A stretch of 64,000 nucleotides of DNA from NCBI RefSeq assembly GCF_000271665.2, contig NZ_CP010978.1:2448501-2512500 (forward strand), in the 5' to 3' direction. A program made the position numbers and the translations under genes. The notes beneath the pieces are model-generated. The model had not been told where the DNA came from, did not search any database, and saw only the letters and a list, made by a program, of their open reading frames with translations. Positions 1 to 64,000 of the stretch are shown here, in pieces. This DNA comes from Pelosinus fermentans JBW45 (GTDB lineage: Bacteria; Bacillota; Negativicutes; DSM-13327). How positions within the stretch are numbered: the stretch's first letter is position 1; each line of letters starts with the position of its first letter.

Positions 1-1519
<1,519 letters not shown>

Positions 1520-1571
1520 TCAGACGGTAATTGTGAAATCTTAAATAATTTTATATAGGTGAGATATTGAA

Positions 1572-1698
1572 TGCCCCATTTATAGGGCTCTTCGTCCTAT
1601 CAAGAATCGGATAAGCTTAACGGCTGAAAACCAGCCAAGTAGCTAATGATACAAGCAACCAGAAAGATTACGTCTTATCTGCTTTGCCTTTATCCGAT
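1572..1698 (-). promoter_or_regulatory. possible structured 5-prime leader of nifJ
   Basis: The stretch 1442-2206 holds no supportable gene. Within it, ATCGGATAA (1606-1614) pairs with TTATCCGAT (1690-1698) and encloses a hairpin GGCTG/CAGCC (1622-1636). A further GCCC/GGGC hairpin lies at 1573-1588, nearer to nifJ. A 9-bp closing stem around an inner hairpin is what a folded leader looks like. I do not recognise a known riboswitch class here. It could equally be chance pairing in AT-rich DNA. Confidence 0.3.
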
Positions 1699-1917
1699 GA
1701 CTAAGGTGCTCATATGATATAATAACGAAAATAACAACCAAAATAGAAACAAAAACGAGAATAAAAGGTCAAATTTCTTGTAAGGGTTACTATAATATGC
1801 TATTTCATTTAAATGAACTTATGGATACAATAATAAGGTGATCTTGTGGAGAATATTTGGTAATGATAAGATATTAACTTTGATAGACAGCTAAACAACT
1901 AGAAAGAATGCGAAAAA

Positions 1918-1938
1918 CTAGCCCCCCAAGGGGGCTAG
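1918..1938 (-). terminator. intrinsic terminator reading towards nifJ
   Basis: On the minus strand CTAGCCCCC and GGGGGCTAG form a GC-rich stem with a tiny loop, followed by TTTTT. It lies about 480 bases upstream of nifJ, so it either ends a short untranslated transcript or acts as an attenuator for nifJ. Confidence 0.6.
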
Positions 1939-2221
1939 AAAGAAGTTACTAGACGATGAGAAATCGTCAACGTCAATAGTAATATGCTCGATAAGTAAGG
2001 TTTAGATACATTAGAGCGTAAAAGTAATGGAGTTAGGTGACGGTTCGAAACCATTGAAAAAGTCACTCTTTTTTTCAAAATCCTTCATTGTGCTGGATAA
2101 TTTGACTCTCAAAATTGAGTTTTGAGACATTTTTTCTGTCTTAAGATAGATTTACTAGCCTTGAAATAGCATTCAAAATAGTTTTTCAGTGGTTTCTGAC
2201 AGTTCTTTGACTCATAATACT

Positions 2222-2322
2222 CGCAGTTATACCCGATACGGAGAACCGTATCACTGGTAACGGTGAAAAAGTGCAATAAAAACACAGACTATCCATTAGT
2301 GGAGTAGAACTGTGTCTTTCTT
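2222..2322 (+). ncRNA. repeated structured RNA element with terminator (copy 1)
   Basis: GATACGG (2235-2241) and CCGTATC (2246-2252) form a perfect hairpin with loop AGAA. Flanking bases (GTTA.ACC / GGTAAC) extend the stem, and GAAAAA follows. About 30 bases later ACACAG (2282-2287) and CTGTGT (2310-2315) enclose CCATTAGTGG and are followed by TCTTTCTT, an intrinsic terminator. The same two-part layout is seen near 7.9 kb and, on the other strand, near 45.0 kb. It resembles a cis-regulatory RNA with a terminator platform. The class is unknown to me. Confidence 0.5.
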
Positions 2323-2457
2323 AATTATAAGCACTAAAGCCAACCGAAGGCCTACAAACCTTACAAGCCACATATCCCGCATCAACAGCCTCATCACGAC
2401 TATCATAGAACACCTTATGGCCTGGCGACACCATCCTCACATAGCGTAATGAATTTT
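2321..2457 (-). pseudogene. remnant of a protein ending in an Ada-like Cys domain
   Basis: The minus strand encodes GHKVFYDSRDEAVDAGYVAC followed by KVCRP and a short tail to a TAA. This matches the C-terminal metal-binding domain found in some thermonucleases and DNA-uptake proteins, where xYxSxxEAxxAGYxPCKxCRP is characteristic. A stop lies just upstream and the first cysteine half of the domain is missing, so only a scrap survives. It overlaps the terminator of the RNA element. Confidence 0.45.
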
Positions 2458-2507
2458 CTTATAATAGAGTGTACAACAAAGAACTTTAAATCTCCATATA
2501 TAAATAT

Positions 2508-2640
2508 AAAAGGCTAACAGATTAATCTGTTAGCTCTGTACTGATCTACGCTACAGCCAACGCTGATCATTACATACCTATGCAATCTTTCGACTACCAC
2601 AAGCACTACACAACCGACACTGGCCTTTCCTCGACTGCCA
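2508..2640 (+). repeat. three-copy repeat (copy 1): hairpin plus Cys-rich coding scrap
   Basis: Starts with a GCTAACAGAT/ATCTGTTAGC hairpin. The following ~110 bases are clearly related to 45228-45385 (opposite strand) and partly to 8451-8560. Read on the minus strand they encode a small C-terminal scrap containing GQCRLCSACGSRK and a stop, with a related KDHCRACL version in the 45-kb copy. It is probably the tail of a decayed zinc-binding gene that was copied together with its terminator. Confidence 0.4.
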
Positions 2641-2833
2641 CAGATCTCTCCGGTCGCACTATGGCAGGAAGGGTTATATTATAGAATGGCACTGGAAAAG
2701 AATAAGTATATGTAAATATCCACCAATCTATATCTTTAGATGGATGCTTCTGTTGGTGTTTTATATTATAATAAATAGGATAATTTTAATGTATAGTTGT
2801 CCTTAAAATCAAACGAGAAAAGAGGAATAACCA

Positions 2834-3283
2834 ATGGTAAAAATGAACAGCAAGCAACTTATGAATATCTTTCTAACAACCTTCGTACTCTTCAGTATAA
2901 TCACCATTACTAATACCAGCACCACCTATGCTGCTGCATTTCCAGTTGGAATAGTGAACTATCGGCTTCTAGTCGAACAGCATCCCGATTCAGCAAAAGC
3001 CCAAACAGCGATGAACGATGCTATTGCGCAAGCAAAAACCAACTTTGACACCAAATCAGTTAACATGAACGATCAAGAAAAACAATCATACTATCAGCAA
3101 CTACAACAAGGTCTTCAAATTAAGCAGCAGAATCTTTTAGAAACTATTCAAAATAAAGTAAACGATGCTGTTAAAGCCGTGGCGAAGTCTAAAGGTGTAA
3201 CTATTGTCGTAGACACAGGCGCTGCAGTCTATGGCGGACAGGATATAACTGATGATGTAATGAAAAAGATCGTGGCAAAGTAA
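2834..3283 (+). CDS. OmpH/Skp-family periplasmic chaperone-like protein
   Basis: 149 residues. An N-terminal signal sequence (hydrophobic core about residues 10-32, AAA cleavage region near 35) is followed by VGIVNYRLLVEQHPDS, a helical Gln/Lys-rich middle segment (residues 55-110) and VAKSKGVTIVVDTGAAVYGG, the usual OmpH C-terminal strand pattern. Skp/OmpH proteins hold unfolded outer-membrane proteins in the periplasm, so a diderm cell is implied. RBS AGAGGA ends 7 bases before the ATG. A second ATG three codons on is possible. An AT-rich promoter-like stretch (TATTATAATAAAT, about 2765) precedes it. Confidence 0.75.
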   Translation: MVKMNSKQLMNIFLTTFVLFSIITITNTSTTYAAAFPVGIVNYRLLVEQHPDSAKAQTAMNDAIAQAKTNFDTKSVNMNDQEKQSYYQQLQQGLQIKQQNLLETIQNKVNDAVKAVAKSKGVTIVVDTGAAVYGGQDITDDVMKKIVAK

Positions 3284-3405
3284 AGCGTTATCCAACTAAT
3301 AAAGAGGTCAACGGACAAAAATTGAACCGCCCCCTGTCAAGTAGACAGTAGAAAAAATAAAAAGGTTATGTATCGCCAATCATGTTTTCGTGATTGGCGA
3401 TATTT

Positions 3406-4329
3406 TTATGCAACGGATTTTGTGAGAAACACTCTGTATTCCAATGGTGTCATACATCTAAGTCGTTTCTGGTATCTGCCGTTGTTGTAATACTCTATAT
3501 AATCAATAATTGCTTGCTCAAGCTCAGTGTATGACTGAAATTTCTTTAGATAATACATTTCCGATTTCAGCATTCCCCAGAAGGCTTCCATTGGTCCATT
3601 GTCTATGCAACGGGCTACTCGTGACATGCTTTGTGTCATTTGAGCATCTTCTAGTTTTTTCTTAAAAGCTTTTGATGTATATTGAAAGCCACGATCACTG
3701 TGAAAGATTGGTCTGGCATCTGGATACGCTAAATGAGCCATGTCAAAGGTCTTGAATACAAGTTCGTTATTATTCGAACATCCAAAAACAAAAGCCACAA
3801 TACTTTTATCCGCCAGATCCAAAACAGCACTCAAATACGCCTTCTTGTCCAATCCGTACTTCATCTCAGTTACATCAGTAAGCCATTTTTCCCCAAATGA
3901 AACTGCATGAAATTCCCTGTTTAAAATATTTTCAGCCGTGATTTCAGGAGTAGATTTTTGATAGCTTTTTCTCTTTTTGCGACAGACAGAATACAAATGA
4001 AGAATATGCATAAGACGATAAACCCGCTTATAATTTATATGGAAAGGACTTTCTCTGTTGATCTTAATAGTCATTTGCCGATAGCCGAGAATGCCATTCT
4101 TTTCTTCATAAGCATTTTTAATAAGTGGTAACAGCATCTTGTTAAATAGCTCATTTTTGCTTTCTTTGCGGTGTAACCATTTATAATAGGAGGAACGTGC
4201 TATGCCTCCTAATGTACATAATGCTACGATGGAATAATTTTCTGCAGCATGAAGCTGCTTAATTACAGTATAGATGCTCTCATTACGGACTTGGCTTAGA
4301 ACCGCCTCCTTTCGATTTCGTCGAGTTTT
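3406..4329 (-). CDS. IS3-family transposase OrfB (DDE integrase)
   Basis: Catalytic subunit of the transposase. The first ATG is at 4137 but the frame is open back to a TAA at 4330-4332, and the upstream part (YSIVALCTLGGIARSSYYKW) is normal OrfB sequence, so the ATG-delimited ORF is too short. Integrase core residues are visible: D in WLTDVTEM, D in IFHSDRGFQYT and E in MEAFWGMLKSE, ending in NNGRYQKRLRCMTPLEY. Expression probably depends on reinitiation or frameshifting near the A6 run at 4326-4331. Only the AAAAAAC slip reading was tested by eye, and it ends at KKLDEIERRRF. Confidence 0.8.
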   Translation of the reverse strand, partial: KTRRNRKEAVLSQVRNESIYTVIKQLHAAENYSIVALCTLGGIARSSYYKWLHRKESKNELFNKMLLPLIKNAYEEKNGILGYRQMTIKINRESPFHINYKRVYRLMHILHLYSVCRKKRKSYQKSTPEITAENILNREFHAVSFGEKWLTDVTEMKYGLDKKAYLSAVLDLADKSIVAFVFGCSNNNELVFKTFDMAHLAYPDARPIFHSDRGFQYTSKAFKKKLEDAQMTQSMSRVARCIDNGPMEAFWGMLKSEMYYLKKFQSYTELEQAIIDYIEYYNNGRYQKRLRCMTPLEYRVFLTKSVA

Positions 4330-4969
4330 TTAGGAAATCATTCTCCATCTGCAGTCTTCGGTTTTGGGCTTCCAGCAAAGTATTTTTTGCATGTAATTTT
4401 TCTAGGTCAGACATTTCGTTTTCCGGTCTTCTTCTGCCGCGTTTATCCTGCAGAGATTCAACACCCTTTTGCTCATACTTATTCAACCATGAATATACTT
4501 GTTGATACGATACTTGGAATTTTTGTGCTGTCTCCATATAATTGTTCTGATGCTCAATGCAATATTTGACGATTTCGATTCGTTCATCATAAGATGTTCT
4601 TCGTCCTTTGGTCATGGTAATACGTCCTCCGGTTCCAGAAGTTTTTAGCTGTTCATGACCATTATACTTTAAAATCCATTTTTGAAGTTGCGTGCGTGAA
4701 CGAATACCATATTTTTTGCAGATTCCTGACAGAGAGTCTACCCCAGATAGATAATCTTGTACAGCGACTCTCTTAAGCTCTGCTGCATATTTGCTGTTTT
4801 GAGATTTTGATAGAAGACCCGCTTCTCCAAGTGACTGATAAATACGAACCCATTGTAAAAAGGCAGTAGCATTAACATGAAGGCTTTCTGCGATATGTCT
4901 TGCAGAGTCCTCACCTGACAAGTATCTCTGAACCCAATAAATTTTTTCTGATGGAATGAGCTTTTCCAT
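4283..4969 (-). CDS. IS3-family transposase OrfA (two HTH domains)
   Basis: DNA-binding partner of OrfB, 228 residues from the ATG at 4969 (an ATG at 5002 would add 11 residues). It has two helix-turn-helix units: residues 1-70 (AESLHVNATAFLQWVRIYQ) and 125-175 (ETAQKFQVSYQQVYSWLNKY). A C-terminal leucine-rich coiled coil follows (EKLHAKNTLLEAQNRRLQ). A paralogue from another IS lies at 43.4 kb. It overlaps the open frame of OrfB. Confidence 0.8.
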   Translation of the reverse strand: MEKLIPSEKIYWVQRYLSGEDSARHIAESLHVNATAFLQWVRIYQSLGEAGLLSKSQNSKYAAELKRVAVQDYLSGVDSLSGICKKYGIRSRTQLQKWILKYNGHEQLKTSGTGGRITMTKGRRTSYDERIEIVKYCIEHQNNYMETAQKFQVSYQQVYSWLNKYEQKGVESLQDKRGRRRPENEMSDLEKLHAKNTLLEAQNRRLQMENDFLKNSTKSKGGGSKPSP

Positions 4970-5005
4970 AGTTACTGAAAGCAAGTGCACCAGTGCTAGC
5001 AATAG

Positions 5006-5051
5006 AATAGGTAAACCTCAACCTTCGAATAAGGGTTGAGGTTTACCTATT
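5006..5051 (-). terminator. terminator of the carbonic anhydrase gene
   Basis: An 18-bp perfect stem (AATAGGTAAACCTCAACC at 5006-5023 with 5034-5051) and a 10-base loop, 30 bases past the carbonic anhydrase stop. The U-tract is weak, but stem length and position fit an intrinsic terminator. Confidence 0.7.
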
Positions 5052-5081
5052 TTTGATAATTATTACACTAGTTCCATTTGG

Positions 5082-5738
5082 TTACTTGATGAACTCAACC
5101 TCTCCCGATTCAAGATGATACTTGGCTCCTAGAAATTTTACACCTTCAACATGAGTGATTACATGATCGCTATTTAAAGAAGCCACCATGTTGATTATGT
5201 TAGCGTCAGTTGTGGCTTCGTATACATTATCAGAGTGCTTTGCTTTGGCTGCTGCAACAGCAGGTTGGATTTTGTCTGCAATTACTTTGATGTTGGGAGG
5301 CAATTCGCCACCATCAACCGTTGCCTTCACGGCACCACATTTTTCGTGACCTAATACAACAATTAGCTTGGCACCAAGATGCTCTACAGCATATTCGACA
5401 CTTCCTAACTCAATGGCATCAAGGACGTTGCCAGCTACACGCACGACGAAGAGTTCCCCCAAACCTTGATCGAAAAGGAGTTCTGGTGCAACACGAGAGT
5501 CAGAGCAACTTACAATCACGGCAAAGGGATGCTGACCTTTGGTCAATTCGATTCGTCTGGTTTTGCCAATTTCGCGGTCAGCATACTTCTCGGAGAGGAA
5601 ACGCTTATTGCCGTCAATTAACATTTTTTCCGCAACCTCAGCTGAGATGGAGGGTGCCGATGAGGAAGCTAGGACGGGAGTAATGAGAAATATAGTGATG
5701 AGAAGAGTAAATAGGATAGATAGGTACGGTTTGCGCAT
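5082..5738 (-). CDS. exported beta-class carbonic anhydrase
   Basis: Interconverts CO2 and bicarbonate with a zinc cofactor. 218 residues. Residues 1-24 form a classical signal peptide (hydrophobic core ending PVLASS), so the mature enzyme should act outside the cytoplasmic membrane, in the periplasm of a diderm. Zinc and active-site motifs are intact: SCSDSRVAPE (Cys and Asp-Arg dyad, about 77) and VLGHEKCGAV (His and Cys, about 133), with the family RVAGN motif between them. RBS AAAGGAG lies about 10 bases before the ATG. It is a single gene with its own terminator. Confidence 0.93.
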   Translation of the reverse strand: MRKPYLSILFTLLITIFLITPVLASSSAPSISAEVAEKMLIDGNKRFLSEKYADREIGKTRRIELTKGQHPFAVIVSCSDSRVAPELLFDQGLGELFVVRVAGNVLDAIELGSVEYAVEHLGAKLIVVLGHEKCGAVKATVDGGELPPNIKVIADKIQPAVAAAKAKHSDNVYEATTDANIINMVASLNSDHVITHVEGVKFLGAKYHLESGEVEFIK

Positions 5739-5990
5739 AGTTTCGATAACTCCTTTAGTAATATTTGGTGTTAGTGTTGCTTCGACAATTCACAAGGGCA
5801 TTCCTGCCATCAAAGCGGCAATGTTCAATATAGTACTAATTAGCTGTTTGACCCAATACAACTGTTGTAGTGGATAAACCTGAACGACCGGTGCCGATAC
5901 AACAGCTTTGCAGTGGATCGAACTGGGTAGGAATACACTTGATTGCCTATTTTGCTCTATAAAAGTATTATATTTCTCTAAATGGACCTG
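5739..5990. other. gap without a supported gene
   Basis: Upstream region of the carbonic anhydrase. A minus-strand frame ending near 5796 (YPLQQLYWVKQLISTILN) could be a coding scrap, but no family is recognised. Confidence 0.4.
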
Positions 5991-6243
5991 TTCCTAGCTT
6001 TTTATTTATTGACCAACCATCACAGGTGTATTTTCCATCTAAGATTGATGCATAAGACACCGATAAGAAAAAAGAAATAAATAATCTATATCAATTTATT
6101 TTTAATCGAGTTAAAGAATTAGACGGTAAAATCCAAGTCATATTGTTGATCATGCTAATTTGAATAATGAGGAGTTTCAAAAAGCCGTGATAGAGAAATG
6201 GTGGGATGGTAAGAAGTTGATTCCTAATAATTGGTATAAGTAA
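5991..6243 (+). pseudogene. C-terminal remnant of a DUF3732 protein
   Basis: The plus strand encodes NGPVPSFLFIDQPSQVYFPS, then a stop. After a frame change come KKEINNLYQFIFNRVKELDG and DHANLNNEEFQKAVIEKWWD ending GKKLIPNNWYK. DQPSQVYFP and the DHANL/W-DG-KLIP pattern are diagnostic of DUF3732, the C-terminal part of an SMC-like ATPase often found in mobile and defence loci. At least one stop and one frameshift, plus loss of the N-terminus, make it dead. Confidence 0.7.
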
Positions 6244-6309
6244 AGCTGAATTATGGAAAAAGATATAGATTTTTGTGTGAATATTTATGAAAATCTTCCA
6301 TAAGTTTAA

Positions 6310-6337
6310 GCCTTCCGACATTTGTCGGAAGGCTTTG
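6310..6337 (+). terminator. intrinsic terminator
   Basis: GCCTTCCGAC and GTCGGAAGGC pair perfectly around ATTT, followed by TTTG. It lies 67 bases past the DUF3732 remnant. Confidence 0.7.
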
Positions 6338-6465
6338 ATGATTAGTATATTATGAAGTTTTTTAAGAGCTCAATAGTAATAAATTATATTTAAAAATATC
6401 ATAAACTAGAGAAAGGGGGGCATGAACGTTGTTCTCCTGCCGTTGCCCTAGTTTACTACTTCCTA

Positions 6466-6685
6466 TACCAACCAACCCCACAATTCCTTCCTCCCTAACA
6501 TACCTACCAAGATCATTATCATATTCAACCCGGCAAGCTTCTTCATCAAACAGCAGCTGCCACGCAAACTCATTAGCCTCTCGTTTAAAGCGACCAGGAG
6601 AGAAGAAAGTATGTTTATCATGAAGTAGTAGCCCCAGCCTTTGTGGAATAAGGCATGCCTTTAGTGCCATGTCCATTAAAGTAAC
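6466..6685 (-). pseudogene. remnant of an ImmA/IrrE-type metallopeptidase
   Basis: The minus strand encodes MALKACLIPQRL followed by HTFFSPGRFKREANEFAWQL and a DEEACRVEYDNDLGRY tail. FSPGRxxREANEFAxxLL is the conserved segment after the HExxH zinc motif in ImmA/IrrE proteases, which cleave phage-type repressors. Where HELGHALLHPKL is expected the frame reads MALKACLIPQRL, so the catalytic histidines and glutamate are gone. The N-terminus is also missing. Confidence 0.6.
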
Positions 6686-6733
6686 ATTTATATTTAAGAT
6701 TGGGTGGGGTGAGAAGTAGCATTGTAATGGCGA

Positions 6734-6777
6734 AAGAATTCCTGCCTGATTTTTGTGGAAATTGGGCAGGAATTCTT
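6734..6777. repeat. inverted repeat of a dispersed motif
   Basis: AAGAATTCCTGCC (6734-6746) and GGCAGGAATTCTT (6765-6777) form a 13-bp perfect stem. The inner part, TTTTTGTGGAAATTGGGCAGGA, shortened here to GAAATT-GGGCAGGA, recurs near 32.21 kb as GAAATTTGGCAGGA. It looks like a dispersed non-coding repeat. Confidence 0.4.
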
Positions 6778-7102
6778 GTATTATATGGTAAATATAGATG
6801 ATATAAAAGATGTTTATAACCTTGAATTTATGGGGAAACAACTAACTGATATAAGATATGTTATTGATTTAACCCCAACGATGTGATTGGAGTTAATTGT
6901 GATGTGTATAAAGTGAATTATTTAAGGTTAAAAGCATGTCTAACAATTTGAGAATATATGTAAATTTATTAGCTGAATGCACCAGCAACTCCCGAAACAT
7001 GCTGCCATAATCAAATTAAGCTTAAATAATGTCTAATTTGCGATCATGAGGACGTTTTCAAAAAATCAACGAGAGAGCATTAATTATTATGGGAGGTTTA
7101 TT

Positions 7103-7744
7103 ATGAAAGTTACCGATTTAACACATATTATTCATTCGGATATGCCAGTTTTTCCAGGAACTGAACAGCCAATTTTTGAAAAAGCAAATACATTGGGAAA
7201 TGATGGTTTTCATGAGGCGAAAATAACTATGTACTCACATACAGGTACACATATAGATGCACCTGCACATATGTTGAGTAATGGACCTTATTTAGATAAT
7301 TTTAATATAGAACATTTTATTGGAGATGCTACTATTCTCGATTTTTCAGATAGAAAAATGAAATTAATAGATGTTGATAGTTTAAAGTCCTATGAGGAAA
7401 AAATAAAAAATGTTGAGTTCATTATAATAAAAACAGGATGGAGTAAATACTGGGGTGATAAAAAGTACTATGAAGATTTTCCTTCTTTGAGTGAAGAATC
7501 AGCCAAATGGTTGTCAGAATTTAATTTAAAGGGCATTGGCATTGACGCAATTTCAATTGATGATATAGAATCAACCACGTTTGCAGTTCATAAAATATTA
7601 ATGCCGAAGAACATCATAATTATTGAGAATCTAACAAATTTAGATTCCATTAGCAAGGAATATTTTATTTTAAGTATTATGCCACTGAAACATAAAAATG
7701 CTGATGGTTCACCAGTACGGGCTATTTCCATAGAAAATATATAG
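7103..7744 (+). CDS. cyclase-family metal-dependent hydrolase (kynurenine formamidase-like)
   Basis: 213 residues. The motif HTGTHIDAPAH (about residue 46) is the metal-binding signature of the cyclase/KynB family, which hydrolyses amides or esters such as N-formylkynurenine. The N-terminal DLTHIIHSDMPVFPG and C-terminal PLKHKNADGSPVRA also fit. The start is chosen at 7103 because GGGAGG lies 7 bases before it; an ATG at 7046 has no RBS. No neighbouring kyn or trp genes exist, so the substrate is unknown. It stands alone between decayed DNA. Confidence 0.88.
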   Translation: MKVTDLTHIIHSDMPVFPGTEQPIFEKANTLGNDGFHEAKITMYSHTGTHIDAPAHMLSNGPYLDNFNIEHFIGDATILDFSDRKMKLIDVDSLKSYEEKIKNVEFIIIKTGWSKYWGDKKYYEDFPSLSEESAKWLSEFNLKGIGIDAISIDDIESTTFAVHKILMPKNIIIIENLTNLDSISKEYFILSIMPLKHKNADGSPVRAISIENI

Positions 7745-7855
7745 CAAACTTAGGTCACAATATAATTGGCAGGGCTTTTTGATGCAGAAAATCAAGGTGC
7801 AATGGAATTAGGATTGATCTGTTGGTTTAATTGACTTATTTGATGTGAAATAAAC

Positions 7856-7946
7856 TTCGTCGTTATACCCTGATACGCAGAACCGTATCATTTATAACGG
7901 CGAAAAATGGCATCAACCTTTACAAATTGCGGGGTTGAGGTTTTAT
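7856..7946 (+). ncRNA. repeated structured RNA element with terminator (copy 2)
   Basis: Nested stems: CGTCGTTAT (7858-7866) with ATAACGGCG (7894-7902), and inside it GATACG (7872-7877) with CGTATC (7884-7889) around CAGAAC. GAAAAA follows, then TCAACC (7913-7918) with GGTTGA (7933-7938) and a GGTTTTATTTTTT tract, an intrinsic terminator. The outer stem differs in sequence from the 2.2-kb and 45-kb copies while still pairing, which argues for function as RNA. Confidence 0.5.
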
Positions 7947-8104
7947 TTTTTAGCGACTTACTAGAGTTGATAGTGGCAACTCAACTGTTAGTTGGATTTA
8001 TTGGATGTATCTGCAACTGCTGTTTGGTGGATTTTATCATCAAGCGAAGATACAATGATATTGTCAGTACTGATATTATTGAAGAGGAAGATTACTAATG
8101 CTTA

Positions 8105-8422
8105 ATGACAACGAGATTGGGTAACGCATTGCCCTGTTACGGAAAGAAAGAGGATATCGCAGGAACAAATCAGCCTCATTTTGAATGTTACCCCGCTTTG
8201 CCAGATACATCTTTGATTAACGCTCACTTGATCTTTGTTGAAAAAACGTTCATCAAGGCTGCGCCAGACTGGGAAAAAAATGAATTTTTCTATATATCTG
8301 GTGATTTGGCTAGGTATTATGATTGGGAAATTATTCAGTGTGAGGAACGGATTATAGACTGCAATTCGGCAGGTATACCACATCAACATGTGGTGAATTA
8401 CATAATCGCTAGAAAAAATTAG
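8105..8422 (+). CDS. hypothetical protein (phage-like)
   Basis: 105 codons. Composition is protein-like: EKTFIKAAPDWEKNEFFYIS, LARYYDWEIIQCEERI and a HQHVVNYIIAR end. I recognise no domain. There is no clear RBS at this ATG. GAAGAGGAA a few bases upstream would better serve an ATG at 8098, which stops after 8 codons, so the true N-terminus may be lost. It lies downstream of RNA-element copy 2 and is followed by a terminator. Confidence 0.4.
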   Translation: MTTRLGNALPCYGKKEDIAGTNQPHFECYPALPDTSLINAHLIFVEKTFIKAAPDWEKNEFFYISGDLARYYDWEIIQCEERIIDCNSAGIPHQHVVNYIIARKN

Positions 8423-8450
8423 AAAGTGATAATGAGGATTTCGAAAAAAA

Positions 8451-8478
8451 GCTAACAAAAATACCCGTTAGCTTTTAG
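8451..8478 (+). terminator. intrinsic terminator
   Basis: GCTAAC (8451-8456) pairs with GTTAGC (8467-8472), followed by TTTT. The same stem begins the repeats at 2.5 kb and 45.4 kb. Confidence 0.6.
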
Positions 8479-8479
8479 A

Positions 8480-8563
8480 AAGAGCCCATAATCAATCTAC
8501 ACTACGGCTAATACCGAGCATTCACAACCGACACTGACCTTTGCTCAACTGCCTTATAAAACA
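8480..8563 (+). repeat. three-copy repeat (copy 2, eroded)
   Basis: It contains CACAACCGACACTGACCTTT, nearly identical to part of the 2.5-kb repeat, with the upstream CTACACTACGGCTAATACCG stretch also related. On the minus strand the scrap SKGQCRL plus stop corresponds to the Cys-rich tail in copy 1. Confidence 0.4.
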
Positions 8564-8627
8564 ATACCAAGGTTGGGTTGAGGCTAGAATGACAGTTAGG
8601 TACTAGATAGATGTTTAAGATTAATCG

Positions 8628-8662
8628 AGGAGAACCGTATCATTTATAATGCCTAAAAACCT
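8628..8662 (+). repeat. fragment of the structured RNA element (copy 3)
   Basis: GGAGAACCGTATCATTTATA matches the 3-prime half of the GATACG hairpin and the following bases of copy 2. The 5-prime half and the terminator are absent. Confidence 0.4.
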
Positions 8663-8687
8663 CTGATAAAATATTGTATAAATTTGG

Positions 8688-8989
8688 CGGATCAGCGGAA
8701 GAAGATATAGACCTGAACTGCGAAGAGGATGGTCTACCTGTCACCCTAGTGCTCAATAGTGGTTTGAAAATTATAATGCACTTATCCAAGGAATATGACG
8801 GAATGCCTCATGGAAGAACTTAAGCGTCCAAGTCGATTTTCGCGGAGTATATGTGCCAAGTTTGTCGAGGGTGAATTCGTAGCAATTGATATGCAGGAGG
8901 TTGTGGCTATGAGTGTGTCTGGTCTAGCAGATATTGAATGGGGAAAGCCGAGAGTATTGCAAACTCAAAGTGCTTTCACTAGCGAATAG
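8688..8989 (+). pseudogene. phage zinc-ribbon protein, fragment (cassette A)
   Basis: Two frames joined by a frameshift near 8795 read AEEDIDLNCEEDGLPVTLVL and then MTECLMEELKRPSRFSRSIC, AKFVEGEFVAIDMQEV and VSGLADIEWGKP. This is the middle of the protein that is intact at 35166-35789. The C-terminal zinc-ribbon half is missing, replaced by unrelated sequence after a stop at 8987. Confidence 0.7.
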
Positions 8990-9136
8990 GAACGCTATCG
9001 TATTGAATGTGCCAATAAGACATAAGATATACGCGGAAGGAGTAAGCATGGCTAAATTTTAATCAATCTGAGTCCTTCCTCACTGACATAACTCTATTAT
9101 GCATACCTAGGTATAATGATAAGCGTGGTTTGATTG

Positions 9137-9475
9137 CTACTGGTAGTGGACGTTCACATGTTTTGAAGCAACCTGACTTTGTTCTATGCTAGTAAACCAG
9201 TAGAGAAGTCCTCTGGCCACAGTTCCAACTAAGAAGAAAAGCAAAAAGTGAAAGAACCAGTTCCATTTATATAGTTGGAAAATACCTAGTAGGGAATATA
9301 AAGGCAAGATACCAAAAACTATAACTGCACAACCGATACCATTCCATAGAAAGAAATTTTTCCATGAAGAAGTATATTGGAATACTAGCATATACATTAT
9401 TGGTCCCAAGAAATCCAATGTTGGTAAGATACGCTTGCCGACAGTCTTCCAACCTCATAAATATCATACGGCATA
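9137..9475 (-). pseudogene. CBO0543-family membrane protein, internally deleted (cassette A)
   Basis: Nearly identical to the gene at 36199-36825 but with about 240 bases removed between TATTGGTCCCA and AGAAATCCAATG (around 9414), which joins the N-terminal few residues out of frame to the C-terminal half (FQYTSSWKNFFLWNGIGC onward). Three membrane spans remain in the open part. Confidence 0.7.
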
Positions 9476-9557
9476 TAAATCAACCCCATCAAAATTACTT
9501 ATGTTTAAGTGTTGGTTTATTTCACGATAACTATTCAATAAAATGGAGGCTGACAGT

Positions 9558-9680
9558 ATGAAAGCAATAACGATTCTGCAGCCGTGGGCGAGTTTATTCG
9601 CCTGCGGTGCAAAACAGATAGAGACCGCGAATGTGGACCCAAAGTTAAGTATTGGGAAAAGAAAGAAGGGTATAGTATAA
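9558..9680 (+). pseudogene. ASCH-domain protein, deletion fusion (cassette A)
   Basis: Begins MKAITILQPWASLFACGAKQ, the ASCH start (proposed RNA-binding fold), then jumps at GAATGTGGACC into the end of the small Cys protein found intact at 37184 and stops after 40 codons. Most of the ASCH fold is missing. Confidence 0.7.
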
Positions 9681-9685
9681 AAAAG

Positions 9686-9703
9686 GATCAGCGTATGCTG
9701 ATC
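9686..9703 (-). terminator. intrinsic terminator of the 43-residue basic protein
   Basis: On the minus strand GATCAGC and GCTGATC pair around a 4-base loop, followed by CCTTTTTTA. It starts immediately after the stop codon of the small gene. Confidence 0.7.
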
Positions 9704-9835
9704 TCAGGTAGGAGGATGGTAGGGATGATTAGTACTTTTCGATCCAAAATTATTATTAGTTTTTTTATTGTTGTGTCCTTTAGCCTTCTTCAAACTAAAA
9801 GCATCGTTAGCCTTATTTACTTTTTTCTGCCCCAC
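9704..9835 (-). CDS. small Lys/Asn-rich basic protein
   Basis: 43 residues from a GTG start: KKVNKANDAFSLKKAKGH then NNKKTNNNFGSK and a His/Pro tail. A strong GAGGTGAT RBS lies 5 bases before the GTG, and a canonical terminator directly follows the stop, so this is very likely a real transcription unit despite its size. Composition recalls small spore-core or nucleic-acid-binding proteins, but I recognise no family. It has no counterpart in the other cassettes. Confidence 0.55.
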   Translation of the reverse strand: MGQKKVNKANDAFSLKKAKGHNNKKTNNNFGSKSTNHPYHPPT

Positions 9836-9910
9836 AAGTATCACCTCTAAATTATTATTTATAGATGTGCTAAATTAAAATCAAGAAGGATGATATATAT
9901 TATCTAACGT

Positions 9911-10149
9911 CAAAATAACATATATCATCCTAGCTCATATAGACTAGATGTTAAGATTATATAAGGTTTACTGTGAAACTTCTGGAAAGGCTGAGGATGA
10001 GCGGAGGTATCGCATTTTATAGGTAGTTTATCTCGATGGCGAAAAAATATCGAGCATATGTGAGCGTGAAGGAATTGATGAAAGCACTTACTATCGTGAC
10101 GTGCGAAAAGCTAAGTGCTTTAATATTCGGCATTGACGGCATTTCCTAG
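9911..10149 (+). pseudogene. ArpU/RinA-like phage regulator, C-terminal fragment (cassette A)
   Basis: About 95% identical by eye to bases 30690-30940. It encodes the second half, including the sigma-region-4-like DNA-binding part (SICEREGIDESTYYRDV). A TAG at about 10019 and the missing N-terminus make it non-functional. Confidence 0.7.
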
Positions 10150-10297
10150 ATGAGAAAAACATGACAGTGACATGCGAGTTTTATCGAACCTCTTACAAGT
10201 GTAGGTGGGTTTTTATATTAATGTTATTATAATTTTGGCTCAATATTGCTGCTTTTTACATATTGTATAGTAAATATGTAAAAAAGGAGAATTCAGT

Positions 10298-11122
10298 GTG
10301 GATATATTTTGTTGTGAAGTAAAACCTTATGAGTGCTTGAATATGAAGCGCGTTCAATTCTGGCTTAGAATTATGAAAGAACATTCTTTATTTATGAAAC
10401 TTGGTTTTGCCTGCTCCGATGTTGAACTTATACGACAAGCGGAAGAATTTTATAATGTTTTTGAAGGTTTTGAAAAACAATCATGTAAGATAAAGCGTGA
10501 TGAAGAATTTATGAATTTTGTCTGTAGGATTATGGTTGCAGTTAAAAATATCTTTTCTTTTAAACGTCATGTATTGCATCTAATTATTGAGTGTGAAATT
10601 GGAGGCTACAATTATCCCTTATTAATAGATCATATTTCACGCGAAGCTATGTATTTTTTGAAGCTTCTACAAAAAATACAAGACGGTGAAATGGATAGCC
10701 CAGTTGATTCTATTGTTAGTGACAATGTTTTTTGGCTTAGACATATGGCTGATCATGCAAGGTTTATTGCTGGTTTACTTGATCCATCCGAACGAGGTTT
10801 GGTTGAGCAGGCTAATGCCTTTGCGGTTCAATTTGAACAGTTGCAGCTTCAGGCTCGCGATCTAGATAGTATGTTATGGCAATTCCGTCCCAATAATGAT
10901 CTTATTAGATTTGAGATGGATGCAACTAAAGCAACGATTCAAATTCGCGATTTTAAAAAAGCAGCTCGAGATTTAATTTCATCTTGTAAAATAGTCTCCT
11001 TGATCCCTCCATTATTAGCTGATCATGTTTTGCGTGAAGCTGAATATTTTTTAGAAGTTCTTGAACAAATAAAAGATGAAATTCATAATATTGATGAACC
11101 AATAATTATGTGTGATTATTAG
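10298..11122 (+). CDS. DUF2935-family protein, two-domain
   Basis: 274 residues from a GTG start with AAAGGAGA about 10 bases upstream. Two copies of the DUF2935 helical-bundle domain are visible. The first (residues 18-135) has QFWLRIMKEHSLFMKLGF and a DHISREAMYFLKLLQKI helix. The second (145-265) has FWLRHMADHARFIAGLLDPS and DHVLREAEYFLEVLEQI. The repeated WLRxMxxHxxF and HxxREAxYFL motifs place His and Glu as in ferritin-like metal sites. The family is common in spore-forming Firmicutes; its function is not established. It sits inside cassette A but has no copy in the others. Confidence 0.85.
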   Translation: MDIFCCEVKPYECLNMKRVQFWLRIMKEHSLFMKLGFACSDVELIRQAEEFYNVFEGFEKQSCKIKRDEEFMNFVCRIMVAVKNIFSFKRHVLHLIIECEIGGYNYPLLIDHISREAMYFLKLLQKIQDGEMDSPVDSIVSDNVFWLRHMADHARFIAGLLDPSERGLVEQANAFAVQFEQLQLQARDLDSMLWQFRPNNDLIRFEMDATKATIQIRDFKKAARDLISSCKIVSLIPPLLADHVLREAEYFLEVLEQIKDEIHNIDEPIIMCDY

Positions 11123-11175
11123 TGTATAATAGAGATTTTAGAGCGTCCTATGGGCCGCTTTAATAATAAAAAAAT

Positions 11176-11203
11176 AAACCACGTCTTGGTGGAAACGTGG
11201 TTT
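11176..11203 (-). terminator. terminator of the 39-residue gene (cassette A)
   Basis: AAACCACGT and ACGTGGTTT pair; on the minus strand a T-rich run (TTATTTTTTTATT) follows. The same hairpin recurs at 21.67 and 38.61 kb in the same position relative to the 39-residue gene. Confidence 0.65.
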
Positions 11204-11240
11204 ACAAGAGGAAACGGTTTGGCGGATTAGTTTAGAAAAA

Positions 11241-11360
11241 TTAACAACCAGAGGAACAATCGTTATTATCGAAGCAGAAAAACAACAAGATAATAATTAT
11301 AATAATAATGCAGCCGGAACCGCCGAAGCCATTGCGACCGCCTCCAAAACCTAAACCCAT
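11241..11360 (-). CDS. 39-residue Gly-rich/poly-Ile membrane peptide (cassette A)
   Basis: Reads MGLGFGGGRNGFGGSGC, then an unbroken run of isoleucines and leucines forming one membrane span, then FFCFDNNDCSSGC. RBS AAAGGAGG lies 9 bases before the ATG, and a terminator follows. Architecture (Gly-rich head, single short span) recalls the YjcZ-type small sporulation peptides, but identity is not proven. It runs opposite to all neighbouring phage genes. Intact copies at 21729 and 38661 differ by only a few bases. Confidence 0.7.
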   Translation of the reverse strand: MGLGFGGGRNGFGGSGCIIIIIIILLFFCFDNNDCSSGC

Positions 11361-11513
11361 AAGTATTCCTCCTTTATCGTCAATTAATATATTGTATGAT
11401 AGCTAAACAGAAGAGGTGAGTATCATGTAAAGATAAACGGTCGTCGGATGAAATATAGATTGGTAGCTGTTGCTAATTTTACGTAGGAATTACCTTTGGA
11501 ATACCTTTATAAT

Positions 11514-11625
11514 TCGCGTCACAGTTCACTTAATACAGGCTATATGTAAAGATAGGACTGTTTTGAGGCGTAATTCTAAGAAGTCAAATAAAAATTAGCA
11601 TTAAGCAGGCCACAAGTATACATTG
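11514..11625 (+). pseudogene. fragment of the Cys-rich 61-residue protein (cassette A)
   Basis: Bases match the second half of the gene at 39035-39220 (AATACAGGCTATATGTAAAG, then GACTGTTTTGAGGCGT). The 5-prime half with the CYTDCAYNQ motif is missing. Confidence 0.55.
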
Positions 11626-11697
11626 CAAACCCCTTGACTTTAAAGGCGTAGTAAGTGATTAATGTAACAACGCTAAACGAAAAGGGGGATAATGCAG

Positions 11698-11835
11698 ATG
11701 GATAGAAGAGTTAAAGATTTAATGGGATATATGATGTATGACATCTTCGATAGTATAAATAATGCTGATATTATAACTAAAGACGGTGGATTTATTGTGA
11801 AGCTTCCCGATGGTAGTGAATATCTTTTAGGTTAG
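11698..11835 (+). CDS. 45-residue conserved phage protein (cassette A)
   Basis: MDRRVKDLMGYMMYDIFDSI, then NNADIITKDGGFIVKLPDGS and a short tail. RBS AAAGGGGG lies about 9 bases upstream. Paralogues are at 22302 and 39266. No domain is recognised; the C-terminal half looks like a small beta hairpin (GGFIVKLPDGSEY). The last codons abut the IS1182-family element at 11836, so the original C-terminus may be altered by the insertion. Confidence 0.6.
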   Translation: MDRRVKDLMGYMMYDIFDSINNADIITKDGGFIVKLPDGSEYLLG

Positions 11836-13700
11836 GGCGTGTCGCAAAACGTTTTTTGAAAAAACGCAATGCGACACGCCTTTTTTGAGCAAAAAGGAAG
11901 GAAAAACAGTAGGAAGAATGAAAAAAAGGAGACAAGAGCCAGTTTATGGACACAACAAAATAGAGGAAGCCTCTTCCCCTAAGAAAAACTCGATATGAAT
12001 TGGTCAGGATGCTTTTGGAATATGCAAGTAGGTCCCACACCGGTCGCTTTGGATTTTGTTATGGAGCTTGTTTACGTTATACCCCATGCATAGTAATAGA
12101 AACTCGGTTTGCACCTTTACGCGGCCCCTCATCAGAAATCGCCGAAATCCCATGTCCTGTTTGAGCACCCCGAAAGCTCCCTCCACCTGAATGGAGCGGT
12201 TCATCCGAAGCATAACACCCTCCTCACCCTTGATACGTGCCTGCATTTCTTCACGTTGACGCAAAAAGGTTTTGGATACATACAGGTTCTTGCTTCGTTC
12301 TTCGAGGGGAGTCTTGCTCGCTCCCTTGATGCATTGGGCCTTATGCGGACAGCCGGCACAATCTGGACAGGTGTATACGGTTGTCACGATGGGATATCCG
12401 GCCTTAGATCGGGTCTTTTTTTCATAAGCTGCCTGGATCGGGCGCCCCATGTGACATAGGTAGCTATCGGTCTTTGCATTGTAGTGCATGTTCTCTCGCT
12501 TGCCGATGTCTGCCCTATATTTCTTCGTCTTGGCCTTCTCATAATTCGCGGGCTTTATAAATGCGATTTGGTTGTTTTGCTCGCACCATGTGTAATTTTC
12601 CTCACTCTCAAAGCCCGCATCCGCTACGGGTTTTGTATACCCCAGTCCCTTGAGCGTCTCCAACATCGGGATCAACATTTGGCTGTCGCTTCGGTCCTGA
12701 CCGATCATTGTGGATACTATATATTCCGCGTCCACCGCCAGTATCGCGTTGTAGCCCGGTTTAAGCTGACCATTTTTCATATGATCTTCTTTCATCCGCA
12801 TGAAGGTGGCGTCTCTGTCCGTCTTGGAAAAGCTGTTGCGTTCTCCAAAGCTATGATTATAGTCATTATACTTTTTCTGCCGAGCAAGGTATTGGTCTAC
12901 CGTTTGAAGCGCCCGCTGCAGCGAAGTCTTACGCTGTCCTTTGCCGTGAACAAAAACAATACGGCGTTCAGCTTGCAGTGCTTTTAGCCGTTTGCGCAGC
13001 TTTTTTAGGTCTTTGGGCTTTATCACCTGGCCGACATAAAAGCGAATCCCAAACTCCGCTGCTAGCGCCGGCAACTCTTCTTTCATCTTCTTCTGCATCT
13101 TCTCTTCATTTTTTTGCGTCGATTTCTTCCAGACAAAGCTGTATCGGTTCGCATTGGCCTCCAATTTGGTTCCGTCTATGAAAACGCTTGACAGCGACAG
13201 TTCTCCCGCATCGGTCAACAGTTGCACAAGCTGGGCAAACAGATCGTCCACGACCTCTGCCAGCCGTTCGCTGCGAAACCGTGCGATCGTCGCGTGATCT
13301 GGTGCTTTTCTCCGGCCTAGCAGATACATGAAGTTGACGTCCCGCCGGCATGCCTGCTCGAGCTTGCGGCTCGAATAGATGCCGTTCATGTATCCATATA
13401 CAAGTATCTTGAACAGACATTTCGGTGACATCTCGATTCTCCCCATTCGGGAGTACGCAGCGTACAATTTGCTGTAATTCATCCTTTCTAGCACCGCGTT
13501 GAGCAACCGCACCGAATCATCTGCCGGAATCATTTCGCCAATGTCCATCGGTATTACTAGTTGATATACATTTGAGTCTACTGTATAATCTAGTTGTAAT
13601 TTCTTAGATTTCACAAACTTGATTTTACAACAAAAGACGGCTTCCAGCTACTGCTGGTTGCCGTCTTTTGTTTTTTAGGGTTGTCTTAGCGCGACAGCCC
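11836..13700 (-). mobile_element. IS1182-family insertion sequence
   Basis: A single long transposase flanked by related ends: GGGCGTGTCGCA from 11836 and, inverted, GGGGCTGTCGCG up to about 13700. The interior is clearly richer in GC than the surrounding DNA, suggesting recent arrival from elsewhere. A hairpin (GGGCGTGTCGC with GCGACACGCCC, 11836-11881) ends the element downstream of the gene, and another (AAAAGACGGC with GCCGTCTTTT, 13633-13670) lies in its leader. Confidence 0.85.
12004..13614 (-). CDS. IS1182-family transposase
   Basis: 536 residues, full length. The N-terminal IS1182 block is visible (IPADDSVRLLNAVLERM, then GRRKAPDHATIARFRSERL), with SLSSVFIDGTKLEANANRYS carrying the first catalytic Asp, PVADAGFESEENYTWC the second, and SIQVEGAFGVLKQDMGFRRF the Glu. 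A Cys-rich insert (CPDCAGCPHKAQC, about 440) precedes the last motif, as usual for the family. No frame damage is seen, so it is probably active. Confidence 0.92.
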   Translation of the reverse strand: MKSKKLQLDYTVDSNVYQLVIPMDIGEMIPADDSVRLLNAVLERMNYSKLYAAYSRMGRIEMSPKCLFKILVYGYMNGIYSSRKLEQACRRDVNFMYLLGRRKAPDHATIARFRSERLAEVVDDLFAQLVQLLTDAGELSLSSVFIDGTKLEANANRYSFVWKKSTQKNEEKMQKKMKEELPALAAEFGIRFYVGQVIKPKDLKKLRKRLKALQAERRIVFVHGKGQRKTSLQRALQTVDQYLARQKKYNDYNHSFGERNSFSKTDRDATFMRMKEDHMKNGQLKPGYNAILAVDAEYIVSTMIGQDRSDSQMLIPMLETLKGLGYTKPVADAGFESEENYTWCEQNNQIAFIKPANYEKAKTKKYRADIGKRENMHYNAKTDSYLCHMGRPIQAAYEKKTRSKAGYPIVTTVYTCPDCAGCPHKAQCIKGASKTPLEERSKNLYVSKTFLRQREEMQARIKGEEGVMLRMNRSIQVEGAFGVLKQDMGFRRFLMRGRVKVQTEFLLLCMGYNVNKLHNKIQSDRCGTYLHIPKAS

Positions 13701-13821
13701 CTTTACATATGTATTATGCGAGCAGCAAGCATAGGACAAAAACGTCCTGCAGAATAAGTTAGACCTTAGTAATCAAAACGCTGAGATGTCAACTTTATAA
13801 ATAAGGCTCAAACAGGCCAGG

Positions 13822-14010
13822 TGCAACCGATTAATCATTTTGAATGTTCTTGTGGTGCTGAGTATTTATTCGAGAGCCATACCAATTGCGTGAAGAAATG
13901 CACCAGCGAGCAGCCCTATCACCCCAAAATCGAGGGAATTAAACATGGCACCAGATTTAAGAAATATCAAGAATATTGGTCGTGATTATAAAGATCATGC
14001 AGGCTATTGG
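13822..14010 (+). pseudogene. phage zinc-ribbon protein, fragment (cassette B)
   Basis: Encodes NHFECSCGAEYLFE, corresponding to the zinc-ribbon start IECSCGAEYFAN of the intact copy at 35166. It then jumps by deletion into the C-terminal region (MAPDLRNIKNIGRDYKDH, 13945-13998). The CRECQ half of the ribbon is lost. Confidence 0.65.
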
Positions 14011-14020
14011 TGTAATGAGA

Positions 14021-14220
14021 ATGGCTATGCAACGTACAGAAGCAGAATATACAGTATTTAGTAGCCTGATAGGGCGGATGGTCAAGGAGTCCCTCATGCT
14101 TCTAGTGAGAGGATTGTCACTGGAGCGCTAGACGTCGTCAGAGATGGCAACAGTACTAGTGGAGTGGCATTGCAAGGGCGGGTTGAAGCAAAGAGCCGTA
14201 GAGGAAGAGGGGACTTTGAA
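14021..14220 (+). pseudogene. small phage protein, frameshifted (cassette B)
   Basis: MAMQRTEAEYTVFSSLIGRM, then in another frame GVPHASSERIVTGALDVVRD and GNSTSGVALQGRVEAKSRRG. The paralogue at 35794 breaks at the same point, so either the frameshift is ancestral or it is a recoding site. The function is unknown. Confidence 0.45.
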
Positions 14221-14421
14221 ATGAAACAGTTTATTCTTGCGTTGGTCATAGTTACAATGCAATATACAGTAAACTCTGGTGACACGCTGCAGTCTATTGT
14301 TGAGCAGTACTGCCAAGGTGATGATCCTTGGCAGGTGGCTGAATTTCGTGAGGGGATCCGGAAGCTGAATTACGATGTGATTGGTGAGGGCGAAGTTTGG
14401 ACGGGGGTGGGAGTAAATTAA
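14221..14421 (+). CDS. small membrane-anchored LysM-domain protein (cassette B)
   Basis: 66 residues. A short hydrophobic N-terminus (MKQFILALVIVTM) runs straight into a LysM fold, QYTVNSGDTLQSIVEQYC then a WQVAEF-EGI-KLNYDV segment, which binds N-acetylglucosamine-containing glycans such as peptidoglycan. The YTVxxGDTL signature and terminal GEVW are canonical. GAGGGGACTT serves as RBS. Truncated copies lie at 28131 and 36013. It is probably a phage accessory or lysis-related product; the exact role is not known. Confidence 0.7.
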   Translation: MKQFILALVIVTMQYTVNSGDTLQSIVEQYCQGDDPWQVAEFREGIRKLNYDVIGEGEVWTGVGVN

Positions 14422-14442
14422 AATGGCTGCTCTAAAAAGAAC

Positions 14443-14842
14443 AGCCAAACATTCTTGGGCGACTAAGTATCGGGGATTGATAGCAATTCATGCAGGAAAG
14501 CAATGGCCGGATATCGTCAAAGACCAAAATAGGCAACAGCCAGAGTCAATCCATAAAGCGTTATGCTGGAAAGGTGGATTTAGTAAGTTTGCTGACTTGC
14601 CTTTAGGCTCTGTGATTGCAGTTGCAGACTTAATCGACTGCATAAAAGTCTCTGGACGAGTTTCACTAAAAATAATTGGTGAAAGACATAATATGCTGTT
14701 CTAGAAAATGGCATGAAGATTGAGGGGCATGAGTTTGACTTTGGCGATTTTACATATGGTCTTTATGCCTAGATGCTCGCTAACATTCGACAGATTGATC
14801 CAGTGCCAGCTAGGGGGAAACAACGAATTTGGGATTGGTAAT
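14443..14842 (+). pseudogene. ASCH-domain protein, decayed (cassette B)
   Basis: HSWATKYRGLIAIHAGKQWP and SVIAVADLIDCIKVSGRVSL follow the ASCH pattern. The start (MKAITILQPWASL) is missing and stops and frameshifts interrupt the C-terminal third, which is still readable as DRLIQC/PVPARGKQRIWDW in other frames. Confidence 0.65.
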
Positions 14843-14846
14843 AACC

Positions 14847-15236
14847 ATGAATTCTATAATAAAAATCAGTTCTGTTGATTTTGATGGAGTAATTAATAGC
14901 TATACGATGGCAAGGTGCAAATTCATTCCTGACCCACCAGTAGAAGGCATTAAGGAAGCTATAACAGAAGTTCGTAGCACTATCGGGCGGTTGTTGTTTC
15001 TTCACGATGCTATAAGCCAGGAGGAATTGAAGCAATAAAGGCATGGCTGAAAAAATATGAGATACAAGTCGACGATGTAACGGATGAAAAACCGCCAGCA
15101 GTGGTTAGTTTTGATGTTAGGGCAATTACGTTTGATGGTAATACTACTGGACTGCTAGATAAAAGCAAGGTGTTTAAGCCTTGGAATAAACAATACACTA
15201 ATAGGGCGGCATTGACCGCCCTATTAGTGTATTGAT
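14847..15236 (+). pseudogene. HAD-like phage phosphatase, frameshifted
   Basis: The first frame has ISSVDFDGVINSYT (HAD motif I, DxDG) and PDPPVEGIKEAITEV. After a shift near 14990 come VVVSSRCYKPGGIEAIKAWL, KKYEIQVDDVTDEKPPAVV and SFDVRAITFDGNTTGLL. This is the small HAD-superfamily protein common in phages and mobile elements. At least one frameshift separates motif I from the rest. Confidence 0.65.
15191..15234 (+). terminator. 19-bp perfect stem-loop
   Basis: CAATACACTAATAGGGCGG (15191-15209) pairs completely with 15216-15234 around CATTGA. It is much longer than needed for a terminator and overlaps the end of the HAD reading frame. There is no U-run on the plus strand. It could be a terminator or a structured phage element. 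Confidence 0.55.
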
Positions 15237-15275
15237 AACGTTGTGGGGGAAAGATAAGGAATTAATTAGTAAATT

Positions 15276-15330
15276 AGCGCAGAAGCGGCCGTAAATGCAA
15301 CAATGAGTTATCTGGCACAACAGAGTCAGA
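15276..15330 (+). pseudogene. ArpU/RinA-like regulator, deletion scar (cassette B)
   Basis: The N-terminal bases (GAAGCGGCCGTAAATGCAAC then AATGAGTTATCTGGCACAAC) join at CAGAAA directly to AACATGACAGTGACATGCGA, which in the intact copy lies just past the stop at 30935. A deletion of about 450 bases between short GAAA repeats explains this. Confidence 0.65.
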
Positions 15331-15581
15331 AAAACATGACAGTGACATGCGAGTTAAGATGGGATAAAATGATATTAGTAAAATTTATAAATAATTACCT
15401 GAGAAGGATTTGCAGATTAATTTTCTGCCGCCTTTTCTTTTTATTTAGAGAATTATATATCCTGTAAAACAAGAGCTTGTCGATATTTGCTATAAGTTAA
15501 TAATTTACTTTAACACTAAATTATGGTAAGTTAGGAGTGTAACCCTTATAAGATTATCTCTGAATTTATATTAGGAGGTGA

Positions 15582-15728
15582 GTGCATGGGGGAGTAGATT
15601 ATGATAGGATACAACAAATACTAACAACAATCGCGACCTTCTTGGGAATACTAACAATGAGCATTGACTTTTATTCGAAAATAAGAAGTAAAAGAAGATC
15701 TACTACAAGACGGAGAACCCATATTTAG
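15582..15728 (+). CDS. small membrane protein, possible phage holin-like
   Basis: 48 residues from a GTG: GVDYDRIQQILTTIATFLGI then LTMSIDFYSKIRSKRRSTTR. One membrane span (about 14-33) and a basic cytoplasmic tail give holin-like topology. AGGAGG stands close to the start (spacing 3). An overlapping ATG four bases on gives only three codons. No homologue is recognised. Confidence 0.45.
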   Translation: MHGGVDYDRIQQILTTIATFLGILTMSIDFYSKIRSKRRSTTRRRTHI

Positions 15729-15849
15729 ATACTAAAACCTTTGTGCTCTTTTTAGATAAAAAGACGTATGGTGAATCTGTATATGTCAATACTTAAAAAA
15801 CTAGACTATTATTAAATAACGTGCATATTATTATGTTGGAGGTGTAGCT

Positions 15850-16002
15850 ATGATCTTTTATTTAACCTTACTAAACTTAGTATTAATAGGGGTAAATACT
15901 CTAGTAACTACTTGGATCGTAAGTATGCCAAGTATTGTAGTTTCAATTATTATTATTACATTGGCTACTAAGAACTTATATAATAGGTACGTTAGTAATT
16001 AA
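15850..16002 (+). CDS. small two-span membrane protein
   Basis: 50 residues: MIFYLTLLNLVLIGVNTLVT, then IVSMPSIVVSIIIITLATK and a short basic tail. GGAGGTG lies 6 bases before the ATG. It could be a phage holin or host small membrane protein. A terminator follows about 130 bases downstream. Confidence 0.5.
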   Translation: MIFYLTLLNLVLIGVNTLVTTWIVSMPSIVVSIIIITLATKNLYNRYVSN

Positions 16003-16130
16003 TTATGAAGATATATGTGCGCAAACATTCTAAATAGAGAGCACTGTATAGGTATCTAACCTTTAAAAGTGTGCTAGTATTATAAAAAGAAGTTTATAAT
16101 TTTTTGAGGATCAATACTCTTTTTCTTATT

Positions 16131-16156
16131 AAGCATCCTTCGGGGTGCTTTTTATT
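16131..16156 (+). terminator. intrinsic terminator
   Basis: AAGCATCC and GGGTGCTT around TTCG, then TTTATT. Confidence 0.75.
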
Positions 16157-16295
16157 GTATCTACTACTCATCATATAAAGGATAATATAAAAGTCTATTT
16201 GAGTAAAAAATATAAATTTCAGTTCATTAAGCATACGGCATCACTGGACAAATTTGTCTAGTTGATGCCATTTTTTATCAGCCAGGAGGTTTTAC

Positions 16296-16430
16296 ATGAA
16301 ATGCTATACAGACTGCGCATATAACCAAGGTAATGAATGTACGCGCGATACATATCATACTAATTCTGCGCGTTGCAAGGATAGAACTCTCAAAAGTCCC
16401 AGGGGAAGTCCACAAGATAGCCTGTTATAA
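16296..16430 (+). CDS. Cys-rich small protein (cassette B variant)
   Basis: 44 residues: MKCYTDCAYNQGNECTRDTY then HTNSARCKDRTLK and a divergent tail. The CxxxCxxNxxxxCT arrangement is shared with the 61-residue protein at 39035 and suggests metal binding, similar in style to DUF1540. AGGAGG sits 6 bases before the ATG. The C-terminus differs from the other copies, so it may be a truncated paralogue. Confidence 0.55.
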   Translation: MKCYTDCAYNQGNECTRDTYHTNSARCKDRTLKSPRGSPQDSLL

Positions 16431-16483
16431 AATGAGCGCTTCGATGTCAACGATGCTATCCGAATTTGGAATGAGGTGGTGAT

Positions 16484-17060
16484 GTGGCTCAAAAGCATGA
16501 GATTACCCAACGAGATTATATCCTTGGTATGCCATATAAAGAGATTGCTGCAAAATACGCCGTGTCGGTCGAAACCGTAAAATCTTGGAGAAAAAGGCAT
16601 GGATGTTCCAGGGATAAAACAACTAAAAAAGGTGCCCCCATTGCACTTCTAAGACAGCAAAAAGGGTGCACCCCTAAAACTAAGGGTGAGCCGGAAGTTC
16701 CTGAAGAAGAATTATCAGATCAGGAACTTTTATTTTGCCACTATTATGTCGGCAGATGGAATGCAACACAGGCTGCCTTTAAAGCTGGATATGCCAGTAG
16801 AGGCAATAAAGCAAGCGCACGTTATAGGTAGTCGCCTACAAGCAAGGCCACGGGTGCAGGCGGAGTTAGACCGGCTTAAACAATTATTAACTCAAGAAGC
16901 ACGTATCACAGCTTAGCATGTTCTGCAGCTATATATAAATATAGCCTGTGCAGATATTGGTGATTACGTGGAATTTGGAATGTACGAACGTCCTATGTTT
17001 GATGCTGAAGGTGTGGTAAAAGTTGATGGAAATGATCTGATTGGGAAAGATACTTTACTT
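16484..17060 (+). pseudogene. phage terminase small subunit, frameshifted
   Basis: From a GTG: EITQRDYILGMPYKEIAAKY, an HTH (AVSVETVKSWRKRHGCSRDK), then ELSDQELLFCHYYVGRWNAT and QAAFKAGYASRGNKASA, the terminase small-subunit region. A frameshift near 16815 leads to VIGSRLQARPRVQAELDRLK, and a TAG at about 16915 interrupts the remainder (ADIGDYVEFGMYERPMFD). It normally recognises pac/cos DNA and partners with the large subunit that follows. Confidence 0.8.
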
Positions 17061-17229
17061 CTACGAATCCCATCACAAGGATCGTGACCAATTTTGCTGT
17101 ATTCATATCGATGCAGAGGAATGTGATCGAACCGATAAAGAAAAGATTGAGATGCTCAAGCATAAGTATGGCGCTGATAGCAATGCCGTTAAAGTACGGG
17201 TAAAAGGTTATTTCCCCGATAAGGACTAG
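17061..17229 (+). pseudogene. phage terminase large subunit, internal fragment
   Basis: FYESHHKDRDQFCCIHIDAE, then MLKHKYGADSNAVKVRVKGY and FPDKD-stop. This is the conserved segment of the TerL nuclease-linker region (YGxDSNxxxVRVxGxFP). The ATPase N-terminus and the nuclease end are gone; it is joined by deletion to the small-subunit remnant. Confidence 0.75.
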
Positions 17230-17424
17230 ATAATCCTGGCTTAGAATTATTCCAGTAACGTTCGGAGTACAAAATTAATAATATATAAACTTATTATTAT
17301 AAAAGGTGATCATTACTCATGGGGTGAGCTCATGGAAATTGTCACATAGTTGTCATAATTATCCTTTATAGTATAAATAATACAATACATATATTGGAAT
17401 ATTGAAAATACTAAGAGGTGACTT

Positions 17425-17541
17425 ATGGATAATAATAAAAAAAGAGAAAATGAATGGCACAATCATCCAGTTGTAATTTTTGCTGAAATACTAGTACTGT
17501 ATACTGCCATTAACTCAATTATTGCACTATTTAATTTGTAA
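17425..17541 (+). CDS. 38-residue single-span membrane protein
   Basis: MDNNKKRENEWHNHPVVIFA, then EILVLYTAINSIIALFNL. A hydrophilic head and one C-terminal membrane span. RBS AGAGGTGA is well placed and a terminator follows, so it is probably expressed. No family is recognised. Confidence 0.5.
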   Translation: MDNNKKRENEWHNHPVVIFAEILVLYTAINSIIALFNL

Positions 17542-17550
17542 TTACTTAAT

Positions 17551-17583
17551 ACCGTCTACCTTATTGGTTAGCGGTTTTTTGTT
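17551..17583 (+). terminator. intrinsic terminator
   Basis: ACCG-TCTACC and GGTTAG-CGGT form the stem, followed by TTTTTTG. It ends the 38-residue gene and faces the Spo0E remnant on the other strand. Confidence 0.7.
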
Positions 17584-17752
17584 TATTTACTACCTTTATC
17601 CCGCGACATTTTCTGATATTTCACTAATAAAATATCCAATGCATGGCTTACCCTAATAACCTCTGGATCAGTCAGTAACTTTCCCTGAGATGTATTGTGT
17701 AGCTCTGTGCGTAACTTTTCAATCTTTTTTTAAGTTCACTTAATTCAGACAC
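17583..17752 (-). pseudogene. Spo0E-family aspartyl-phosphate phosphatase, frameshifted
   Basis: From a GTG with AAGGAG about 8 bases upstream the frame reads SELSELKKRLKSYAQ and goes to a stop. Adding one A to the seven-A run near 17725 restores ELKKKIEKLRTELHN, SQGKLLTDPEVIRVSHALDI and LLVKYQKM, a clear Spo0E fold (S-x-x-L-D motif as SHALD). Spo0E proteins dephosphorylate Spo0A~P and delay sporulation. The damage is a single homopolymer slip, so it could be recent, phase-variable or a sequencing error. Confidence 0.7.
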
Positions 17753-17852
17753 GCCTTTTCTCCTTCGCATTTTATTTTAGTTTTCCGCAAAGGAATGAAG
17801 TTATGGGGCGTGTAATTATTGGATACGGTTTTCATTTACCAGCATTTACAAT

Positions 17853-17900
17853 TTGATTTTCGCCTACCAAAACCCTATAATTTAAACAAACATATGTTCG
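17853..17900 (+). promoter_or_regulatory. sigma-A promoter with LexA-like (SOS) box
   Basis: TTGATT (17853-17858), 17-base spacer, TATAAT (17876-17881), then CAAACATATGTTCG (17887-17900), 13 of 14 bases matching the Gram-positive LexA consensus CGAACATATGTTCG. The box overlaps the expected transcription start, as for repressed SOS genes. The same promoter and box recur at 57004-57051. Confidence 0.65.
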
Positions 17901-17915
17901 TTTAGGGGTGAGAAT

Positions 17916-18158
17916 ATGAATAAATACAAGGTATTTGTTGAGGTACTAGCAAAGCATGATACATACGGCAATGTCCGTCCATTATCAATAAAATGGGAAG
18001 ACGGAAGAGTATTTGAGGTTGACCGTCTTATCGACGTGCGTCAAGCTACATCTTTAAAAGGTGGCGGTGTTGGTATACGATATACCTGTAAGATCATGGG
18101 CAAGCAGGTCTATTTATTTGACGATGAAGGTAAGTGGTTTGTTGAGAGAAAACAATAG
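17916..18158 (+). CDS. 80-residue conserved protein under a LexA-like box
   Basis: MNKYKVFVEVLAKHDTYGNV, then RPLSIKWEDGRVFEVDRLID and IMGKQVYLFDDEGKWFVERK. Compact beta-rich sequence without a signal peptide. About 80% identical to the protein at 57061. I do not recognise a named domain. The SOS-type promoter and the location of the second copy beside Ku and a Y-family polymerase point to a DNA-damage role (inference). A terminator follows. Confidence 0.75.
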   Translation: MNKYKVFVEVLAKHDTYGNVRPLSIKWEDGRVFEVDRLIDVRQATSLKGGGVGIRYTCKIMGKQVYLFDDEGKWFVERKQ

Positions 18159-18192
18159 CTCTCTAGCTTAATTACATAGGGAGCTATTGTTT
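18153..18192 (+). terminator. intrinsic terminator, overlaps the stop codon
   Basis: CAATAGCTCTCTA (18153-18165) pairs with TAGGGAGCTATTG (18177-18189). Confidence 0.7.
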
Positions 18193-18207
18193 ACGTAAAA
18201 AATACTT

Positions 18208-18456
18208 TTAGATATTATTATCAATTGGGAATATCGTTATCATTTGAGCATCTATATATTTATGTAGTTCCTTATAAACTCCATCCATACGGGCATTATA
18301 CTCTGGTCTAAAGAACGTAGATAAGAAATTTCTTTCTGAGCTCAGGCATGCACGGACACGCCTGGAAAAATCAGCAGACATACGGACTAGGCTATCTTGA
18401 TTAGCAGGCAAAGAGAATCTAATGGTATCGATCTCCAAGCTTCTAATCATGTTCAT
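18208..18456 (-). CDS. hypothetical protein, possibly truncated
   Basis: 82 codons: SLEIDTIRFSLPANQDSLVR, FSRRVRACLSSERNFLSTFF and KELHKYIDAQMITIFP. The composition looks like real protein, but there is no RBS at either ATG and no family is recognised. Probably a C-terminal fragment of a phage gene. Just upstream (18459-18680) the plus strand carries eroded phage scraps such as NGDGYDITVFIWSDWDRF. Confidence 0.35.
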   Translation of the reverse strand: MNMIRSLEIDTIRFSLPANQDSLVRMSADFSRRVRACLSSERNFLSTFFRPEYNARMDGVYKELHKYIDAQMITIFPIDNNI

Positions 18457-18680
18457 GGCTACGCCTGAAGCCGTTCAAGCCAATAAGGACAGGTGGAGAA
18501 TTAGAGACACTGCAGCTTAGAGTTTCGGAATATGACCGGCTGAAAATGGTGATTAACGATATCCTGATCCTAACGGTGATGGTTATGATATTACGGTGTT
18601 TATTTGGAGTGACTGGGATCGGTTTACGAAAGAAGTACAGGATTACGAAAGCAGCCTGAGGATTTGCAAGTTAAGTATGA

Positions 18681-19220
18681 TTGCTTGCTAAGAGCAGTAA
18701 GGTTGCTCAGGAGAGTGGAGCAGCGAAAGAGGATCTAGACCTGAATTGCGAAGAAGACGGTTTACCCGTTACCCTATCGCTCAACAGAGGTTTGAAAATT
18801 AGAATGACCTTACCCAAGTATATGATGGAATGCCTCATGGAAGAAATTAAGCGTTCAAGTCGATTTTCGCGAATACTTCCACCAATGAGCAGGAGCAATA
18901 TCGTATTGAATGCTCTTGTGGTGCTGAGTATTTTGCTAATATGTATAGCGGTTTGCCGGGGGGGGCGAACGAAAGGACGTTGCCGTGAGTGTCAAAGTAC
19001 AGTATTTGCTGATCGGCAAGTGGACAAGATCCCTGATCCGAATGATGGTGTAGGAGCAAAGTTGCTGACGAATCGTATTTTGTGGAGAGCCATACCAATT
19101 GCGTGAAGAAAATGCACAGTGAGCAGCCCTATCACCCCAAAATCAAGGGAATTAAACGTGGCACCTGATCTAAGAAATATCAAGAATATTGGCCGTGATT
19201 ATAAAGATCCATGCAGGCTA
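18681..19220 (+). pseudogene. phage zinc-ribbon protein, decayed (cassette C)
   Basis: AKEDLDLNCEEDGLPVTLSL, MECLMEEIKRSSRFSRI, then a deletion. The zinc-ribbon half is readable in a different frame (YRIECSCGAEYFANMYSG, then CRECQSTVFADRQVD) and the DLRNIKNIGRDYKD tail follows. Deletion of the middle of the protein plus frameshifts inactivate it. The intact relative is at 35166. Confidence 0.7.
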
Positions 19221-19357
19221 TTAGTGTAATCGGTGGGAGTAAATTAAAATCGCTGCTTAAAAGAACAGCCATAAGAAGGAGGTTTTATAGAGTTTATATT
19301 ACATAATATGATTTAGTTTAAACAATGTGACTAATTGTTATAAGAGCGTGATTGAAT

Positions 19358-19450
19358 GGGAAAGAAAAATAGCCCTCCAATGGAGAGTCAAGAGAGAAAT
19401 ATGGAGAGATTATGCGACTAGGGAGGTCGCTAACCATAGCATGCCACTGT
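19358..19450 (+). repeat. duplicated leader-like sequence (second copy 20195-20300)
   Basis: GCCCTCCAATGGAGAG, AGAGAGAAATATGGAGAGAT and TATGCGACTAGG recur at about 20211-20262 with few differences, and a short form (GCCCTCTAAAGGAGAG) is at about 20761. CCTCCAA/TGGAG forms a small hairpin. No coding content is evident. It may be an RNA or the edge of a decayed gene. Confidence 0.4.
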
Positions 19451-19499
19451 GAGGGAGGGGTAGTGGGAGTAAGGCATTGGGTAGCAGCAACTTTAATTT

Positions 19500-19818
19500 T
19501 CAAAAAAAACGTCGACGGAAAGGGAAGAACGGGAAGAATGGGAAAAAACCAAATCTACGTCTACGAAATCTACGTCTACCAAATCCACCAAATCCATCTG
19601 GATTTCCATCTTCGTCCATTAGTGCAGCATCGGCTGGTACACCACACATTGGACACTCGTCATGACGGCGGTCATCATACTCATTGCCACAGCCAGGACA
19701 CACTTGGCAAATATCGTAAGAACAGTTCTGATAAATTCTGTGTTCAGTGATATGGTGTTCCAATACACCGTCTCTCACACCTATGCATAGGCTCACACCT
19801 AGGCATATAGGATTCCAT
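19500..19818 (-). pseudogene. zinc-ribbon protein with Gly/Phe/Arg tail, probable N-terminal frameshift
   Basis: The main frame reads QNCSYDICQVCPGCGNEYDD, then RRHDECPMCGVPADAALMDE, and a low-complexity tail rich in GF, RRR and FFPF. CPGCG and CPMCG form a rubredoxin-like knuckle pair. The best RBS (GGAGG) lies before an ATG at 19818 (MESYMPRCEPMHRCERRC) in a different frame, and one extra base near 19745 would join it to TEHRIYQNCSYD. Alternatively translation begins at 19796 without an RBS. The function is unknown. Confidence 0.5.
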
Positions 19819-20457
19819 TTATTATACCTCCAATAATTTTTTAGGTCTGTTATATTTTATGTATAATGATAGCAACATGTTACGTTTATTCTTTATTTAA
19901 CCTTCAAAAGCAACATTATTTACGAACATATTCTTTAAAATAGGACGGTAGAAAAATTAAAGCAATTACTGTAAACCTAAGAGAAGAAAATAAATATATA
20001 CGCGATCCTCTAAGGGATTACAGGCATAAGCCTAAATTGCCATATGGTGATTAAATGCGTAACTAGGAATGGCCGCTCTAAAAGAGCAGCCAGACTTAGA
20101 AGATAGACCTATATAGAAAAGGAGGTTTATTACATAATATGATTGCTTTTAAAATATGTGAAGGAAAATAGAAATTTGGAGCGGCGTAAGTATAAAAAAA
20201 CGCCCTCCAACGGAGAGCCAAGAGAGAAATATGGAGAGATTATGCGACTAGGTCGCTAACAATAGTATGCCCCATATGTAGGGGTTATATACATGAGAGA
20301 GTGAGGGAGGGGGATTGAATAAGGGCAAATTAAAATGGCTGCTCTAAAAAGAACAGCCAAACATTTGGGAGCGTCACGTAAGAGGTGCCATACAATTTAC
20401 ATATAGTTCACCTATGGGATCTGGTAAATGGCGGGGTAAAAAATATTAAAATAATAA

Positions 20458-20556
20458 TTACTCTTTCACTTTGAAAAAGTCATATTTTATATAAGCATAT
20501 ACTGCTACGACAAACAATATACCTCCTAAAATTAGATATATAGGTTGCTCTTCCAT
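20458..20556 (-). CDS. 32-residue single-span membrane protein
   Basis: MEEQPIYLILGGILFVVAVY then AYIKYDFFKVKE. GGAGGT lies 7 bases before the ATG. It has a short acidic head, one membrane span and a basic tail. Farther upstream (about 20575-20650) is an eroded version of the start of the gene at 28311, including its AGGAGGTGAT RBS. Confidence 0.5.
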   Translation of the reverse strand: MEEQPIYLILGGILFVVAVYAYIKYDFFKVKE

Positions 20557-20918
20557 TTAGATACCTCCAATTTTTATAATTATTGCGTTCTCTCATTCTT
20601 AAGGGAATACCTGGTCGATCTTTCCAATTACGATCGAAATCGTGGTATCACCTCCTAATTCATATTGGCTAAGCCCTATACATAATATGTCATATGGTAA
20701 ATAAGGGTGATAAATCCATTATTAATTATTATTAGATTTGGAGAGGGTATAGAAAAAATAGCCCTCTAAAGGAGAGCTAAAATAATCGGTCAAGCTGATA
20801 TAGTTTGTTCATGAACTTCTGATACTTGAATGATAGAAGATCGTAAAAAATAGAAACTGGCGATGGTAGTAATACACGAGTCCATACAGTAAATCATCAT
20901 TTATAACTTTATGAAATA

Positions 20919-21104
20919 ATGCCATCCAAGCAAAACCCAGAACTGCTGGCAGCTATGAGGCATGAAAAAAGACTTCACTTTGCATATGACAGTCTAGATA
21001 TTATATCAGAAGTCGCAAGAGGAATTGAATTATTAAGATCTGCTGGTATATTGATCCAGTACCAGCAACGGGAAAACAGCGATTATGGGAGTGGGAGGGG
21101 ATCA
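20919..21104 (+). pseudogene. chimeric ORF ending in an ASCH tail (cassette C)
   Basis: The frame opens NPELLAAMRHEKRLHFAYDS, a helical sequence of unknown origin, and then runs out of frame over bases that encode the ASCH C-terminus (DPVPATGKQRLWEWEG) in the next frame. It is a deletion junction between two phage genes. Confidence 0.45.
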
Positions 21105-21326
21105 ATGACACTAAGTAATGATCTTATACAACAGATTAAAAAGGCGAAAGACCAGCTAGATTGCCTCGAGTTTGAGAACGTAGATTTTATCATACAAAAC
21201 GGTGAAGTCACCCGAGTCGATATAGGCAGAGTATTCGTCTGGAGAAAAAAGAATAATTGGCTGACCGACGAACGGAAGACGACACTACCTGGTATTGCTA
21301 GGAGTGTCGGCATTTTATATTTGTGA
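21105..21326 (+). pseudogene. YezD/DUF2292-like protein, frameshifted tail (cassette C)
   Basis: MTLSNDLIQQIKKAKDQLDC, then VDFIIQNGEVTRVDI. One base is missing compared with the copy at 37354, so the conserved RQSIRPEKKE end is replaced by about 25 foreign residues. RBS GGAGGGG. The IIQNGEVTRVD core fits the small DUF2292 (YezD) fold. Confidence 0.55.
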
Positions 21327-21338
21327 GGGTAGAGGATA

Positions 21339-21500
21339 TGGATAAGGAACAAATTATTAAGCTAGCAGCTGAAGCGGCCGTAAGCGCGGCTATGAATTAC
21401 CTTGCACAGCAGAGGCTGAAGGAAAAGAAATCACGTCATGATAAACGGCTGAGGAATACGAAGTTATTGCTGGATAACTACAGCTTACTGCAAGATCATT
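21339..21500 (+). pseudogene. ArpU/RinA-like regulator, N-terminal fragment (cassette C)
   Basis: MDKEQIIKLAAEAAVSAAMN, then DKRLRNTKLLLDNYSLLQDH. At about 21500 a deletion fuses it to the Cys/His-rich gene. The DNA-binding C-terminus is lost. Confidence 0.7.
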
Positions 21501-21633
21501 GCGTCCAAAATGTCATCATGAGAGTGAGAAAGATTGGCATAAATGCCCATGGTGTGATCATGATTTCCATCATGACTGTAAGTGTCATCAATGTAGTCAT
21601 GACTCTGTTGATATTATCGCTGTCAGGCGTCCT
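21499..21633 (+). pseudogene. Cys/His-rich protein, internally deleted (cassette C)
   Basis: RPKCHHESEKDWHKCPWCDH, then DFHHDCKCHQC and a divergent end. Compared with the intact gene at 38280 it lacks the start and one whole internal repeat, as expected from recombination between the repeated HKCPxCDHxFHHDC units. Confidence 0.6.
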
Positions 21634-21728
21634 TTTAGGGCGCTTTTCTTTATGCAAAAAAAGAAACCACGTCTTGGTGGAAACGTGGTTTGCAAGAAGA
21701 AACGGTTTGGCGGATTAGTTTAGAAAAA

Positions 21729-21848
21729 TTAACAACCAGAGGAACAATCGTTATTATCGAAGCAGAAAAGTAACAAGATAATAATTATAATAATAATGCA
21801 ACCGGAACCGCCGAAGCCATTGCGACCGCCTCCAAAACCTAAACCCAT
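21729..21848 (-). CDS. 39-residue Gly-rich/poly-Ile membrane peptide (cassette C)
   Basis: Same length and reading as at 11241, with a few silent or conservative changes (LLLFCFDNNDCSSGC end). RBS AAAGGAGG and the AACCACGT terminator hairpin (about 21664-21691) are retained even though all neighbouring cassette genes are broken. Confidence 0.7.
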   Translation of the reverse strand: MGLGFGGGRNGFGGSGCIIIIIIILLLFCFDNNDCSSGC

Positions 21849-22301
21849 AAGTATTCCTCCTTTATCGTCAATTAATATATTGTATGATAGCTAAACAGAA
21901 AAGGTGAGTATCATGTAAAGATAAACGTTCGCCAGATGAAATAAAGATTGATAGCTGTTGCTAATCTTACGTAGAAATTACCTTTAGAAAAGAATATTTT
22001 TTGAATTTATAATAAACCTTAGTAAAAGCCTGCATTGCGGGTCTTTTTTTATATGAAAATGAGATGATACAGTGAAATGCTATACAGACTGCGCTTACAA
22101 CCAAGATAAAGAATCGCTCGCGTCACTGTCCACTTAATCAGGCTATATGTAAAGATAGGACTGTTTTAAGGCGTGATGCTAAGAGGTTAAATAAACAATT
22201 TCATTAAAGCAGGCCACAAGTATATATTGCAAACCCCTTGACTTTAAAGGCGTAGTAAGTGATTAATACAACAACGCTAAACGAAAAAGGGGATAATGCA
22301 G

Positions 22302-22433
22302 ATGGATAGAAGAGTTAAAGATTTAATGGGACATATGATGTATGGCATCTTCGATAGTATAAATAATGCTGATATTATTGTGAAGCTTTCCGATAGTAGT
22401 GAATATCAAGTAGATATTACCAAGAGTAAATAA
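22302..22433 (+). CDS. 43-residue conserved phage protein (cassette C)
   Basis: MDRRVKDLMGHMMYGIFDSI, NNADIIVKLSDSSEYQ and a VDITKSK tail. It lacks the TKDGGFI segment by an in-frame deletion between short TTAT repeats, yet the frame stays open. RBS AAAGGGG. A truncated phage frame (MSEFAISGVPV, from 22453) follows and is cut by the intron region. Confidence 0.5.
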   Translation: MDRRVKDLMGHMMYGIFDSINNADIIVKLSDSSEYQVDITKSK

Positions 22434-22749
22434 AATATAAAAAGGAGAATGTATGAGTGAATTTGCTATATCTGGCGTGCCAGTACATTGCGCTTACAAT
22501 GTGGAAATCCGAGAAGCCTAAGACTGGGATAACTGCTAGAGTAAGAAAGCTATGGAGAACGTAAAGTGAATCACCGTAGGAATCGTTACGCTGGAGGAAG
22601 CGAAATAGGCTGAAACGCTTCGATCAAAATGGTGAGGAGTCAAGCAACGGCGAACTGTCAAAACAATGCGAATGGATAAAGAACTCCCGGTTTAAAGGTG
22701 GCTCCTAAGGCTTTTACAATATATATCATGCGGAATTGCCAAGGCAACA

Positions 22750-24155
22750 GTGAAGGGCGACAAGAACAAAGTCAAAAGATTACAATACTTACTAACCCAT
22801 TCCTTTTGTGCAAAGTCCTATGCGGTAAAGAAAGTAACTTCGAATAAGGGGAAAAACACTTCTGGCATAGACAAAAAGCTATGGTCAACATCATCTTCAA
22901 AAATGAAAGCGGTACTAACACTCTCAGATAAGCACTACAAAGCAAAACCCTTTAGAAGAGTTTACATTGAAAAGAAAGGAAAAAATAAGAAACGACCGCT
23001 GGGAATTCCAACTATGTACGACAGAGCCATGCAGACACTGTATGCACTGGCACTCGAACCAGTAGCCGAAACGACAGGAGATCACATTTCTTTTGGTTTT
23101 CGTAAGGAAGAAGTGCTAAAGATGCCTGTGAACAGATATTTTGTGTATTAACAAGGAAATGTTCCCCTATCTGGATATTAGAAGGAGATATCAAAGGCTG
23201 CTTTGACAACATCAACCATGCTTGGCTACAAGACAATATACCAATGGATAAAAGAATTATGAAGCAGTTTTTGAAATCGGGATTTATATATCAAGGAAAC
23301 CTCTTTCCTACAGTCTCAGGTTCACCACAAGGAGGAGCTATATCCAGTCTTTATGCAAATATGACGCTAGATGGTCTTGAAAAATTAATTCAGGATAAAT
23401 ACCATCGGAATTCAAAGGGTAAAATAGAAAACCACTATCGAGCAAAAGCCAAAGTAAATTTGGTGCGATATGCGCATGACTTTATCATTACCGCAAATAC
23501 AAGAGAAATAGCGGAAGAACTCAAACAGATTGTCGGTCAATTCCTTAAAAATCGGGGATTAACTTTATCTGAAGAAAAGACAAGGATTACGCATATAGAC
23601 GATGAACTCGACTTTCTTGGCTGGACATTTCGAAAATTCAAGGGAAAATTAATTGTCAAACCATCAAAGGACTCCATCAAAACCCTGACAAAGAAATGTG
23701 CTACTATCATTCTGAAAGAAGGAAAAGCAGATAGGCAATCAGAACTCATCCGAAGGTTAAATCAAGTGATTAGAGGGTGGACAAACTATCACAAACATGT
23801 TGTGGCAAGCCAAGCCTTTTCTTGCGTCAATAACACACTATATCTTTTATTACAACAATGGGCAAAACACCGGCACCCAAACAAAAGTAAATGGTGGAGA
23901 TTAAACAACTATTGGTATGAAAAGAATGGGAAGAGATGGTTGTTCATGGCAGATGAGTACAGCCTTATAAACCTGAGAAGAATAAATATCATCCGTCACC
24001 CTAAATTGCAGATTTCTAAAAATCCCTTTATACATGAAGAGTATTTTGTGAAAAGGAAAATGAAACTAAAATCACTCGTTGCCGCCAGAAATGGTGAAGA
24101 AATGCTTGAGCCGTATGAGCGGGAAACTCTCACGTACGGTTGTGCGTCCAGATAA
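22750..24155 (+). pseudogene. group II intron 1 reverse transcriptase/maturase, broken
   Basis: The first part (22750-23151) carries RT domains 0-1: KKVTSNKGKNTSGIDKK, KKRPLGIPTMYDRAMQTLYA. A frameshift near 23100 follows GFRK; the next frame gives ILEGDIKGCFDNINHAWLQD (first catalytic Asp). From 23244: GSPQGGAISSLYANM, the maturase domain (RRLNQVIRGWTNYHKHV) and a terminal HNH-less end. The YADD box is VRYAHDFIITAN, so one catalytic aspartate has become histidine. Dead by both criteria. Confidence 0.85.
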
Positions 24156-25415
24156 GGCTGGCGTGTTCAGCAGGAGTTAGTCCTGCCGGGGTAAAAGTCA
24201 GGACCCCGTAGCTTGGATAGCAGGGTGGCGGGAAACCAAGACTCTGAAGCCTATCGACAACCGTTTCCGAGGGAAACGTGCGAGTGATCGGGCCGTAATG
24301 AAGATGAACGTAAATGTGGCCTCGAAAGTGAAGAAATCCGAAGGTCGAGCCCGCAACCGTGAGGGTGAAGGTAGCATGGGTAACCGAATTCTGACTGATA
24401 CGGTTATACCACTTTGGCGGGGTGGAAGCGACGGCACGGTAACAAGGACATGCTAAGCAACTGGAGAAGCCCTCCTCGTCCCGGTGCGAAATCACTGGAG
24501 CAAGGTAGGCCTTATAACCGGAAAACCCGGGAAGTGGGCTGAAGGCGAGAGGGTGGCGGATGGGTTCGTACTAGCTAAGAAGCCAGGTAATGCTGGTGGA
24601 GCGAAGGGGCCCTGCGGTTTGTAAGATTCTCGACAATAAGGGAGGCAAGGACGAGATGATAAAGGCGTCCATCAGTTTGCAGGACCTGAGGAGAGGAATA
24701 TACGTCAAGGCGAAGGCTGAACCGTCCTGGCGATTCTGGGGGTTGTACGTCCATATATGCAAAAAGGAAACGTTACGCGAAGCGTACAGATTGGCTAAGA
24801 ATAATAACGGTGCCCCTTGGTATTGATGGAGTAACATTTGAGGCTATTGAAGCGCAAAGCGTAGAGGCTTTTCTTGAGGAAATACAGGACGAACTTATTG
24901 GGCGCACCTATCGACCACTACGAGCGACACGGCAGGAAATACCAAAGGATGGAGGAAAAGTGCGCGTCCTATCAATACCTGCAATCCGTGACCGAGTGGT
25001 TCAGGGTGCACTCAAGTTTATATTGGAGCCGATCTTCGAGGCGGATTTCCAACCGGGGTCGTATGGGTATCGACCGAAACGTACTGCTCATGAGCGGTGC
25101 ACAGGGTAGCAACAGCGATTGTCCAGAGGAAAACTCGGGTTATAGATTTGGATTTACGCGCCTATTTTGATACTGTGCGGCATCATTTGCTTCTTGACAA
25201 AATAGCGTGCCGGATTAATGACCAGGACGTCATGCATCTAATAAAACTGATGCTGACGGCAGCAGGTAAGCAAGGAGTACCACAAGGCAGGGTGATTTCG
25301 CCGTTGCTCAGTAACATCTATCTCACAGAGGTAGATCGGATGCTGGAACGAGCTAAAGAAGTCACACGCAGTGGGCGATACACCTACGTTGAATATGCAA
25401 GATTTGCTGACGATC

Positions 25416-27282
25416 GTGCGCCACGAAGGAGTGTCCAAGTAGCGTAGCTACTTGAAGGCAGCCATGCTGTACAGATGATGGTGGTAGGTCCACCGAAATC
25501 GCCATACAGGTGGAGGTTTCAAACTACCTTAAGGTGCTGTGGCCAAAATCCATGGTATTGAGCGTTAAGGAAAAGGCAGTGATAAAACTGTCAAGTGCGT
25601 ATTAAGGAGATGAATGAACAAATGAACCACTTACGAAAATGTCGATAGCGTAGAGATTCCATCAAAACCAGGGGGTAGTCGTTAATCTGGGATAAGTCTA
25701 GGGGAAACCTGTTTACTGCCTAGACGGTGGGCGGCATAAAGGTGGCATGAACTTAATACAGGCGTCTGTACGGAACGTGGGAACCCACGGGCTGATGTTA
25801 AGGGAGTATATCAAGCGGAAGAACCGCAAGATAAGAGTACCAATGCAGTCATGGGGGCAGATTGGGTTGTAGTAGTGATGAAGTTTCTGTAATGGGAATG
25901 GAGCGAAGAACCCGAATTATTCAGTTTCAAGAATAAGTCAACTTTGAAAGGAGGAGGAACTTATGCAAGAAACAAAGCCATACAGTATTTCCAAAAGAGC
26001 AGTAATTACTGCTTATGAAAGAGTGAAAGCAAATAAGGGAACCTATGGAGTGGATGAGCAATCTATTGAGGATTTTGAGAGAAAGCTAAATAATAATCTC
26101 TATAAGATTTGGAATAGAATGTCGTCAGGAAGTTATTTCCCGAAACCTGTAAAGGCAGTAGCAATTCCAAAGAAGAATGGTGGAACTCGTATTTTAGGAA
26201 TACCAACCGTAGAGGACAGGATAGCGCAGATGGTAGCGAAGTTATACTTTGAGCCATGCGTGGAACCGATATTTTACGAAGATTCCTATGGATACAGGCC
26301 GAATAAATCAGCAATACAGGCAATAGAAGTAACAAGGAGAAGGTGTTGGAGAAAAGACTGGGTTTTAGAGTTTGATATAAAGGGTCTATTTGATAACATC
26401 AGACATGATTACTTAATAGAAATGGTAAAACACCAAACAAAAGAAGAATGGATTCTTCTGTATGTACAAAGGTGGTTGACAGCACCGTTTCAAATGGAGG
26501 ATGGAACGATTGTTCTAAGAACTTCAGGAACGCCACAAGGTGGGGTAATCAGTCCTGTACTTGCCAATCTATTTTTACACTATGTATTTGATGATTATAT
26601 GACGAAAGAGTTTCCAGCAATACCGTGGGCAAGATATGCGGATGATGGAATTGCACACTGTGTGTCTCTTAAACAAGCGAAATATTTGCAACGCAGACTA
26701 CAGGAACGATTTGAGTGTTTTGGATTAGAATTAAATTTGGATAAGACAAGAATTGTATATTGTAAAGATGATGACCGAATAGGAAATCATGAATACACCT
26801 CTTTTGATTTTCTGGGATATACATTCAGACCAAGACATGCAAAGAATAAATGTGGAAAGTTCTTCACTAACTTTCTGCCAGCAATGGGAGAAAAGGCGAA
26901 GAAATCCATAAGAAAAGTAGTTAGAAAGTGGAAGTTGCAGTTGAAACCGGATAAGGACTTATTGGACATAGCAAATATGTTCAATAGCCAAATACAGGGA
27001 TGGATTAATTACTACACGCATTTTTATAAATCAGAGATATATGAAGTATTAAGATATATTAATGGACGTCTTGTTTACTGGGTTCGCAAGAAATACAAGA
27101 ATCGAAAATCAAGACAAAGAGCTGAACATTGGCTTGGAGAAATAGCAAAGCGTGATAGAAAACTGTTTGCACACTGGAAATTTGGGATACTGCCAACGGC
27201 TGGATAATGGGAGCTGTATGAGCTGAGAGGTTCACGTACAGTTCTGAGAGAGACTTAGGGGGAAGTTCCCTAGGTCTACTTG
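25416..27282 (+). mobile_element. group II intron 3 (innermost), inserted at the catalytic box of the intron 2 RT
   Basis: Begins GTGCGCCACGAAGGAG at 25416, right after GCTGACGATC that encodes FADD of the host RT. Domain V (GAGCTGTATGAGCTGAGAGG, about 27209) is followed by a short hairpin (ACTTAGGGGGAAG-TTCCCTAGGT). The 3-prime boundary is uncertain by a few bases: an AC end lies at 27279, but restoring the host frame would need a slightly later end. Confidence 0.82.
25963..27207 (+). CDS. ltrA: group II intron reverse transcriptase/maturase, intact
   Basis: 414 residues. It splices its host intron as maturase and copies it into DNA during retrohoming. RT motifs in order: NKGTYGVDEQSIEDF (about 27), RILGIPTVEDRIAQM (about 75), YGYRPNKSAIQAI, LEFDIKGLFDNIRHD (catalytic Asp), TSGTPQGGVISPVLAN, WARYADDGIAHC (YADD intact, about 225), FDFLGYTFRPR. 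The maturase domain X is SQIQGWINYYTHFYKSEIYE, with a basic end. RBS AAAGGAGGAGG. There is no HNH endonuclease domain. It is the only undamaged RT of the three introns, so it could in principle serve as the active element. Confidence 0.93.
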   Translation: MQETKPYSISKRAVITAYERVKANKGTYGVDEQSIEDFERKLNNNLYKIWNRMSSGSYFPKPVKAVAIPKKNGGTRILGIPTVEDRIAQMVAKLYFEPCVEPIFYEDSYGYRPNKSAIQAIEVTRRRCWRKDWVLEFDIKGLFDNIRHDYLIEMVKHQTKEEWILLYVQRWLTAPFQMEDGTIVLRTSGTPQGGVISPVLANLFLHYVFDDYMTKEFPAIPWARYADDGIAHCVSLKQAKYLQRRLQERFECFGLELNLDKTRIVYCKDDDRIGNHEYTSFDFLGYTFRPRHAKNKCGKFFTNFLPAMGEKAKKSIRKVVRKWKLQLKPDKDLLDIANMFNSQIQGWINYYTHFYKSEIYEVLRYINGRLVYWVRKKYKNRKSRQRAEHWLGEIAKRDRKLFAHWKFGILPTAG

Positions 27283-28054
27283 CTTGGTGGTGCTGATTGA
27301 TGCATATCCACGCCATGACTGGTTGCTGAAGGCGGTAAGTAAGCGACTACAGGAAGAGTTTGCCAAACTACAAGTTGAAGTAAATGAAGAGAAGAGTCGC
27401 ACTGTAGACTTGGGATGCAAGGAAAGTTTTGGCTTTCTAGGATTTGACTTTCGTCAGCTTCGGAGCATCAAGAGCAGTGCATGGCGAGCGCACTATACGC
27501 CAAAGCTGAAAAGCGAACGGCGCTGCTACAGAAACTCAAAGATGTATTTCGACGATACCAGTCGCAACCGATAAATCGGGTGGTACAGTTAATAAATCCG
27601 ATACTTCGGGGGTGGGTGAATTATTTTGCTGTTGGACACTCCAGTGAGTGCTTCAGCTTCATCAAAGACTGGGTGGAAAAGAAGATACGTCGCCATATGG
27701 GGCGATCTAGGAATCAGCAGGGCTTCGGTTGGAAAAGGTGGAGTAGGCATTGGCTATACAACGAACTCAAGCTATTTAATGGATATTGAGTTCACCGTAG
27801 GTCAGAGACGAAAGCGTTACCAACTTGATAGGTCTCATAAACCTTAACGAGAAACAAACCGGAGAGCGTAGTGCGGGAAATCCGCACGCTGCGTTCGACG
27901 TGGCGGAGGCTGGAAACGTGACTAAGATAGCCGGACTGAGTTTCATCGTGAAAACGATGAAACTTTTCGCTGGGAAACTTATGGGATGCGCGCCAGTCTT
28001 CGACTCTACCTTAGACGAGGGAAAGGGAGCAATTCCTTTTCTTTAGTCAATTAC

Positions 28055-28137
28055 ACGTCTAATCCGTACAACAGGCGATTAGAAGAATTGGGTGTTCTCG
28101 GCAGCCACTCTCGCAAAGCTAACTGCCTTGCCAGGGG
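28055..28137 (+). pseudogene. IS3-family OrfB fragment, 3-prime exon of intron 1
   Basis: YTSNPYNRRLEELGVLGSHS then RKANCLA. It matches the IS3-type segment QYTNPxFKxL...SMSRRGNCWDNA that follows the HSDQG catalytic motif. Intron 1 ends exactly before it. The matching 5-prime exon is not found upstream of the intron. Confidence 0.65.
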
Positions 28138-28241
28138 GATGATCCACGTCAGGTCGCGGAGTTTCACGAAGGGATCAGGGAGCTGAATTATGACTTGATT
28201 GGTGAGAGTGATGTGTGGGTTGGGCTTAGAGATTGTTGTTA
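28131..28241 (+). pseudogene. LysM-peptide fragment (cassette D)
   Basis: Bases read CQGDDPRQVAEFHEGIRELN and YDLIGESDVWVGLEIVVNRW followed by a stop, the C-terminal half of the LysM peptide at 14221. The signal/anchor and the YTVxxGDTL half are gone. A hairpin (CACAAAAAG/CTTTTTGTG, 28266-28295) follows. Confidence 0.65.
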
Positions 28242-28310
28242 ATCGTTGGGAGTGATATTATTCCACAAAAAGAAAAGCTCGAAAGCTTTTTGTGAATAGT
28301 ATCTAAAAAG

Positions 28311-28502
28311 TTATCTCGGCCAACAGCCTTGTCTAGGCCAACAATATCGTCTAGGGTAACAATGGCGACGAGGAGAACAGGTAAATCCGAAGCCTAAGCC
28401 TAAACCTAGGGCTAAACCTAAGCCGAAAAGTGCTTGGCGCTCACCTTCTGATCTGTTTTCCCAATCTTCAATTTGAGGATCTTCCCAATTGCGATAGTCC
28501 AT
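28311..28502 (-). CDS. small Gly/Leu membrane protein with Cys/Pro/Arg tail
   Basis: 63 residues: acidic head (MDYRNWEDPQIEDWENRSEG), a Gly-Leu-rich span (about 25-40) and a repetitive tail with CSPRR, CYPRR, CWPRQ and CWPR, four Cys-x-Pro-Arg units. A near-perfect anti-SD match (AGGAGGTGATC) precedes the ATG. Eroded remains of the same start lie at about 20600-20650. It could be a spore-coat or envelope peptide by style; no family is assigned. Confidence 0.65.
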   Translation of the reverse strand: MDYRNWEDPQIEDWENRSEGERQALFGLGLALGLGLGFGFTCSPRRHCYPRRYCWPRQGCWPR

Positions 28503-28667
28503 TTTTATTGATCACCTCCTAGATTACCAATGAAGACCCCTTCTATACATAATATGATCTATGGTAAATAAAGGTGATTAATCTGTTATTTAGAACTGCA
28601 TATTAAAAGTGCGGTGTAACCAGTTTGGATGGTAGGAGAGATGTTATATTGGGGAGGGCGGGATAGA

Positions 28668-29126
28668 TTATTTCGATAACTTTTCTAATTGAAAAATTTT
28701 ATGGTACAGGTAAAATAACGCAAATAATATCCAATCAGCTGCATATGAGTGCCAAAACGTCCATCCGTTATAATGAGCCATGTGTCCCGCTTTCACATGG
28801 ATATATTCTATACCAATCGCCAAGGCAGTCCAAGCAAACCAATAATAAAACAAATTAAAGTATGACTGCTTTTTAGGAAGCCATTGGATAAAGAGATAGG
28901 TAACAACAACATAGACATCAAAATCGTCCATGAATTCCCTTAATATTTCTGGCTCACTTCCGTAATACTCCCAATAAGGTATATACGATTCGACAATTTG
29001 ATCTGTCATCAAACCTAACGCCGATGCCAAAACACAAACAGGGACCATTTCTTTCCAGCGTGATCTATCTGCAAAAAGTAGCCAACAAGCCCATGATATT
29101 AAAAAACGGGTATAAAAAAAGTCCAT
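28668..29126 (-). CDS. CBO0543-family membrane protein (cassette D)
   Basis: 152 residues from the ATG at 29126, chosen because AAGGAG lies 9 bases before it (an ATG at 29153 lacks an RBS). It has four or five membrane spans, with FADRSRWKEMVPVCVLASAL, a central FVIE-like acidic loop (DFDVYVVVTYLFIQWLP) and GHMAHYNGWTFWHSYAADWI. The family is widespread in sporulating Firmicutes and of unknown function. It is a divergent paralogue of the 36199 protein. Confidence 0.75.
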   Translation of the reverse strand: MDFFYTRFLISWACWLLFADRSRWKEMVPVCVLASALGLMTDQIVESYIPYWEYYGSEPEILREFMDDFDVYVVVTYLFIQWLPKKQSYFNLFYYWFAWTALAIGIEYIHVKAGHMAHYNGWTFWHSYAADWILFALFYLYHKIFQLEKLSK

Positions 29127-29215
29127 ATGATTGCTCCTTAAAAGGAATGTCATTAGATATTATTAGGATCAAGTCTTTTAATTATGCTAAATAGATAAAT
29201 GAAGGGCGGGATAAC

Positions 29216-29277
29216 ATGAAAGCAATAACCATATTACAGTCGTGGGCGAGTCTAATCGCCTGCAGTGCTAAATAAAA
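29216..29277 (+). pseudogene. ASCH-domain protein, 5-prime piece (cassette D)
   Basis: MKAITILQSWASLIACSAK then stop. The C-terminal piece of the same gene lies at 29880-30096; the minus-strand secreted-protein gene sits between the two halves. Confidence 0.65.
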
Positions 29278-29848
29278 GACATGCAAAGACTTTGAAAATG
29301 GGAGGGATAGAAAAATCAGCAACAAGTGCTGGCGTATGGTTACTTAATATTTTAATACTAGATATTATGTCATCAAAGATTTTAAGATCATTTTCTAAAT
29401 CATCATATTTCCCTGTAATCCAAATAAAATAGACATACTGATCACCATAGGCATAACAGTTAACGTAATAAGCTTTATGTCCTTCTGGAGCATAGCCGGA
29501 ATATATTATTGTCCTTGCTTCTCGATTGTCAATATATAAGCTTTGAATCTCTTCTAACTGTATAGGATATTCCTTAGCTTTACCGCTTGCTGGCTGGCCG
29601 TTAATCTTATCGTGAATTAAGTCATCAAGACTTCTTTGATAGTTATTCTCAAAAAATGTTATAGTTGCTGAAGGAATTTTATTAGGGGAAATACCTCTCA
29701 TTGCCAGATTATGAATTGATTGTATAGTCCAATCTTCAGGAAAAATAACGATAAAGATATCATTAATTGCAGGTATATTTTCTTGTTCGGCAAATGTGGT
29801 CGGCAATGATAGAAATAGTAAGATCAATAATAGCGCGATGCGTTTCAA
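29252..29848 (-). CDS. secreted hypothetical protein (DcrB/PsbP-like style)
   Basis: 198 residues from a TTG (GGAGAT about 9 bases upstream). A signal peptide of about 20 residues (LLLILLFLSLPTTFA) is followed by FPEDWTIQSIHNLAMRGISP, FFENNYQRSLDDLI and YVYFIWITGKYDDLENDLKI, the alternating strand-helix pattern of DcrB/PsbP-type extracytoplasmic proteins (tentative). The last residues (about 188-198) read antisense over the ASCH fragment, so the original C-terminus was probably lost when the gene was inserted there. Confidence 0.6.
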   Translation of the reverse strand: MKRIALLLILLFLSLPTTFAEQENIPAINDIFIVIFPEDWTIQSIHNLAMRGISPNKIPSATITFFENNYQRSLDDLIHDKINGQPASGKAKEYPIQLEEIQSLYIDNREARTIIYSGYAPEGHKAYYVNCYAYGDQYVYFIWITGKYDDLENDLKIFDDIISSIKILSNHTPALVADFSIPPIFKVFACLLFSTAGD

Positions 29849-29879
29849 ATAAACATCTCCGTTATTGCAATTGCCGACC

Positions 29880-30096
29880 TCGTTGACTGACTAAAAGTCA
29901 GCGGATGGGTTTCGCTCAAGATCGGCGCTGAAAAGCGAGTGACTGCTGTTCTGGAAAACGAAATGAAAGTAATGGGTAATGAACTGGAATTTGGTGATTA
30001 CAAAATTGGCCGTTATGCTTGGATGCTGGCTAACGTCCAAGCAATTGATCCAGTGCCAGCAAAGGGTAAACAGCGACTATGGGAGTGGGAGCAGTG
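29880..30096 (+). pseudogene. ASCH-domain protein, 3-prime piece (cassette D)
   Basis: KVSGWVSLKIGAEKRVTAVL, ENEMKVMGNELEFGDYKIGR and AWMLANVQAIDPVPAKGKQR, ending LWEWEQ. This is the best preserved ASCH C-terminus in the window. The 5-prime half is separated by the 600-base insertion. Confidence 0.7.
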
Positions 30097-30139
30097 AGGT
30101 CTAGATCAATAAGATAAACAAGAGTGGGGAGAACATAAT

Positions 30140-30271
30140 ATGTATATTCATATAGCCTGGTTATATCTAGCAGCTGTGATTGGCTGCCTAGTTGGAATAT
30201 TGATAGCAGCAATGTGTGCAGCTGCAAAAAGTGGAGATTGGGAATGTAGATTTTATCATACAAAACGGTGA
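30140..30271 (+). CDS. small single-span phage membrane protein, fused tail (cassette D)
   Basis: MYIHIAWLYLAAVIGCLVGI then LIAAMCAAAKSGD, resembling the short DUF3789-type phage proteins. GGGGAG RBS. After KSGD a deletion joins it out of frame to the YezD-like gene, adding about 10 foreign residues. Confidence 0.5.
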   Translation: MYIHIAWLYLAAVIGCLVGILIAAMCAAAKSGDWECRFYHTKR

Positions 30272-30322
30272 AGTCACCCGAGTCGACATACGGCAGAGTA
30301 TTCGTCCGGAGAAAAAAGAATA
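30244..30322 (+). pseudogene. YezD/DUF2292-like fragment (cassette D)
   Basis: NVDFIIQNGEVTRVDIRQSI then RPEKKE and stop: the C-terminal half of the gene intact at 37354. The GCCGACACT/AGTGTCGGC terminator follows at about 30345-30380. Confidence 0.6.
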
Positions 30323-30404
30323 ATTGGCTGACCGACGAACGGAAGCCGACACTGCCTGGGATTACTAGGAGTGTCGGCATTTTATATTTGTTGGGGTAGA
30401 GGAT

Positions 30405-30935
30405 ATGGATAAGGAATTAATTATTAAACTAGCAGCAGAAGCGGCCGTAAGCGCGGCTATGAATTATCTTGCACAGCAAAGTCAGAAAGAAAAGAAATCA
30501 CGTCATGATAAACGGCTGAGGAATACGAAGTTGCTTTTAAAACACTACCCACTTTTGAAAGAGCATTGCAAGGAATCTGTGTTTGATTTACCTAAGGCTA
30601 TAACGACTGAGAGGGTTGTCGATGTACTTGACTCTCTTGAGCGTTATAGTAGCGATATTTATATTGAGTCTATTAAAAAGAGCGTGACCAGAACGTATAT
30701 CATCCTAGCTCACATAGACCAGATGTTAAGATTATATAAGGTTTACTGTGAGACATCTGGAAAGGCTGAGGATGAGCGGAGGTATCGCATTTTACAGGCA
30801 GTTTATCTCGATGACGAAAAAATATCGAGCATATGTGAGCGTGAAGGAATTGATGAAAGCACTTACTATCGCGACATTCGTGAGGGGTGCGGAAAGCTAA
30901 GTGCTTTAATCTTCAGCATTGACGGTATCTCCTAG
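30405..30935 (+). CDS. ArpU/RinA-like phage transcriptional regulator (only intact copy)
   Basis: 176 residues. N-terminal helix-rich part (MDKELIIKLAAEAAVSAAMN, KKSRHDKRLRNTKLLLKHYP), central ESIKKSVTRTYIILAHIDQM, and a C-terminal sigma-region-4-like HTH: RRYRILQAVYLDDEKISSIC, EREGIDESTYYRDIREGCGK. Proteins of this type drive late phage genes. A start with AGAGGATATGG is weakly marked. Fragments of it at 9911, 15276, 21339 and 37593 show the same gene in four other cassettes. Confidence 0.78.
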   Translation: MDKELIIKLAAEAAVSAAMNYLAQQSQKEKKSRHDKRLRNTKLLLKHYPLLKEHCKESVFDLPKAITTERVVDVLDSLERYSSDIYIESIKKSVTRTYIILAHIDQMLRLYKVYCETSGKAEDERRYRILQAVYLDDEKISSICEREGIDESTYYRDIREGCGKLSALIFSIDGIS

Positions 30936-31038
30936 ATGCGAAAAACATGACAGTGACATGCGAGTTTTATCGTGGTAATATGATAGTGTGAAATATATAT
31001 AAATATTTATCATGATTAAGAAACATTGTATGATGAAA

Positions 31039-31062
31039 AAGGGCCATCGGCTCTTTTTTTAC
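31039..31062 (+). terminator. intrinsic terminator
   Basis: AGGGCC and GGCTCT around ATC, then TTTTTT. Confidence 0.7.
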
Positions 31063-31131
31063 ATAAAATAAGCATATAATTATTTATTCGCTCATAACAA
31101 TTTATTAAAGTATTATGGGCGGAGGGGTAAT

Positions 31132-31464
31132 ATGGAACTTATTGTTAGTACTTTATTAGCAGTATTTGCTTATATGGATGGCTTGAGAACAAAAAAACAA
31201 TTATTAGCAGCAATTAATTCAAACTTTGTAGATCGCGTAGAAGAAGCGATCAATGATTTACAAACACAAGATCAACAATTACTAAAAAGTATTCAGCAAG
31301 AATTAATTCAAAAGGGACAACTTGAGTTAGCTGAAAAAATAAATGCTATTCTAAGTGATGAATTTAAAGTATCTCCAGAATCATTCGTTATCCTTAAATC
31401 ATATTTAAATAGTGAACAGTTATATAAACTAGCTATGGGCAACAGCTCACTACCGCCCGAATAG
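31132..31464 (+). CDS. hypothetical protein with N-terminal membrane anchor
   Basis: 110 residues. A short hydrophobic start (MELIVSTLLAVFAYMDGL) is followed by a long amphipathic helix (INSNFVDRVEEAINDLQTQD then QQLLKSIQQELIQKGQLEL). GGAGGGG RBS. A CGCCC/GGGCG terminator overlaps the last codons and runs to about 31478. No family is recognised. It lies downstream of the intact ArpU-like gene, as an accessory phage or host gene. Confidence 0.6.
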   Translation: MELIVSTLLAVFAYMDGLRTKKQLLAAINSNFVDRVEEAINDLQTQDQQLLKSIQQELIQKGQLELAEKINAILSDEFKVSPESFVILKSYLNSEQLYKLAMGNSSLPPE

Positions 31465-31711
31465 GGCGATTTTTATTATCAGAGTCAATTGAAGACAATA
31501 TGCAGGGAGGAGTTATATACAAGCGTAAAAATGATAATATTGAGCATCCTTCGGGTACTTTTCTTATATATGAAACAGGCTGCTACTAATTAATTTATGA
31601 TTAGCAAATTACCTTTGAAATACCTTTAGAAAAAATATTTTTTGAATTTATAATAAACCTTAGTGAAAGCTTGCATTGCGGGTCTTTTTTATATAAAAAA
31701 AGAGGTGATAC

Positions 31712-31800
31712 AGTGAAAGCTATACAGACTGTGCATACAATCAAGGCCATGAATGCACGCGCGATACAACTCATTTAATACAGGCTGAAATGCAGCAAGT
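31712..31800 (+). pseudogene. Cys-rich small protein, frameshifted (cassette D)
   Basis: GTGAAAGCTATACAGACTGT is the start of the 39035 gene with one base missing, so the CYTDCAYNQGHEC frame is lost. A GCCTGC-like/GCGGGT terminator lies just upstream (about 31670-31690), as in the other copies. Confidence 0.6.
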
Positions 31801-31821
31801 AACAAAATTGCAGTATAATAG

Positions 31822-31854
31822 TTAAGGACAACTATTCGCAGTAGTTGTCCTTAA
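31822..31854. terminator. 12-bp perfect hairpin
   Basis: TTAAGGACAACT (31822-31833) pairs with AGTTGTCCTTAA (31843-31854) around a 9-base loop. No long U-run follows. Downstream an RBS and ATG (GGGAGGTG, ATG near 31878) open only 17 codons. Confidence 0.45.
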
Positions 31855-32029
31855 TTGAATACGGGAGGTGATTGCCGATGCACTTTGAAACTAAGTTTTT
31901 CAAAATCATAGTTTCAAGTGTCTTTACTTGAATAATCTTTCAGATCATCCAAGCACTACTTAGGTAGCCTCTAGTATTCCTCTTTGCCAAGCGCTCCTGC
32001 GTCAACAGGGGCGTTTTGGCGTTATTAAT

Positions 32030-32059
32030 TTGATTGCGTATACGCAATTCGTATATACT
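32030..32059 (+). promoter_or_regulatory. promoter with palindromic operator
   Basis: TTGATT (32030-32035), 18-base spacer and TATACT (32054-32059). Inside lies a perfect 12-base palindrome TGCGTATACGCA (32035-32046), followed by the related CGTATATAC. Such a site fits repression by an XRE-type regulator, and one is encoded about 450 bases downstream. The gene directly after it (32096 on, MPMGEFFIL then stop) is decayed. Confidence 0.5.
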
Positions 32060-32089
32060 TTAATATAGTTGATAAAGGGGTGTTTGTCA

Positions 32090-32490
32090 ATAATTATGCC
32101 CATGGGTGAATTTTTTATACTTTGATTATAAGTGAGTATAATGATCAGGCATCAGCCTTGACTCAACTATTGCTAGCGCTTTAAGCTAAGATTTTTGTAG
32201 AAATTTGGCAGGATTTTTTTTCTTCTCATGGAATTTTATAACTTATAATATAGAACCGGAAATGGACAGATATATTAAAGCTGCTTGGGGAATCTAAATT
32301 TAGGACTTTGATTTTTAGTAAGCGTAAAAAAAAATCACTAAAAATCAATCTTTAACTGAGCCTGTTGAAATAGTGGGTATAGGTTTTAATGATGAAGAAA
32401 AATTGCAACCAACAGAAACAATTAGATAATAGCTACTATTGGGAATGTGAAGAAGTGAAATTCAATAAAAGAAAAAATGGATATTTTTAG
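32090..32490 (+). other. decayed coding region
   Basis: Short frames such as SEYNDQASALTQLLLAL (about 32130-32180) and EPVEIVGIGFNDEEKLQPTE (about 32360-32430) are interrupted by stops. Probably remains of a gene between the operator and the xre gene. The 32.2-kb motif GAAATTTGGCAGGA is a repeat shared with 6.76 kb. Confidence 0.35.
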
Positions 32491-32507
32491 AAATGAGGAC
32501 TAACCTA

Positions 32508-32858
32508 ATGACACCTTTTTCTTTATGGCTACAAATATATATTGAAGAAAATAATCTATCTCAGGCAGACCTTTGTAGAAAGACTGGTTTTGATGATGCC
32601 ACCATAAATGAACATTTCCGCGGGGTTCAATCACCATCACGAAAAAATATAGCGGTATACGCTAAAGCCTTTAATTTACCGATTGATTATATCAATGAGA
32701 TAACAGAGCTATACATAGATCAAGGTGAGCTTATTACTGGTAGAGATAAGATATCAAGATTGTATAAAGCCTTATCTCTATACAATAAGAAAAAACTTAT
32801 TGCATACGCTGACAAGTTGCTAACCGAGCAAGAGAAGACTGCCTTAACGAATTTATAA
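32508..32858 (+). CDS. XRE-family transcriptional regulator
   Basis: 116 residues from the ATG at 32508 (GAGG 9 bases upstream; an ATG at 32493 overlaps that RBS). The HTH is at residues 8-60: WLQIYIEENNLSQADLCRKT, GFDDATINEHFRGVQSPSRK and AVYAKAFNLPIDYI. A C-terminal helix (YNKKKLIAYADKLLTEQE) probably dimerises. It likely represses phage-type promoters such as the palindromic one upstream. An inverted, almost identical copy of its first 28 codons and leader lies at 44151-44317. Confidence 0.8.
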   Translation: MTPFSLWLQIYIEENNLSQADLCRKTGFDDATINEHFRGVQSPSRKNIAVYAKAFNLPIDYINEITELYIDQGELITGRDKISRLYKALSLYNKKKLIAYADKLLTEQEKTALTNL

Positions 32859-32922
32859 GTAATCCGTCCCCTTATTTTTCTGAGAGTTGATCGAAAAGAA
32901 AATATGATACAGGATTAGCACA

Positions 32923-32957
32923 CAGCCCAGCCATTAGTGGAACAGGGCTGTCTTTTC
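32923..32957 (+). terminator. terminator containing the CCATTAGTGG loop
   Basis: CAGCCC (32923-32928) and GGGCTG (32945-32950) enclose CCATTAGTGG and are followed by TCTTTTCTTTT. The loop sequence is the same as in the terminators of RNA-element copies 1 and 4, but no GATACG hairpin precedes it here. Confidence 0.65.
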
Positions 32958-33137
32958 TTTTACTTATATTTTTACATATTATTGTAAAATATAGTATTGT
33001 AGTTGCAAATAGCAAGGACAGACAGTTACCCTTGATGACCTCTAACGGGAATAAGAAAATTTATCCATTGATACCGCTTCCACTTTACCGATATAATATA
33101 AGCTAAGCCTTAATATATCATTTGAAGGAGTGATAGG

Positions 33138-33668
33138 ATGAGACTAAAATTGACTATCGGCACGATTATAATAGCCTTACTACTTGGCGTTGGCATCAAC
33201 TACAAAACAATCATTGATCAAAAGCAAGCAGATGAAGCTCGAATAGCACAAATAACGTCTGAGGCCCAAATGAACCAGCAAAAGGTTGAGGACATGCAAA
33301 AAGACATAGCAATTCTAAGGCGTGAGCTGGCGATCCAGCGTGATGTCTACCCAACTAGCCGTGGTGGGAATCGAGTGGCTCGCTACATAGATGGCGCACA
33401 GGTGACTTGGTACAATGATATGGGTAAAACAGCATCAGGCACAACGGCTACTTCAGGCAGGACTGTAGCTGTTGATCCGGACGTAGTTCCATTAGGTTCA
33501 GAGGTTGAGATTGTTATGCCTGACGGCAGAGTGTTTCGGCGTATCGCAGAAGATACTGGTGGGGCGGTTAAAGGTAAAGTGTTTGACGTTCATATAGACG
33601 CTTCAGACGAAGAACTATATGAGCTAGGGCGTACCCATGGGGTGAGAGTATTTGTTCTTGATAGGTAG
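33138..33668 (+). CDS. 3D-domain (MltA-like fold) cell-wall protein with membrane anchor
   Basis: 176 residues. One N-terminal membrane span (about 4-22), a coiled-coil stalk (about 30-70) and a 3D domain: AQVTWYNDMGKTASGTTATS, GRTVAVDPDVVPLGSEVEIV and GGAVKGKVFDVHIDA. The three aspartates that name the domain are present. The domain occurs in lytic transglycosylase-like proteins such as YabE/MltA relatives that act on peptidoglycan outside the cell. GAAGGAGTG RBS. TATAAT with an AT-rich upstream lies about 60 bases before. It could be a phage endolysin accessory or a host cell-wall protein. Confidence 0.85.
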   Translation: MRLKLTIGTIIIALLLGVGINYKTIIDQKQADEARIAQITSEAQMNQQKVEDMQKDIAILRRELAIQRDVYPTSRGGNRVARYIDGAQVTWYNDMGKTASGTTATSGRTVAVDPDVVPLGSEVEIVMPDGRVFRRIAEDTGGAVKGKVFDVHIDASDEELYELGRTHGVRVFVLDR

Positions 33669-33774
33669 GAATAGTCGATGGACTTCGGCGAATACCAAAA
33701 GTCACTTTGGACATGACTGTGGTGTCATAACAAGTCTTAATATCAATTTAGCATATGAATGAGTCAGCTGACAG

Positions 33775-33838
33775 TTATCCGACTTGTTCACGTACAAGCA
33801 ATCGTTGCTCAAAAGAAAGGCACAGCCTATCCATAATG
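33775..33838 (+). ncRNA. structured RNA element (copy 5, diverged and cut)
   Basis: CTTGT (33783-33787) and ACAAG (33794-33798) take the place of the GATACG hairpin. AAAAGAAAGGCACAGCCTAT and CCAT then match copy 4 closely, up to the point where an IS3-type end (TGTACCCTTTGTCAAGGACA, from 33838) begins. The terminator half was removed by the insertion. Confidence 0.4.
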
Positions 33839-34140
33839 TGTACCCTTTGTCAAGGACAGTAAAAAAAGCCTATGCAATATTAAGAAGATGATTTCTTTAC
33901 TGAACAGGAGTCATCTTCTTTAAATTCCATTGATATCTGTAGTTATTGTAGTAGATCATATATTGTTTAATTTCATCTTTTAGCTGTTCTAAAGTCTCGC
34001 ATGACTTAATATATGCTTCATCTTTAAAATGTCCAAAAAACGATTCTTGCGGTGCATTGTCCCAGCAATTACCGCGTCTTGACATGGATTGCCCTAATGT
34101 AAATTTTTTAACTAGCTTTTTAAATCTAGGGTTTGTATAA
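33838..34140 (-). pseudogene. IS3-family OrfB, C-terminal part (3-prime exon of a second intron copy)
   Basis: YTNPRFKKLVKKFTLGQSMS, RRGNCWDNAPQESFFGHFKD and YNNYRYQWNLKKMTPVQ: the end of an IS3/IS150-type integrase with its catalytic Glu (QESFFGHFKDE). The IS right end is at 33838. Upstream it is cut at the point where the group II intron fragment begins. Confidence 0.8.
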
Positions 34141-34499
34141 TCGACTAAGAAAAAGAGATTGCTCCCTTTTCCTCGTCTAAGAACCGTACGTGAGAGTTTC
34201 CCGCTCATACGGCTCAAGCATTTCTTAACCCTTTCTGGCGGCAAACAGTGATTTTAAGTTCATCTTTCTTTTTAGAAAATACGCTTCATGAATGAAGGGA
34301 TTTTTAGAAATCTGTAATTTAGGATGCCGGATGATATTTATCCTTCTTAGATTTATGAGGCTGTGTTCACCCGACATGAACAGCCATGGCTTACCATTTT
34401 TTTCATGCCAATATTTGTTTAATCGCCACCATGAATTTTTGTTGGGGTGTCGATGTTTTGCCCATTGTTGCAATAAAAGATAGAGTGTGTTGTTGATAT
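34141..34499 (-). mobile_element. group II intron, 3-prime fragment (same family as intron 1)
   Basis: Encodes the maturase end (INNTLYLLLQQWAKHRHP, then PWLFMSGEHSLINLRRINII and RHPKLQISKNPFIHEAYF), followed by an uninterrupted domain V (GAGCCGTATGAGCGGGAAAC ... CACGTACGGTTCTTAGACGA). It serves as the reference that dates and locates the intron 2 insertion. The 5-prime end is cut at about 34499 by the SbcC-like fragment. Confidence 0.8.
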
Positions 34500-34504
34500 G
34501 GGAA

Positions 34505-34963
34505 AAGCTTGACTTGTCAAAGAAAGTAGTCCGGTACCAGACTCTCGTGAAAGCCTTTAGTAGAGATGGAATCCCTGCTCTTATTATTGAAAATGCGGTA
34601 CCTGAACTCGAGCGTATTGCCAATGATATTCTTGGTCAAATGTCTGGCGGTAAGAACTATCCCAAATTTGAAACGCAAAAGGAACTGAAAAGCCGGAGCG
34701 GTTTGGCTGAAACCTTAGATATCATTGTTGGTGATTGGGCTGGTGAGCGCATCTATGAGACGTATAGCGGTGGAGAGCAGCTGCGCATAGACTTTGCCAT
34801 TCGTTTTGCTTTAGCGGAACTGTTAGCCAGGCGGGCGGGTTCTAAAGTGGACTGGCTTACGATCGATGGGGGGTTTGGGAGTCAATCGGATGAGTTTTTA
34901 CCTATGGTTATCGATGCGGTGAAGCAGGTTGCTAGTCGGTTTGGTGTAGTGCTTGTCAGATAG
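34505..34963 (+). pseudogene. SbcC/Rad50-like ATPase, C-terminal fragment
   Basis: FSRDGIPALIIENAVPELER, then YSGGEQLRIDFAIRFALAEL (ABC signature as SGGEQ), WLTIDGGFGSQSDEF (Walker B region with D-loop) and FGVVLVR. This is the C-terminal ATP-binding lobe of an SMC-like nuclease subunit. The N-terminal Walker A lobe and the coiled coil are absent, and the very end is joined to an AbrB fragment. Confidence 0.75.
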
Positions 34964-34971
34964 AAGTCAGA

Positions 34972-35169
34972 ACAACGCTGGAAATTGGAGAGAAAGATGG
35001 TTTAGAAATCTTTGTTGATAAAGATCGTATTATTCTTCAAAAATACCAACCGTCCTATGAGTGCCTATTTTGTGGTAGTTCTGAAGACGTTAGTGAATTT
35101 AAGGGGAAATCAATATGTAAGGGTTGCCTGGAGTCCATTACTCAAAAGAAGCATGGCGATGTTGCATGA
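34972..35169 (+). pseudogene. AbrB-like regulator, C-terminal fragment
   Basis: EVRTTLEIGEKDGLEIFVDK, DRIILQKYQPS and a zinc-knuckle end ECLFCGSSEDVSEF ... GKSICKGCLESI. This is the C-terminal part of a SpoVT/AbrB swapped-hairpin regulator of the AbrB type with CxxC...CxxC tail. The N-terminal part of the hairpin is missing. Its TGA overlaps the ATG of the next gene. Confidence 0.7.
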
Positions 35170-35789
35170 GCGAAAGATGCGGACGTTGCAATCGGGTACT
35201 AAGAGACGTCAAACAGTGGTCTGAAAATTGCAATGTCCTGCCCAAGCATATGACAGAATGTCTCATAGCTGAAATTAAGCGTCCAAGCCGCTTTTCACGA
35301 AGCATTTGTGCCAAGTTCGTAGATGATGAATTCGTGGCAATTGATATGCAGGAAGTTTTCGCCATGCATGTGTCTGGTCTGGCAGATATTGAATGGGCGA
35401 AGCCGATACAGGTGCAAACTCAAAGTACTTCCACCACCGACCAGGAGCGATATCGTATTGAATGCTCATGTGGCGCTGAGTATTTTGCTAATATGTATAA
35501 TGGCTTTCCAGGTGGCCGAACGAAAGGACGTTGTCGCGAGTGTCAAAGTACAGTATTTGCTGATCGGCAAGTGGACGAGATTCCTGATCCGAGTGATGGC
35601 GCAGAAGCAACATTGCTGACGAATCGGTATTTTGTGATTCGAGAACCATACCAAGCGCGTGAAGAAAATGCGCCAGTGAGCAGGCCTATCATCCCGAAAT
35701 CGAGGGAATTAAACGTGGTACCACCTGATCTAAGAAATATCAAGAATATTGGCCGTGATTATGAAGATCCATGCCGGCTATTGGGGTAG
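35166..35789 (+). CDS. phage zinc-ribbon protein, intact copy (cassette E)
   Basis: 207 residues. It opens with a CxxC knuckle (MSERCGRCNRVLRDVKQW), then TECLIAEIKRPSRFSRSI, AKFVDDEFVAIDMQEVFA and SGLADIEWAKP. A zinc ribbon spans IECSCGAEYFANMYNGFPG and GRCRECQSTVFADRQVDEI, and the tail is DLRNIKNIGRDYEDPCR. Two Cys clusters suggest nucleic-acid binding. No named family is recognised. Fragments lie at 8688, 13822 and 18681, which makes it the marker gene of the repeated cassette. Its start overlaps the AbrB stop (ATGA), so translation may be coupled. Confidence 0.65.
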   Translation: MSERCGRCNRVLRDVKQWSENCNVLPKHMTECLIAEIKRPSRFSRSICAKFVDDEFVAIDMQEVFAMHVSGLADIEWAKPIQVQTQSTSTTDQERYRIECSCGAEYFANMYNGFPGGRTKGRCRECQSTVFADRQVDEIPDPSDGAEATLLTNRYFVIREPYQAREENAPVSRPIIPKSRELNVVPPDLRNIKNIGRDYEDPCRLLG

Positions 35790-35793
35790 GAAA

Positions 35794-36012
35794 ATGAAAA
35801 TACAACGTACAGAAGCAGAATATGCAATATTTAGTAGTCTGATAGGGTGGATGGCCAAGGGGCGAAGATAGCCCCTCATGCCAATAGCGAGAGGATTGTC
35901 CTGGGAGCGCTAGACGTTGTTAGGGGCGGGAATAGTACTAGTGGAGTATCATTGCAAGGGTGGGTTGAAACAAAGAGCCTTAGAGGGCCACAGAGAAAGA
36001 GAGGGCTTTAAA
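35794..36012 (+). pseudogene. small phage protein, frameshifted (cassette E)
   Basis: MKIQRTEAEYAIFSSLIGWM, then in another frame HANSERIVLGALDVVRGGNS and TSGVSLQGWVETKSLRG. Breaks where the 14021 copy breaks (after GG-CAAGG). The function is unknown. Confidence 0.45.
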
Positions 36013-36156
36013 ATGAAACAGTTTATTGTGGTGTTGGTCTTAGTTGCAATGCAATATACAGTAAACCCTGGTGACACGCTGCAGTCAATTGCTGAGCAGT
36101 ACTGCCAGGGGGATGTGTGGGTAGGGTTGGATATTATTATTAATCGGTGGGAGTAA
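36013..36156 (+). pseudogene. LysM peptide with internal deletion (cassette E)
   Basis: MKQFIVVLVLVAMQYTVNPG, DTLQSIAEQYCQGDVWVGLD. The frame is open for 47 codons, but the second half of the LysM fold is deleted between two GTGATG repeats, joining CQGD to VWVGL. Glycan binding is unlikely. Confidence 0.6.
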
Positions 36157-36198
36157 TTTAAAAATGGCTGCTCAAAAGAACAGTCATAAGAAGAGTGA

Positions 36199-36843
36199 TC
36201 ATTGATCATTATCTGGCTTATCATTATTGCCAATCAGTGGTTTGATTGCTACTGGTAGTGGAAAAACGTTCACATGTTTTGAAGCAACCTGGCTTTGTTC
36301 TATGCTAGTAAACCAGTAGAGAAGCCCTCTGGCCACAGTTCCAACTAAGAAGAAAAGCAAAAAGTGAAAGAACCAGTTCCATTTATATAGTTGGAAAATA
36401 CCTAGTAGAGAATATAAAGGCAAGATACCAAAAACTATAACCGCACAACCGATACCATTCCATAGAAAGAAATTTTTCCATGAAGAAGTATATTGGAATA
36501 CTAACATATACATTATTGGTCCCATAGTAAGACCTACTATGAATAAGGGCGGTTGAAATGGGAAGAGTCTGATTTTAAAACTCCATAATCCCAAAAAACC
36601 GATAAGAGTAGTATCTATTACAGTAAAAGCTACGGCGCAGAGTGAGCCTAACAACAGTAGGTCTTTTATTCTTCGTTTATCAACTAATTTAAACCATATA
36701 CCATAGGTAACGATAAGTGCACCAACCGTAACGAGCCAACCAAAAGAAAAAAGTTCCTTAGAAATCCAATGTTGGTAAGATACGCTCGCCGACAGTCTTC
36801 CAATTTCATAAATATCATAAGGCATATAAATCAACCCCATCAA
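36199..36843 (-). CDS. CBO0543-family membrane protein (cassette E, full length)
   Basis: About 208-214 residues; the start may be the ATG at 36825 (MPYDIYEIGRLSAS) or 36843. Six hydrophobic spans include WLVTVGALIVTYGIWFKLVD, FIVGLTMGPIMYMLVFQY and FFLVGTVARGLLYWFTSI. No catalytic motif is visible. The family is typical of sporulating Firmicutes. It is transcribed away from the ASCH gene, with which it shares the upstream region, as in cassette A. Confidence 0.72.
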   Translation of the reverse strand: MMGLIYMPYDIYEIGRLSASVSYQHWISKELFSFGWLVTVGALIVTYGIWFKLVDKRRIKDLLLLGSLCAVAFTVIDTTLIGFLGLWSFKIRLFPFQPPLFIVGLTMGPIMYMLVFQYTSSWKNFFLWNGIGCAVIVFGILPLYSLLGIFQLYKWNWFFHFLLFFLVGTVARGLLYWFTSIEQSQVASKHVNVFPLPVAIKPLIGNNDKPDNDQ

Positions 36844-36908
36844 AATTACTTATGTTTAAGTGTTGGTATATTTTACGATTACTATACATCAGAAAGAAGG
36901 CTGACATA

Positions 36909-37175
36909 ATGAAAGCAATAACCATCTTGCAACCGTGGGCAAGCCTAATGGCTGCGGTGCTAAAAAGATAGAAACCAGATCATGGGCAACTCAGAGGACG
37001 GGTTTCGCTCAAGATCGGTACTGAAAAGCGAGTGGTTGCTGTTTTGGAAAACGAAACGAAAGTAATGGGCAATGAATATGAATTTGGTGATTTTACCCTA
37101 GGGCGTTATGCTTGGATACTCGCTAACGTTCAGCGGATTGATCCAGGGGAAACAGAGATTGTGGGAATGGGACGG
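36909..37175 (+). pseudogene. ASCH-domain protein, decayed (cassette E)
   Basis: MKAITILQPWASLM then a frameshift and stop. RTRSWATQ and GRVSLKIGTEKRVVAVLENE-like remnants follow in other frames, with the middle of the fold deleted. Confidence 0.65.
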
Positions 37176-37183
37176 TGAATTAA

Positions 37184-37351
37184 ATGAGAAAGAAATGGTG
37201 TATTAATTGTAAGCACGTAGGTGAGTCGATAAGTAGTGGATGCGAAAGATTAGAAGAATGTGGACCTAAAGTTAAGTATTGGGAAAAAAAGATAATAAAT
37301 CCAGTAGAGTGCAGCCTCAAAATGGGAGGATCAACATCTTCAAGGAGATAA
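37184..37351 (+). CDS. small Cys-containing phage protein
   Basis: 55 residues: MRKKWCINCKHVGESISSGC, ERLEECGPKVKYWEKK and a divergent end. Four cysteines (CxxC, C, C) suggest a small metal site. There is no strong RBS. The paralogue scrap at 9.63 kb is joined to the ASCH start. The last 20 codons overlap the RBS of the next gene, so a frameshift may have altered the tail. Confidence 0.45.
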   Translation: MRKKWCINCKHVGESISSGCERLEECGPKVKYWEKKIINPVECSLKMGGSTSSRR

Positions 37352-37353
37352 GG

Positions 37354-37506
37354 ATGACATTAAGCAATGATCTTATACAGCAAATTAACAACTCTAAAGA
37401 CCAGCTAGATTCCCTCAAAATTGGGAATCTAGATTTTATCATACAAAACGGTGAAGTCACCCGAGTCGATATACGGCAGAGTATTCGTCCGGAGAAAAAA
37501 GAATAA
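37354..37506 (+). CDS. YezD/DUF2292-like small protein (intact copy)
   Basis: 50 residues: MTLSNDLIQQINNSKDQLDS, LKIGNLDFIIQNGEVTRVDI, ending RQSIRPEKKE. RBS AAGGAGATAAGG. The helix plus two-strand layout with V.I.Q.G.V..I fits the DUF2292/YezD family (tentative). The copies at 21105 and 30244 are broken. Confidence 0.6.
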   Translation: MTLSNDLIQQINNSKDQLDSLKIGNLDFIIQNGEVTRVDIRQSIRPEKKE

Positions 37507-37527
37507 TTGGCTGACCGACGAACGGAA

Positions 37528-37572
37528 GCCGACACTACCTGGGATTACTAGGAGTGTCGGCATTTTATATTT
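37528..37572 (+). terminator. intrinsic terminator after the YezD-like gene
   Basis: GCCGACACT and AGTGTCGGC form the stem, followed by ATTTTATATTT. The same hairpin follows the copies at 21.3 and 30.35 kb. Confidence 0.7.
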
Positions 37573-37592
37573 AATTTGTGGGGGATGATGAC

Positions 37593-38118
37593 ATGGATAA
37601 GGAATTAATTATTAAACTAGCAGCTGAAGCGGCCGTAATGCAACAATGAGTTATCTTGCACAGCAAAGTCAGAAAGAAAAGAACACGTCATGATAAAAGA
37701 TTGAGGAATACGAAGTTATTGCTGGATAATTACAGCTTATTGCAAGATCATTGCGCGAATGCAGTTTATGACAAGCATCAAATCATTGAGGCTAATAATG
37801 TCGTTGACGTGCTTGATTCAATTGAAAACTACGATAAAGACATGTATATTGAGTCAATCAAGAAAAGCACTATAAGAACAAAGATTATATTAAGCCATAT
37901 TGACGAAATGCTTGAGCTATATAAAGCCTATTGTGAAAAGTCAAAGAGAGAAGAAAATAATAGGCGCTATCGTATTTGAAGAGATTTTTATTTTGATGAT
38001 TATAGCATTTTAGATATTGTTAAGCGTGAAAAAATTGACGAGAGGACATATTATCGTGACATGAAAGACACACGTGAAAAGCTTAGCGCCTTGATTTTCG
38101 GGATTGATGGGCTTCATA
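37593..38118 (+). pseudogene. ArpU/RinA-like regulator, decayed (cassette E)
   Basis: MDKELIIKLAAEAAV then a frameshift, HDKRLRNTKLLLDNYSLLQD, VVDVLDSIENYDKDMYIESI, and a TGA at about 37977. The HTH tail (ILDIVKREKIDERTYYRDMK) is readable after the stop. It diverges more from the 30405 copy than cassette A does. A CCGC/GCGG terminator lies at 38177-38208. Confidence 0.7.
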
Positions 38119-38279
38119 GATATGTCAGTTTGGCCGTGGTAATATGGTATTGTGAAGTAAATATAACGAACTCCAAACCGCTTACAAATGTAGGCGGTTC
38201 TTTTTTTGATCAAATATTTGGAGCCATTTCACTAAATTTACATATTATATATAGAATAATGTGAAAAAGAGGTGGAAAA

Positions 38280-38546
38280 ATGAATAGCTTTGAATCCGAT
38301 CATGATTGTAAGTGCCACATTGAGATACATCACCAATGTCCAAAATGTCATCATGAGTGTGAGAAAGATTGGCATAAATGCCCTAAGTGTGATCATAACT
38401 TTCATCATGACTGTGATTGGCATGATGAATGTGAGTGTCCTAAATGTCATAACAAATGTCACAATGATTGTCATAAGTGCCCTTGGTGTGATCACGATTT
38501 TCATCATGACTGTAAGTGTCATCAATGTAATAATGACTGCTGTTGA
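38280..38546 (+). CDS. Cys/His-rich repeat protein
   Basis: 88 residues with about 20 Cys and 20 His. Repeating units: CPKCHHECEKDWHKCPKCDH, NFHHDCDWHDECECPKCHNK and CHNDCHKCPWCDHDFHHDC. The CPxC-x-H and HHDC steps occur with near regular spacing, so the chain probably wraps several zinc or other metal ions. RBS GAGGTGG about 7 bases before the ATG; a GCGTCC/GGGCGC terminator follows at 38560-38583. No family is recognised. The shortened relative is at 21499. Confidence 0.65.
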   Translation: MNSFESDHDCKCHIEIHHQCPKCHHECEKDWHKCPKCDHNFHHDCDWHDECECPKCHNKCHNDCHKCPWCDHDFHHDCKCHQCNNDCC

Positions 38547-38597
38547 TATTATCGTTGTCAAGCGTCCTTTTAGGGCGCTTTTCTTATGCAAAAAAAA

Positions 38598-38625
38598 TAA
38601 CCACGTTTTGGTGGAAACGTGGTTG
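38598..38625 (-). terminator. terminator of the 39-residue gene (cassette E)
   Basis: AACCACGTTT and AAACGTGGTT; on the minus strand followed by ATTTTTTTTG. Convergent with the Cys/His-rich gene's terminator. Confidence 0.7.
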
Positions 38626-38660
38626 CAAGAGTATACGGTTTGGCGGGTTAGTTTTAAAAA

Positions 38661-38780
38661 TTAACAATCAGAGGAACAATCGTTATTATCGAAGCAGAAA
38701 AATAATAAGATGATAATTATAATAATAATGCAGCCGGAACCGCCGAAGCCATTACGACCGCCTCCAAAGCCAAAACCCAT
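38661..38780 (-). CDS. 39-residue Gly-rich/poly-Ile membrane peptide (cassette E)
   Basis: MGFGFGGGRNGFGGSGC, the Ile/Leu span, then FFCFDNNDCSSDC. Third intact copy, with a Leu-to-Phe and a Gly-to-Asp change relative to 11241. RBS AAAGGAGG retained. Confidence 0.7.
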   Translation of the reverse strand: MGFGFGGGRNGFGGSGCIIIIIIILLFFCFDNNDCSSDC

Positions 38781-39034
38781 AAGTATATCCTCCTTTATCG
38801 CCAATTAATATATTGTATGATAGTTAAATAGAGAGGTGAGTATCATGAAAAGATAAACGGTCGTCGGATAAAATATAGATTGGTAGCTGTTGCTAATTTT
38901 ACGTAAAAATAACCTTTGGAATACCTTTGGATACCTTTGAGTACCTTTGGAAAAGAATATTTCTTGAATTTATAATAAACCTTAGTTCAGCCTGCATTGC
39001 GGGCCTTTTTTTATATGAAAAATGAGGTGATACA

Positions 39035-39220
39035 GTGAAATGCTATACAGATTGTGCATACAATCAAGGCCATGAATGCACGCGAGATACAACTCATTTG
39101 ATACAGGCTAAATGTAAAGATAAGACTGTTTTGAGATGTGATACGAAAAAGTTTAATACAGATAAAGAATCAAAGAAGATAGCAAGTATACATTCAACCC
39201 CCTTGACTTTAAAGGCGTAG
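39035..39220 (+). CDS. Cys-rich 61-residue protein (intact copy)
   Basis: From a GTG with GAGGTGAT 5 bases upstream: KCYTDCAYNQGHECTRDTTH, LIQAKCKDKTVLRCDTKKFN and a Lys/Ser tail. The six cysteines, including CxxxC and CAYNxxxxC, resemble DUF1540-type small metal-binding proteins. Other copies are at 16296 (altered tail), 11514, 22073 and 31712 (broken). The gene following it in every cassette is the 45-residue MDRRVKDLM protein. Confidence 0.62.
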   Translation: MKCYTDCAYNQGHECTRDTTHLIQAKCKDKTVLRCDTKKFNTDKESKKIASIHSTPLTLKA

Positions 39221-39265
39221 TAAGTGATTAATGTAACAACGCTAAACGAAAAGGGGATAAAGCAG

Positions 39266-39391
39266 ATGGATAGAAGAGTTAAAGATTTAATGGGACATAT
39301 GATGTATGGCATTTTCGATAGTATCAATAATGCTGATATTATAACTAAAGATGGCGGCTTTATTGTGAAGCTTTCCGATGGAAGTGAATAT
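39266..39391 (+). pseudogene. 45-residue phage protein, fused to tail-fibre gene (cassette E)
   Basis: MDRRVKDLMGHMMYGIFDSI, NNADIITKDGGFIVKLSDGS, EY, then the sequence changes into tail-fibre DNA out of frame, so the frame continues for 70 meaningless codons. RBS AAAGGGG. Confidence 0.6.
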
Positions 39392-39873
39392 CAAATGCTT
39401 CAACCTCTACAACCTATGGAGTATCAAGTGCAAGTAACTATGGTCATTCAATGGCATCTAGTGCCACACCTTTGGTTAATGGTACTGCAACCGCTGGTGC
39501 AGATAATGGTAAATTTGCTCGTGAAGGGCATATACACCCCACAGACACCACACGCGCTGCACTTGCCTCTCCCACATTTACGGGAATTCCGGCAGCTCCA
39601 ACTGCTACAGTAGGCACTAACACGACGCAAATTGCGACAACGGCATTTGTACAGGCAAACAAAGGTGCTGGTACAAATGTGTGGTTATCAAGCGAATATA
39701 CATACACCTCTAACACTCCATTAATAGTTAGCCATGGTTTGACATTAACACCGCTTAATTGCAGAGTTGGATTAGTTGTTGCAATACCAGATTTTAATGA
39801 TCGTAAAAAAGCTTTACAATCTTATTTTGACAAGCTAAACGATATTCTTGTATTACCAAAATTATCGGCATAG
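39389..39873 (+). pseudogene. phage tail-fibre protein, C-terminal fragment
   Basis: NASTSTTYGVSSASNYGHSM, FAREGHIHPTDTTRAALASP, TFTGIPAAPTATVGTNTTQI and ATTAFVQ are textbook tail-fibre repeats. The receptor-binding end (YTSNTPLIVSHGLTLTPLNC) follows. The last 30 residues (DFNDRKKALQSYFDKL) look like they come from another gene joined by deletion. The N-terminal baseplate-attachment part is absent. An internal ATG at 39451 is not a natural start. Confidence 0.75.
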
Positions 39874-39885
39874 GAGGCATTAAAC

Positions 39886-40449
39886 ATGATTAATCTAAAT
39901 ACTGCCAAAACATTTATCTCAAACAACTGGAAATATCTTTTAGGGTTAGCAGTATTGCTGACTCTCTTTTATTTGGGTACTGCTGAGTACAAAGAGTGGA
40001 AACAACATATCATTGATCAAACTCAAAAAGCTAATACTCAAACTGTTGTTACATTACCACCGCAAGTTATAAACACCAAAACAGAAACGATCAGAGAGGT
40101 TGCCGTGCAAGCACCTAGCCAGGAAGGAGCTATCCTGCAATTTGTTGAGCGTCAAGGTAAGGTTATTGCTATAGTGCATGGTCAAGAAGTTGAAGTTCCG
40201 AACGTATCCGGACAGCCTGATGTTATAATTGGCGAAAATGGGGAGCTTAGATTTTCAACGACATCCACCACTAAAATAGATGTAACCGATATGGCGAATG
40301 CCCAGGCGCGGTTGATCGCGAATCAGGAATTAGAAAAACAGGCTTTAGTACATAAAAAGGAGCTAGATAAAGAAAAATCCTCCCGCAAGAAGGAACGTAT
40401 TGGATGGATAATTGGGACTGCTGTAGGAGGATATTTGCTCACACGTTAA
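39886..40449 (+). CDS. phage membrane protein with coiled coil
   Basis: 187 residues, RBS AGGAGG 8 bases upstream. It has an N-terminal membrane span (WKYLLGLAVLLTLFYLGTAE), a soluble middle (PPQVINTKTETIREVAVQAP, QFVERQGKVIAIVHGQEVEV), a charged helix (ELEKQALVHKKELDKEKSSR) and a second C-terminal span (GWIIGTAVGGYLL). The layout resembles phage spanin or virion-tail chaperone types, but no family is recognised. It is followed by a terminator. It is the last gene of the phage-like stretch. Confidence 0.65.
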   Translation: MINLNTAKTFISNNWKYLLGLAVLLTLFYLGTAEYKEWKQHIIDQTQKANTQTVVTLPPQVINTKTETIREVAVQAPSQEGAILQFVERQGKVIAIVHGQEVEVPNVSGQPDVIIGENGELRFSTTSTTKIDVTDMANAQARLIANQELEKQALVHKKELDKEKSSRKKERIGWIIGTAVGGYLLTR

Positions 40450-40463
40450 TAAGTATGCACAAA

Positions 40464-40504
40464 AAATGCCGCGTACTCTTATGAGTTTGGCGGCATTTTT
40501 TCTT
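40464..40504 (+). terminator. intrinsic terminator
   Basis: AAATGCCGC and GCGGCATTT with a long loop, followed by TTTTCTTT. Confidence 0.8.
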
Positions 40505-40662
40505 TACGTAAACATTTTAGTATAATATCAGCTATATTTAGATTTATTTTGACTAAATAAAAAGGGTTATTCCCATTTATTGGAGAAACAATGAATTAAA
40601 TGGAGTATATTGTATTTAAAGTAAGATTATAACAGATTATTAATAAAAGGAGGAAAACGATA

Positions 40663-41682
40663 TTGCAGAAAAAAGCATTTATTTTAGTGGTAGTATGTTT
40701 GTTACTTATCTCAATAATAATAGGAGGTTGTACCGTTATGGAGCCCAAAGCGGTAACGACAACTAACAAATATCCGGAGAAACCCATTACCATAATCGTA
40801 CCTTTTAGCGCTGGGGGTTCTCTGGATCTGATAGCTCGGGCACTAGAAAAGACAGCCATCCAGCATTTGGGCCAACCACTGATTGTTGTTAACAAGCCTG
40901 GAGGAGCAGGAACCTTAGCCTGGAATGAACTGGCTGGGACTACACCGGATGGCTATACCATTGGTATTACCGGAGTTGAAATCATATTACATCCAATGTA
41001 CAGCCTGACTAAATACAATTATCCCACCGCATTAGAGCCGCTTGCACAAGTTTCGTCGTCACCATTTATAATGGTAGTTCAAGCTAATCAGCCTTGGCAA
41101 AATGTTGACGATTTAGTAAAGGATGCTCGCCAGCATCCAGGCCAATTTAAATTTGGTAACAGTGGTGTAGGTTCGTTGCCGCATTTGCTTAGCGAAATGT
41201 TCGCACAATCGACTGGCATTACTCTTCAGCCTGTTCCTTTTCAAGGTGGATCAGAATCGTTGAGATCTTTACTGGGGGGGCATGTTCAGGCTATTTTTAC
41301 GAGTACGGCAATAGTCAGAGAGCATCTGAAAAATGGCACGCTAAGAGCGTTGGCAGTGACTGGAGAACAGCGGTTAGCTGATCCTGCTTTTGCGAATGTG
41401 CCAACATTTAAAGAGCTAGGGAAAGATATTGTATTTAGTTATTGGATAGGCGTGGCAGCTCCTAAGGAAATGCCTCTTGAGGTAAAAGATAAGCTAGCTA
41501 ATGGTTTAAAAGCTATCATTGCTGAGCCGGAATTCCAAAAAAATGTAGAGAATAATGGACTGCAATTTGAATATTTGAATCCCGAAGAATCCCAAGCAAA
41601 ATGGCTGTACGATAACCAAACATTATCTAAAACAGTACGAGAAACTGGTATTTTAGAGCGAATTAAGGAGCAAAAAAAATAA
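40663..41682 (+). CDS. tripartite tricarboxylate transporter substrate-binding lipoprotein (TctC/Bug family)
   Basis: 339 residues from a TTG start with AAAGGAGG 8 bases upstream. It is a lipoprotein: hydrophobic core then IIGGC lipobox at Cys 23. Bug-family landmarks are KPITIIVPFSAGGSLDLIAR, VVNKPGGAGTLAWNELAGTT, FKFGNSGVGSLPHLLSEMF and GRE-like TGEQRLADPAFANVPTF. It binds a carboxylate outside the membrane and delivers it to TctAB-type permeases, but no tctA or tctB is in the window. It is an orphan receptor. An IS4 element lies just downstream. Confidence 0.9.
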   Translation: MQKKAFILVVVCLLLISIIIGGCTVMEPKAVTTTNKYPEKPITIIVPFSAGGSLDLIARALEKTAIQHLGQPLIVVNKPGGAGTLAWNELAGTTPDGYTIGITGVEIILHPMYSLTKYNYPTALEPLAQVSSSPFIMVVQANQPWQNVDDLVKDARQHPGQFKFGNSGVGSLPHLLSEMFAQSTGITLQPVPFQGGSESLRSLLGGHVQAIFTSTAIVREHLKNGTLRALAVTGEQRLADPAFANVPTFKELGKDIVFSYWIGVAAPKEMPLEVKDKLANGLKAIIAEPEFQKNVENNGLQFEYLNPEESQAKWLYDNQTLSKTVRETGILERIKEQKK

Positions 41683-41766
41683 CTTAGAAAAAAGGTACCG
41701 TCTTGCTTTTTGATATGCTCCCCTTGCAATAGACAGTTTTATTATTTCAACTGTCTATTGCAAGGG

Positions 41767-43364
41767 CAATGTCATTAAGTTAAGTAGTTAAGAGCAGGTT
41801 AATGTATCAAAAAATGGTGAACGCTATGATAAGTGTTCACCATTTTTATGATTTAAACATACCAAAAGCAGATGACGTTATAAGCCATCTGTACAACATG
41901 TAGATATGAAGAGTTGTTTTAAGAAATTCTATATGCAAACCCGACAGCCTTTTTAATATTTTGATATCTTTCAAATACTCTGCCAGGACGTATTTGAGAC
42001 ATAAATTTTTGCACAATTTTCAAAAGACATCTTTCAGAAATTTTGCTCTTGAAATACTGATAACAAAAATGTATCGCTTTAGCGAAATTGATTCTTTTAT
42101 CTTTTGGATGTTCTACTTGATAAGATATTAAAGCTGCAAAATTGTACATAATTAACTTTGAAAAAATTTCTTGAAGTACAAAATCTTGCTTTTTACTATG
42201 AATGCTGGCTAATCCAACATCATATTTTAATTCTTTGAATGAAGTTTCGATACCCCATCGCATTTTATATAATTCTTTCAAAACTTCAGCAGGAAATTCA
42301 TTCGCAGGTAAATTTGTGAATAACGTTTCATAAGTGGTATTTGAAATTTTAAATCGAACAATTCTAAATTTCAAATCATACATCTTGTTTTCTCTAGGCA
42401 GTAAGTAATCAAACGTTGTATGAGGTTGAATCCAACGATATCTATCAGGATTTTCTTTAATCAATGCTATTGTATCTTTCGTTTTTCTCCGAGTAAGGGT
42501 GATGGTGGTTTCTTTATCGAATTCATCACTATCAGGAGTTTCATATTTAATACCGTAGGATTCTTTTGAACGTATAATATAATTCCAATTCTTTTCTTGA
42601 AAATGAGCAATATTATTAAAAGATTCGTATCCTCTATCAGCTATAACAATAACACTTCCAGTTGCTTCAGATTTTTCAATCATTGATACCAGAGCCTTAT
42701 GTTCATTCATACCTTTTTTACTTTGTATTGAAGCATCAACATAATTATGTTGCATCAAATCATACATAGCATCAAGATGAAGAAGATTATATCCTTTAGT
42801 ATTATCGTCATTTTTGATATGAGAATTATCGTCATTTTTATTTTTAGGTAATCTTATATCAGATCCATCTACAGCAAGAAGACGATATCCTTTAAATAAA
42901 ATCTGCTCGTCACATTGTTTAACCATTTCTCTAAAAATATATTCCATAGCTTTAGATGAAATTTTCTGCCTTTGCTGAACAAAGGCAGAAACAGATGCGG
43001 TATCTTCTGCATAATTGAACCAATCATATATTTCTTTACATAAACTATTTCCACCCATGCCAATCATCATTTTAATGATTGTTTCAAATGATAGTTTTCG
43101 ATTCCTTGTAAAGTCCTTTGATGGATTTTGCAAAAAATCAGATGGATCATCTGATATAGTACTTATTATGTGTGAAAGTATTTCTTTTACTTCGGTTGGT
43201 TTCATATGCGTCCTCCCTCGAATCTTTATATTTCAAGGGCAGAGCTGCAAATTTTCGACTATTTGTCAAGTGTTTTTTTATATGACTAGCAAATATAAAA
43301 ATAGAACGTTTACATCTACTTTTATCGATGTAAGCGTTCTATTTTGCTTAACTTAATGACATTG
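41767..43364 (-). mobile_element. IS4-family insertion sequence, copy 1
   Basis: 1598 bp bounded by the inverted repeat CAATGTCATTAAGTTAAG (41767-41784 and, inverted, 43347-43364). It lies within a palindromic sequence (CTTGCAATAGACAG ... CTGTCTATTGCAAG) that is repeated on both sides and belongs to the left end of the IS3-type element that follows. The transposase matches copy 2 at 54959-56556 over its whole length. Confidence 0.9.
41919..43205 (-). CDS. IS4-family transposase, copy 1
   Basis: 428 residues, identical in protein to the 55118 copy. DDE motifs: GYRLLAVDGSDIRLPK (D1), VIVIADRGYESFNNI (D2), and YKMRWGIETSFKELKYD, which fits the IS4 signature Y-2-R-3-E-6-K exactly. GGGAGG RBS. 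Intact and probably active. Confidence 0.93.
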   Translation of the reverse strand: MKPTEVKEILSHIISTISDDPSDFLQNPSKDFTRNRKLSFETIIKMMIGMGGNSLCKEIYDWFNYAEDTASVSAFVQQRQKISSKAMEYIFREMVKQCDEQILFKGYRLLAVDGSDIRLPKNKNDDNSHIKNDDNTKGYNLLHLDAMYDLMQHNYVDASIQSKKGMNEHKALVSMIEKSEATGSVIVIADRGYESFNNIAHFQEKNWNYIIRSKESYGIKYETPDSDEFDKETTITLTRRKTKDTIALIKENPDRYRWIQPHTTFDYLLPRENKMYDLKFRIVRFKISNTTYETLFTNLPANEFPAEVLKELYKMRWGIETSFKELKYDVGLASIHSKKQDFVLQEIFSKLIMYNFAALISYQVEHPKDKRINFAKAIHFCYQYFKSKISERCLLKIVQKFMSQIRPGRVFERYQNIKKAVGFAYRIS

Positions 43365-43425
43365 CCCTTGCAATAGACAGTTGAAATAATAAAACTGTCT
43401 ATTGCAAGGAAGGAGCATATTTTTT

Positions 43426-44150
43426 ATGGGGAGCAAATTTACGGTTTCATATGAAGAACGCATTGATGCAGTTGAAAAGTACCTACGGAATGAATACTCC
43501 ATGAACGATCTGTCAAAGCAATTAAAGGTGACCAATACAAGCATTAGGCGATGGTTAGCAAGGTATCAGTCTTTAGGACCAGAAGGGCTACAGGAAACCT
43601 CGAAAAACCTATCCTATTCTTCGGAGTTGAAAGAAACAGTCGTGATGGATTATCTATCTGGTAGTGGTTCTCATATGGACCTTTGTAAAAAATACGGAAT
43701 TAAATCAACCCGTCAACTGCGAAGCTGGATTTCAAAGTATAATAGTCATGAGAAGTTAAAATCTTCTGGAACGGGAGGAGTACCTATCATGACTAAAGGT
43801 CGTAAAACCAACTATGAGGAACGAGTGGAAATCGTTAAATATTGCATCGAACACCAGAATAACTATGCGGACGTAGAAGCGCTGCAAGATAAACGTGGCA
43901 AAAGAAAGACGCTGGACGAAATGTCCGAGATTGAAAAATTGAGTGCTGAGAATAAACTTCTTGAAGCTAAGAACAAAAGGCAGCAAATGGAGATCGATTT
44001 TTAAAAAAAGTTGGAAGAAATAGAAAGGTGGCGGTTCTAAGCCAAATAAAATACGATGCGATCTATCAGGCAATCCAGGAGCTTTATGAGAAGGAAAACT
44101 ATCCAATACAGAAGCTATGTGATATTGCAGGTATACAAAGATCTTCTTAC
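43426..44150 (+). pseudogene. IS3-family element, OrfA and start of OrfB, truncated
   Basis: MGSKFTVSYEERIDAVEKYL, VTNTSIRRWLARYQSL and YEERVEIVKYCIEHQNNYA, then an internal deletion to DVEALQDKRGKRKTLDEM (HTH 2 lost). OrfB begins LSQIKYDAIYQAIQELYEKE and stops at about 44150, where an inverted xre fragment starts. The left end (ACTGTCTATTGCAAGGAAGG) is at about 43393. Confidence 0.75.
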
Positions 44151-44317
44151 TAATCATCAAAACCAGTCTTTCTACAAAGGTCTGCCTGAGATAGATTATT
44201 TTCTTCAATATATATTTGTAGCCATAAAGAAAAAGGTGTCATTAGGTTAGTCCTCATTTCTAAAAATATCCATTTTTTCTTTTATTGAATTTCACTTCTT
44301 CACATTCCCATAGTGGT
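44151..44317 (-). pseudogene. inverted copy of the xre gene start and leader
   Basis: Reverse complement of about 32437-32604 with hardly a mismatch: leader GAATGTGAAGAAGTGAAATT, the same RBS and ATG, then TPFSLWLQIYIEENNLSQAD and LCRKTGFDD, where it is cut by the IS3 fragment. It shows a recent copying or rearrangement event linked to the IS. Confidence 0.8.
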
Positions 44318-44370
44318 TTGTAAGGTTTGTAGACCGTAAGGTTGATAATTGTCTTCTTGTTGAGTTGTAA

Positions 44371-44958
44371 TTATTCTTTCATAACCATATCGATACACAT
44401 AACCGATGCCAATACAAGTGTACGTATATTGTCATCTTTATCAACCGAGCCATTGATTGAAAGCATGTAGTTGTCGGCAGATGTAAAAAGTTCTTTTCCT
44501 AGTCCCGCCCATTTTTTTGAGACGTTGGCAAGTTCAGTACTGCCTTGGATAAAGCGGAAATCCCAACTTGTCCATTTTCCTTGTAGAGTGCAAAGGATGG
44601 CATCCTCTGGGCTTAGAACTTCAAATTTTCCACCAATGGAAAATAGCTTTTGTTTGAAGCGACCAACTATGCTTCCATTTTCGTCAAAAACATCAACTTT
44701 TGATAAAAATATGGATATGCCGCGCTTCACTGAACAGACTAGTTGGCCGTCCGGAGTACGAATTTCTATATTAAACGGGGTCATCTTCTTGTAATCTGTA
44801 AATCGAAGCAGCTTGGTGAAAAAACCAAGGTTTGGCTCTCTGCATTCGAGAATCTTCTGGTTCGTATGAGGATCAAAAATGTCATAGTTATTTGCTGCTT
44901 TGAACATTCCTACATGTTCTTTTACAAAATATTGATTATTGCGTAGCGATGAATGCAT
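44371..44958 (-). CDS. LURP-one-related / phospholipid scramblase-like protein
   Basis: 195 residues, AAAGGGAGAAG RBS. Tubby-like beta barrel pattern: QYFVKEHVGMFKAANNYDIF, FNIEIRTPDGQLVCSVKRGI, SKVDVFDENGSIVGRFKQKL, GGKFEVLSPEDAILCTLQGK and MLSINGSVDKDDNIRTLVLA. The FxxxEPNLxxxxKLxR region and repeated D-G-x-V hairpins fit the LURP-one/scramblase-related family found in Firmicutes. Cytoplasmic; the role is unknown. RNA-element copy 4 and its terminator lie in the leader, directly upstream, so expression is probably attenuated there. Confidence 0.75.
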   Translation of the reverse strand: MHSSLRNNQYFVKEHVGMFKAANNYDIFDPHTNQKILECREPNLGFFTKLLRFTDYKKMTPFNIEIRTPDGQLVCSVKRGISIFLSKVDVFDENGSIVGRFKQKLFSIGGKFEVLSPEDAILCTLQGKWTSWDFRFIQGSTELANVSKKWAGLGKELFTSADNYMLSINGSVDKDDNIRTLVLASVMCIDMVMKE

Positions 44959-44998
44959 ATTTTCTTCTCCCTTTGTTGTATTAACCGTTCTAGTCTAA

Positions 44999-45100
44999 TG
45001 ATGGCACAGCACTACTCCACTAATGGATAGGCTATGCCTTTCTTATAGTTTTTCGTCGTTACTAGTGATACGGTTCTGCGTATCAGGTCAAGCGACGAAT
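44999..45100 (-). ncRNA. repeated structured RNA element with terminator (copy 4)
   Basis: On the minus strand CGTCG (45093-45097) pairs with CGACG (45054-45058) around GATACG/CGTATC (45079-45084 with 45067-45072, loop CAGAAC). GAAAAA follows, then GGCATAGC (45031-45038) with GCTGTGCC (45003-45010) around CCATTAGTGG. It lies 41 bases before the start of the LURP-one-like gene, the clearest regulatory position of all copies. Confidence 0.55.
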
Positions 45101-45227
45101 GGTTATGACTCCTCCCAAGTAAAAATATCCGCCTTGATAGCTCCCACTTTAAAATGATCCTATCTATCATAATATAAAACGTTAGCAGATACATCCATCT
45201 AAATATATAGATAGGTAATATATATTT

Positions 45228-45385
45228 TTTTTAGCGATCGGCTCGGTTGCGACAGTCGGGCAAAGATCATTGTCGTGCATGCTTGTGGGTAGTTGAAAGA
45301 TTGCGTATAGGTATGTAATCGGTATTGGTTGTAGCGTAGATTATTACGGCTCTTAAGAAGCTAACGGATATGCCCGTTAGCTTTT
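45228..45385 (-). repeat. three-copy repeat (copy 3)
   Basis: On the minus strand it begins GCTAACGGGCATATCCGTTAGC (hairpin, here written GCTAACGG/CCGTTAGC) and continues TCTACGCTACAACCAATACC, CGCAATCTTTCAACTACC and GACAATGATCTTTGCCCGAC, parallel to 2508-2640. The AT-rich, promoter-like sequence after both copies (TTTATATTATGATAGATAGG here) is also shared. Confidence 0.5.
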
Positions 45386-45408
45386 ATGTTTAATATGAGG
45401 ACATAAAA

Positions 45409-45447
45409 AAGAGAGGTCAGTGGATTTTCACTTCCACTGACCTCTTA
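45409..45447 (-). terminator. strong intrinsic terminator
   Basis: AGAGGTCAGTGGA and TCCACTGACCTCT pair fully. On the minus strand CTTTTTTATG follows. It ends the minus-strand coding remnant upstream. Confidence 0.8.
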
Positions 45448-45454
45448 GACTTAG

Positions 45455-45756
45455 CTGGAAACCCCGATAATACCTTCAGTTCCGCCATTAGTCAAACTTT
45501 AGATTTCCCTTTCCCCACTCCGCAAGCGTCATCCTTGCATTGAGCGCAGTAAGCCCTCTAGTATCAATCAATTCTAAAAGAACTTCCTGTGCCCGCTCTG
45601 GTTGAACTGGGACTAAACTAATTAATCTCCCTTACTTAAAAGGTGTAAATATCCATTTCCAGCTGAATTTCGAGCGACTTTACCATAATCCTTCAGCGCG
45701 TTCATTTCAATTTCAAATTGCTCTGCAAAGCTTTTGGTTGCTAACTATGTTCCCCC
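45455..45756 (-). pseudogene. decayed protein, unassigned
   Basis: Two minus-strand frames: FAEQFEIEMNALKDYGKVAR then NSAGNGYLHLLSKGD-stop, and after a shift ISLVPVQPERAQEVLLELID, TRGLTALNARMTLAEWGKGN. Consecutive pieces suggest one gene of about 100 codons with a frameshift. No family is recognised. It follows the WG-repeat gene on the same strand. Confidence 0.4.
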
Positions 45757-46794
45757 CTACTTTGTCAATTGCCGTATGATACTTCCATTTTTATCAATAT
45801 AGCCTAAACTGACACCCTCGTATTTATCATCCCCAAAGCCTAAGTGCTTATCATATACTCGAGCTAAACCCTCTTTAAAATCCTCAGCATAGTTAAACAT
45901 TGGCTGAATAACAAATTCTCCAGAGTTGTTAATATAACCATACTTTCCTTGCTCAATCACTTTCATACCATTGGAATTAAGTTCTATTTTATCTCCGACT
46001 ACTACACGGGCAATTCCTTCCGAGAAACTATATGACCAACTATATTTTGGGGGAATGACGAAATTCCCCTTATGATCAATGAAACCGGATTTCCCCAAAC
46101 CCTGTGAGACCGGAGCAAGCCCCTCCGAAAAGTCTCTAGCAACAAAGTATTTAGCTTCAAGTACATATTGACCTGTTTTATCAATGTATCCCCAGCTATA
46201 ACCCGTTGTTGCTGAAGACACAGGAGCTAACCCTTCTTTAAACTTTCCTACTGCCCTGAATTGATAATCAATAACTAGATTTCCACTCTTATCAATATAT
46301 CCATATTTTGCATTTAATCTTTCAGCCAATGTATTTCCTTCTCGAATTGCAACAGCGGCCATCCCTTCGGAAAACTCATAGGCGTTATCAAACTTAATAG
46401 GAATTACCAGTTGTTTTTTATCTATATACCCATATTTAACCCTCTGTCTCACCACTGCCAGGCCTTCGGAAAATTCATTAATTTCGTCAACATTTTTCCA
46501 TATACACAGAACTTCCCCTTTTGTATTAAGAATGCCCCAGTTATGGTCCTCCATCATCACAGGAGCAACACCCTCGGCAAAATCCTTTGCCCTTAAATAC
46601 ATTGGTTTAATGACAACCTTACCATCCCGATCCATATATCCATACTTTCCATCTTGTTTTATAATGTACAGATTATTGGATTTTCCTAGGCTTGCCGAAA
46701 CATTGCTGCTGTACATATTTACGAAAAATACCATTATTAAAAATAGTGAAAAAAAGATACTAACCCTTTGCTTTTTGTCTCTAATGTTGAACAT
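45757..46794 (-). CDS. WG-repeat protein, exported
   Basis: 345 residues. A signal or anchor sequence (FFSLFLIMVFFVNMYSSNVS) precedes about eight WG/YxG repeats such as QDGKYGYMDRDGKVVIKPM, NWGILNTKGEVLCIW, KYGYIDKSGNLVIDYQF and KYGYINNSGEFVIQPMF. KYGYIDxxGxxVI alternates with FxEGLAxV. Such proteins form beta-rich arrays on the cell surface; their ligands are unknown. GGAGG RBS. Followed by a coding remnant and a terminator. Confidence 0.9.
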   Translation of the reverse strand: MFNIRDKKQRVSIFFSLFLIMVFFVNMYSSNVSASLGKSNNLYIIKQDGKYGYMDRDGKVVIKPMYLRAKDFAEGVAPVMMEDHNWGILNTKGEVLCIWKNVDEINEFSEGLAVVRQRVKYGYIDKKQLVIPIKFDNAYEFSEGMAAVAIREGNTLAERLNAKYGYIDKSGNLVIDYQFRAVGKFKEGLAPVSSATTGYSWGYIDKTGQYVLEAKYFVARDFSEGLAPVSQGLGKSGFIDHKGNFVIPPKYSWSYSFSEGIARVVVGDKIELNSNGMKVIEQGKYGYINNSGEFVIQPMFNYAEDFKEGLARVYDKHLGFGDDKYEGVSLGYIDKNGSIIRQLTK

Positions 46795-47152
46795 ATCACA
46801 GCCTCCTCATTTACCTGTAACACTCATTGCATAGACTTATACATCTAAATGCATAAAGAATTATACCATTTTATGGTAATAAATGATATAGTAACATTAA
46901 TTTTACATAGCAAGGACCTGCATTTGGACAACTTTATTCTCAAGCTTGCAGTGAGACAGCATAACCTAGTCTCATTCATTGTCCAGCAAATAGCCGAAGA
47001 ACTCTTCATGCAGTGCAGGTTTTTCCTACATGTATTTAAGAGAAGCCATAATCCGTAATTTTCTATAATTGAAATTTTAAGAAGGAATTTCCTACTTAAA
47101 AAAATAAAGTAATTAATGTGGTCTTAAGAATAACTTATAAGGAGCTTATTGT
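46795..47152. other. gap without a supported gene
   Basis: Upstream regions of the divergent WG-repeat and nuclease genes. A plus-strand frame of 69 codons at 46849 (QIAEELFMQCRFFLHVF) has no RBS and no recognisable content. Confidence 0.4.
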
Positions 47153-48094
47153 ATGAGTAGTAGTGTTTCAAGCTTACAAGAAAAAGAAGTACAACAATTA
47201 ATCTGTGATTTCCCTTGGTTATTAAATTTGGATTATGAAATAATTCCTGAATTAGCTAATAAAGGTTTGGAATATGTACTACCTGGTGGAAATAGGATTG
47301 ATTTACTCTTAAAGGATCGACGGACCAAAAGACCTGTTATCGTAGAATTTAAAAAGGTACCATTTTATCGGGAAAATATAGGACAAATCCTAGAATATAA
47401 AACTAAAGTATTGTGTGAACTCCAATCAGAATCTTCATTATTAAGTGCAGTCTTTGAAAAAAAATTATGTATACCCATACTGATTTTAGTTGTACCAAGT
47501 TGCTCTGCCGAATCACGATTGGCTTGTAATCTTGCTGGAATAGAAATATATGAATATGAAAGTGCAATGCATGAACTAGTTATCCCTGAGAAAAGGCGAA
47601 CGTTAGAAGACTTTATATCAACAATGGCACAAGATGTTATACCTTTTAATGATGAAAGAAACTTGAGAATTAAAGAAATTTACAATGAGATAAAAGCTTA
47701 TCTTATTGCAGAAAATTTATCATATGGTTGGAGTGACTATAAGTCACCTCCAGGTGAGTATTATGATTGCACAAATCAACTTTTTATCAATAAATACCTG
47801 TTTAGAGATAATAGCATCTCCATTGGCATTTATGAAAATATCTATCAAAGTTCAAATAGCAATGATTTAGTAATTGAATTTTACTCAAATAATTTAGACT
47901 CCCTTAAATATTTTCGCGAAGAATTTATAAAATGTGATATGGAAAACATGAATACTAATGAAATCTTTGATTACGGATATAGTCATTGTTGGAGCTTACA
48001 TCTTGATAAGGCAGATTTTATAAGAAATATAAGAAAATCAATTAATCCTTATGTTAAAAATTATATTAGAATAATGAATACTAGTTCGAAATGA
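47153..48094 (+). CDS. PD-(D/E)XK nuclease, NucS-like domain plus C-terminal domain
   Basis: 313 residues. The N-terminal nuclease core shows VQQLICDFPWLLNLDYEIIP, GGNRIDLLLKDRRTKRPVIV (catalytic D), EFKKVPFYRENIGQILEYKT (ExK and the QxxxY helix) and PILILVVPSCSAESRLAC. This is the restriction-like layout of the NucS C-terminal domain and of stand-alone DUF91-type nucleases. The second half (about 170-313: IKEIYNEIKAYLIAENLSYG) is not recognised. AAGGAG RBS. It may cut branched or mismatched DNA; a defence role is possible. Confidence 0.7.
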   Translation: MSSSVSSLQEKEVQQLICDFPWLLNLDYEIIPELANKGLEYVLPGGNRIDLLLKDRRTKRPVIVEFKKVPFYRENIGQILEYKTKVLCELQSESSLLSAVFEKKLCIPILILVVPSCSAESRLACNLAGIEIYEYESAMHELVIPEKRRTLEDFISTMAQDVIPFNDERNLRIKEIYNEIKAYLIAENLSYGWSDYKSPPGEYYDCTNQLFINKYLFRDNSISIGIYENIYQSSNSNDLVIEFYSNNLDSLKYFREEFIKCDMENMNTNEIFDYGYSHCWSLHLDKADFIRNIRKSINPYVKNYIRIMNTSSK

Positions 48095-48108
48095 GAGCAA
48101 CAATAATC

Positions 48109-48341
48109 GACAACTATTTATTGAAAACATCTCCCCAATCCCTGCTGCTAATGGCGTATCAATACTAATTGCTGATGGTATTTTATCAGTAGCTAGTTTT
48201 GGCCAAGGTGTTACAGGAAGAATTCCAGCTTACGTGTTAAAAGATGGACAAGCATTTTTGAATGCAGAGCAATGGAATCAAGTTGTTTCTATAATCGAAA
48301 ATAGTCCAAACTTATATACGGATATAAATATTTTAAACTAA
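48109..48341 (+). pseudogene. phage-like C-terminal fragment
   Basis: NNRQLFIENISPIPAANGVS, ILIADGILSVASFGQGVTGR and VLKDGQAFLNAEQWNQVVSI up to a TAA. There is no start codon or RBS. It reads like the end of a phage structural or regulatory protein. Confidence 0.4.
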
Positions 48342-48434
48342 GCGGATTCCGTTTAGGCTTTTAGAATGGTATTATATAGACAAGGCGGTGCATCCGCCTT
48401 TTTCTTTAATCGTTTAATCGTTTAATCGTTCAAT

Positions 48435-48448
48435 CGAACATACGTACT
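48435..48448 (+). promoter_or_regulatory. LexA-like box upstream of the serine recombinase
   Basis: CGAACATACGTACT matches the Gram-positive SOS box CGAACATACGTTCG in 12 of 14 positions. It is preceded by three near-perfect TTTAATCG repeats (48411-48434) and lies 60 bases before the recombinase ATG. Confidence 0.5.
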
Positions 48449-48507
48449 AATCACACACATCTCCAAGAGTAGTAATTATTTAAATACATGAAAAGAGGGT
48501 GATTTTT

Positions 48508-50350
48508 ATGCGGACTAGTGACAATATGAATATTGCCATCTATGTTCGTGTTTGACCAGTCAGTACTGACGATCAAGCCGACAAAGGTATATAGAAAACC
48601 CAGAAGCCTCTATCATGCTCCAGGACGCACAGGAGAAGAAATTTGATACTCTCCTCTTCTATCGTCTTGACCGTTTTGGTCGTAGTGCCAGAACTATCTT
48701 GAATGGTGTACACACTTTAGAGCAATATAGAATAAAGATTAAATCTATGACAGAACCGTTTGATACTAGCGATCCCTCTGGTCGCTTCTTACTCACGATC
48801 CTTGCCGGTGTTGCTGACTTAGAACGCAGCAATATTCTTGATCGACTTTGGCATGGCGCCAATCGAGCAGCACGCAATGGAAAATGGCTTGGTGGTATTT
48901 GTCCATATGGATACCATATTGATAAATAAGGGTTCCTTGCTATTAGTGATACTCCCCTTCCTGGTTTTGATATGTCAGAAATGGATGTAGTAAGATTGGT
49001 TTTTCGACTTACCGTAGAACAAAATATGAGTACATATAAAATCGCTGACTATTTAAATGCTCTAGGCCTTCCTACGAAATATGTAATTGAAGGTCATAAA
49101 GTCCCAAGTGGCAAACGTAAAGTAAAACTCGCAAGTACATGGTTACCAGGACGTGTTAGAAGCATGATCGTGCAGACTACTTATAAAGGGGTTCATGAGT
49201 ACGGTAAACGAACTAGAAAAGTAAGAGAATTAATTGAGCGCGAAGTACCTGCTATTGTAGATGAAGCTACTTGGAATAAAGCTCAACTTGTATTAAAAGA
49301 TAATCAACTAGAAGCTGTACGTTGTGCAAAGTATAAGTACTTACTCCGTTCTCTTGTTAAATGTTCACTATGTGGTTTAAATTTCTCTGGAACAGGTTAT
49401 TCAGACGAAAAAGGACTACGTACTGGTTATTATGTATGTAATGGGAAAACTTCCTATAGAGGCAAGTTTCTAGGAAAATGCAAAGCTAAAAACATACCTA
49501 CAGACTGGTTAGATGAAAAGGTTTGGAAAGATTGTGTTAGCTTTATTAACAATCCTGGACAATTAATATCTGACCTTTCACCAGAAATAGAAAAAAGCAA
49601 TATTTCGATAGAACATGAATTACAGCTGATCAAATCCTCACTCTCTCAAAAGGATACAGAAAAACAATCCATTCTTGATTTATATAGAAAACAACTTGTA
49701 ACCGCTAAAGATGTTGAAGAACAGCTTTCTAAAATCATCAATGAACGAATTGCTCTCGAAGACCGACAGAAAGAATTAAAAAATGCCCTTCTTGCGACTA
49801 ACGATGAAGTTAATCGCAAAAAGGACATTATTATGCTTTTAAAGGATTTAAGAGATAAACGCTCAGACGAAATTACATTTGAAACTAAACGGAGCATTGT
49901 TAAGCAGCTCGTACGTGAAGTAATTGTTTGCACGGAACATATAGAAGGGAAAGATAGACCAGATGTAAATATACACGTAAAGTTTGTTTTCTCCCAGGTT
50001 GTGATGTGCACGGACATGCGTACACATCACAACCTAGATAATACAGTATTTAATGGAAAATTCGATCAGAATATAGAAATGAATTACGTAAGTTGGCCAC
50101 TAAACTTGAACAGCCAATATGGTTTATAGGTTGCTTTGAAAATATGCCTGAAGATACTTTTTTCGAAAAACTGGAGAAGGCTCGTTTCTATCATGGACAT
50201 ACTAAGGTCGAAATGGCTGAAGAGCTTGGAATTCATCAACGTACTATTTTTGACTGGAAAGATAAAGAGCCTGGCCAAGTACTTAAAAAGAAGGCTTTGC
50301 TGTATTGTAAAAATTCTAGATTGAGATTATTTTTCCTTTACGCTATAGTA
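48508..50350 (+). pseudogene. large serine recombinase with C-terminal HTH region, damaged
   Basis: It starts MRTSDNMNIAIYVRV, then a stop, then PVSTDDQADKG, which carries the nucleophilic Ser. A deletion follows. Then come FDTLLFYRLDRFGRSARTIL and SGRFLLTILAGVADLERSNI (resolvase core), another stop at 48928, the recombinase domain (48972 on, TYKGVHEYGKRTRKVRELIE), a zinc ribbon (CSLCGLNFSGTG ... YYVCNGK ... GKCKAKNI) and a coiled coil (KELKNALLATNDEVNRK). The C-terminus matches the HTH region at 59504 but has a deletion and shift at about 50080. It would have integrated or excised an element; now dead. Confidence 0.85.
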
Positions 50351-50395
50351 TAAAGCAAATCCCCTGGTAAGTCCAAACTTATCAGGGGATTTATT

Positions 50396-50854
50396 TTAGC
50401 TACACTCATGCTTATGCGAACAATATTTACAATAGTTTTTATTATTAGCAGCACAAGCTACTACCTCACCTGCTATCACATCCCAATACCGATAATACAA
50501 AGCAATAATTTCGTTTTCCTTCATTAAAGATACTTTTTTCATATTTTTATTTTTGAAATGAATAAAACCATAGTCAGCAACAGACCTTTTTTGTGTTCTT
50601 TCAACCAATAGCTTATATACAGATAGCTGAATAACCTCTGATTCATATACTTGCTGGTTCTCACGGCTTTTGTAATCTCCAACTATCAAAGTACCGTCAC
50701 GACTTTCCCATACGACATCCGGCTTACCGCACAAAGGTATCGGAACATTTATTTGCAAGGATTGCTCTAACATATATGGTGATAACTTGGATTTTCGTCT
50801 TGAGCGCAGCCACCAATAAAGAATAATAACTGCAACTAATATAAAGAATGACAT
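50396..50854 (-). CDS. membrane-anchored Cas4/RecB-like PD-(D/E)XK nuclease (left arm, intact)
   Basis: 152 residues. A single N-terminal membrane span (MSFFILVAVIILYWWL) with a basic stop-transfer (RSRRKSK) is followed by a nuclease core: IPLCGKPDVVW (D), GTLIVGDYKSRENQQV (D-x-K), EVIQLSVYKLLVERTQ (QxxxY helix) and a C-terminal cluster NYCKYCSHKHECS of the type that binds an Fe-S cluster in Cas4/AddB. Family members degrade or trim DNA ends. No cas genes are nearby. It lies just after the CFI-box gene, with the same pairing in the right arm. Confidence 0.75.
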   Translation of the reverse strand: MSFFILVAVIILYWWLRSRRKSKLSPYMLEQSLQINVPIPLCGKPDVVWESRDGTLIVGDYKSRENQQVYESEVIQLSVYKLLVERTQKRSVADYGFIHFKNKNMKKVSLMKENEIIALYYRYWDVIAGEVVACAANNKNYCKYCSHKHECS

Positions 50855-50856
50855 GT

Positions 50857-51238
50857 CTACCTCCAGGATCTAATAAACCAGCGTAATGCTGCACGGATTG
50901 GAATCTTCAATACAGGGTACTTTTCAATTACGATAACTATATATGGCGATATACTATAGTATAATGAAGTAATCATTCGACCAAGGCTGGAAGGTATTAG
51001 ATGCATATCCCTAAATTGACGCAGGATATTCGTTTCTATAGCATCGATACCAAAGACTGCTGTTGCAATAAAGCAGCGTTTATCTTTACCAGAAAGCTGG
51101 CGATTAAATTGTTCGTGCTCTCGGTTACCTCGTTTGATGAATTTTGCAGTAAGTGATGTATCTTTGATGGTGGTCAAGGTAGACTTGACGTTCGCATTTC
51201 CCCATCTTGGCGAGTTCTGTAGCACTGGCTTGGCGCAT
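50857..51238 (-). pseudogene. CFI-box protein, frameshifted (left arm)
   Basis: MRQASATELAKMGKCERQVY, then a frame change near 51143, then NREHEQFNRQLSGKDKRCFI, ATAVFGIDAIETNILRQFRD and SLGRMITSLYYSISPYI. CFIATAVFG with N-LRxFRDxxL is the CFI-box seen at the C-terminus of many Firmicute and Negativicute proteins. GGAGG RBS. Retains the CERQVYLDHH region missing from the right-arm copy. Stop adjacent to the nuclease start (2 bases apart), so the two form an operon. Confidence 0.7.
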
Positions 51239-51570
51239 TTGGGACCTCCGAGAAAATAGTATGCTCCTATTATATAGCATTATGGAGAGTTATGTAAAAA
51301 GAAGATCCTATATATTTTTCTTTTACGCTTATTTTACTATATATAAATGTAACAACATTGTTACAATCTTCTCACCTTTTAGCTCCTTCCTAACTAAATG
51401 CTAATAAGGTGGTTTTCAACGACGTGTGATATTAATATTACGATATAGGTAATTTAGGCTCATAATCTTGTAGCGTTGATTTTTTTGTAAAAGTAGTTAA
51501 TTTAAAAGAGAAATCTAATAAATAATCACGATATATCAATATACTATAAAATAATAGGAGGACTTCTTTT

Positions 51571-51999
51571 ATGAAAAAGACCATTTTGATTACATTTCTA
51601 TTCTTACTAAGTATGGTTGGGGTTAGCTTCGCGGAGTCTGCAGGAACATCAGAACAAGGGAAACGTATTACGGGTATTGTTATTGATGCACGCGGAATGG
51701 GCTTAGAAACTGTGATGAGTCCTACAATTTATGATAAAAATGGACAAATAGTGAATAGTATAATTCCCGATGACTTAGGTTGGATTAGTAAAAATGGTAC
51801 AGTTGATTATTATGATTCTATCAAAGAAGTGTTAGATGGTAAAAGCCGAGTCGGAGAGAACTACATTTTGATAAAGGCAATTGAAGTCAGAGACTTTAAA
51901 GCTAATCCAGTTATTTCCATTGACGATGCTAAAAAACTAAAAAGTCTGTCAGAATTTAGCGACATCTTGAAAAAATCGAATATTGTATTCATAAAATAG
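51571..51999 (+). CDS. secreted protein of the FlgP/LPP20-like type (tentative)
   Basis: 142 residues, RBS AGGAGG 9 bases upstream. A signal peptide (LITFLFLLSMVGVSFAES) is followed by KRITGIVIDARGMGLETVMS, PTIYDKNGQIVNSIIPDDL and ENYILIKAIEVRDFKANPVI. The GxVIDARGxGLxxxMSPxIxDxxGxxVY pattern occurs in periplasmic proteins such as LPP20/FlgT-like ones. It lies only in the left arm, within 51.2-52.4 kb, so it was inserted in or lost from the other arm. The function is unknown. Confidence 0.6.
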   Translation: MKKTILITFLFLLSMVGVSFAESAGTSEQGKRITGIVIDARGMGLETVMSPTIYDKNGQIVNSIIPDDLGWISKNGTVDYYDSIKEVLDGKSRVGENYILIKAIEVRDFKANPVISIDDAKKLKSLSEFSDILKKSNIVFIK

Positions 52000-52169
52000 A
52001 AATTTCATAAGGTAATTAATATAAAAAAGACAGGATCCTGCTGTGGTTTGATATGCTCCCTTTAATACTTAGATAGAAAATTGATTGGTTTGAATTAAGC
52101 TATATGTGTGTGTTTACTATAGTTTGAATTTATATTGCATTGAGGACTGAAAAAAATCAAAAAATATAT

Positions 52170-52225
52170 ACCGTAAAGCAACTCCCTAACCAACTAATTC
52201 TAGAGAGTTTCTTTACGGTACCTTT
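52170..52225. terminator. long imperfect hairpin
   Basis: ACCGTAAAGCAACTCCCTA and TAGAGAGTTTCTTTACGGT pair with few mismatches. Followed by ACCTTTTC. Probably ends the 51571 transcript. 52226-52470 holds no supported gene. Confidence 0.55.
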
Positions 52226-52474
52226 TCTATTTCTATAAAATTTCACTATTACTATATTTCTAATTATAGACCGGCTTCAGACGTCACATCTAGTATTTTA
52301 TCAGCTTTTTGCCTTAAAACCAATGAAAATTCACCAACACCCATGTTATCACTAAACCTTTCATTTATTTTGGAAACTTATACTTGCCCGTAAACAGTGA
52401 CGCTAATAAGCTTTTATGTTATAATAACTATTATTATGTAAACTAAATTATTATAAATAGAAAGGGTGATATTA

Positions 52475-53127
52475 TGCGCCAGTATGGAAAGGTATGCTGT
52501 CTTTTGGTCTTGTAAATGTACCCGTATCGCTCATTAAGGCTACCCGATCCAAGACAATTTCCTTTAATCAGTTAAGAAAGTCTGACTTTAGCAGAATACA
52601 ATACAAAAAGGTTGCTGGTGATGGTGCAGAAGTACCAGCATCTGAAATCGTTAAGGGTTATAAATTGTCTGAGGATAGATATGTCGTTATAAGCGATGCT
52701 GATTTGAGCTATCAGCCCAAAGGCAAGCCGAATTATAGAGATCAGCGACTTTGTAAAGCTTGATGAAATCGACAACCGTTATTATGATAGCTCTTACTAC
52801 CTTGTACCAGATCAAGGGGCTAGCAAAGCTTATGCTCTACTCCTGCAGGGCATGGCTGAGTCTAACGTAGTCGGAATTGCTAAGTTTGTTTTGAGAAATA
52901 AAGAGTATCTTGCAGCAATACGTCCTACGGATAATGTTATTACTTTATCTACGATGTTGTTTGCCGACGAGATAGTGCCTGTGAAGGAACTAGAAAACGA
53001 TTTGCCAACCAATGTAGAACTATCCGATAAAGAGCTTGGAATGGCTAAAACGCTTATTGATACTCTAATAACTAAATTTGAACCAGAAAAATATGAAAAT
53101 GAGTATCACAAACAAGTATTGGTATGA
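52475..53127 (+). pseudogene. ku: Ku DNA end-binding protein, frameshifted (left arm)
   Basis: About 90% identical to the right-arm gene. It starts MR, then loses a base (LSFGLVNVPVSLIKATRSKT in the next frame), has a second shift at about 52705 (ISDADLSYQPKG versus ISDSDLEAISPKA) and resumes at about 52760 with SDFVKLDEIDNRYYDSSYYL and GMAESNVVGIAKFVLRNKEY. Same promoter region as the right arm. Dead. Confidence 0.85.
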
Positions 53128-53288
53128 TCGATACTAAGGCAGGAAACGATCAAGTTGTTGCAACACCTGTCGACACATCACCATATTTTGCAGACCTTAT
53201 GTCAGCACTGGAAGCTAGTATGTCTGCTATAAAGAAGAACGAATTTAAGAAGAAAGCACCTAGAAAACCAAAGTCAAAAACAGCATAA
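53124..53288 (+). CDS. Ku C-terminal basic tail as a separate overlapping frame (left arm)
   Basis: 54 residues: MIDTKAGNDQVVATPVDTSP, YFADLMSALEASMSAIKKNE, then a Lys/Pro/Arg tail KKKAPRKPKSKTA. Its ATG overlaps the upstream stop as ATGA, the arrangement of coupled translation. In typical Ku proteins this sequence is the C-terminal extension of the same chain. The same split occurs in the right arm. Confidence 0.5.
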   Translation: MIDTKAGNDQVVATPVDTSPYFADLMSALEASMSAIKKNEFKKKAPRKPKSKTA

Positions 53289-53326
53289 AAAGGACAGCTC
53301 AGCATTTAAGCCTAGCTGTCCTTTTC
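53288..53326. terminator. bidirectional terminator between Ku and polymerase genes
   Basis: AAAAGGACAGCT and AGCTGTCCTTTT; A/T-rich runs on both sides serve both strands. Confidence 0.75.
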
Positions 53327-53337
53327 CTTTATCTAAA

Positions 53338-54580
53338 ATATGATATTGGATGAATAGTGTGGTCTTCGGTTTAGATTAAAGCCAGTAAGCTTCCTATCAA
53401 GTAACATGGCACAACGTTGAACACTATAATGCCCGAAACGTTTATGTAGATTATCTACCGTACCTGCCAATATTTCTGCATCCAAGTTGCTATTATCAAA
53501 CAAATCGAGCTGCACATGCCGATCTGCAGTCACTAGATCAGATCCACGCACACCAAGACTTTGGAGTCTCCCATCGGTAATTTGCTTTAAATAATTCCAT
53601 CGCCTTATTAGCAATATTATTAGATAAAAATGTCGGGTTCGACAACTTGCCTTGTCTCTCAAAGGATATAAGGTCATTACCTCTTACGCTGATAGATACA
53701 GTTTTACATTTAAAACCATGCTTACGTGGACGTGCTGCTACACTCTCTGCCAACACATAAATGATTAGTTTGACGTCTTGATTATTGACTAGATCTCTTG
53801 GAGTTGTAGTACTATTGCCAACAGATTTAATTATGCTGCTCTCACCAGTCTGCCGCACCGGTGCCGAATCAAGCCCATTTGCAAAACTATGCAGGGTTTC
53901 TCCCCATATGCCTAGTAGCAAGCGTAGGCTTTTAATATCACGATTAGCAAGATCACCAATGGTATAGATGGCACGATTCTGAAGCTTACGTCTAGTAGAG
54001 CGACCAACATATAATAATTCACCAACTGGCAAAGGCCATACGCATTCACGAAAATCATTTTCCGTTATAATCGTTGTGGCATTTGGCTTTTGCATATCAC
54101 TACCAAGCTTTGCAAAGATTTTATTCCATGATACGCCAACTGATCCAGTGAGCCCTAATTCATCTTGTAAGCGTTGCCTGATTTGATTCGCAATATCTTG
54201 ACCAGTGCCAAATATTTGTTCTGTACCAGTAACGTCGATCCAAACTTCATCAATTCCATAAGGCTCAATTTTATCACTATAATCCGCATATATTTCTCGC
54301 GCTAATCGTGAAAACCGTAAATACTTTTGAAAATCAGCTCGTACCAACACTAAGCCAGGGCACTTTTGTTTGCCTCCCAGATTGCATCTCCGGTTTTAAC
54401 TCCTAGAGCTTTTGCAATATAATTTTTGGCAAGTATGATACCATGACGCGCTTCGGCATCACCGCACACAATGACTGGTTTATTGCGGATCTCTGGATTA
54501 TATAAGCACTCCATACTTGCGTAATAGTTATTCAGATCGACGTGCAAGATCGTGCGACGCATGATAATTTCACCACCCAC
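53338..54580 (-). pseudogene. Y-family (error-prone) DNA polymerase, two frameshifts
   Basis: Pieces: RRTILHVDLNNYYASMECLY (first catalytic Asp) and KPVIVCGDAEARHGIILAKN (54350-54580); after a one-base loss near 54360, YGIDEVWIDVTGTEQIFGTG (acidic pair as ID-E), GSVGVSWNKIFAKLGSDMQK and the little-finger region with HGFKCKTVSISVRGNDL; after a second shift near 53580, LQSLGVRGSDLVTADRHVQL DLF-end. UmuC/DinB type for translesion synthesis. Both breaks are single-base, so decay is recent. GGTGGTG RBS. CAAACATGTTCT upstream is close to, but shorter than, a LexA box. Confidence 0.85.
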
Positions 54581-54720
54581 AATTAGAACATGTTTGGTTA
54601 GATTGTAGAGTTTTCACAGGAGTAAAACAAGTTGTAAATACTGCCAAAAAAGCCGCCCACCGAAAAGTAGGCAGCTTATATGTAAAGCTCGCCAATTACA
54701 CTGGCGGGCTAACCTAAAAG

Positions 54721-54855
54721 TTATCTATGACAATCATCTTCTTTAGCCAATTCACGAACTATTCGAAGGATCTCGCGTACTATTCTTTCTATCTCTTCGA
54801 CTTCACGTTCTAATCTCTCTAATCTATTTTCGTCATGGCAATCTCCGTGTGACAT
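54721..54855 (-). CDS. 44-residue GDCH coiled-coil protein (left arm)
   Basis: MSHGDCHDENRLERLEREVE, EIERIVREILRIVRELAKED, DCHR. Starts with GDCH and ends with DDCH around a charged helix. AGGGAGGTG RBS. The helix could dimerise and the two Cys-His pairs bind metal. Homologue of the duplicated gene at 56659. No family is recognised. Confidence 0.6.
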   Translation of the reverse strand: MSHGDCHDENRLERLEREVEEIERIVREILRIVRELAKEDDCHR

Positions 54856-54958
54856 AAATTAACACCTCCCTATGCTAACATAATATGTTTCTGAGGTGTT
54901 AAAAGTGATAAAACACAAAAAAACCGCTTCACCCGAAGTGATATGCTCCCCTTGCAAT

Positions 54959-56556
54959 CAATGTCATTAAGTTAAGCAAAATAGAACGCTTACATCGATA
55001 AAAGTAGATGTAAACGTTCTATTTTTATATTTGCTAGTCATATAAAAAAACACTTGACAAATAGTCGAAAATTTGCAGCTCTGCCCTTGAAATATAAAGA
55101 TTCGAGGGAGGACGCATATGAAACCAACCGAAGTAAAAGAAATACTTTCACACATAATAAGTACTATATCAGATGATCCATCTGATTTTTTGCAAAATCC
55201 ATCAAAGGACTTTACAAGGAATCGAAAACTATCATTTGAAACAATCATTAAAATGATGATTGGCATGGGTGGAAATAGTTTATGTAAAGAAATATATGAT
55301 TGGTTCAATTATGCAGAAGATACCGCATCTGTTTCTGCCTTTGTTCAGCAAAGGCAGAAAATTTCATCTAAAGCTATGGAATATATTTTTAGAGAAATGG
55401 TTAAACAATGTGACGAGCAGATTTTATTTAAAGGATATCGTCTTCTTGCTGTAGATGGATCTGATATAAGATTACCTAAAAATAAAAATGACGATAATTC
55501 TCATATCAAAAATGACGATAATACTAAAGGATATAATCTTCTTCATCTTGATGCTATGTATGATTTGATGCAACATAATTATGTTGATGCTTCAATACAA
55601 AGTAAAAAAGGTATGAATGAACATAAGGCTCTGGTATCAATGATTGAAAAATCTGAAGCAACTGGAAGTGTTATTGTTATAGCTGATAGAGGATACGAAT
55701 CTTTTAATAATATTGCTCATTTTCAAGAAAAGAATTGGAATTATATTATACGTTCAAAAGAATCCTACGGTATTAAATATGAAACTCCTGATAGTGATGA
55801 ATTCGATAAAGAAACCACCATCACCCTTACTCGGAGAAAAACGAAAGATACAATAGCATTGATTAAAGAAAATCCTGATAGATATCGTTGGATTCAACCT
55901 CATACAACGTTTGATTACTTACTGCCTAGAGAAAACAAGATGTATGATTTGAAATTTAGAATTGTTCGATTTAAAATTTCAAATACCACTTATGAAACGT
56001 TATTCACAAATTTACCTGCGAATGAATTTCCTGCTGAAGTTTTGAAAGAATTATATAAAATGCGATGGGGTATCGAAACTTCATTCAAAGAATTAAAATA
56101 TGATGTTGGATTAGCCAGCATTCATAGTAAAAAGCAAGATTTTGTACTTCAAGAAATTTTTTCAAAGTTAATTATGTACAATTTTGCAGCTTTAATATCT
56201 TATCAAGTAGAACATCCAAAAGATAAAAGAATCAATTTCGCTAAAGCGATACATTTTTGTTATCAGTATTTCAAGAGCAAAATTTCTGAAAGATGTCTTT
56301 TGAAAATTGTGCAAAAATTTATGTCTCAAATACGTCCTGGCAGAGTATTTGAAAGATATCAAAATATTAAAAAGGCTGTCGGGTTTGCATATAGAATTTC
56401 TTAAAACAACTCTTCATATCTACATGTTGTACAGATGGCTTATAACGTCATCTGCTTTTGGTATGTTTAAATCATAAAAATGGTGAACACTTATCATAGC
56501 GTTCACCATTTTTTGATACATTAACCTGCTCTTAACTACTTAACTTAATGACATTG
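54959..56556 (+). mobile_element. IS4-family insertion sequence, copy 2 (centre of the inverted duplication)
   Basis: 1598 bp, the same length as copy 1, with the same CAATGTCATTAAGTTAAG ends. Outside these, GATATGCTCCCCTTGCAAT stands on the left (54940-54958) and its exact complement on the right (56557-56575), giving a 37-bp terminal inverted repeat. No direct target duplication is visible; the flanks are inverted. Confidence 0.9.
55118..56404 (+). CDS. IS4-family transposase, copy 2
   Basis: 428 residues, identical to the 41919 protein, motifs as there. Its identity to copy 1, next to arms that have diverged by about 10%, shows that the IS moved well after the island was duplicated. Confidence 0.93.
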   Translation: MKPTEVKEILSHIISTISDDPSDFLQNPSKDFTRNRKLSFETIIKMMIGMGGNSLCKEIYDWFNYAEDTASVSAFVQQRQKISSKAMEYIFREMVKQCDEQILFKGYRLLAVDGSDIRLPKNKNDDNSHIKNDDNTKGYNLLHLDAMYDLMQHNYVDASIQSKKGMNEHKALVSMIEKSEATGSVIVIADRGYESFNNIAHFQEKNWNYIIRSKESYGIKYETPDSDEFDKETTITLTRRKTKDTIALIKENPDRYRWIQPHTTFDYLLPRENKMYDLKFRIVRFKISNTTYETLFTNLPANEFPAEVLKELYKMRWGIETSFKELKYDVGLASIHSKKQDFVLQEIFSKLIMYNFAALISYQVEHPKDKRINFAKAIHFCYQYFKSKISERCLLKIVQKFMSQIRPGRVFERYQNIKKAVGFAYRIS

Positions 56557-56658
56557 ATTGCAAGGGGAGCATATCATCATGAGTTAGGCGGCTTTTTTGT
56601 GTTTTATCACTTTTAACACCTCAGAAACATATTATGTTAGCATAAGGAGGTGTTATTT

Positions 56659-56907
56659 ATGTCACAAGGAGATTGCCATGACGAAAATAGATTAGAACTT
56701 GAAGTCGAAGAGATAGAAAGAATAGAACGCGAGCTCCTTCAAATAATTCATGAATCGGCTAAAGAAGATGATTGTCATTTTATGTCACAAGGAGATTGCC
56801 ATAACGAAAATAGATTAGAACTTAAAGTCGAAGAGATAGAAAGAATAGAACGCGAGCTCCTTCAAATAATTCATGAATTGGCTAAAGAAGATGATTGTCA
56901 TAGATAA
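56659..56907 (+). CDS. 82-residue GDCH protein, tandemly duplicated (right arm)
   Basis: Two in-frame units of about 41 residues: MSQGDCHDENRLELEVEEIE, RIERELLQIIHESAKEDDCH, then F-MSQGDCHNENRLELKVEE and the same helix to DDCHR. The duplication doubles the coiled coil and its four Cys-His pairs. RBS AAGGAGGTG 8 bases upstream. Single-unit relative at 54721. Confidence 0.65.
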   Translation: MSQGDCHDENRLELEVEEIERIERELLQIIHESAKEDDCHFMSQGDCHNENRLELKVEEIERIERELLQIIHELAKEDDCHR

Positions 56908-57003
56908 CTTTTAGGTTAGTCCGCCAGTGTAATTGGCGGACTTTACATGTAGGCTGTTTACCTTCCGGATGGACAGCTTTCTTTAAATGTCAACATTTAC
57001 AAC

Positions 57004-57051
57004 TTGATTTTTACCTACCAAAACCCTATAATTTAACCAAACATACGTTCT
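57004..57051 (+). promoter_or_regulatory. sigma-A promoter with LexA-like (SOS) box
   Basis: TTGATT (57004-57009), 17-base spacer, TATAAT (57027-57032), CAAACATACGTTCT (57038-57051). Promoter core and spacer (ACCTACCAAAACCC) are the same as at 17853-17881. Confidence 0.62.
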
Positions 57052-57060
57052 GTTCAGGGG

Positions 57061-57309
57061 GTGTTGAAAATGAGTGATTACAAGGTCTTTGTAGAAGTCA
57101 CGGCAAAGCATGATACATATGGTAATATTAGGCCATTATCAATCAAGTGGGAAGATGGGCGAGTATTTGAAGTGGATAAAATTTTTGATGTACGCCTAGC
57201 TGCATCCCTCAAGGCGGGCGGTACAGGGATAAGATATACTTGTAAGATCATGGGCAAGCAAGTATATTTATTTGACGATGAGGGCAAATGGTTCATGGAA
57301 CGGAAATAA
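57061..57309 (+). CDS. 80-residue conserved protein under a LexA-like box (right arm)
   Basis: MLKMSDYKVFVEVTAKHDTY (start at 57061 or, better by GGGGGTG spacing and by comparison with 17916, at 57070), RPLSIKWEDGRVFEVDKIFD, IMGKQVYLFDDEGKWFMERK. It occupies the place that the polymerase has in the left arm. Convergent with Ku; shares a terminator with it. The function is unknown; a DNA-damage response role is inferred. Confidence 0.75.
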   Translation: MLKMSDYKVFVEVTAKHDTYGNIRPLSIKWEDGRVFEVDKIFDVRLAASLKAGGTGIRYTCKIMGKQVYLFDDEGKWFMERK

Positions 57310-57342
57310 AGAAACTCCCTATGACTTTAGGGAGTTTCTTTA
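57308..57342. terminator. bidirectional terminator
   Basis: AAAGAAACTCCCTA and TAGGGAGTTTCTTT. It overlaps the end of the Ku tail frame. Confidence 0.8.
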
Positions 57343-57504
57343 TGCTGACTTTGATTTTGGTTTTCTAGGAGATTTCTTCTTGGCTTCAGTTTTCTTTATG
57401 GCTGCCATGCTTGCCTCTAGTGCTGACATTAGGTCTGCAAAATATGGTGATGTGTCGACAGGTGTTGCAACAGTCATTTCGTTTTCTGCCTTAGTATTGA
57501 TCAT
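57340..57504 (-). CDS. Ku C-terminal basic tail as a separate overlapping frame (right arm)
   Basis: 54 residues: MINTKAENEMTVATPVDTSP, YFADLMSALEASMAAIKKTE, AKKKSPRKPKSKSA. Its ATG overlaps the Ku stop (ATGA). Open reading, basic end and length are kept in both arms although the DNA has diverged. Confidence 0.55.
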   Translation of the reverse strand: MINTKAENEMTVATPVDTSPYFADLMSALEASMAAIKKTEAKKKSPRKPKSKSA

Positions 57505-58157
57505 TGCATAACTTGCTTGTGATACTCATTCGTATATTTTTCTGGTTCAAACTTAGTGATCAAAGAATTAATAAGTGTCTTAGCCATATTCATTTCTTTG
57601 TCTGATAGTTCTACGTTGGATGGTAAATCATTTTCGATCTCTTTTGTTTGTACAATTTCATCCGCGAAAAGCATTGTCGATAGAGTAATAACGTTATCCG
57701 TAGGACGTATTGCTGCAAGATATTCTTTATTGCGTAAAACAAATTTAGCAATACCGACAACATTTGCTTCAGTCATACCTTGAAGTAATAACGCATAAGC
57801 TTTGCCTGCTCCTTGGTCGGGCACAAGATAGTAAGAGCTATCATAATAGCGGTTGTCGATTTCATCTAATTTAACAAAATCGCTAATTTCTATGATTCTG
57901 CTTGCTTTAGGGCTGATTGCCTCTAAATCAGAATCTGAGATAATTACATAGCGGTCTTCCGATAGTTTATAGCCTTTTACGATTTCAGATGCTGGCACTT
58001 CTGCACCGTCCGAAGCCACTTTTTTATATTGTATTCTGCTAAAGTCAGACTTTCTTAACTGATTAAAGGAAATTGTCTTGGATCGGGTAGCCTTAGTGAG
58101 CGATACGGGCACGTTTACAAGGCCAAAAGACAGCATACCTTTCCATACTGGGCGCAT
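57501..58157 (-). CDS. ku: Ku DNA end-binding protein, core domain (right arm, intact)
   Basis: 218 residues. Bacterial Ku rings thread onto double-strand break ends and recruit LigD for non-homologous end joining. MRPVWKGMLSFGLVNVPVSL is the classical Ku start, then FNQLRKSDFSRIQYKKV, GYKLSEDRYVIISDSDLEAI, DNRYYDSSYYLVPDQGAGKA and RNKEYLAAIRPTDNVITLST, MFADEIV. It ends at EYHKQVMQ, about 50 residues short of usual Ku; the basic tail follows in an overlapping frame. AAAGGGTGAT RBS. No ligD is in the window. Confidence 0.9.
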   Translation of the reverse strand: MRPVWKGMLSFGLVNVPVSLTKATRSKTISFNQLRKSDFSRIQYKKVASDGAEVPASEIVKGYKLSEDRYVIISDSDLEAISPKASRIIEISDFVKLDEIDNRYYDSSYYLVPDQGAGKAYALLLQGMTEANVVGIAKFVLRNKEYLAAIRPTDNVITLSTMLFADEIVQTKEIENDLPSNVELSDKEMNMAKTLINSLITKFEPEKYTNEYHKQVMQ

Positions 58158-58425
58158 AATATCACCCTTTCTATTTATAATAATTTAGTTTACATAATAA
58201 TAGTTATTATTATAACATAAAAGCTTATTAGCGTCACTGTTTACGGGCATAGTATAAGTTTCCAAAATAATTGAACCGACAGTAATAAAGGGAAACAAGT
58301 GGGAAACTATTACTTACAGAGTATAAAGGTAAGCATATGACAATATAGTTTCTGTCAAATATATATAAGGAATCCAATAAGCAACTATAATCATATGTTT
58401 CATATTACTGTAAATTGGGGTTGGA

Positions 58426-58467
58426 TTGGACTCCGAAGCCAAGTGCAGGTTCATCCTGCCATGCGTA
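58426..58467 (+). tRNA. tRNA-Arg(CCG)-like 3-prime remnant, possible attachment site
   Basis: TTGGA-CTCCGAA-GCCAA forms an anticodon arm with anticodon CCG in a proper CT-CCG-AA loop. GCAGG-TTCAT-CCTGC follows as a T-arm whose loop lacks two bases, then ATGCGTA as acceptor strand. The 5-prime half is absent. Such 3-prime tRNA halves are typical att sites of integrated elements. Not a functional tRNA. Confidence 0.4.
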
Positions 58468-58525
58468 TCAAATTTCATTTTTCTACTACCTTAATGTAGA
58501 TTGTAGGAAATGGTGGCTTTCATAT

Positions 58526-58562
58526 AAAACTCCCTAGGCTTAGTTGCTTAGGGAGTTTTTTG
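58526..58562 (+). terminator. intrinsic terminator
   Basis: AAAACTCCCTA and TAGGGAGTTTT, then TTGC. The gap 58160-58520 otherwise holds only the Ku promoter region and the tRNA-like remnant. Confidence 0.7.
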
Positions 58563-58665
58563 CTATGCCTTTTATAAGTTAAAAGAAAAATATAAAGGAC
58601 CTTCTTTTACATAATTTCCGAAAATCCTATATAATAGGAACATACTATTTTCTCGGAGGTCCCAA

Positions 58666-58974
58666 ATGCGTCAAACCAGTGCTACAGAACTCGCCAAGAT
58701 GGGGAAACAAGAGCACGAACAATTTAATCGCCAGCTTTCTGGTAAAGATAAACGCTGCTTTATTGCAACAGCAGTCTTTGGTATCGATGCGATAGAAACG
58801 AATATCCTGCGTCAATTTAGGGATAATCATCTAATACCTTACACCCTTGGGCGAATGTTTACTTCATTATACTATAGTATATCGCCATATATAGTTATCG
58901 TAATTGATAAGTATCCTGTATTGATGATTCCGATCCGTGCAGCATTACGCTGGTTTATTAGATCCTGGAGGTAG
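58666..58974 (+). CDS. CFI-box protein (right arm, intact)
   Basis: 102 residues: MRQTSATELAKMGKQEHEQF, NRQLSGKDKRCFIATAVFGI, DAIETNILRQFRDNHLIPYT and LGRMFTSLYYSISPYIVIVI with a basic amphipathic end. RBS GGAGG; promoter TTTACA and TATAAT at about 58608-58637. Compared with the left arm it has lost about 30 residues after GK, in frame. Directly followed (2 bases) by the nuclease gene. The CFI-box role is unknown; it often ends membrane-associated Firmicute proteins. Confidence 0.75.
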   Translation: MRQTSATELAKMGKQEHEQFNRQLSGKDKRCFIATAVFGIDAIETNILRQFRDNHLIPYTLGRMFTSLYYSISPYIVIVIDKYPVLMIPIRAALRWFIRSWR

Positions 58975-58976
58975 AC

Positions 58977-59432
58977 ATGTCATTCCTTATATTAGTTGCA
59001 GTTATTATACTTTATTGGTGGTTGCGCTCAAGACGAAAACCCAAGTTATCACCATATATGTTAGAGGAATGTTGAAAATAAATAATCCGATACCTTTGTG
59101 TGGTAAGCCGGATGTAGTATGGAAAACTCGTGACGGTACTTTGATAGTTGGAGATTACAAAAGCCGTGAGAATCAACAAGTATATGAATCTGAGGTTATT
59201 CAGCTATCTGTATATAAGCTATTGGTTGAAAGAACACAAAAAAGGTCTGTTGCTGACTATGGTTTTATTCATTTCAAAATAAAAATATGAAAAAAGTATC
59301 TTTAATGAAGGAAAACGAAATTATTGCTTTGTATTATCGGTATTGGGATGTGAAGCAGGTGAGGTAGTAGCTTGTGCTGCTAATAATAAAAACTATTGTA
59401 AAAATTGTTCGCACAAGCATGAGTGTAGCTAA
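58977..59432 (+). pseudogene. Cas4/RecB-like nuclease, damaged (right arm)
   Basis: MSFLILVAVIILYWWLRSRR, KPKLSPYMLEEC then stop. It resumes with NPIPLCGKPDVVW, GDYKSRENQQVYESEVIQLS and HFKIKI-stop; the end NYCKNCSHKHECS is in another frame. One stop and at least two frameshifts relative to the left-arm gene. Start codon and RBS (CTGGAGG) intact. Confidence 0.8.
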
Positions 59433-59503
59433 AATAAATCCCCTGATAAGTTTGGACTTACCAGGGGATTTGCTTTATACTATAGCGTAAAGGAAAAATA
59501 ATC

Positions 59504-59974
59504 TCAATCTAGAATTTTACAATACAGCAAAGCCTTCTTTTTAAGTACTTGGCCAGGCTCTTTATCTTTCCAATCAAAAATAGTACGTTGATGAATTCCA
59601 AGCTCTTCAGCCATTTCGACCTTAGTATGTCCATGATAGCAACGAGCCTTCTCCAGTTTTTCGAAAAAAGTATCTTCAGGCATATTTTCAAAGCAACCTA
59701 TAAACCATATTGGCTGTTCAAGTTCAGTGGCCAACTTGCGTAACGTTTTCATCTCTGCCGTGCCGGTAGTTTTTCCTTCTAGCTGACTTAGATGAGCTGC
59801 AGCAATCTCAACCTTCGCAGCAAGAGTCTTGATTAGCCAACCTTTTTGTATTCGTGCCCATCTAATACGCTTATTGGAGGTGTTACCAATTGTCATTTCT
59901 ATATTCTGATCGAATTTTCCATTAAATACTGTATTATCTAGGTTGTGATGTGTACGCATGTCTGTGTAGATCAT
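59504..59974 (-). pseudogene. C-terminal HTH region of the serine recombinase (right arm)
   Basis: THHNLDNTVFNGKFDQNIEM is the recombinase end shared with 50030. Then IRWARIQKGWLIKTLAAKVE and AAAHLSQLEGKTTGTAEMKT (first HTH, XRE type), EQPIWFIGCFENMPEDTFFE, and a second HTH (HTKVEMAEELGIHQRTIFDW). The catalytic half is absent and the frame opens without a start signal, although an internal start could give a small double-HTH regulator. Confidence 0.65.
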
Positions 59975-60158
59975 AACTTAGGGTAAGATAAACTTGGTAA
60001 GAATAGTAATTTCTGATCAATCTCTCTCGTCAGGGTGTACTGTACAAACAATTATTATTTCTTAATTAGCTTATTAAGATTATCCAACAAGGATTTAACA
60101 AGTTTTGCGAGAATATATACTATACTCAATTTACATGCCCACTGGAGGTTTAAGAATA

Positions 60159-60944
60159 TTGAATGTAGAGCAAATGACAGTAGTCGAGATTACTAAACTT
60201 TTAGAAGAAAATAATCTGTCAATAGCTATAATAAATAGTTTAAAACAAGATTCGCGAGTTTCAGTATTTCGCTTATTTACTAAATGGCAAAAAAGGCAGG
60301 AGCAAAACTTACTAGAGAAGCAACGTATTCAAGGTCTTTATAAGCAGGAACGAATGCTTGCAGCTAAGGGATATAATTTAATTGCAGGTGTTGATGAAGC
60401 AGGTCGTGGTCCTTTAGCAGGTCCATTAGTAGTTGGTGCTGTTATCTTGCCTATCGGCTGTCACCTACCATCTATTAATGACTCAAAAAAGTTATCAGTT
60501 AAGCAACGGGAGTATTTGTATCATGAGATAAAAGAAGTTGCTATTAGTGTACAGCATATCGTCATAGATATTGATGTAATTGATCATCTGAATATTTATA
60601 ATGCAACTATATCTGGTATGTATGAAGCTATTAATGAACTTCATCAAAGACCTCATGCCGTATTAATTGATGCTGTTCCCTTGCCTGATTTAGAAATGCA
60701 CTCCTTGTCATTAATTGGTGGGGACGCTATTAGTGCTTCTATTGGAGCAGCTTCTATTATTGCAAAAGTAGAACGGGATAATTTAATGCGGGAATATGAT
60801 AAACAGTTTCCACAATATGGATTCGCAAAGCACAAAGGCTATGGTACGGCAGAACATCTAAAGGCATTGCAACAATTTGGTCCATGTCCTATACATAGAA
60901 GAAGTTTCGAGCCTATTAAGTCATGGGGAAGAATAGATATATGA
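60159..60944 (+). CDS. rnhB: ribonuclease HII
   Basis: Removes RNA from RNA/DNA hybrids in the cytoplasm. About 261 residues from a TTG at 60159, chosen because GGAGG lies 10 bases upstream (60105 lacks an RBS). The N-terminal extension is of the Firmicute type (residues 1-70). Catalytic block LIAGVDEAGRGPLAGPLVVG, then INDSKKLSVKQREYLYHEI, AVLIDAVPLPD and SASIGAASIIAKVERDNLM, ending GYGTAEHLKAL. All acidic residues are present. First gene of a housekeeping run rnhB-flhB-like-yraN-ubiX-yifB. Confidence 0.93.
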   Translation: MNVEQMTVVEITKLLEENNLSIAIINSLKQDSRVSVFRLFTKWQKRQEQNLLEKQRIQGLYKQERMLAAKGYNLIAGVDEAGRGPLAGPLVVGAVILPIGCHLPSINDSKKLSVKQREYLYHEIKEVAISVQHIVIDIDVIDHLNIYNATISGMYEAINELHQRPHAVLIDAVPLPDLEMHSLSLIGGDAISASIGAASIIAKVERDNLMREYDKQFPQYGFAKHKGYGTAEHLKALQQFGPCPIHRRSFEPIKSWGRIDI

Positions 60945-61222
60945 ATAAAGAAAAATCGGATAAACCGCAGCAAGCTATTGCAATAAGCTATCAGTCCAAC
61001 ACGAATGCGCCAAGAGTTGTAGCCAAAGGCACTGGTTATATGGCTGATAAAATACTTTCTACAGCAAGCCAACATTCTGTTCCCGTATATCAAAACAAGA
61101 CATTAGCCAGTATGTTAATGGCAGTTGAGTTAGATCGGGAAATTCCTCCTGAATTATATCAGGCTGTAGCTGAGGTGTTGGCATACATTTACCATATCGA
61201 TAAAAAAATGCACAAATTTTAG
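60941..61222 (+). CDS. FlhB-like C-terminal domain protein (EscU/YscU type)
   Basis: 93 residues from the ATG at 60941, overlapping the end of rnhB by 4 bases. AIAISYQSNTNAPRVVAKGT, ILSTASQHSVPVYQNKTLAS and PPELYQAVAEVLAYIYHIDK match the stand-alone FlhB C-terminal domain (YlqH/FhlX type), which can replace part of FlhB in flagellar export. The NPxH autocleavage motif is absent, as usual for this short family. Confidence 0.85.
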   Translation: MNKEKSDKPQQAIAISYQSNTNAPRVVAKGTGYMADKILSTASQHSVPVYQNKTLASMLMAVELDREIPPELYQAVAEVLAYIYHIDKKMHKF

Positions 61223-61322
61223 ATAAGATTAGATGAATTTATTTTATTTACTTGTGAAAAACAACATCAAGATAGCAGGATGTTGTTTTTTTTCGGGGAA
61301 TATTGTAGCGAGGTGTATTATT

Positions 61323-61682
61323 GTGAATACTAGTAAAGTGGGGGATATTGGAGAACAAGCTGCAGCAAGTTATCTGTACGATGCGGGATATGAGATAGTA
61401 GAGCGAAAATATCGTAGTAAAATTGGAGAAATTGATATTATTGCAAGGATAAAGAATATTTTAGTTTTTATTGAAGTAAAAACTCGAAGGAATACTACTT
61501 ATGGCTTTCCAGCAGAAGCTGTAACCTATCGAAAACAGCAAAAAATAATCAATACTGCATCCTGTTATCTTCAATATATACATAATACAAATATACATTG
61601 TCGTTTTGATGTAATTGAGGTATTTCTAAATGAAAATAATAAAATAACGTGTAACCATATTACAAATGCATTTATCAGATGA
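61323..61682 (+). CDS. YraN/UPF0102 family endonuclease-like protein
   Basis: 119 residues from a GTG at 61323 (GAGGTG 7 bases upstream; an ATG at 61233 has no RBS). VGDIGEQAAASYLYDAGYEI, SKIGEIDIIARIKNILVFIE (D and E-x-K) and VKTRRNTTYGFPAEAVTYRK are the YraN restriction-like core. Common neighbour of rnhB. Role in DNA processing is proposed, not proven. Confidence 0.88.
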   Translation: MNTSKVGDIGEQAAASYLYDAGYEIVERKYRSKIGEIDIIARIKNILVFIEVKTRRNTTYGFPAEAVTYRKQQKIINTASCYLQYIHNTNIHCRFDVIEVFLNENNKITCNHITNAFIR

Positions 61683-61720
61683 TTAAGTCTTTTTTATTAA
61701 ATGGAGGTAGGTGAATCTTA

Positions 61721-62278
61721 ATGCGAATTATTGTTGGTATTACTGGGGCTAGTGGTGCCATTTATGGACTTAGATTGATTGAAGTGCTAAAAGAAGCAGG
61801 TTGTGAAATTCATGCTGTAGTATCAGAGCATGGTTGGCAAGTTCTAGATTATGAGTGTAGCATCAGCCCACAAGAAATTAAGGAAAAAGTAGATTTCTTA
61901 CATGACATAAAGAATATTGGGGCATGTATTGCTAGTGGATCATTTAAAACAGATGCGATGGTGGTAGTTCCTTGTTCTATGAGGACCTTAAGTAGTATTT
62001 CCAATGGAATTGCTGATAATTTACTCAGTCGTGCAGCTGACGTTATGTTAAAAGAAGGACGGAAATTGATTATTGTTCCTCGGGAAACACCTCTTAATGC
62101 GATACATTTGGCTAATATGTTAAAACTATCTCAGTTAGGGGTTAGAATTCTTCCTGCTAGCCCTGGATTTTATCATCGTCCTACTACTTTAAACCAAATG
62201 ATTGATATGATGGTTGGCAAAATATCTGATTCCATTGGTATTGACCATGATTTATTTCCCAGATGGCAAGGTGAATAA
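61721..62278 (+). CDS. ubiX: flavin prenyltransferase UbiX
   Basis: 185 residues. Attaches a dimethylallyl group to FMN, making the prenyl-FMN cofactor of UbiD decarboxylases. RIIVGITGASGAIYGLRLIE (FMN phosphate loop), VVPCSMRTLSSISNGIADNL (dodecamer core), GRKLIIVPRETPLNAIHLAN and GVRILPASPGFYHRPTTLNQ are diagnostic. GGAGG RBS. No ubiD is in the window. Confidence 0.95.
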   Translation: MRIIVGITGASGAIYGLRLIEVLKEAGCEIHAVVSEHGWQVLDYECSISPQEIKEKVDFLHDIKNIGACIASGSFKTDAMVVVPCSMRTLSSISNGIADNLLSRAADVMLKEGRKLIIVPRETPLNAIHLANMLKLSQLGVRILPASPGFYHRPTTLNQMIDMMVGKISDSIGIDHDLFPRWQGE

Positions 62279-62295
62279 TTTTCGGAGGTAACTTT

Positions 62296-63819
62296 GTGTT
62301 TTCACAAACATTTGGATCGACTACAATCGGATTAAATGGTATTGTAATAACCGTAGAAGTAGATATATCTAATGGTTTGCCAGCATTAGATATCGTTGGC
62401 TTACCTGATACTGCCGTAAGAGAATCAAAAGAACGAGTAAGGGCAGCCATAAAGAATTCTGGATTTGAGTTTCCCTCACGGCGTATCACAATTAATCTCG
62501 CACCTGCCGACCTCAAAAAAGATAGCTCAGGATTAGATTTGCCTATTGCGATTGCGATCTTGGCAGCCAGTGGACAAATTATCTTACATCATTATCAACA
62601 GTATGTATTTGTCAGTGAATTATCTTTAGAGGGAAAGTTGCGTGGCATTTCAGGAGTATTGTCGATGGCAATTCATTGCTCTGAGCAAGGAATAAACCAA
62701 ATGATTGTTGCTCCTGATAATACGCAAGAGGCCTTACTGGTAAAAGGGTTAACAGTATATGCACCAACGACTTTGGAGCAATTGGTATTACATCTCAATC
62801 AGGTCACTCAACTGCTCCCTGCAACGAAAGAACCTTTTTCTCCTCCAATGAGCAATGATAGTGAGGATTTTGCTGACGTACAAGGACAATTTGTTGCGAA
62901 GCGGGCTTTGGAAGTAGCTGCATCTGGAGGTCACAATCTGCTCATGACTGGTCCACCAGGATCAGGTAAAACCATGTTAGCCAGACGAATTACATCTATT
63001 TTGCCAGTCATGTCACCTCGTGAAGCATTAGAAGTCACAAAAATATATAGTATTGCAGAGCTATTGCCTACTCATACTGGGTTAATAAGCACAAGACCTT
63101 TTAGAAGCCCACACCATACCATTTCTGCTGCAAGTATGGTAGGGGGTGGACGCATCCCTAAGCCAGGTGAAGTAACATTAAGCCATAATGGCGTATTGTT
63201 CTTAGATGAATTGGCAGAATTCCCCAGAACCGTATTAGAGGTATTACGGCAACCTTTAGAAGACGGACAAGTAACCATTTCTAGAGTGAACGCTTCTTTT
63301 TCCTATCCCGCAAGGTTTATGCTATTATGTGCTAAAAATCCATGTCCGTGTGGATTCTTAGGAGACAATAAAAAAGATTGTACTTGTAGTACAGGCGATA
63401 TTAAGCGTTACCGCAAGAAAATATCTGGACCTTTATTAGATCGAATGGATATACATGTGCATGTGCCACGTTTAGAATATAGTGAAATGACTACTAGCAT
63501 ACCAACGGAGTCTTCCAGTGAAATCCGCCAGCGAGTGACTGCCGCAAGGGCTATACAATATTCTCGCTTGCAGAAATACAATATATTTTGTAATGCCCAA
63601 ATGGGCCATAGACATGTAAAAACAACTTGTCATATGACTCACAATGCACAAGTTATGCTAAAACAAGCGTTTGAAGCAATGAACCTTAGCGCTCGAGGCT
63701 ATGATCGTATATTAAAAGTAGCACGTACCATTGCTGATTTGGCTAATTCGGAACAGATTAGTGATATTCACGTCGCAGAAGCGATTCATTTTCGAAATAA
63801 TATTCAAGAATTTTCTTAG
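62296..63819 (+). CDS. YifB family Mg-chelatase-like AAA ATPase (ComM-like)
   Basis: 507 residues from a GTG, CGGAGGT 8 bases before. N-terminal Lon-protease-like domain (GLPALDIVGLPDTAVRESKE), then AAA+ core: GHNLLMTGPPGSGKTMLARR (Walker A, about 215), GVLFLDELAEFPRTVLEVLR (Walker B), a zinc-like insert CAKNPCPCGFLGDNKKDCTC, and the C-terminal lid domain. The bacterial homologue ComM is a branch-migration helicase for natural transformation. Follows ubiX by 17 bases. Confidence 0.93.
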   Translation: MFSQTFGSTTIGLNGIVITVEVDISNGLPALDIVGLPDTAVRESKERVRAAIKNSGFEFPSRRITINLAPADLKKDSSGLDLPIAIAILAASGQIILHHYQQYVFVSELSLEGKLRGISGVLSMAIHCSEQGINQMIVAPDNTQEALLVKGLTVYAPTTLEQLVLHLNQVTQLLPATKEPFSPPMSNDSEDFADVQGQFVAKRALEVAASGGHNLLMTGPPGSGKTMLARRITSILPVMSPREALEVTKIYSIAELLPTHTGLISTRPFRSPHHTISAASMVGGGRIPKPGEVTLSHNGVLFLDELAEFPRTVLEVLRQPLEDGQVTISRVNASFSYPARFMLLCAKNPCPCGFLGDNKKDCTCSTGDIKRYRKKISGPLLDRMDIHVHVPRLEYSEMTTSIPTESSSEIRQRVTAARAIQYSRLQKYNIFCNAQMGHRHVKTTCHMTHNAQVMLKQAFEAMNLSARGYDRILKVARTIADLANSEQISDIHVAEAIHFRNNIQEFS

Positions 63820-63865
63820 CTAATTAATAAAGAGAATACTCATTTTTATCTGGAGGTAAAAATTT

Positions 63866-64000
63866 TTGTATAACCTTTTATGTCCTCATATGATCTTAAA
63901 TTCTTTACATGATCTTGAGTACCACCAATTAAAAGAACTAGGAATTGAGGGAATTATTTTTGATTTAGATAATACGATTATTCCCTGGGATCAGCAGCAG
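63866..64000 (+). CDS. YqeG family HAD IIIA-type phosphatase, start only
   Basis: 45 codons from a TTG to the window end (GGAGG 8 bases upstream). LYNLLCPHMILNSLHDL, ELGIEGIIFDLDNTIIPWD. DLDNT is HAD motif I as in YqeG phosphatases. The rest lies outside the window. Confidence 0.85.
   Translation, partial: MYNLLCPHMILNSLHDLEYHQLKELGIEGIIFDLDNTIIPWDQQQ

Follow-up and report, generated by a model that had tools for sequence, protein, structure and literature searches.

Three group II introns lie nested one inside another in the genome of Pelosinus fermentans JBW45, within the window analysed here (64,000 nucleotides, positions 2,448,501 to 2,512,500 of contig NZ_CP010978.1). The locus raises the question of whether such a nest gathered by chance or whether each inner intron was directed to its place. 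We propose that the nest is very probably a stack of site-specific retroelements, whose inner two members would come from lineages that habitually target other group II introns.

Architecture of the nested introns

The preliminary description of this DNA had claimed a base-exact nest three introns deep, which was borne out by uninterrupted relatives for the intron 2 and intron 3 junctions (Table 1). Rfam (RF00029) signals for domains V and VI (D5-D6) were detected at the three places where a domain V had been expected, namely 27209-27284 (55 bits, 54.9 unrounded), 27862-27936 (33 bits), and 24106-24153 (31 bits, interrupted). A group II intron inside a group II intron, the arrangement that defines a twintron, was thus found. 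An assembly chimera is unlikely, since the genome is in a single contig and every junction type was found independently elsewhere.

Table 1. Coordinates within the window of the three introns and their parts
Feature	Coordinates	Strand	Basis
Intron 1, 5' portion	22496..24141	+	aligned to full-length Sporomusa sp. KB1 relative (L134/L043)
Intron 1 RT remnant (RVT_N, RVT_1, GIIM), two frames	22750..24155	+	sequence RYAHDFIITAN
Intron 1 domain V minus final base (C at 28010)	24108..24141	+	R1 47.1 bits, E 2e-11; RF00029 31 bits
Intron 2, 5' part	24142..25415	+	RF02003 117 bits; uninterrupted full-length copies in G004 (1) and Sporomusa KB1 (2)
EBS2 of intron 2, GTGAAG	24328..24333	+	covariation with positions -14..-9
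EBS1 of intron 2, AACCGT	24355..24360	+	covariation, 34 relatives; complement ACGGTT in D5 3' strand
Intron 2 RT upstream of intron 3	24810..25415	+	frameshifts near 24817 and 25092
Intron 3, complete, 1869 nt	25416..27284	+	five identical genome copies; 99% copy in G003
Domain I core of intron 3	25480..25596	+	RF01999 109.5 bits
EBS1 of intron 3, AGTCGT	25677..25682	+	covariation, 9 relatives; complement is Asp-Asp codons AYGAYN
Intron 3 RT/maturase, 414 aa, intact	25963..27207	+	TIGR04416 1.9e-122; PF00078, PF08388
Domain V of intron 3	27211..27244	+	R1 50.9 bits; RF00029 54.9 bits
Intron 2, 3' part (RT C-terminus, D5, D6)	27285..28009	+	frameshift near 27508
Intron 2 own domain V, 3' strand non-canonical (CTGCGTTC)	27864..27896	+	RF00029 33 bits
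Intron 1 last D5 base and domain VI (3' end)	28010..28051	+	relatives at 34.2 kb, G005 L040, Sporomusa L043
Intron 1 3' exon, IS3-like insertion-sequence transposase relic (YTSNPYNRRLEELGVLGSHSRKANCL)	28052..28128	+	sequence
5'-truncated intron 1 relative, D5-D6 unbroken (empty site for intron 2)	34182..34507	-	sequence comparison, D5 model

The homology of intron 1 to its Sporomusa relative begins 109 nt into the relative (whose start is L134:1392). The first 109 nt, including the 5' splice site, are therefore missing, together with approximately 325 nt near 22733 that cover D2-D4 and the RT N-terminus. The catalytic box of its RT reads YAHD, with one catalytic Asp gone. Intron 1, which has neither a complete ribozyme nor both splice sites, is a dead, unspliceable remnant. 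With its 5' splice site, internal segment, RT frame and catalytic Asp lost, splicing could occur in no more than the two inner introns, and inside-out splicing, as proposed earlier, was not supported as a three-step pathway. The 3' end of intron 1 lies at about 28051. The joined exons of the Sporomusa homologue match Pfam rve (1e-15), and the 26-aa piece of the transposase exon in the window gave no Pfam match. RmInt1-like and other group II introns are known to home into insertion sequences. The intron 1 family resembles these introns, since its members occupy the catalytic part of transposase genes in insertion sequences; however, the host IS differs and intron 1 itself is only a relic.

The position of intron 2 inside domain V of intron 1, as first described, agrees with the unbroken D5-D6 joint found at 34.2 kb and in G005. 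Its insertion point is one base ahead of the D5 3' end, and the 24141/28010 joint predicted without it is GGTT-CTTAGACG. An independent D5 model, R1, which was built from uninterrupted D5s only, scored the interrupted 24108-24141 exactly as high as the uninterrupted 34182-34215 (both 47.1 bits). The ends of intron 2 were fixed by the Sporomusa copies and by a copy in G004, a genome of the same genus. The latter is 94.8% identical over the entire length (1-1999) of the sequence after splicing, carries no intron 3, and sits in another host intron. Intron 2, present once in this genome, has a D1 core (24168-24303), D5, D6, an RT ORF and exact ends, and its homologue L043 from Sporomusa has an intact 457-aa RT ORF. 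Its D5 is non-canonical and its D6 long; the RF00029 score was below the gathering score of 40, and R1 gave no match to this D5.

Intron 3 had been reported to start at 25416 in the FADD box of the intron 2 RT. This start was retained, and its 3' end is now set at 27284. Both ends were fixed by five identical copies with differing flanks. Excision of intron 3 restores RFADD-LVVLIDAYPRHDW in frame, with a predicted 25415/27285 joint of GACGATC-TGGTGG. A GTGCG 5' end (GUGYG), a D1 core, an RT/maturase in D4, the D5 triad and D6 are all present, with RF01999 and RF00029 above the gathering score and TIGR04416 above its cutoff. The protein contains YADD and a maturase domain and gave no endonuclease domain match. 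The 3' end does not follow the AY rule, as every copy ends in ...TACTTGCT, and the following T counts as exon if the frame is to be restored. An altered terminus, GCC/ACC, was also seen in relatives, whose own 3' ends are not independently fixed. Since all other defining features were found, the assignment of intron 3 to group II stands. As noted earlier, the innermost RT alone is intact, those of introns 1 and 2 being frameshifted, and intron 3 is the sole intact intron of the three.

Insertion of the intron 2 lineage at domain V

Judging from its flanks, the intron 2 lineage habitually inserts at D5 of other group II introns, in the six phyla found here. At 21 loci the R1 match ended at base -1 of an intron of this family (E 2.6e-13 to 2e-4), and among the 11 loci classed as non-D5 an R1 match adjoining the intron start was never obtained. 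L124 is the same locus as L044 and is not independent. Intron 2 of the window lies one base short of the end of its host D5, and its EBS1 can pair with the D5 strand. Across 34 relatives, the covariation score of EBS1 was 12.94, compared to a shuffle maximum of 6.6, and no shuffle (0/100) reached the scores of EBS1 and EBS2. Both guides were also recovered from the 11 non-D5 members alone, and relatives at other sites carried re-matched guides. Covarying guide/target pairs included GGGTCT/AGACCC, TGTGTG/CACACA, and TTCCGT/ACGGAA. An earlier EBS1 candidate, AACCG at 24258 in a hairpin, was discarded once it was recognised as a covarying stem.

In the tree, the window intron 2 grouped with Burkholderiaceae introns and with the copies from G004 and Sporomusa in a single clade (99/98), and all classified members of this clade are inserted at D5. 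Approximately seven changes in D5 targeting were required on the tree, which makes D5 targeting a recurrent preference and not a single stable trait. The intron 2 guide had a pairing score of 15 with the host D5 and of 1 with its own D5. We considered whether the special D5 serves as self-protection, but a non-canonical D5 also occurs in members with other target sites; it is therefore not a specific adaptation and at best a lucky pre-condition. By eye, the acidobacterial L072/L075 flanks look D5-like (GTACGGAA).

Insertion of the intron 3 lineage at YADD codons

Besides the five identical copies in this genome, one copy of intron 3 is present in a congener (G003); together they occupy five unique sites, the hosts L019 and L020 being near-duplicates and not independent. 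Four of the five sites are Y/FADD codons of different group II RTs: RFADD-L in the window, RYADD-F in L019/L020, RYADD-F in L017, and RYADD-M in G003 (hyphens mark the insertion). The phase was always identical (GAY N-NN), with the frame restored. The remaining site, L018, is outside any RT. Relative A, in the same genome, and L123 (G146) are likewise inside YADD. When the pattern YADD-GTGCGCCACGAA was sought in 380 genomes, 6 sites were found, compared to 0 for the reversed control.

The intron enters after the second Asp codon, L018 excepted, and its EBS1 is antisense to both Asp codons. EBS1 gave a covariation score of 12.89 against a shuffle maximum of 7.9, in a small family sample of 9 sequences, and the EBS1/target pairs of relatives were AGTCAT/ATGATT, GACAGG/CCTGTC, and CACCAC/GTGGTG. 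A G of EBS1 stands opposite both degenerate bases of the Asp-Asp codons. Pairing was imperfect at the window site (9) and the G003 site (7), the maximum being 15. The initial EBS2 candidates showed no covariation and were dropped.

Alternative explanations

Several group II introns are indeed present in this genome, and an intron-rich genome might gather nests randomly, at positions without meaning. Such an account is hardly credible, however, when D5 adjoins the intron start at 21 loci in six phyla, intron 3 keeps to one phase in Y/FADD codons at 4/5 unique sites, and the guides covary with their targets. Scarcely more probable is that intron 2 takes any stem-loop, of which D5 is merely one. 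Class C introns insert after terminator-like hairpins, using a minimal EBS1 and lacking an EBS2, and the D5 stem-loop is directly upstream of the insertion point. Nevertheless, insertion took place within the helix, one base short of its end; EBS1 and EBS2 both act through sequence pairing; and site-matched guides are carried by relatives whose sites show no visible hairpin. Intron 2 matches RF02003 and class C features were not found; with an EBS2 that is present and covarying and an insertion inside the helix, membership in group IIC was rejected.

The nests could also have spread as composite units, the outer intron being mobilised with the inner, so that repeated nests reflect co-transfer instead of repeated inner homing. 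The outer plus inner twintrons of L019 and L020 are identical over 4,280 nt (a stretch that takes in a 46-nt repeat on the upstream side of the intron), and this type of outer intron was never seen without the inner one. We regard this as improbable, since the remaining intron 3 sites lie in different RTs and intron 2 is known with and without intron 3, in differing host introns. Most weight among the alternatives falls on decay, although it too is on balance unlikely: all three introns would be incapable of splicing or movement, and the nest a fossil of earlier homing. The losses in intron 1, the frameshifted RTs of introns 1 and 2, and the single copy of intron 2 in this genome fit this possibility. 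However, nothing is missing from intron 3, whose RT is intact and whose five identical copies imply very recent movement; moreover, the ribozyme of intron 2 is 97.5% identical to the Sporomusa copies with an intact 457-aa RT.

Proposed history of the nest

Under the preferred reading, that of stacked site-specific retroelements, intron 1 would have entered an insertion-sequence transposase gene. Intron 2 would then have reverse spliced into intron 1 one base ahead of the domain V 3' end, because both of its guides in domain I, EBS1 AACCGT and EBS2 GTGAAG, are complementary to the conserved D5 3' strand. The RT gene of intron 2 would in turn have received intron 3 by reverse splicing, because AGTCGT, the EBS1 of intron 3, matches in antisense the codons for the two Asp residues in the RT active site. 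Intron 2 would thus aim at the ribozyme core and intron 3 at the RT catalytic box, parts with which no such intron can dispense. The nest with its exact junctions, both site types recurring across genomes, and covariation between guide and target were observed directly. Insertion presumably proceeded via retrohoming; intron 3, and possibly intron 2, may still be precisely excised by splicing, sparing the host, and intron 3 is probably mobile at present.

Discussion

Twintrons, a five-deep archaeal nest, and insertion into D5 are already known. The preliminary description had called a three-deep nest in a Firmicute unusual. The host indeed belongs to the Negativicutes, but the depth is less remarkable, as Methanosarcina acetivorans is summarised as having up to five nested group II introns (Dai and Zimmerly 2003, as summarised in PMC4424553 and PMC2882425). 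That system, as summarised there, is alike in its repeated site-specific homing into group II introns without effect on a host gene; it is archaeal, whereas the present one is bacterial, and the same nest summaries make no mention of D5 targeting. The twintrons of Thermosynechococcus elongatus (PMC2882425) are alike in having identical inner introns at one conserved site of diverged outer introns and in proliferating through the targeting of another mobile element. However, their inner introns are ORF-less and rely on the protein of the outer intron, the site falls between the first and second start codons of that outer ORF and not in a catalytic motif, and inner and outer introns are closely related and confined to a single genome.

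For the Euglena psbF twintron (Copertino and Hallick 1991, via PMC8393795), insertion into D5 is described, but as one resident case in a chloroplast and not as a mobile lineage whose guide is directed at D5. Another bacterial twintron is Tr.e.I7/I8 of Trichodesmium erythraeum, with two levels in a protein-coding gene, for which expression and sequential splicing were demonstrated in vivo (PMC4649490); in the present nest, by contrast, any splicing of the inner introns is putative and the outer member is broken. Two annotation pipelines report dropping or missing nested introns (PMC4028801, PMC8919778). RNA-guided lineages with a specialisation on D5 or YADD were not found described in the open literature, a search that did not include Dai and Zimmerly 2003 and Hafez and Hausner 2015.

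We lean towards the view, with some reserve, that these introns represent bacterial hyperparasites dedicated to group II introns, one broad lineage with a D5-antisense guide and another with an Asp-Asp-codon guide. If this is true, hardly any group II intron encountered by these lineages would be safe from invasion, since D5 and the Asp-Asp codons are nearly universal, and the splicing or mobility of a host intron would hinge on excision of the invader. Nests of group II introns have so far been treated as rare accidents; here, nesting would be directed, by invader RNA guides matching two parts indispensable to any mobile group II intron. The locus would thus make the parasitism of selfish RNAs accessible to testing, in a system with natural guide-target pairs that changed together and in which the splicing or RT of the host intron should stay off until the invader is excised. 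This may bear on how group II introns spread, how their spread is restrained, and how layered introns originate.

Results

Structure of the nest and state of its introns

The window corresponds to G000:C1:2448501-2512500 of a 5.38-Mb, single-contig genome. In the stretch that the preliminary description had assigned to three nested group II introns, Rfam models detected two complete domain-I cores and three domain V, or V-VI, (D5(-D6)) signals. All three intron pieces and both junctions are present, and the host, a member of the Negativicutes, is indeed a Firmicute.

Locations of introns, guides (EBS) and associated elements (window positions unless prefixed; L, extracted locus)
Feature	Coordinates	Length	Residues before	Residues after	Remarks
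Intron 3, window	25416-27284	1869 nt	RFADD	LVVLIDAYP	in reverse transcriptase (RT) of intron 2; five copies with differing flanks
Intron 3, L019 and L020			RYADD	FLIG	near-duplicate hosts
Intron 3, L017			RYADD	FVCFF	
Intron 3, G003			RYADD	MLLFA	congener
Intron 3, L018	L018 3729-5597 = G000:C1:1163728-1165596				antisense in OmpR-type response-regulator gene
Intron 2, window	24142-25415 + 27285-28009				split by intron 3
EBS1, intron 2	24355-24360				AACCGT
EBS2, intron 2	24328				
EBS1, intron 3	25677-25682				AGTCGT
Second pile-up, L017	G000:C1:3797000-3815000				
Window repeats	21100-22410, 30170-31790, 37350-39400				
Intron in intron-1 homologue	L043 1014-2911				Sporomusa, RF02005 type
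Dispersed repeat	L019 2028-2073, L023-L028				

Intron 2, the middle intron, lacks intron 3 in G004 (Pelosinus fermentans UBA6563), where it lies in another host intron and is colinear with the window copy from first to last base (94.8% identity). Sporomusa sp. KB1 holds two further copies, whose 457-aa RTs are intact; compared with these, window intron 2 carries frameshifting indels near 24817, 25092 and 27508. All four copies start directly past the ...CGGTT or ...CAGTT of a D5, and their 3' neighbour is C, the last base of the interrupted D5, followed by D6. The same D5-D6 joint is uninterrupted in intron-1 relatives of another genome (G005) and of the window at 34.2 kb, the latter as previously noted.

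For intron 1, the outermost, the Sporomusa relative begins GTGCGACAAGAAG 3' of a transposase 5' exon (...HSDRGFQ) and stops ahead of YTSRGF. When joined, the two exons gave an rve domain match (1e-15). Compared with this relative, window intron 1 is without its first 109 nt and about 325 nt of its mid-part. Its RT has a frameshift near 23110 and YAHD where YADD is expected, and its end at 28051 is followed by the transposase relic YTSNPYNRRLEELGVLGSHSRKANCL. Therefore, intron 1 cannot splice, and the three-step inside-out splicing proposed earlier is inapplicable to this relic, for which the D5 interruption no longer matters. The innermost RT is the only intact one, as had been stated, since those of introns 1 and 2 are frameshifted. 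Altogether, the earlier observation was confirmed and its interpretation partly supported.

On its 5' side the nest borders on one copy of a window repeat, with homology ending at 22409. The window repeats occur two to three times (60-98% identity per piece) and contain short paralogous ORFs.

D5 is a recurrent target of the intron-2 family

The intron-2 RT was searched against one genome per GTDB species, which yielded 78 loci, and intron 5' ends were placed by a profile covering 170 nt from the intron start. The majority of the 5' flanks end in a D5. An independent covariance model of nine uninterrupted D5s was searched against 39 sources; in 21 loci the match ended at the base preceding the intron (E 2.6e-13 to 2e-4), and none of the 11 loci labelled non-D5 had such a match. 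The D5-inserted members belong to the Bacillota, Pseudomonadota, Chlorobiota, Thermodesulfobacteriota, Acidobacteriota (two cases, by inspection and not by the model) and Bacteroidota. In a tree based on the 5' region of the ribozyme, with EBS1 columns excluded, window intron 2 grouped with the G004 and Sporomusa copies within a Burkholderiaceae clade (99/98), all classified members of which are D5-inserted. About seven changes of the label are required across the entire tree; D5 targeting was thus gained or lost repeatedly.

When the 5' exon of each relative was slid along the aligned domain I and base pairing was scored, one column block stood out for positions -6 to -1 (score 12.94; next-best block 6.2; 0/100 shuffles above 6.6). 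This block is EBS1, and its sequence is antisense to the 3' strand of D5 (ACGGTT). Another block, EBS2, pairs with positions -14 to -9. Both blocks persisted with the 11 non-D5 members alone, whose guide/target pairs include GGGTCT/AGACCC, TGTGTG/CACACA and TGGTTC/GAACCA. The own D5 of intron 2 has CTGCGTTC and pairs with its guide at 3/6 positions (score 1 vs 15); judged from this poor pairing, intron 2 should pose no threat to itself. This D5 type is also common to relatives not homing to D5 and is thus a pre-condition, not an adaptation.

A relative of intron 2 in a Rokubacteria MAG (L083 1-18) starts directly past AACACGGGTTCGAATCC, a sequence resembling a tRNA-gene T arm. Three copies in a Megaira endosymbiont (L096, L097, L098) lie in coding sequences that resemble each other and end in AATATTT or AGTACTT, suggesting that another branch of the family homes into a multicopy gene. 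At four loci (L052, L062, L065, L067) the host D6 3' of the intron ends ...CTCGACTCTAC, like the family's own end; some hosts may thus be distant members of the same family.

The guide of intron 3 is antisense to the Asp-Asp codons

The five intron-3 copies in the genome are identical over the full length, and G003 has one 99% copy. Since the flanks of the copies differ, both ends were fixed to the base; a T common to all copies 3' of the intron must be exonic for the reading frames to be restored. The intact 414-aa RT matched the group II RT/maturase model TIGR04416 (1.9e-122), and no endonuclease domain was matched in this protein. At the RT sites the phase is constant: the codon following the second Asp is split between its bases 1 and 2. 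The exception is L018, where intron 3 lies outside any RT, at agatttgctggcgact, a look-alike of the YADD site, with the receiver part on one side and the C-terminal DNA-binding part on the other; the insertion should break the response regulator.

By the same procedure with nine relatives, the intron-3 EBS1 scored 12.89, whereas shuffles reached 7.9 at most. It is antisense to AYGAYN, the Asp-Asp codons. Guide positions 2 and 5, opposite the degenerate third codon bases, are both G, and G can pair with C or U. In relative L123 position 5 is A, with T to match in the target. Relatives elsewhere carry other guides (GACAGG/CCTGTC, CACCAC/GTGGTG).

Further nested introns

Intron A of the same genome (72% to intron 3) and L123 (genome G146) likewise lie in a YADD box. 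Intron C (L017) lies 2 nt beyond a D5 and has the host D6 downstream. In both G318 and Sporomusa, the D5 of an intron-3-like intron is interrupted by a member of the intron-2 family. Several kinds of group II introns thus land in conserved parts of other group II introns. A third such part is RT motif A: the Sporomusa L043 intron sits in its codons (GCFD/NI).

A second pile-up occurs at L017. There, intron B (RF02005) harbours two introns, intron 3 in the YADD box and intron C immediately beyond D5. Next to it are a transposase-like gene and a truncated intron A, the latter in a different YADD box; the whole lies in a gene region of the filamentous-haemagglutinin/contact-inhibition type. The outer intron found twice with intron 3 inside it (L019) sits in a dispersed repeat, whose core measures about 46 bp and whose flanks are conserved. 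The repeat has at least eight copies, and six other sites are empty.

Discussion

Twintrons are known from Euglena, cyanobacteria and archaea. The preliminary description considered a three-deep nest in a Firmicute unusual; however, the depth has precedent, as Methanosarcina is reported to have deeper nests, of up to five introns, which arose through repeated site-specific homing into other group II introns (PMC4424553). In T. elongatus, the outer family harbours an ORF-less inner family at a single site (PMC2882425), and in the Euglena psbF twintron domain V is interrupted by an intron (PMC8393795). What is new here, and of more interest than the depth, is that the nest is directed. In the literature searched, we found no RNA-guided lineage across phyla with D5 as habitual target and no lineage reading YADD codons; the primary archaeal report lay outside the search, and priority for RT-site homing is uncertain. 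The pipelines of two surveys excluded or missed nested introns (PMC4028801; PMC8919778), which would explain the lack of descriptions.

Exact junctions, empty alleles, site recurrence and guide-target covariation are read directly from the sequence. By established group II intron biology, the introns would insert by reverse-splicing into DNA and would then be reverse-transcribed, and their precise excision would restore a usable D5 or RT, sparing the host. An interrupted D5 presumably could not form until intron 2 leaves, nor an interrupted YADD be translated until intron 3 leaves. The L019/L020 hosts, with an RT frame restored across the junction, are good candidates for a working case.

Two non-exclusive reasons may underlie this site choice. 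A fixed guide would meet the most targets in whichever sequence of a widespread element is most conserved, and an insertion at an essential site would not be losable through sloppy deletion, an idea already stated for twintrons (PMC4649490).

Follow-up and report, generated by a model that had tools for sequence, protein, structure and literature searches.

The two adjacent genes on the minus strand at 50396-51238 of the window, by which we mean the whole 64,000-nucleotide stretch of Pelosinus fermentans JBW45 analyzed here (contig NZ_CP010978.1, positions 2,448,501 to 2,512,500), most probably represent a single Cas4/Dna2/RecB-family PD-(D/E)XK nuclease that is encoded in two pieces, a reading to which we assign a probability of roughly 0.85. 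We favor it because the motifs and profile coverage of the two proteins are complementary, the two genes occur together and are under purifying selection, their divergence is correlated, and membrane elements lie at the split.

In the window, an open reading frame (ORF) with a CFI-box (50857-51225, minus strand) is followed, after a 2-base gap, by a nuclease ORF (50396-50854, minus strand), which confirms the two-gene unit of the original prediction. The downstream ORF, hereafter the C-half, is open and intact. It begins with a hydrophobic, predicted transmembrane span and continues with the Cas4-family PD-(D/E)XK motifs GKPD, DYK, QLSVY and CxxC(x5)C, the last of these within the C-terminal CKYCSHKHEC. 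The protein matches Pfam PDDEXK_1 (PF12705; 3e-10, profile positions 100-246 of 247) and Cas_Cas4 (PF01930; 8e-6, positions 53-158 of 160), both above cut-off, so that its description as a membrane-anchored Cas4-like nuclease stands. Against TIGR00372, the equivalog model of CRISPR-associated Cas4, it reaches 37.1 bits for a cut-off of 65. A profile search of the genome with the Cas4 family (PF01930) gave no match beyond this locus.

The upstream gene is different from what the window suggests at first sight. The CFI-box is indeed present in its ORF (CFI_box_CTERM, NF041770; 75.2 bits for a cut-off of 40), but the initial part of this ORF is an out-of-frame translation. The true start is the ATG at 51238, which is preceded by a GGAGG site and opens an in-frame remnant (51125..51238, minus strand; MRQASATELAKMGKCERQVYLDHH...) that includes the first predicted Fe-S cysteine and aligns with the beginning of the intact gene in four Pelosinus relatives. 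DNA alignment against these relatives (L006-L009) places a 5-nt deletion between 51165 and 51164: the first 24 codons are left in frame, and the frameshift leads to a stop after 37 codons, where the remnant ends at 51125. The 50857..51225 ORF starts with out-of-frame codons and enters the true frame after the deletion, where it carries a histidine motif (G..EHE.F), the CFI-box and a basic C-terminus. The "CFI-box protein" of the window is thus the frameshifted remnant of a gene that we call the N-half, and the frameshift made its conserved N-terminus invisible to a first reading of the window.

A second pair lies inverted at 58666-59432 (plus strand) with the gene order of the first. Its N-half (58666..58974) has lost the cysteine segment through a 78-nt in-frame deletion near 58708, and its C-half (58977..59432) is broken by three 1-nt deletions; accordingly, both copies in the JBW45 window are decayed. 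The original prediction pointed to the same gene order in two arms, and this order does recur. However, self-comparison of the window shows that the arms (50084..51129, minus strand, and 58702-59743) are 96% identical in DNA and form one recent segmental inverted duplication, so their shared order is no independent witness of co-conservation. We therefore rejected the two arms as an argument for co-conservation.

The arms belong to a large decayed inverted duplication centered at about 55 kb, with the paired segments 50084-51325/58580-59743, 52360-53289/57339-58275 and 54568-54976/56539-57069. It includes two Ku gene copies, one near each arm: that at 57501-58157 is open but shorter than Ku elsewhere, and the other is broken. 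A linkage of Ku with the pair was considered and rejected, as Ku does not adjoin the pair in relatives. The surrounding DNA also holds an IS-like element in two identical inverted 1598-bp copies (41767-43364 and 54959-56556) with a 428-residue transposase ORF; an apparent large serine recombinase spread over two ORFs of 104 and 385 residues and probably broken (48615-50129); and the fragments, in two or three ORFs, of an apparent Y-family DNA polymerase (53333-54580). Other genes of the window encode a protein that weakly matches the C-terminal nuclease domain of Shedu SduA (47153-48094; Pfam E 1e-4, below cut-off), a bacterial scramblase/LURP-like protein (44371-44958; PF03803, E 7.5e-14) and, in a further ORF, Cys/His-rich repeats of the form CPKCHxxC...HDC (38290-38664).

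The four relatives, which include Pelosinus propionicus, show what the intact N-half looks like: M(R)Q.SATELAKMGKCERQVYLD..GEDTSLTA.[YF]I..GN.EHE.FN, followed by the CFI-box. In relatives, KCERQ with the first Fe-S cysteine and G..EHE.F with the motif histidine are found in the initial part of the upstream gene, and the downstream gene provides the remainder: the catalytic D, (D/E)xK, QxxxY and CxxC(x5)C. Profile coverage is complementary in the same way. N-halves match Dna2 at 56-113 (3e-4), PDDEXK_1 at 2-88 (0.017) and Exo5 at 9-59 (0.0015), all below the gathering cut-offs, and C-halves match PDDEXK_1 at 100-247 and Cas_Cas4 at 52-158; when the two halves of one relative are joined, PDDEXK_1 is covered from 2 to 246 in a single stretch. 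The 16 N-halves compared share the invariant residues C, G, G and H, and GxxD and (D/E)xK are conserved in the 22 C-halves compared. Most pairs have one plus three cysteines; IncC-type C-halves retain a part only of the C-terminal cysteine cluster, so that an Fe-S cluster may not be universal. At every intact locus examined, the Cas4 motifs are spread over two ORFs and never occur in one polypeptide.

Profile-profile comparison with single-chain Cas4 points in the same direction. C-halves align over columns 74-198 with HHalign probabilities of 97.6-98.8%. The main group of N-halves aligns over columns 10-55, its Cys and His both falling on their Cas4 counterparts, with a probability of 11.8%, which is not decisive, and a second group reaches 69% over the cysteine segment only; with 20 column shuffles per group as a control, the probability was at most 1.1%. 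Low N-half scores would be expected for a segment of about 50 residues. Neither the N-half nor the C-half profiles found a convincing match among PDB sequences, the best for the C-half being Exonuclease V (E 0.25). We also obtained an AlphaFold model of one pair by reading the in-frame stop of locus L029 as Gly (5 sequences; mean pLDDT 52.6, pTM 0.43). Its best Foldseek matches in the PDB are Cas4, the Argonaute-associated Cas4 protein ACE1, Dna2 and AdnAB (E 0.005 to 0.13), and VIA-align gives Z 6.8 to Cas4 8d3l_J over 91 residues of the C-half only, the N-half region being matched by no Cas4 structure. This low-confidence model supports the fold of the C-half and speaks neither for nor against docking of the N-half.

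The original prediction treated the CFI-box protein as a separate partner of the nuclease. In a rival reading close to this view, the upstream protein would be a membrane adaptor or regulator with a fold of its own, and the C-half a complete minimal Cas4-like nuclease. The C-half alone does exceed the Pfam cut-offs for PDDEXK_1 and Cas_Cas4, the CFI-box gives its partner an unrelated look, and Sporomusa acidovorans (L030) has an open C-half (L030:5998-6456) from which the N-half has been deleted. Yet what is conserved in the partner is the very segment that C-halves lack when compared with Cas4, its Cys and His aligned with those of Cas4, and the CFI-box is dispensable whereas the Cys/His segment is not. 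We consequently regard a separate adaptor as improbable; the conserved element of the partner gene appears to be the N-terminal half of the nuclease itself.

A neighborhood survey makes this distinction clear. The original prediction named nuclease homologues that routinely lack the CFI-box partner as the observation that would refute it, and this is what we see: among the 6 negativicute genera with the pair, 4 have N-halves that carry no CFI-box and end in an amphipathic or hydrophobic helix, and the CFI-box is likewise missing from the N-halves of a second Bacillota class, IncC plasmids and Pseudoalteromonas plasmids, which end in a transmembrane helix. These homologues still keep the N-terminal half of the nuclease. 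Co-conservation of the gene pair is thus far wider than the window showed, but the CFI-box is not its conserved part; it is an optional module. Its replacement by a transmembrane or amphipathic helix suggests that it acts as a membrane element. On the other side of the split, a transmembrane span is present in 28 of 29 C-halves, mostly with its positively charged side toward the nuclease; from this pattern, both soluble parts are predicted to be cytoplasmic. At two loci from two genera (L011:1468-1476 and L014:1483-1488), the halves lie in the same frame and are split by one stop plus one or two codons, an arrangement that may reflect the origin of the fission. We found no natural fusion of the halves into a single chain with such a hairpin.

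Among 380 Negativicutes genomes, an intact adjacent pair is present in 10, from 6 genera. The other cases are an N-half cut by a contig end, the C-half of Sporomusa acidovorans without its N-half, an N-half remnant alone in a genome with the genus code of Sporomusa acidovorans (G312), and the broken copies of the window genome. In the second Bacillota class, the C-half is found in 21 of 37 genomes, and among the 19 loci that were read, the adjacent N-half is intact in 17 and frameshifted in 2, most intact pairs overlapping by 4 nt. Apart from this, two samples of 398 genomes from the whole phylum gave single-chain Cas4, often beside cas2, and helicase-fused nucleases.

The pair is also found on conjugative plasmids of Proteobacteria. 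Adjacent halves, usually with a CFI-box, are carried by plasmids of Acidovorax, Burkholderia, Denitratisoma, Rhodanobacter, Methylophaga, Aeromonas and Piscinibacter. One gene separates the halves on Xanthomonas and some Rhodanobacter plasmids, and they are divergently transcribed neighbors on a Pseudomonas aeruginosa plasmid. On IncC-type plasmids, the N-half immediately precedes repA, and about 5 kb separate it from the C-half. For instance, two uncharacterized backbone genes of the IncC plasmid L080 are homologues of the N-half (L080:520-807, adjoining repA and with a C-terminal transmembrane helix) and of the C-half (L080:5902-6423, short of part of the cysteine cluster); an early idea that IncC had lost the N-half was wrong. 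In total, 1092 plasmid records match the N-half and 1118 the C-half, nearly all of IncC type; these counts were taken for each half separately, and counts by organism agree closely.

This distribution bears on whether the pair is anything more than decaying debris of a CRISPR Cas4, functionless everywhere. Both window copies are broken, Sporomusa acidovorans has lost its N-half, and 2 of the 19 loci of the second class carry a frameshifted one. Against this, separately placed halves are conserved on more than 1,000 plasmid records, and both halves are under purifying selection: between Pelosinus relatives, dN/dS is 0.07-0.23 for the N-half and 0.08-0.22 for the C-half, comparisons that include the window C-half give 0.11-0.28, and values in the second Bacillota class go down to 0.04 where dS is estimable, dS being near saturation there. 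We consider general loss of function very improbable.

The divergence of the two halves is correlated (r=0.91 for 29 pairs; 0.79 for plasmids alone, Mantel p 0.0005). Since any co-inherited pair would show a correlation, this supports joint inheritance rather than contact. In a tree with single-chain Cas4, of which one group, also used as references for HHalign, includes several members that adjoin cas2, all split C-halves fall on one side of a branch with support 68/83; a single origin of the split is weakly supported.

Based on the above data, we propose that the upstream protein contributes the motif histidine together with the first Fe-S cysteine, and that it terminates in a membrane element, which may be a CFI-box, an amphipathic helix or a transmembrane helix. 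The downstream protein would start with its transmembrane helix and then provide the catalytic Asp, (D/E)xK, QxxxY and the last three cysteines. According to this model, the halves would come together on the inner side of the cytoplasmic membrane and form one active site and one four-Cys Fe-S cluster. The arrangement resembles a Cas4 that acquired a membrane hairpin after its His helix and before its GxxD strand, with the outer loop of the hairpin later opened by gene fission. Such an anchored enzyme would probably cut or trim DNA that enters or leaves the cell. We infer the physical assembly, the shared cluster, the nuclease activity and the biological role. A more speculative extension, which we consider rather unlikely as a whole, is that of a two-protein nuclease whose site and cluster are completed only once the two membrane proteins come together. 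Assembly of the cluster at the membrane would then be a switch, and conjugative plasmids, IncC resistance plasmids among them, as well as some anaerobes would use the enzyme to act on DNA during its passage across the membrane.

Action at the membrane on incoming DNA, as originally suggested, is plausible, and two roles come into consideration. The pair could be a plasmid-side factor for transfer or establishment, through strand processing near oriT/repA or exclusion of competing DNA, with chromosomal copies being secondary. Pairs on conjugative plasmids are associated with several relaxase types and have mobI, repA, S49 peptidase or tra genes as neighbors, and a Cas4-like nuclease limits the transfer or maintenance of RSF1010 in Synechococcus (PMC10653904). 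We favor a role on DNA entering or leaving the cell from this plasmid context and precedent, but hold the specific plasmid function to be tentative: the Negativicutes pairs lie on chromosomes, away from transfer genes and without constant neighbors, and a published TraDIS screen for IncC exclusion was pursued to a different gene (PMC11493245). It is equally conceivable, again short of probable, that the pair is a host-side membrane nuclease for repair or for defense against incoming phage or plasmid DNA, which plasmids carry as a defense gene. The patchy distribution in the class (12 of 380 genomes) would fit such a role, as would the closest defense-library matches, Cas4 and DruK. However, no link to known defense genes was seen around intact copies. 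A virus link was rejected, with no match in a phage collection (one C-half query) or in viral_contigs (five queries).

The likeness of the pair to Cas4, CRISPR-associated or solo (PF01930, TIGR00372), lies in the PD-(D/E)XK core motifs, the His and one Cys before the core, the three C-terminal cysteines and the predicted core structure of the C-half. Cas4 is one polypeptide, however, and the pair is two, with membrane elements at the break; unlike CRISPR Cas4, it is not beside cas1 or cas2 in the loci examined, and no cas genes occur in the annotated plasmid neighborhoods. The nuclease domains of Dna2, Exo5, AdnAB and RecB have a core fold similar to that of the C-half, and N-halves align to the Cys/His segment of the Dna2 and Exo5 profiles, but these enzymes are single chains, many of them helicase-fused. 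Cas4-family genes on Burkholderiales conjugative plasmids have been noted before as an MGE-Cas4 clade (Hudaiberdiev 2017; PMC5704561), which probably includes the C-halves of the pAOVO01-like plasmids found here; the main text of that study does not contain the word "split" and makes no statement of half-domains or membrane anchoring for these proteins. Our literature search returned no description of a split or membrane-anchored Cas4 and no paper mentioning the CFI-box-CTERM domain; subscription journals were mostly outside its coverage, so that this absence is not proof.

In public records, some C-halves are named Dna2/Cas4 domain-containing and some N-halves CFI-box-CTERM, and the halves have so far been annotated as unrelated proteins. 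The split reading would explain CFI-box-CTERM proteins and small Dna2/Cas4-domain or hypothetical plasmid proteins as the halves of one enzyme, including two uncharacterized backbone genes of about 1,100 IncC-type plasmid records. It also gives the CFI-box a possible meaning: the NF041770 domain forms the C-terminus of the window ORF and of many plasmid N-halves and would here be an interchangeable module on half a nuclease. We suggest that it serves in membrane association and that a transmembrane or amphipathic helix can take its place.
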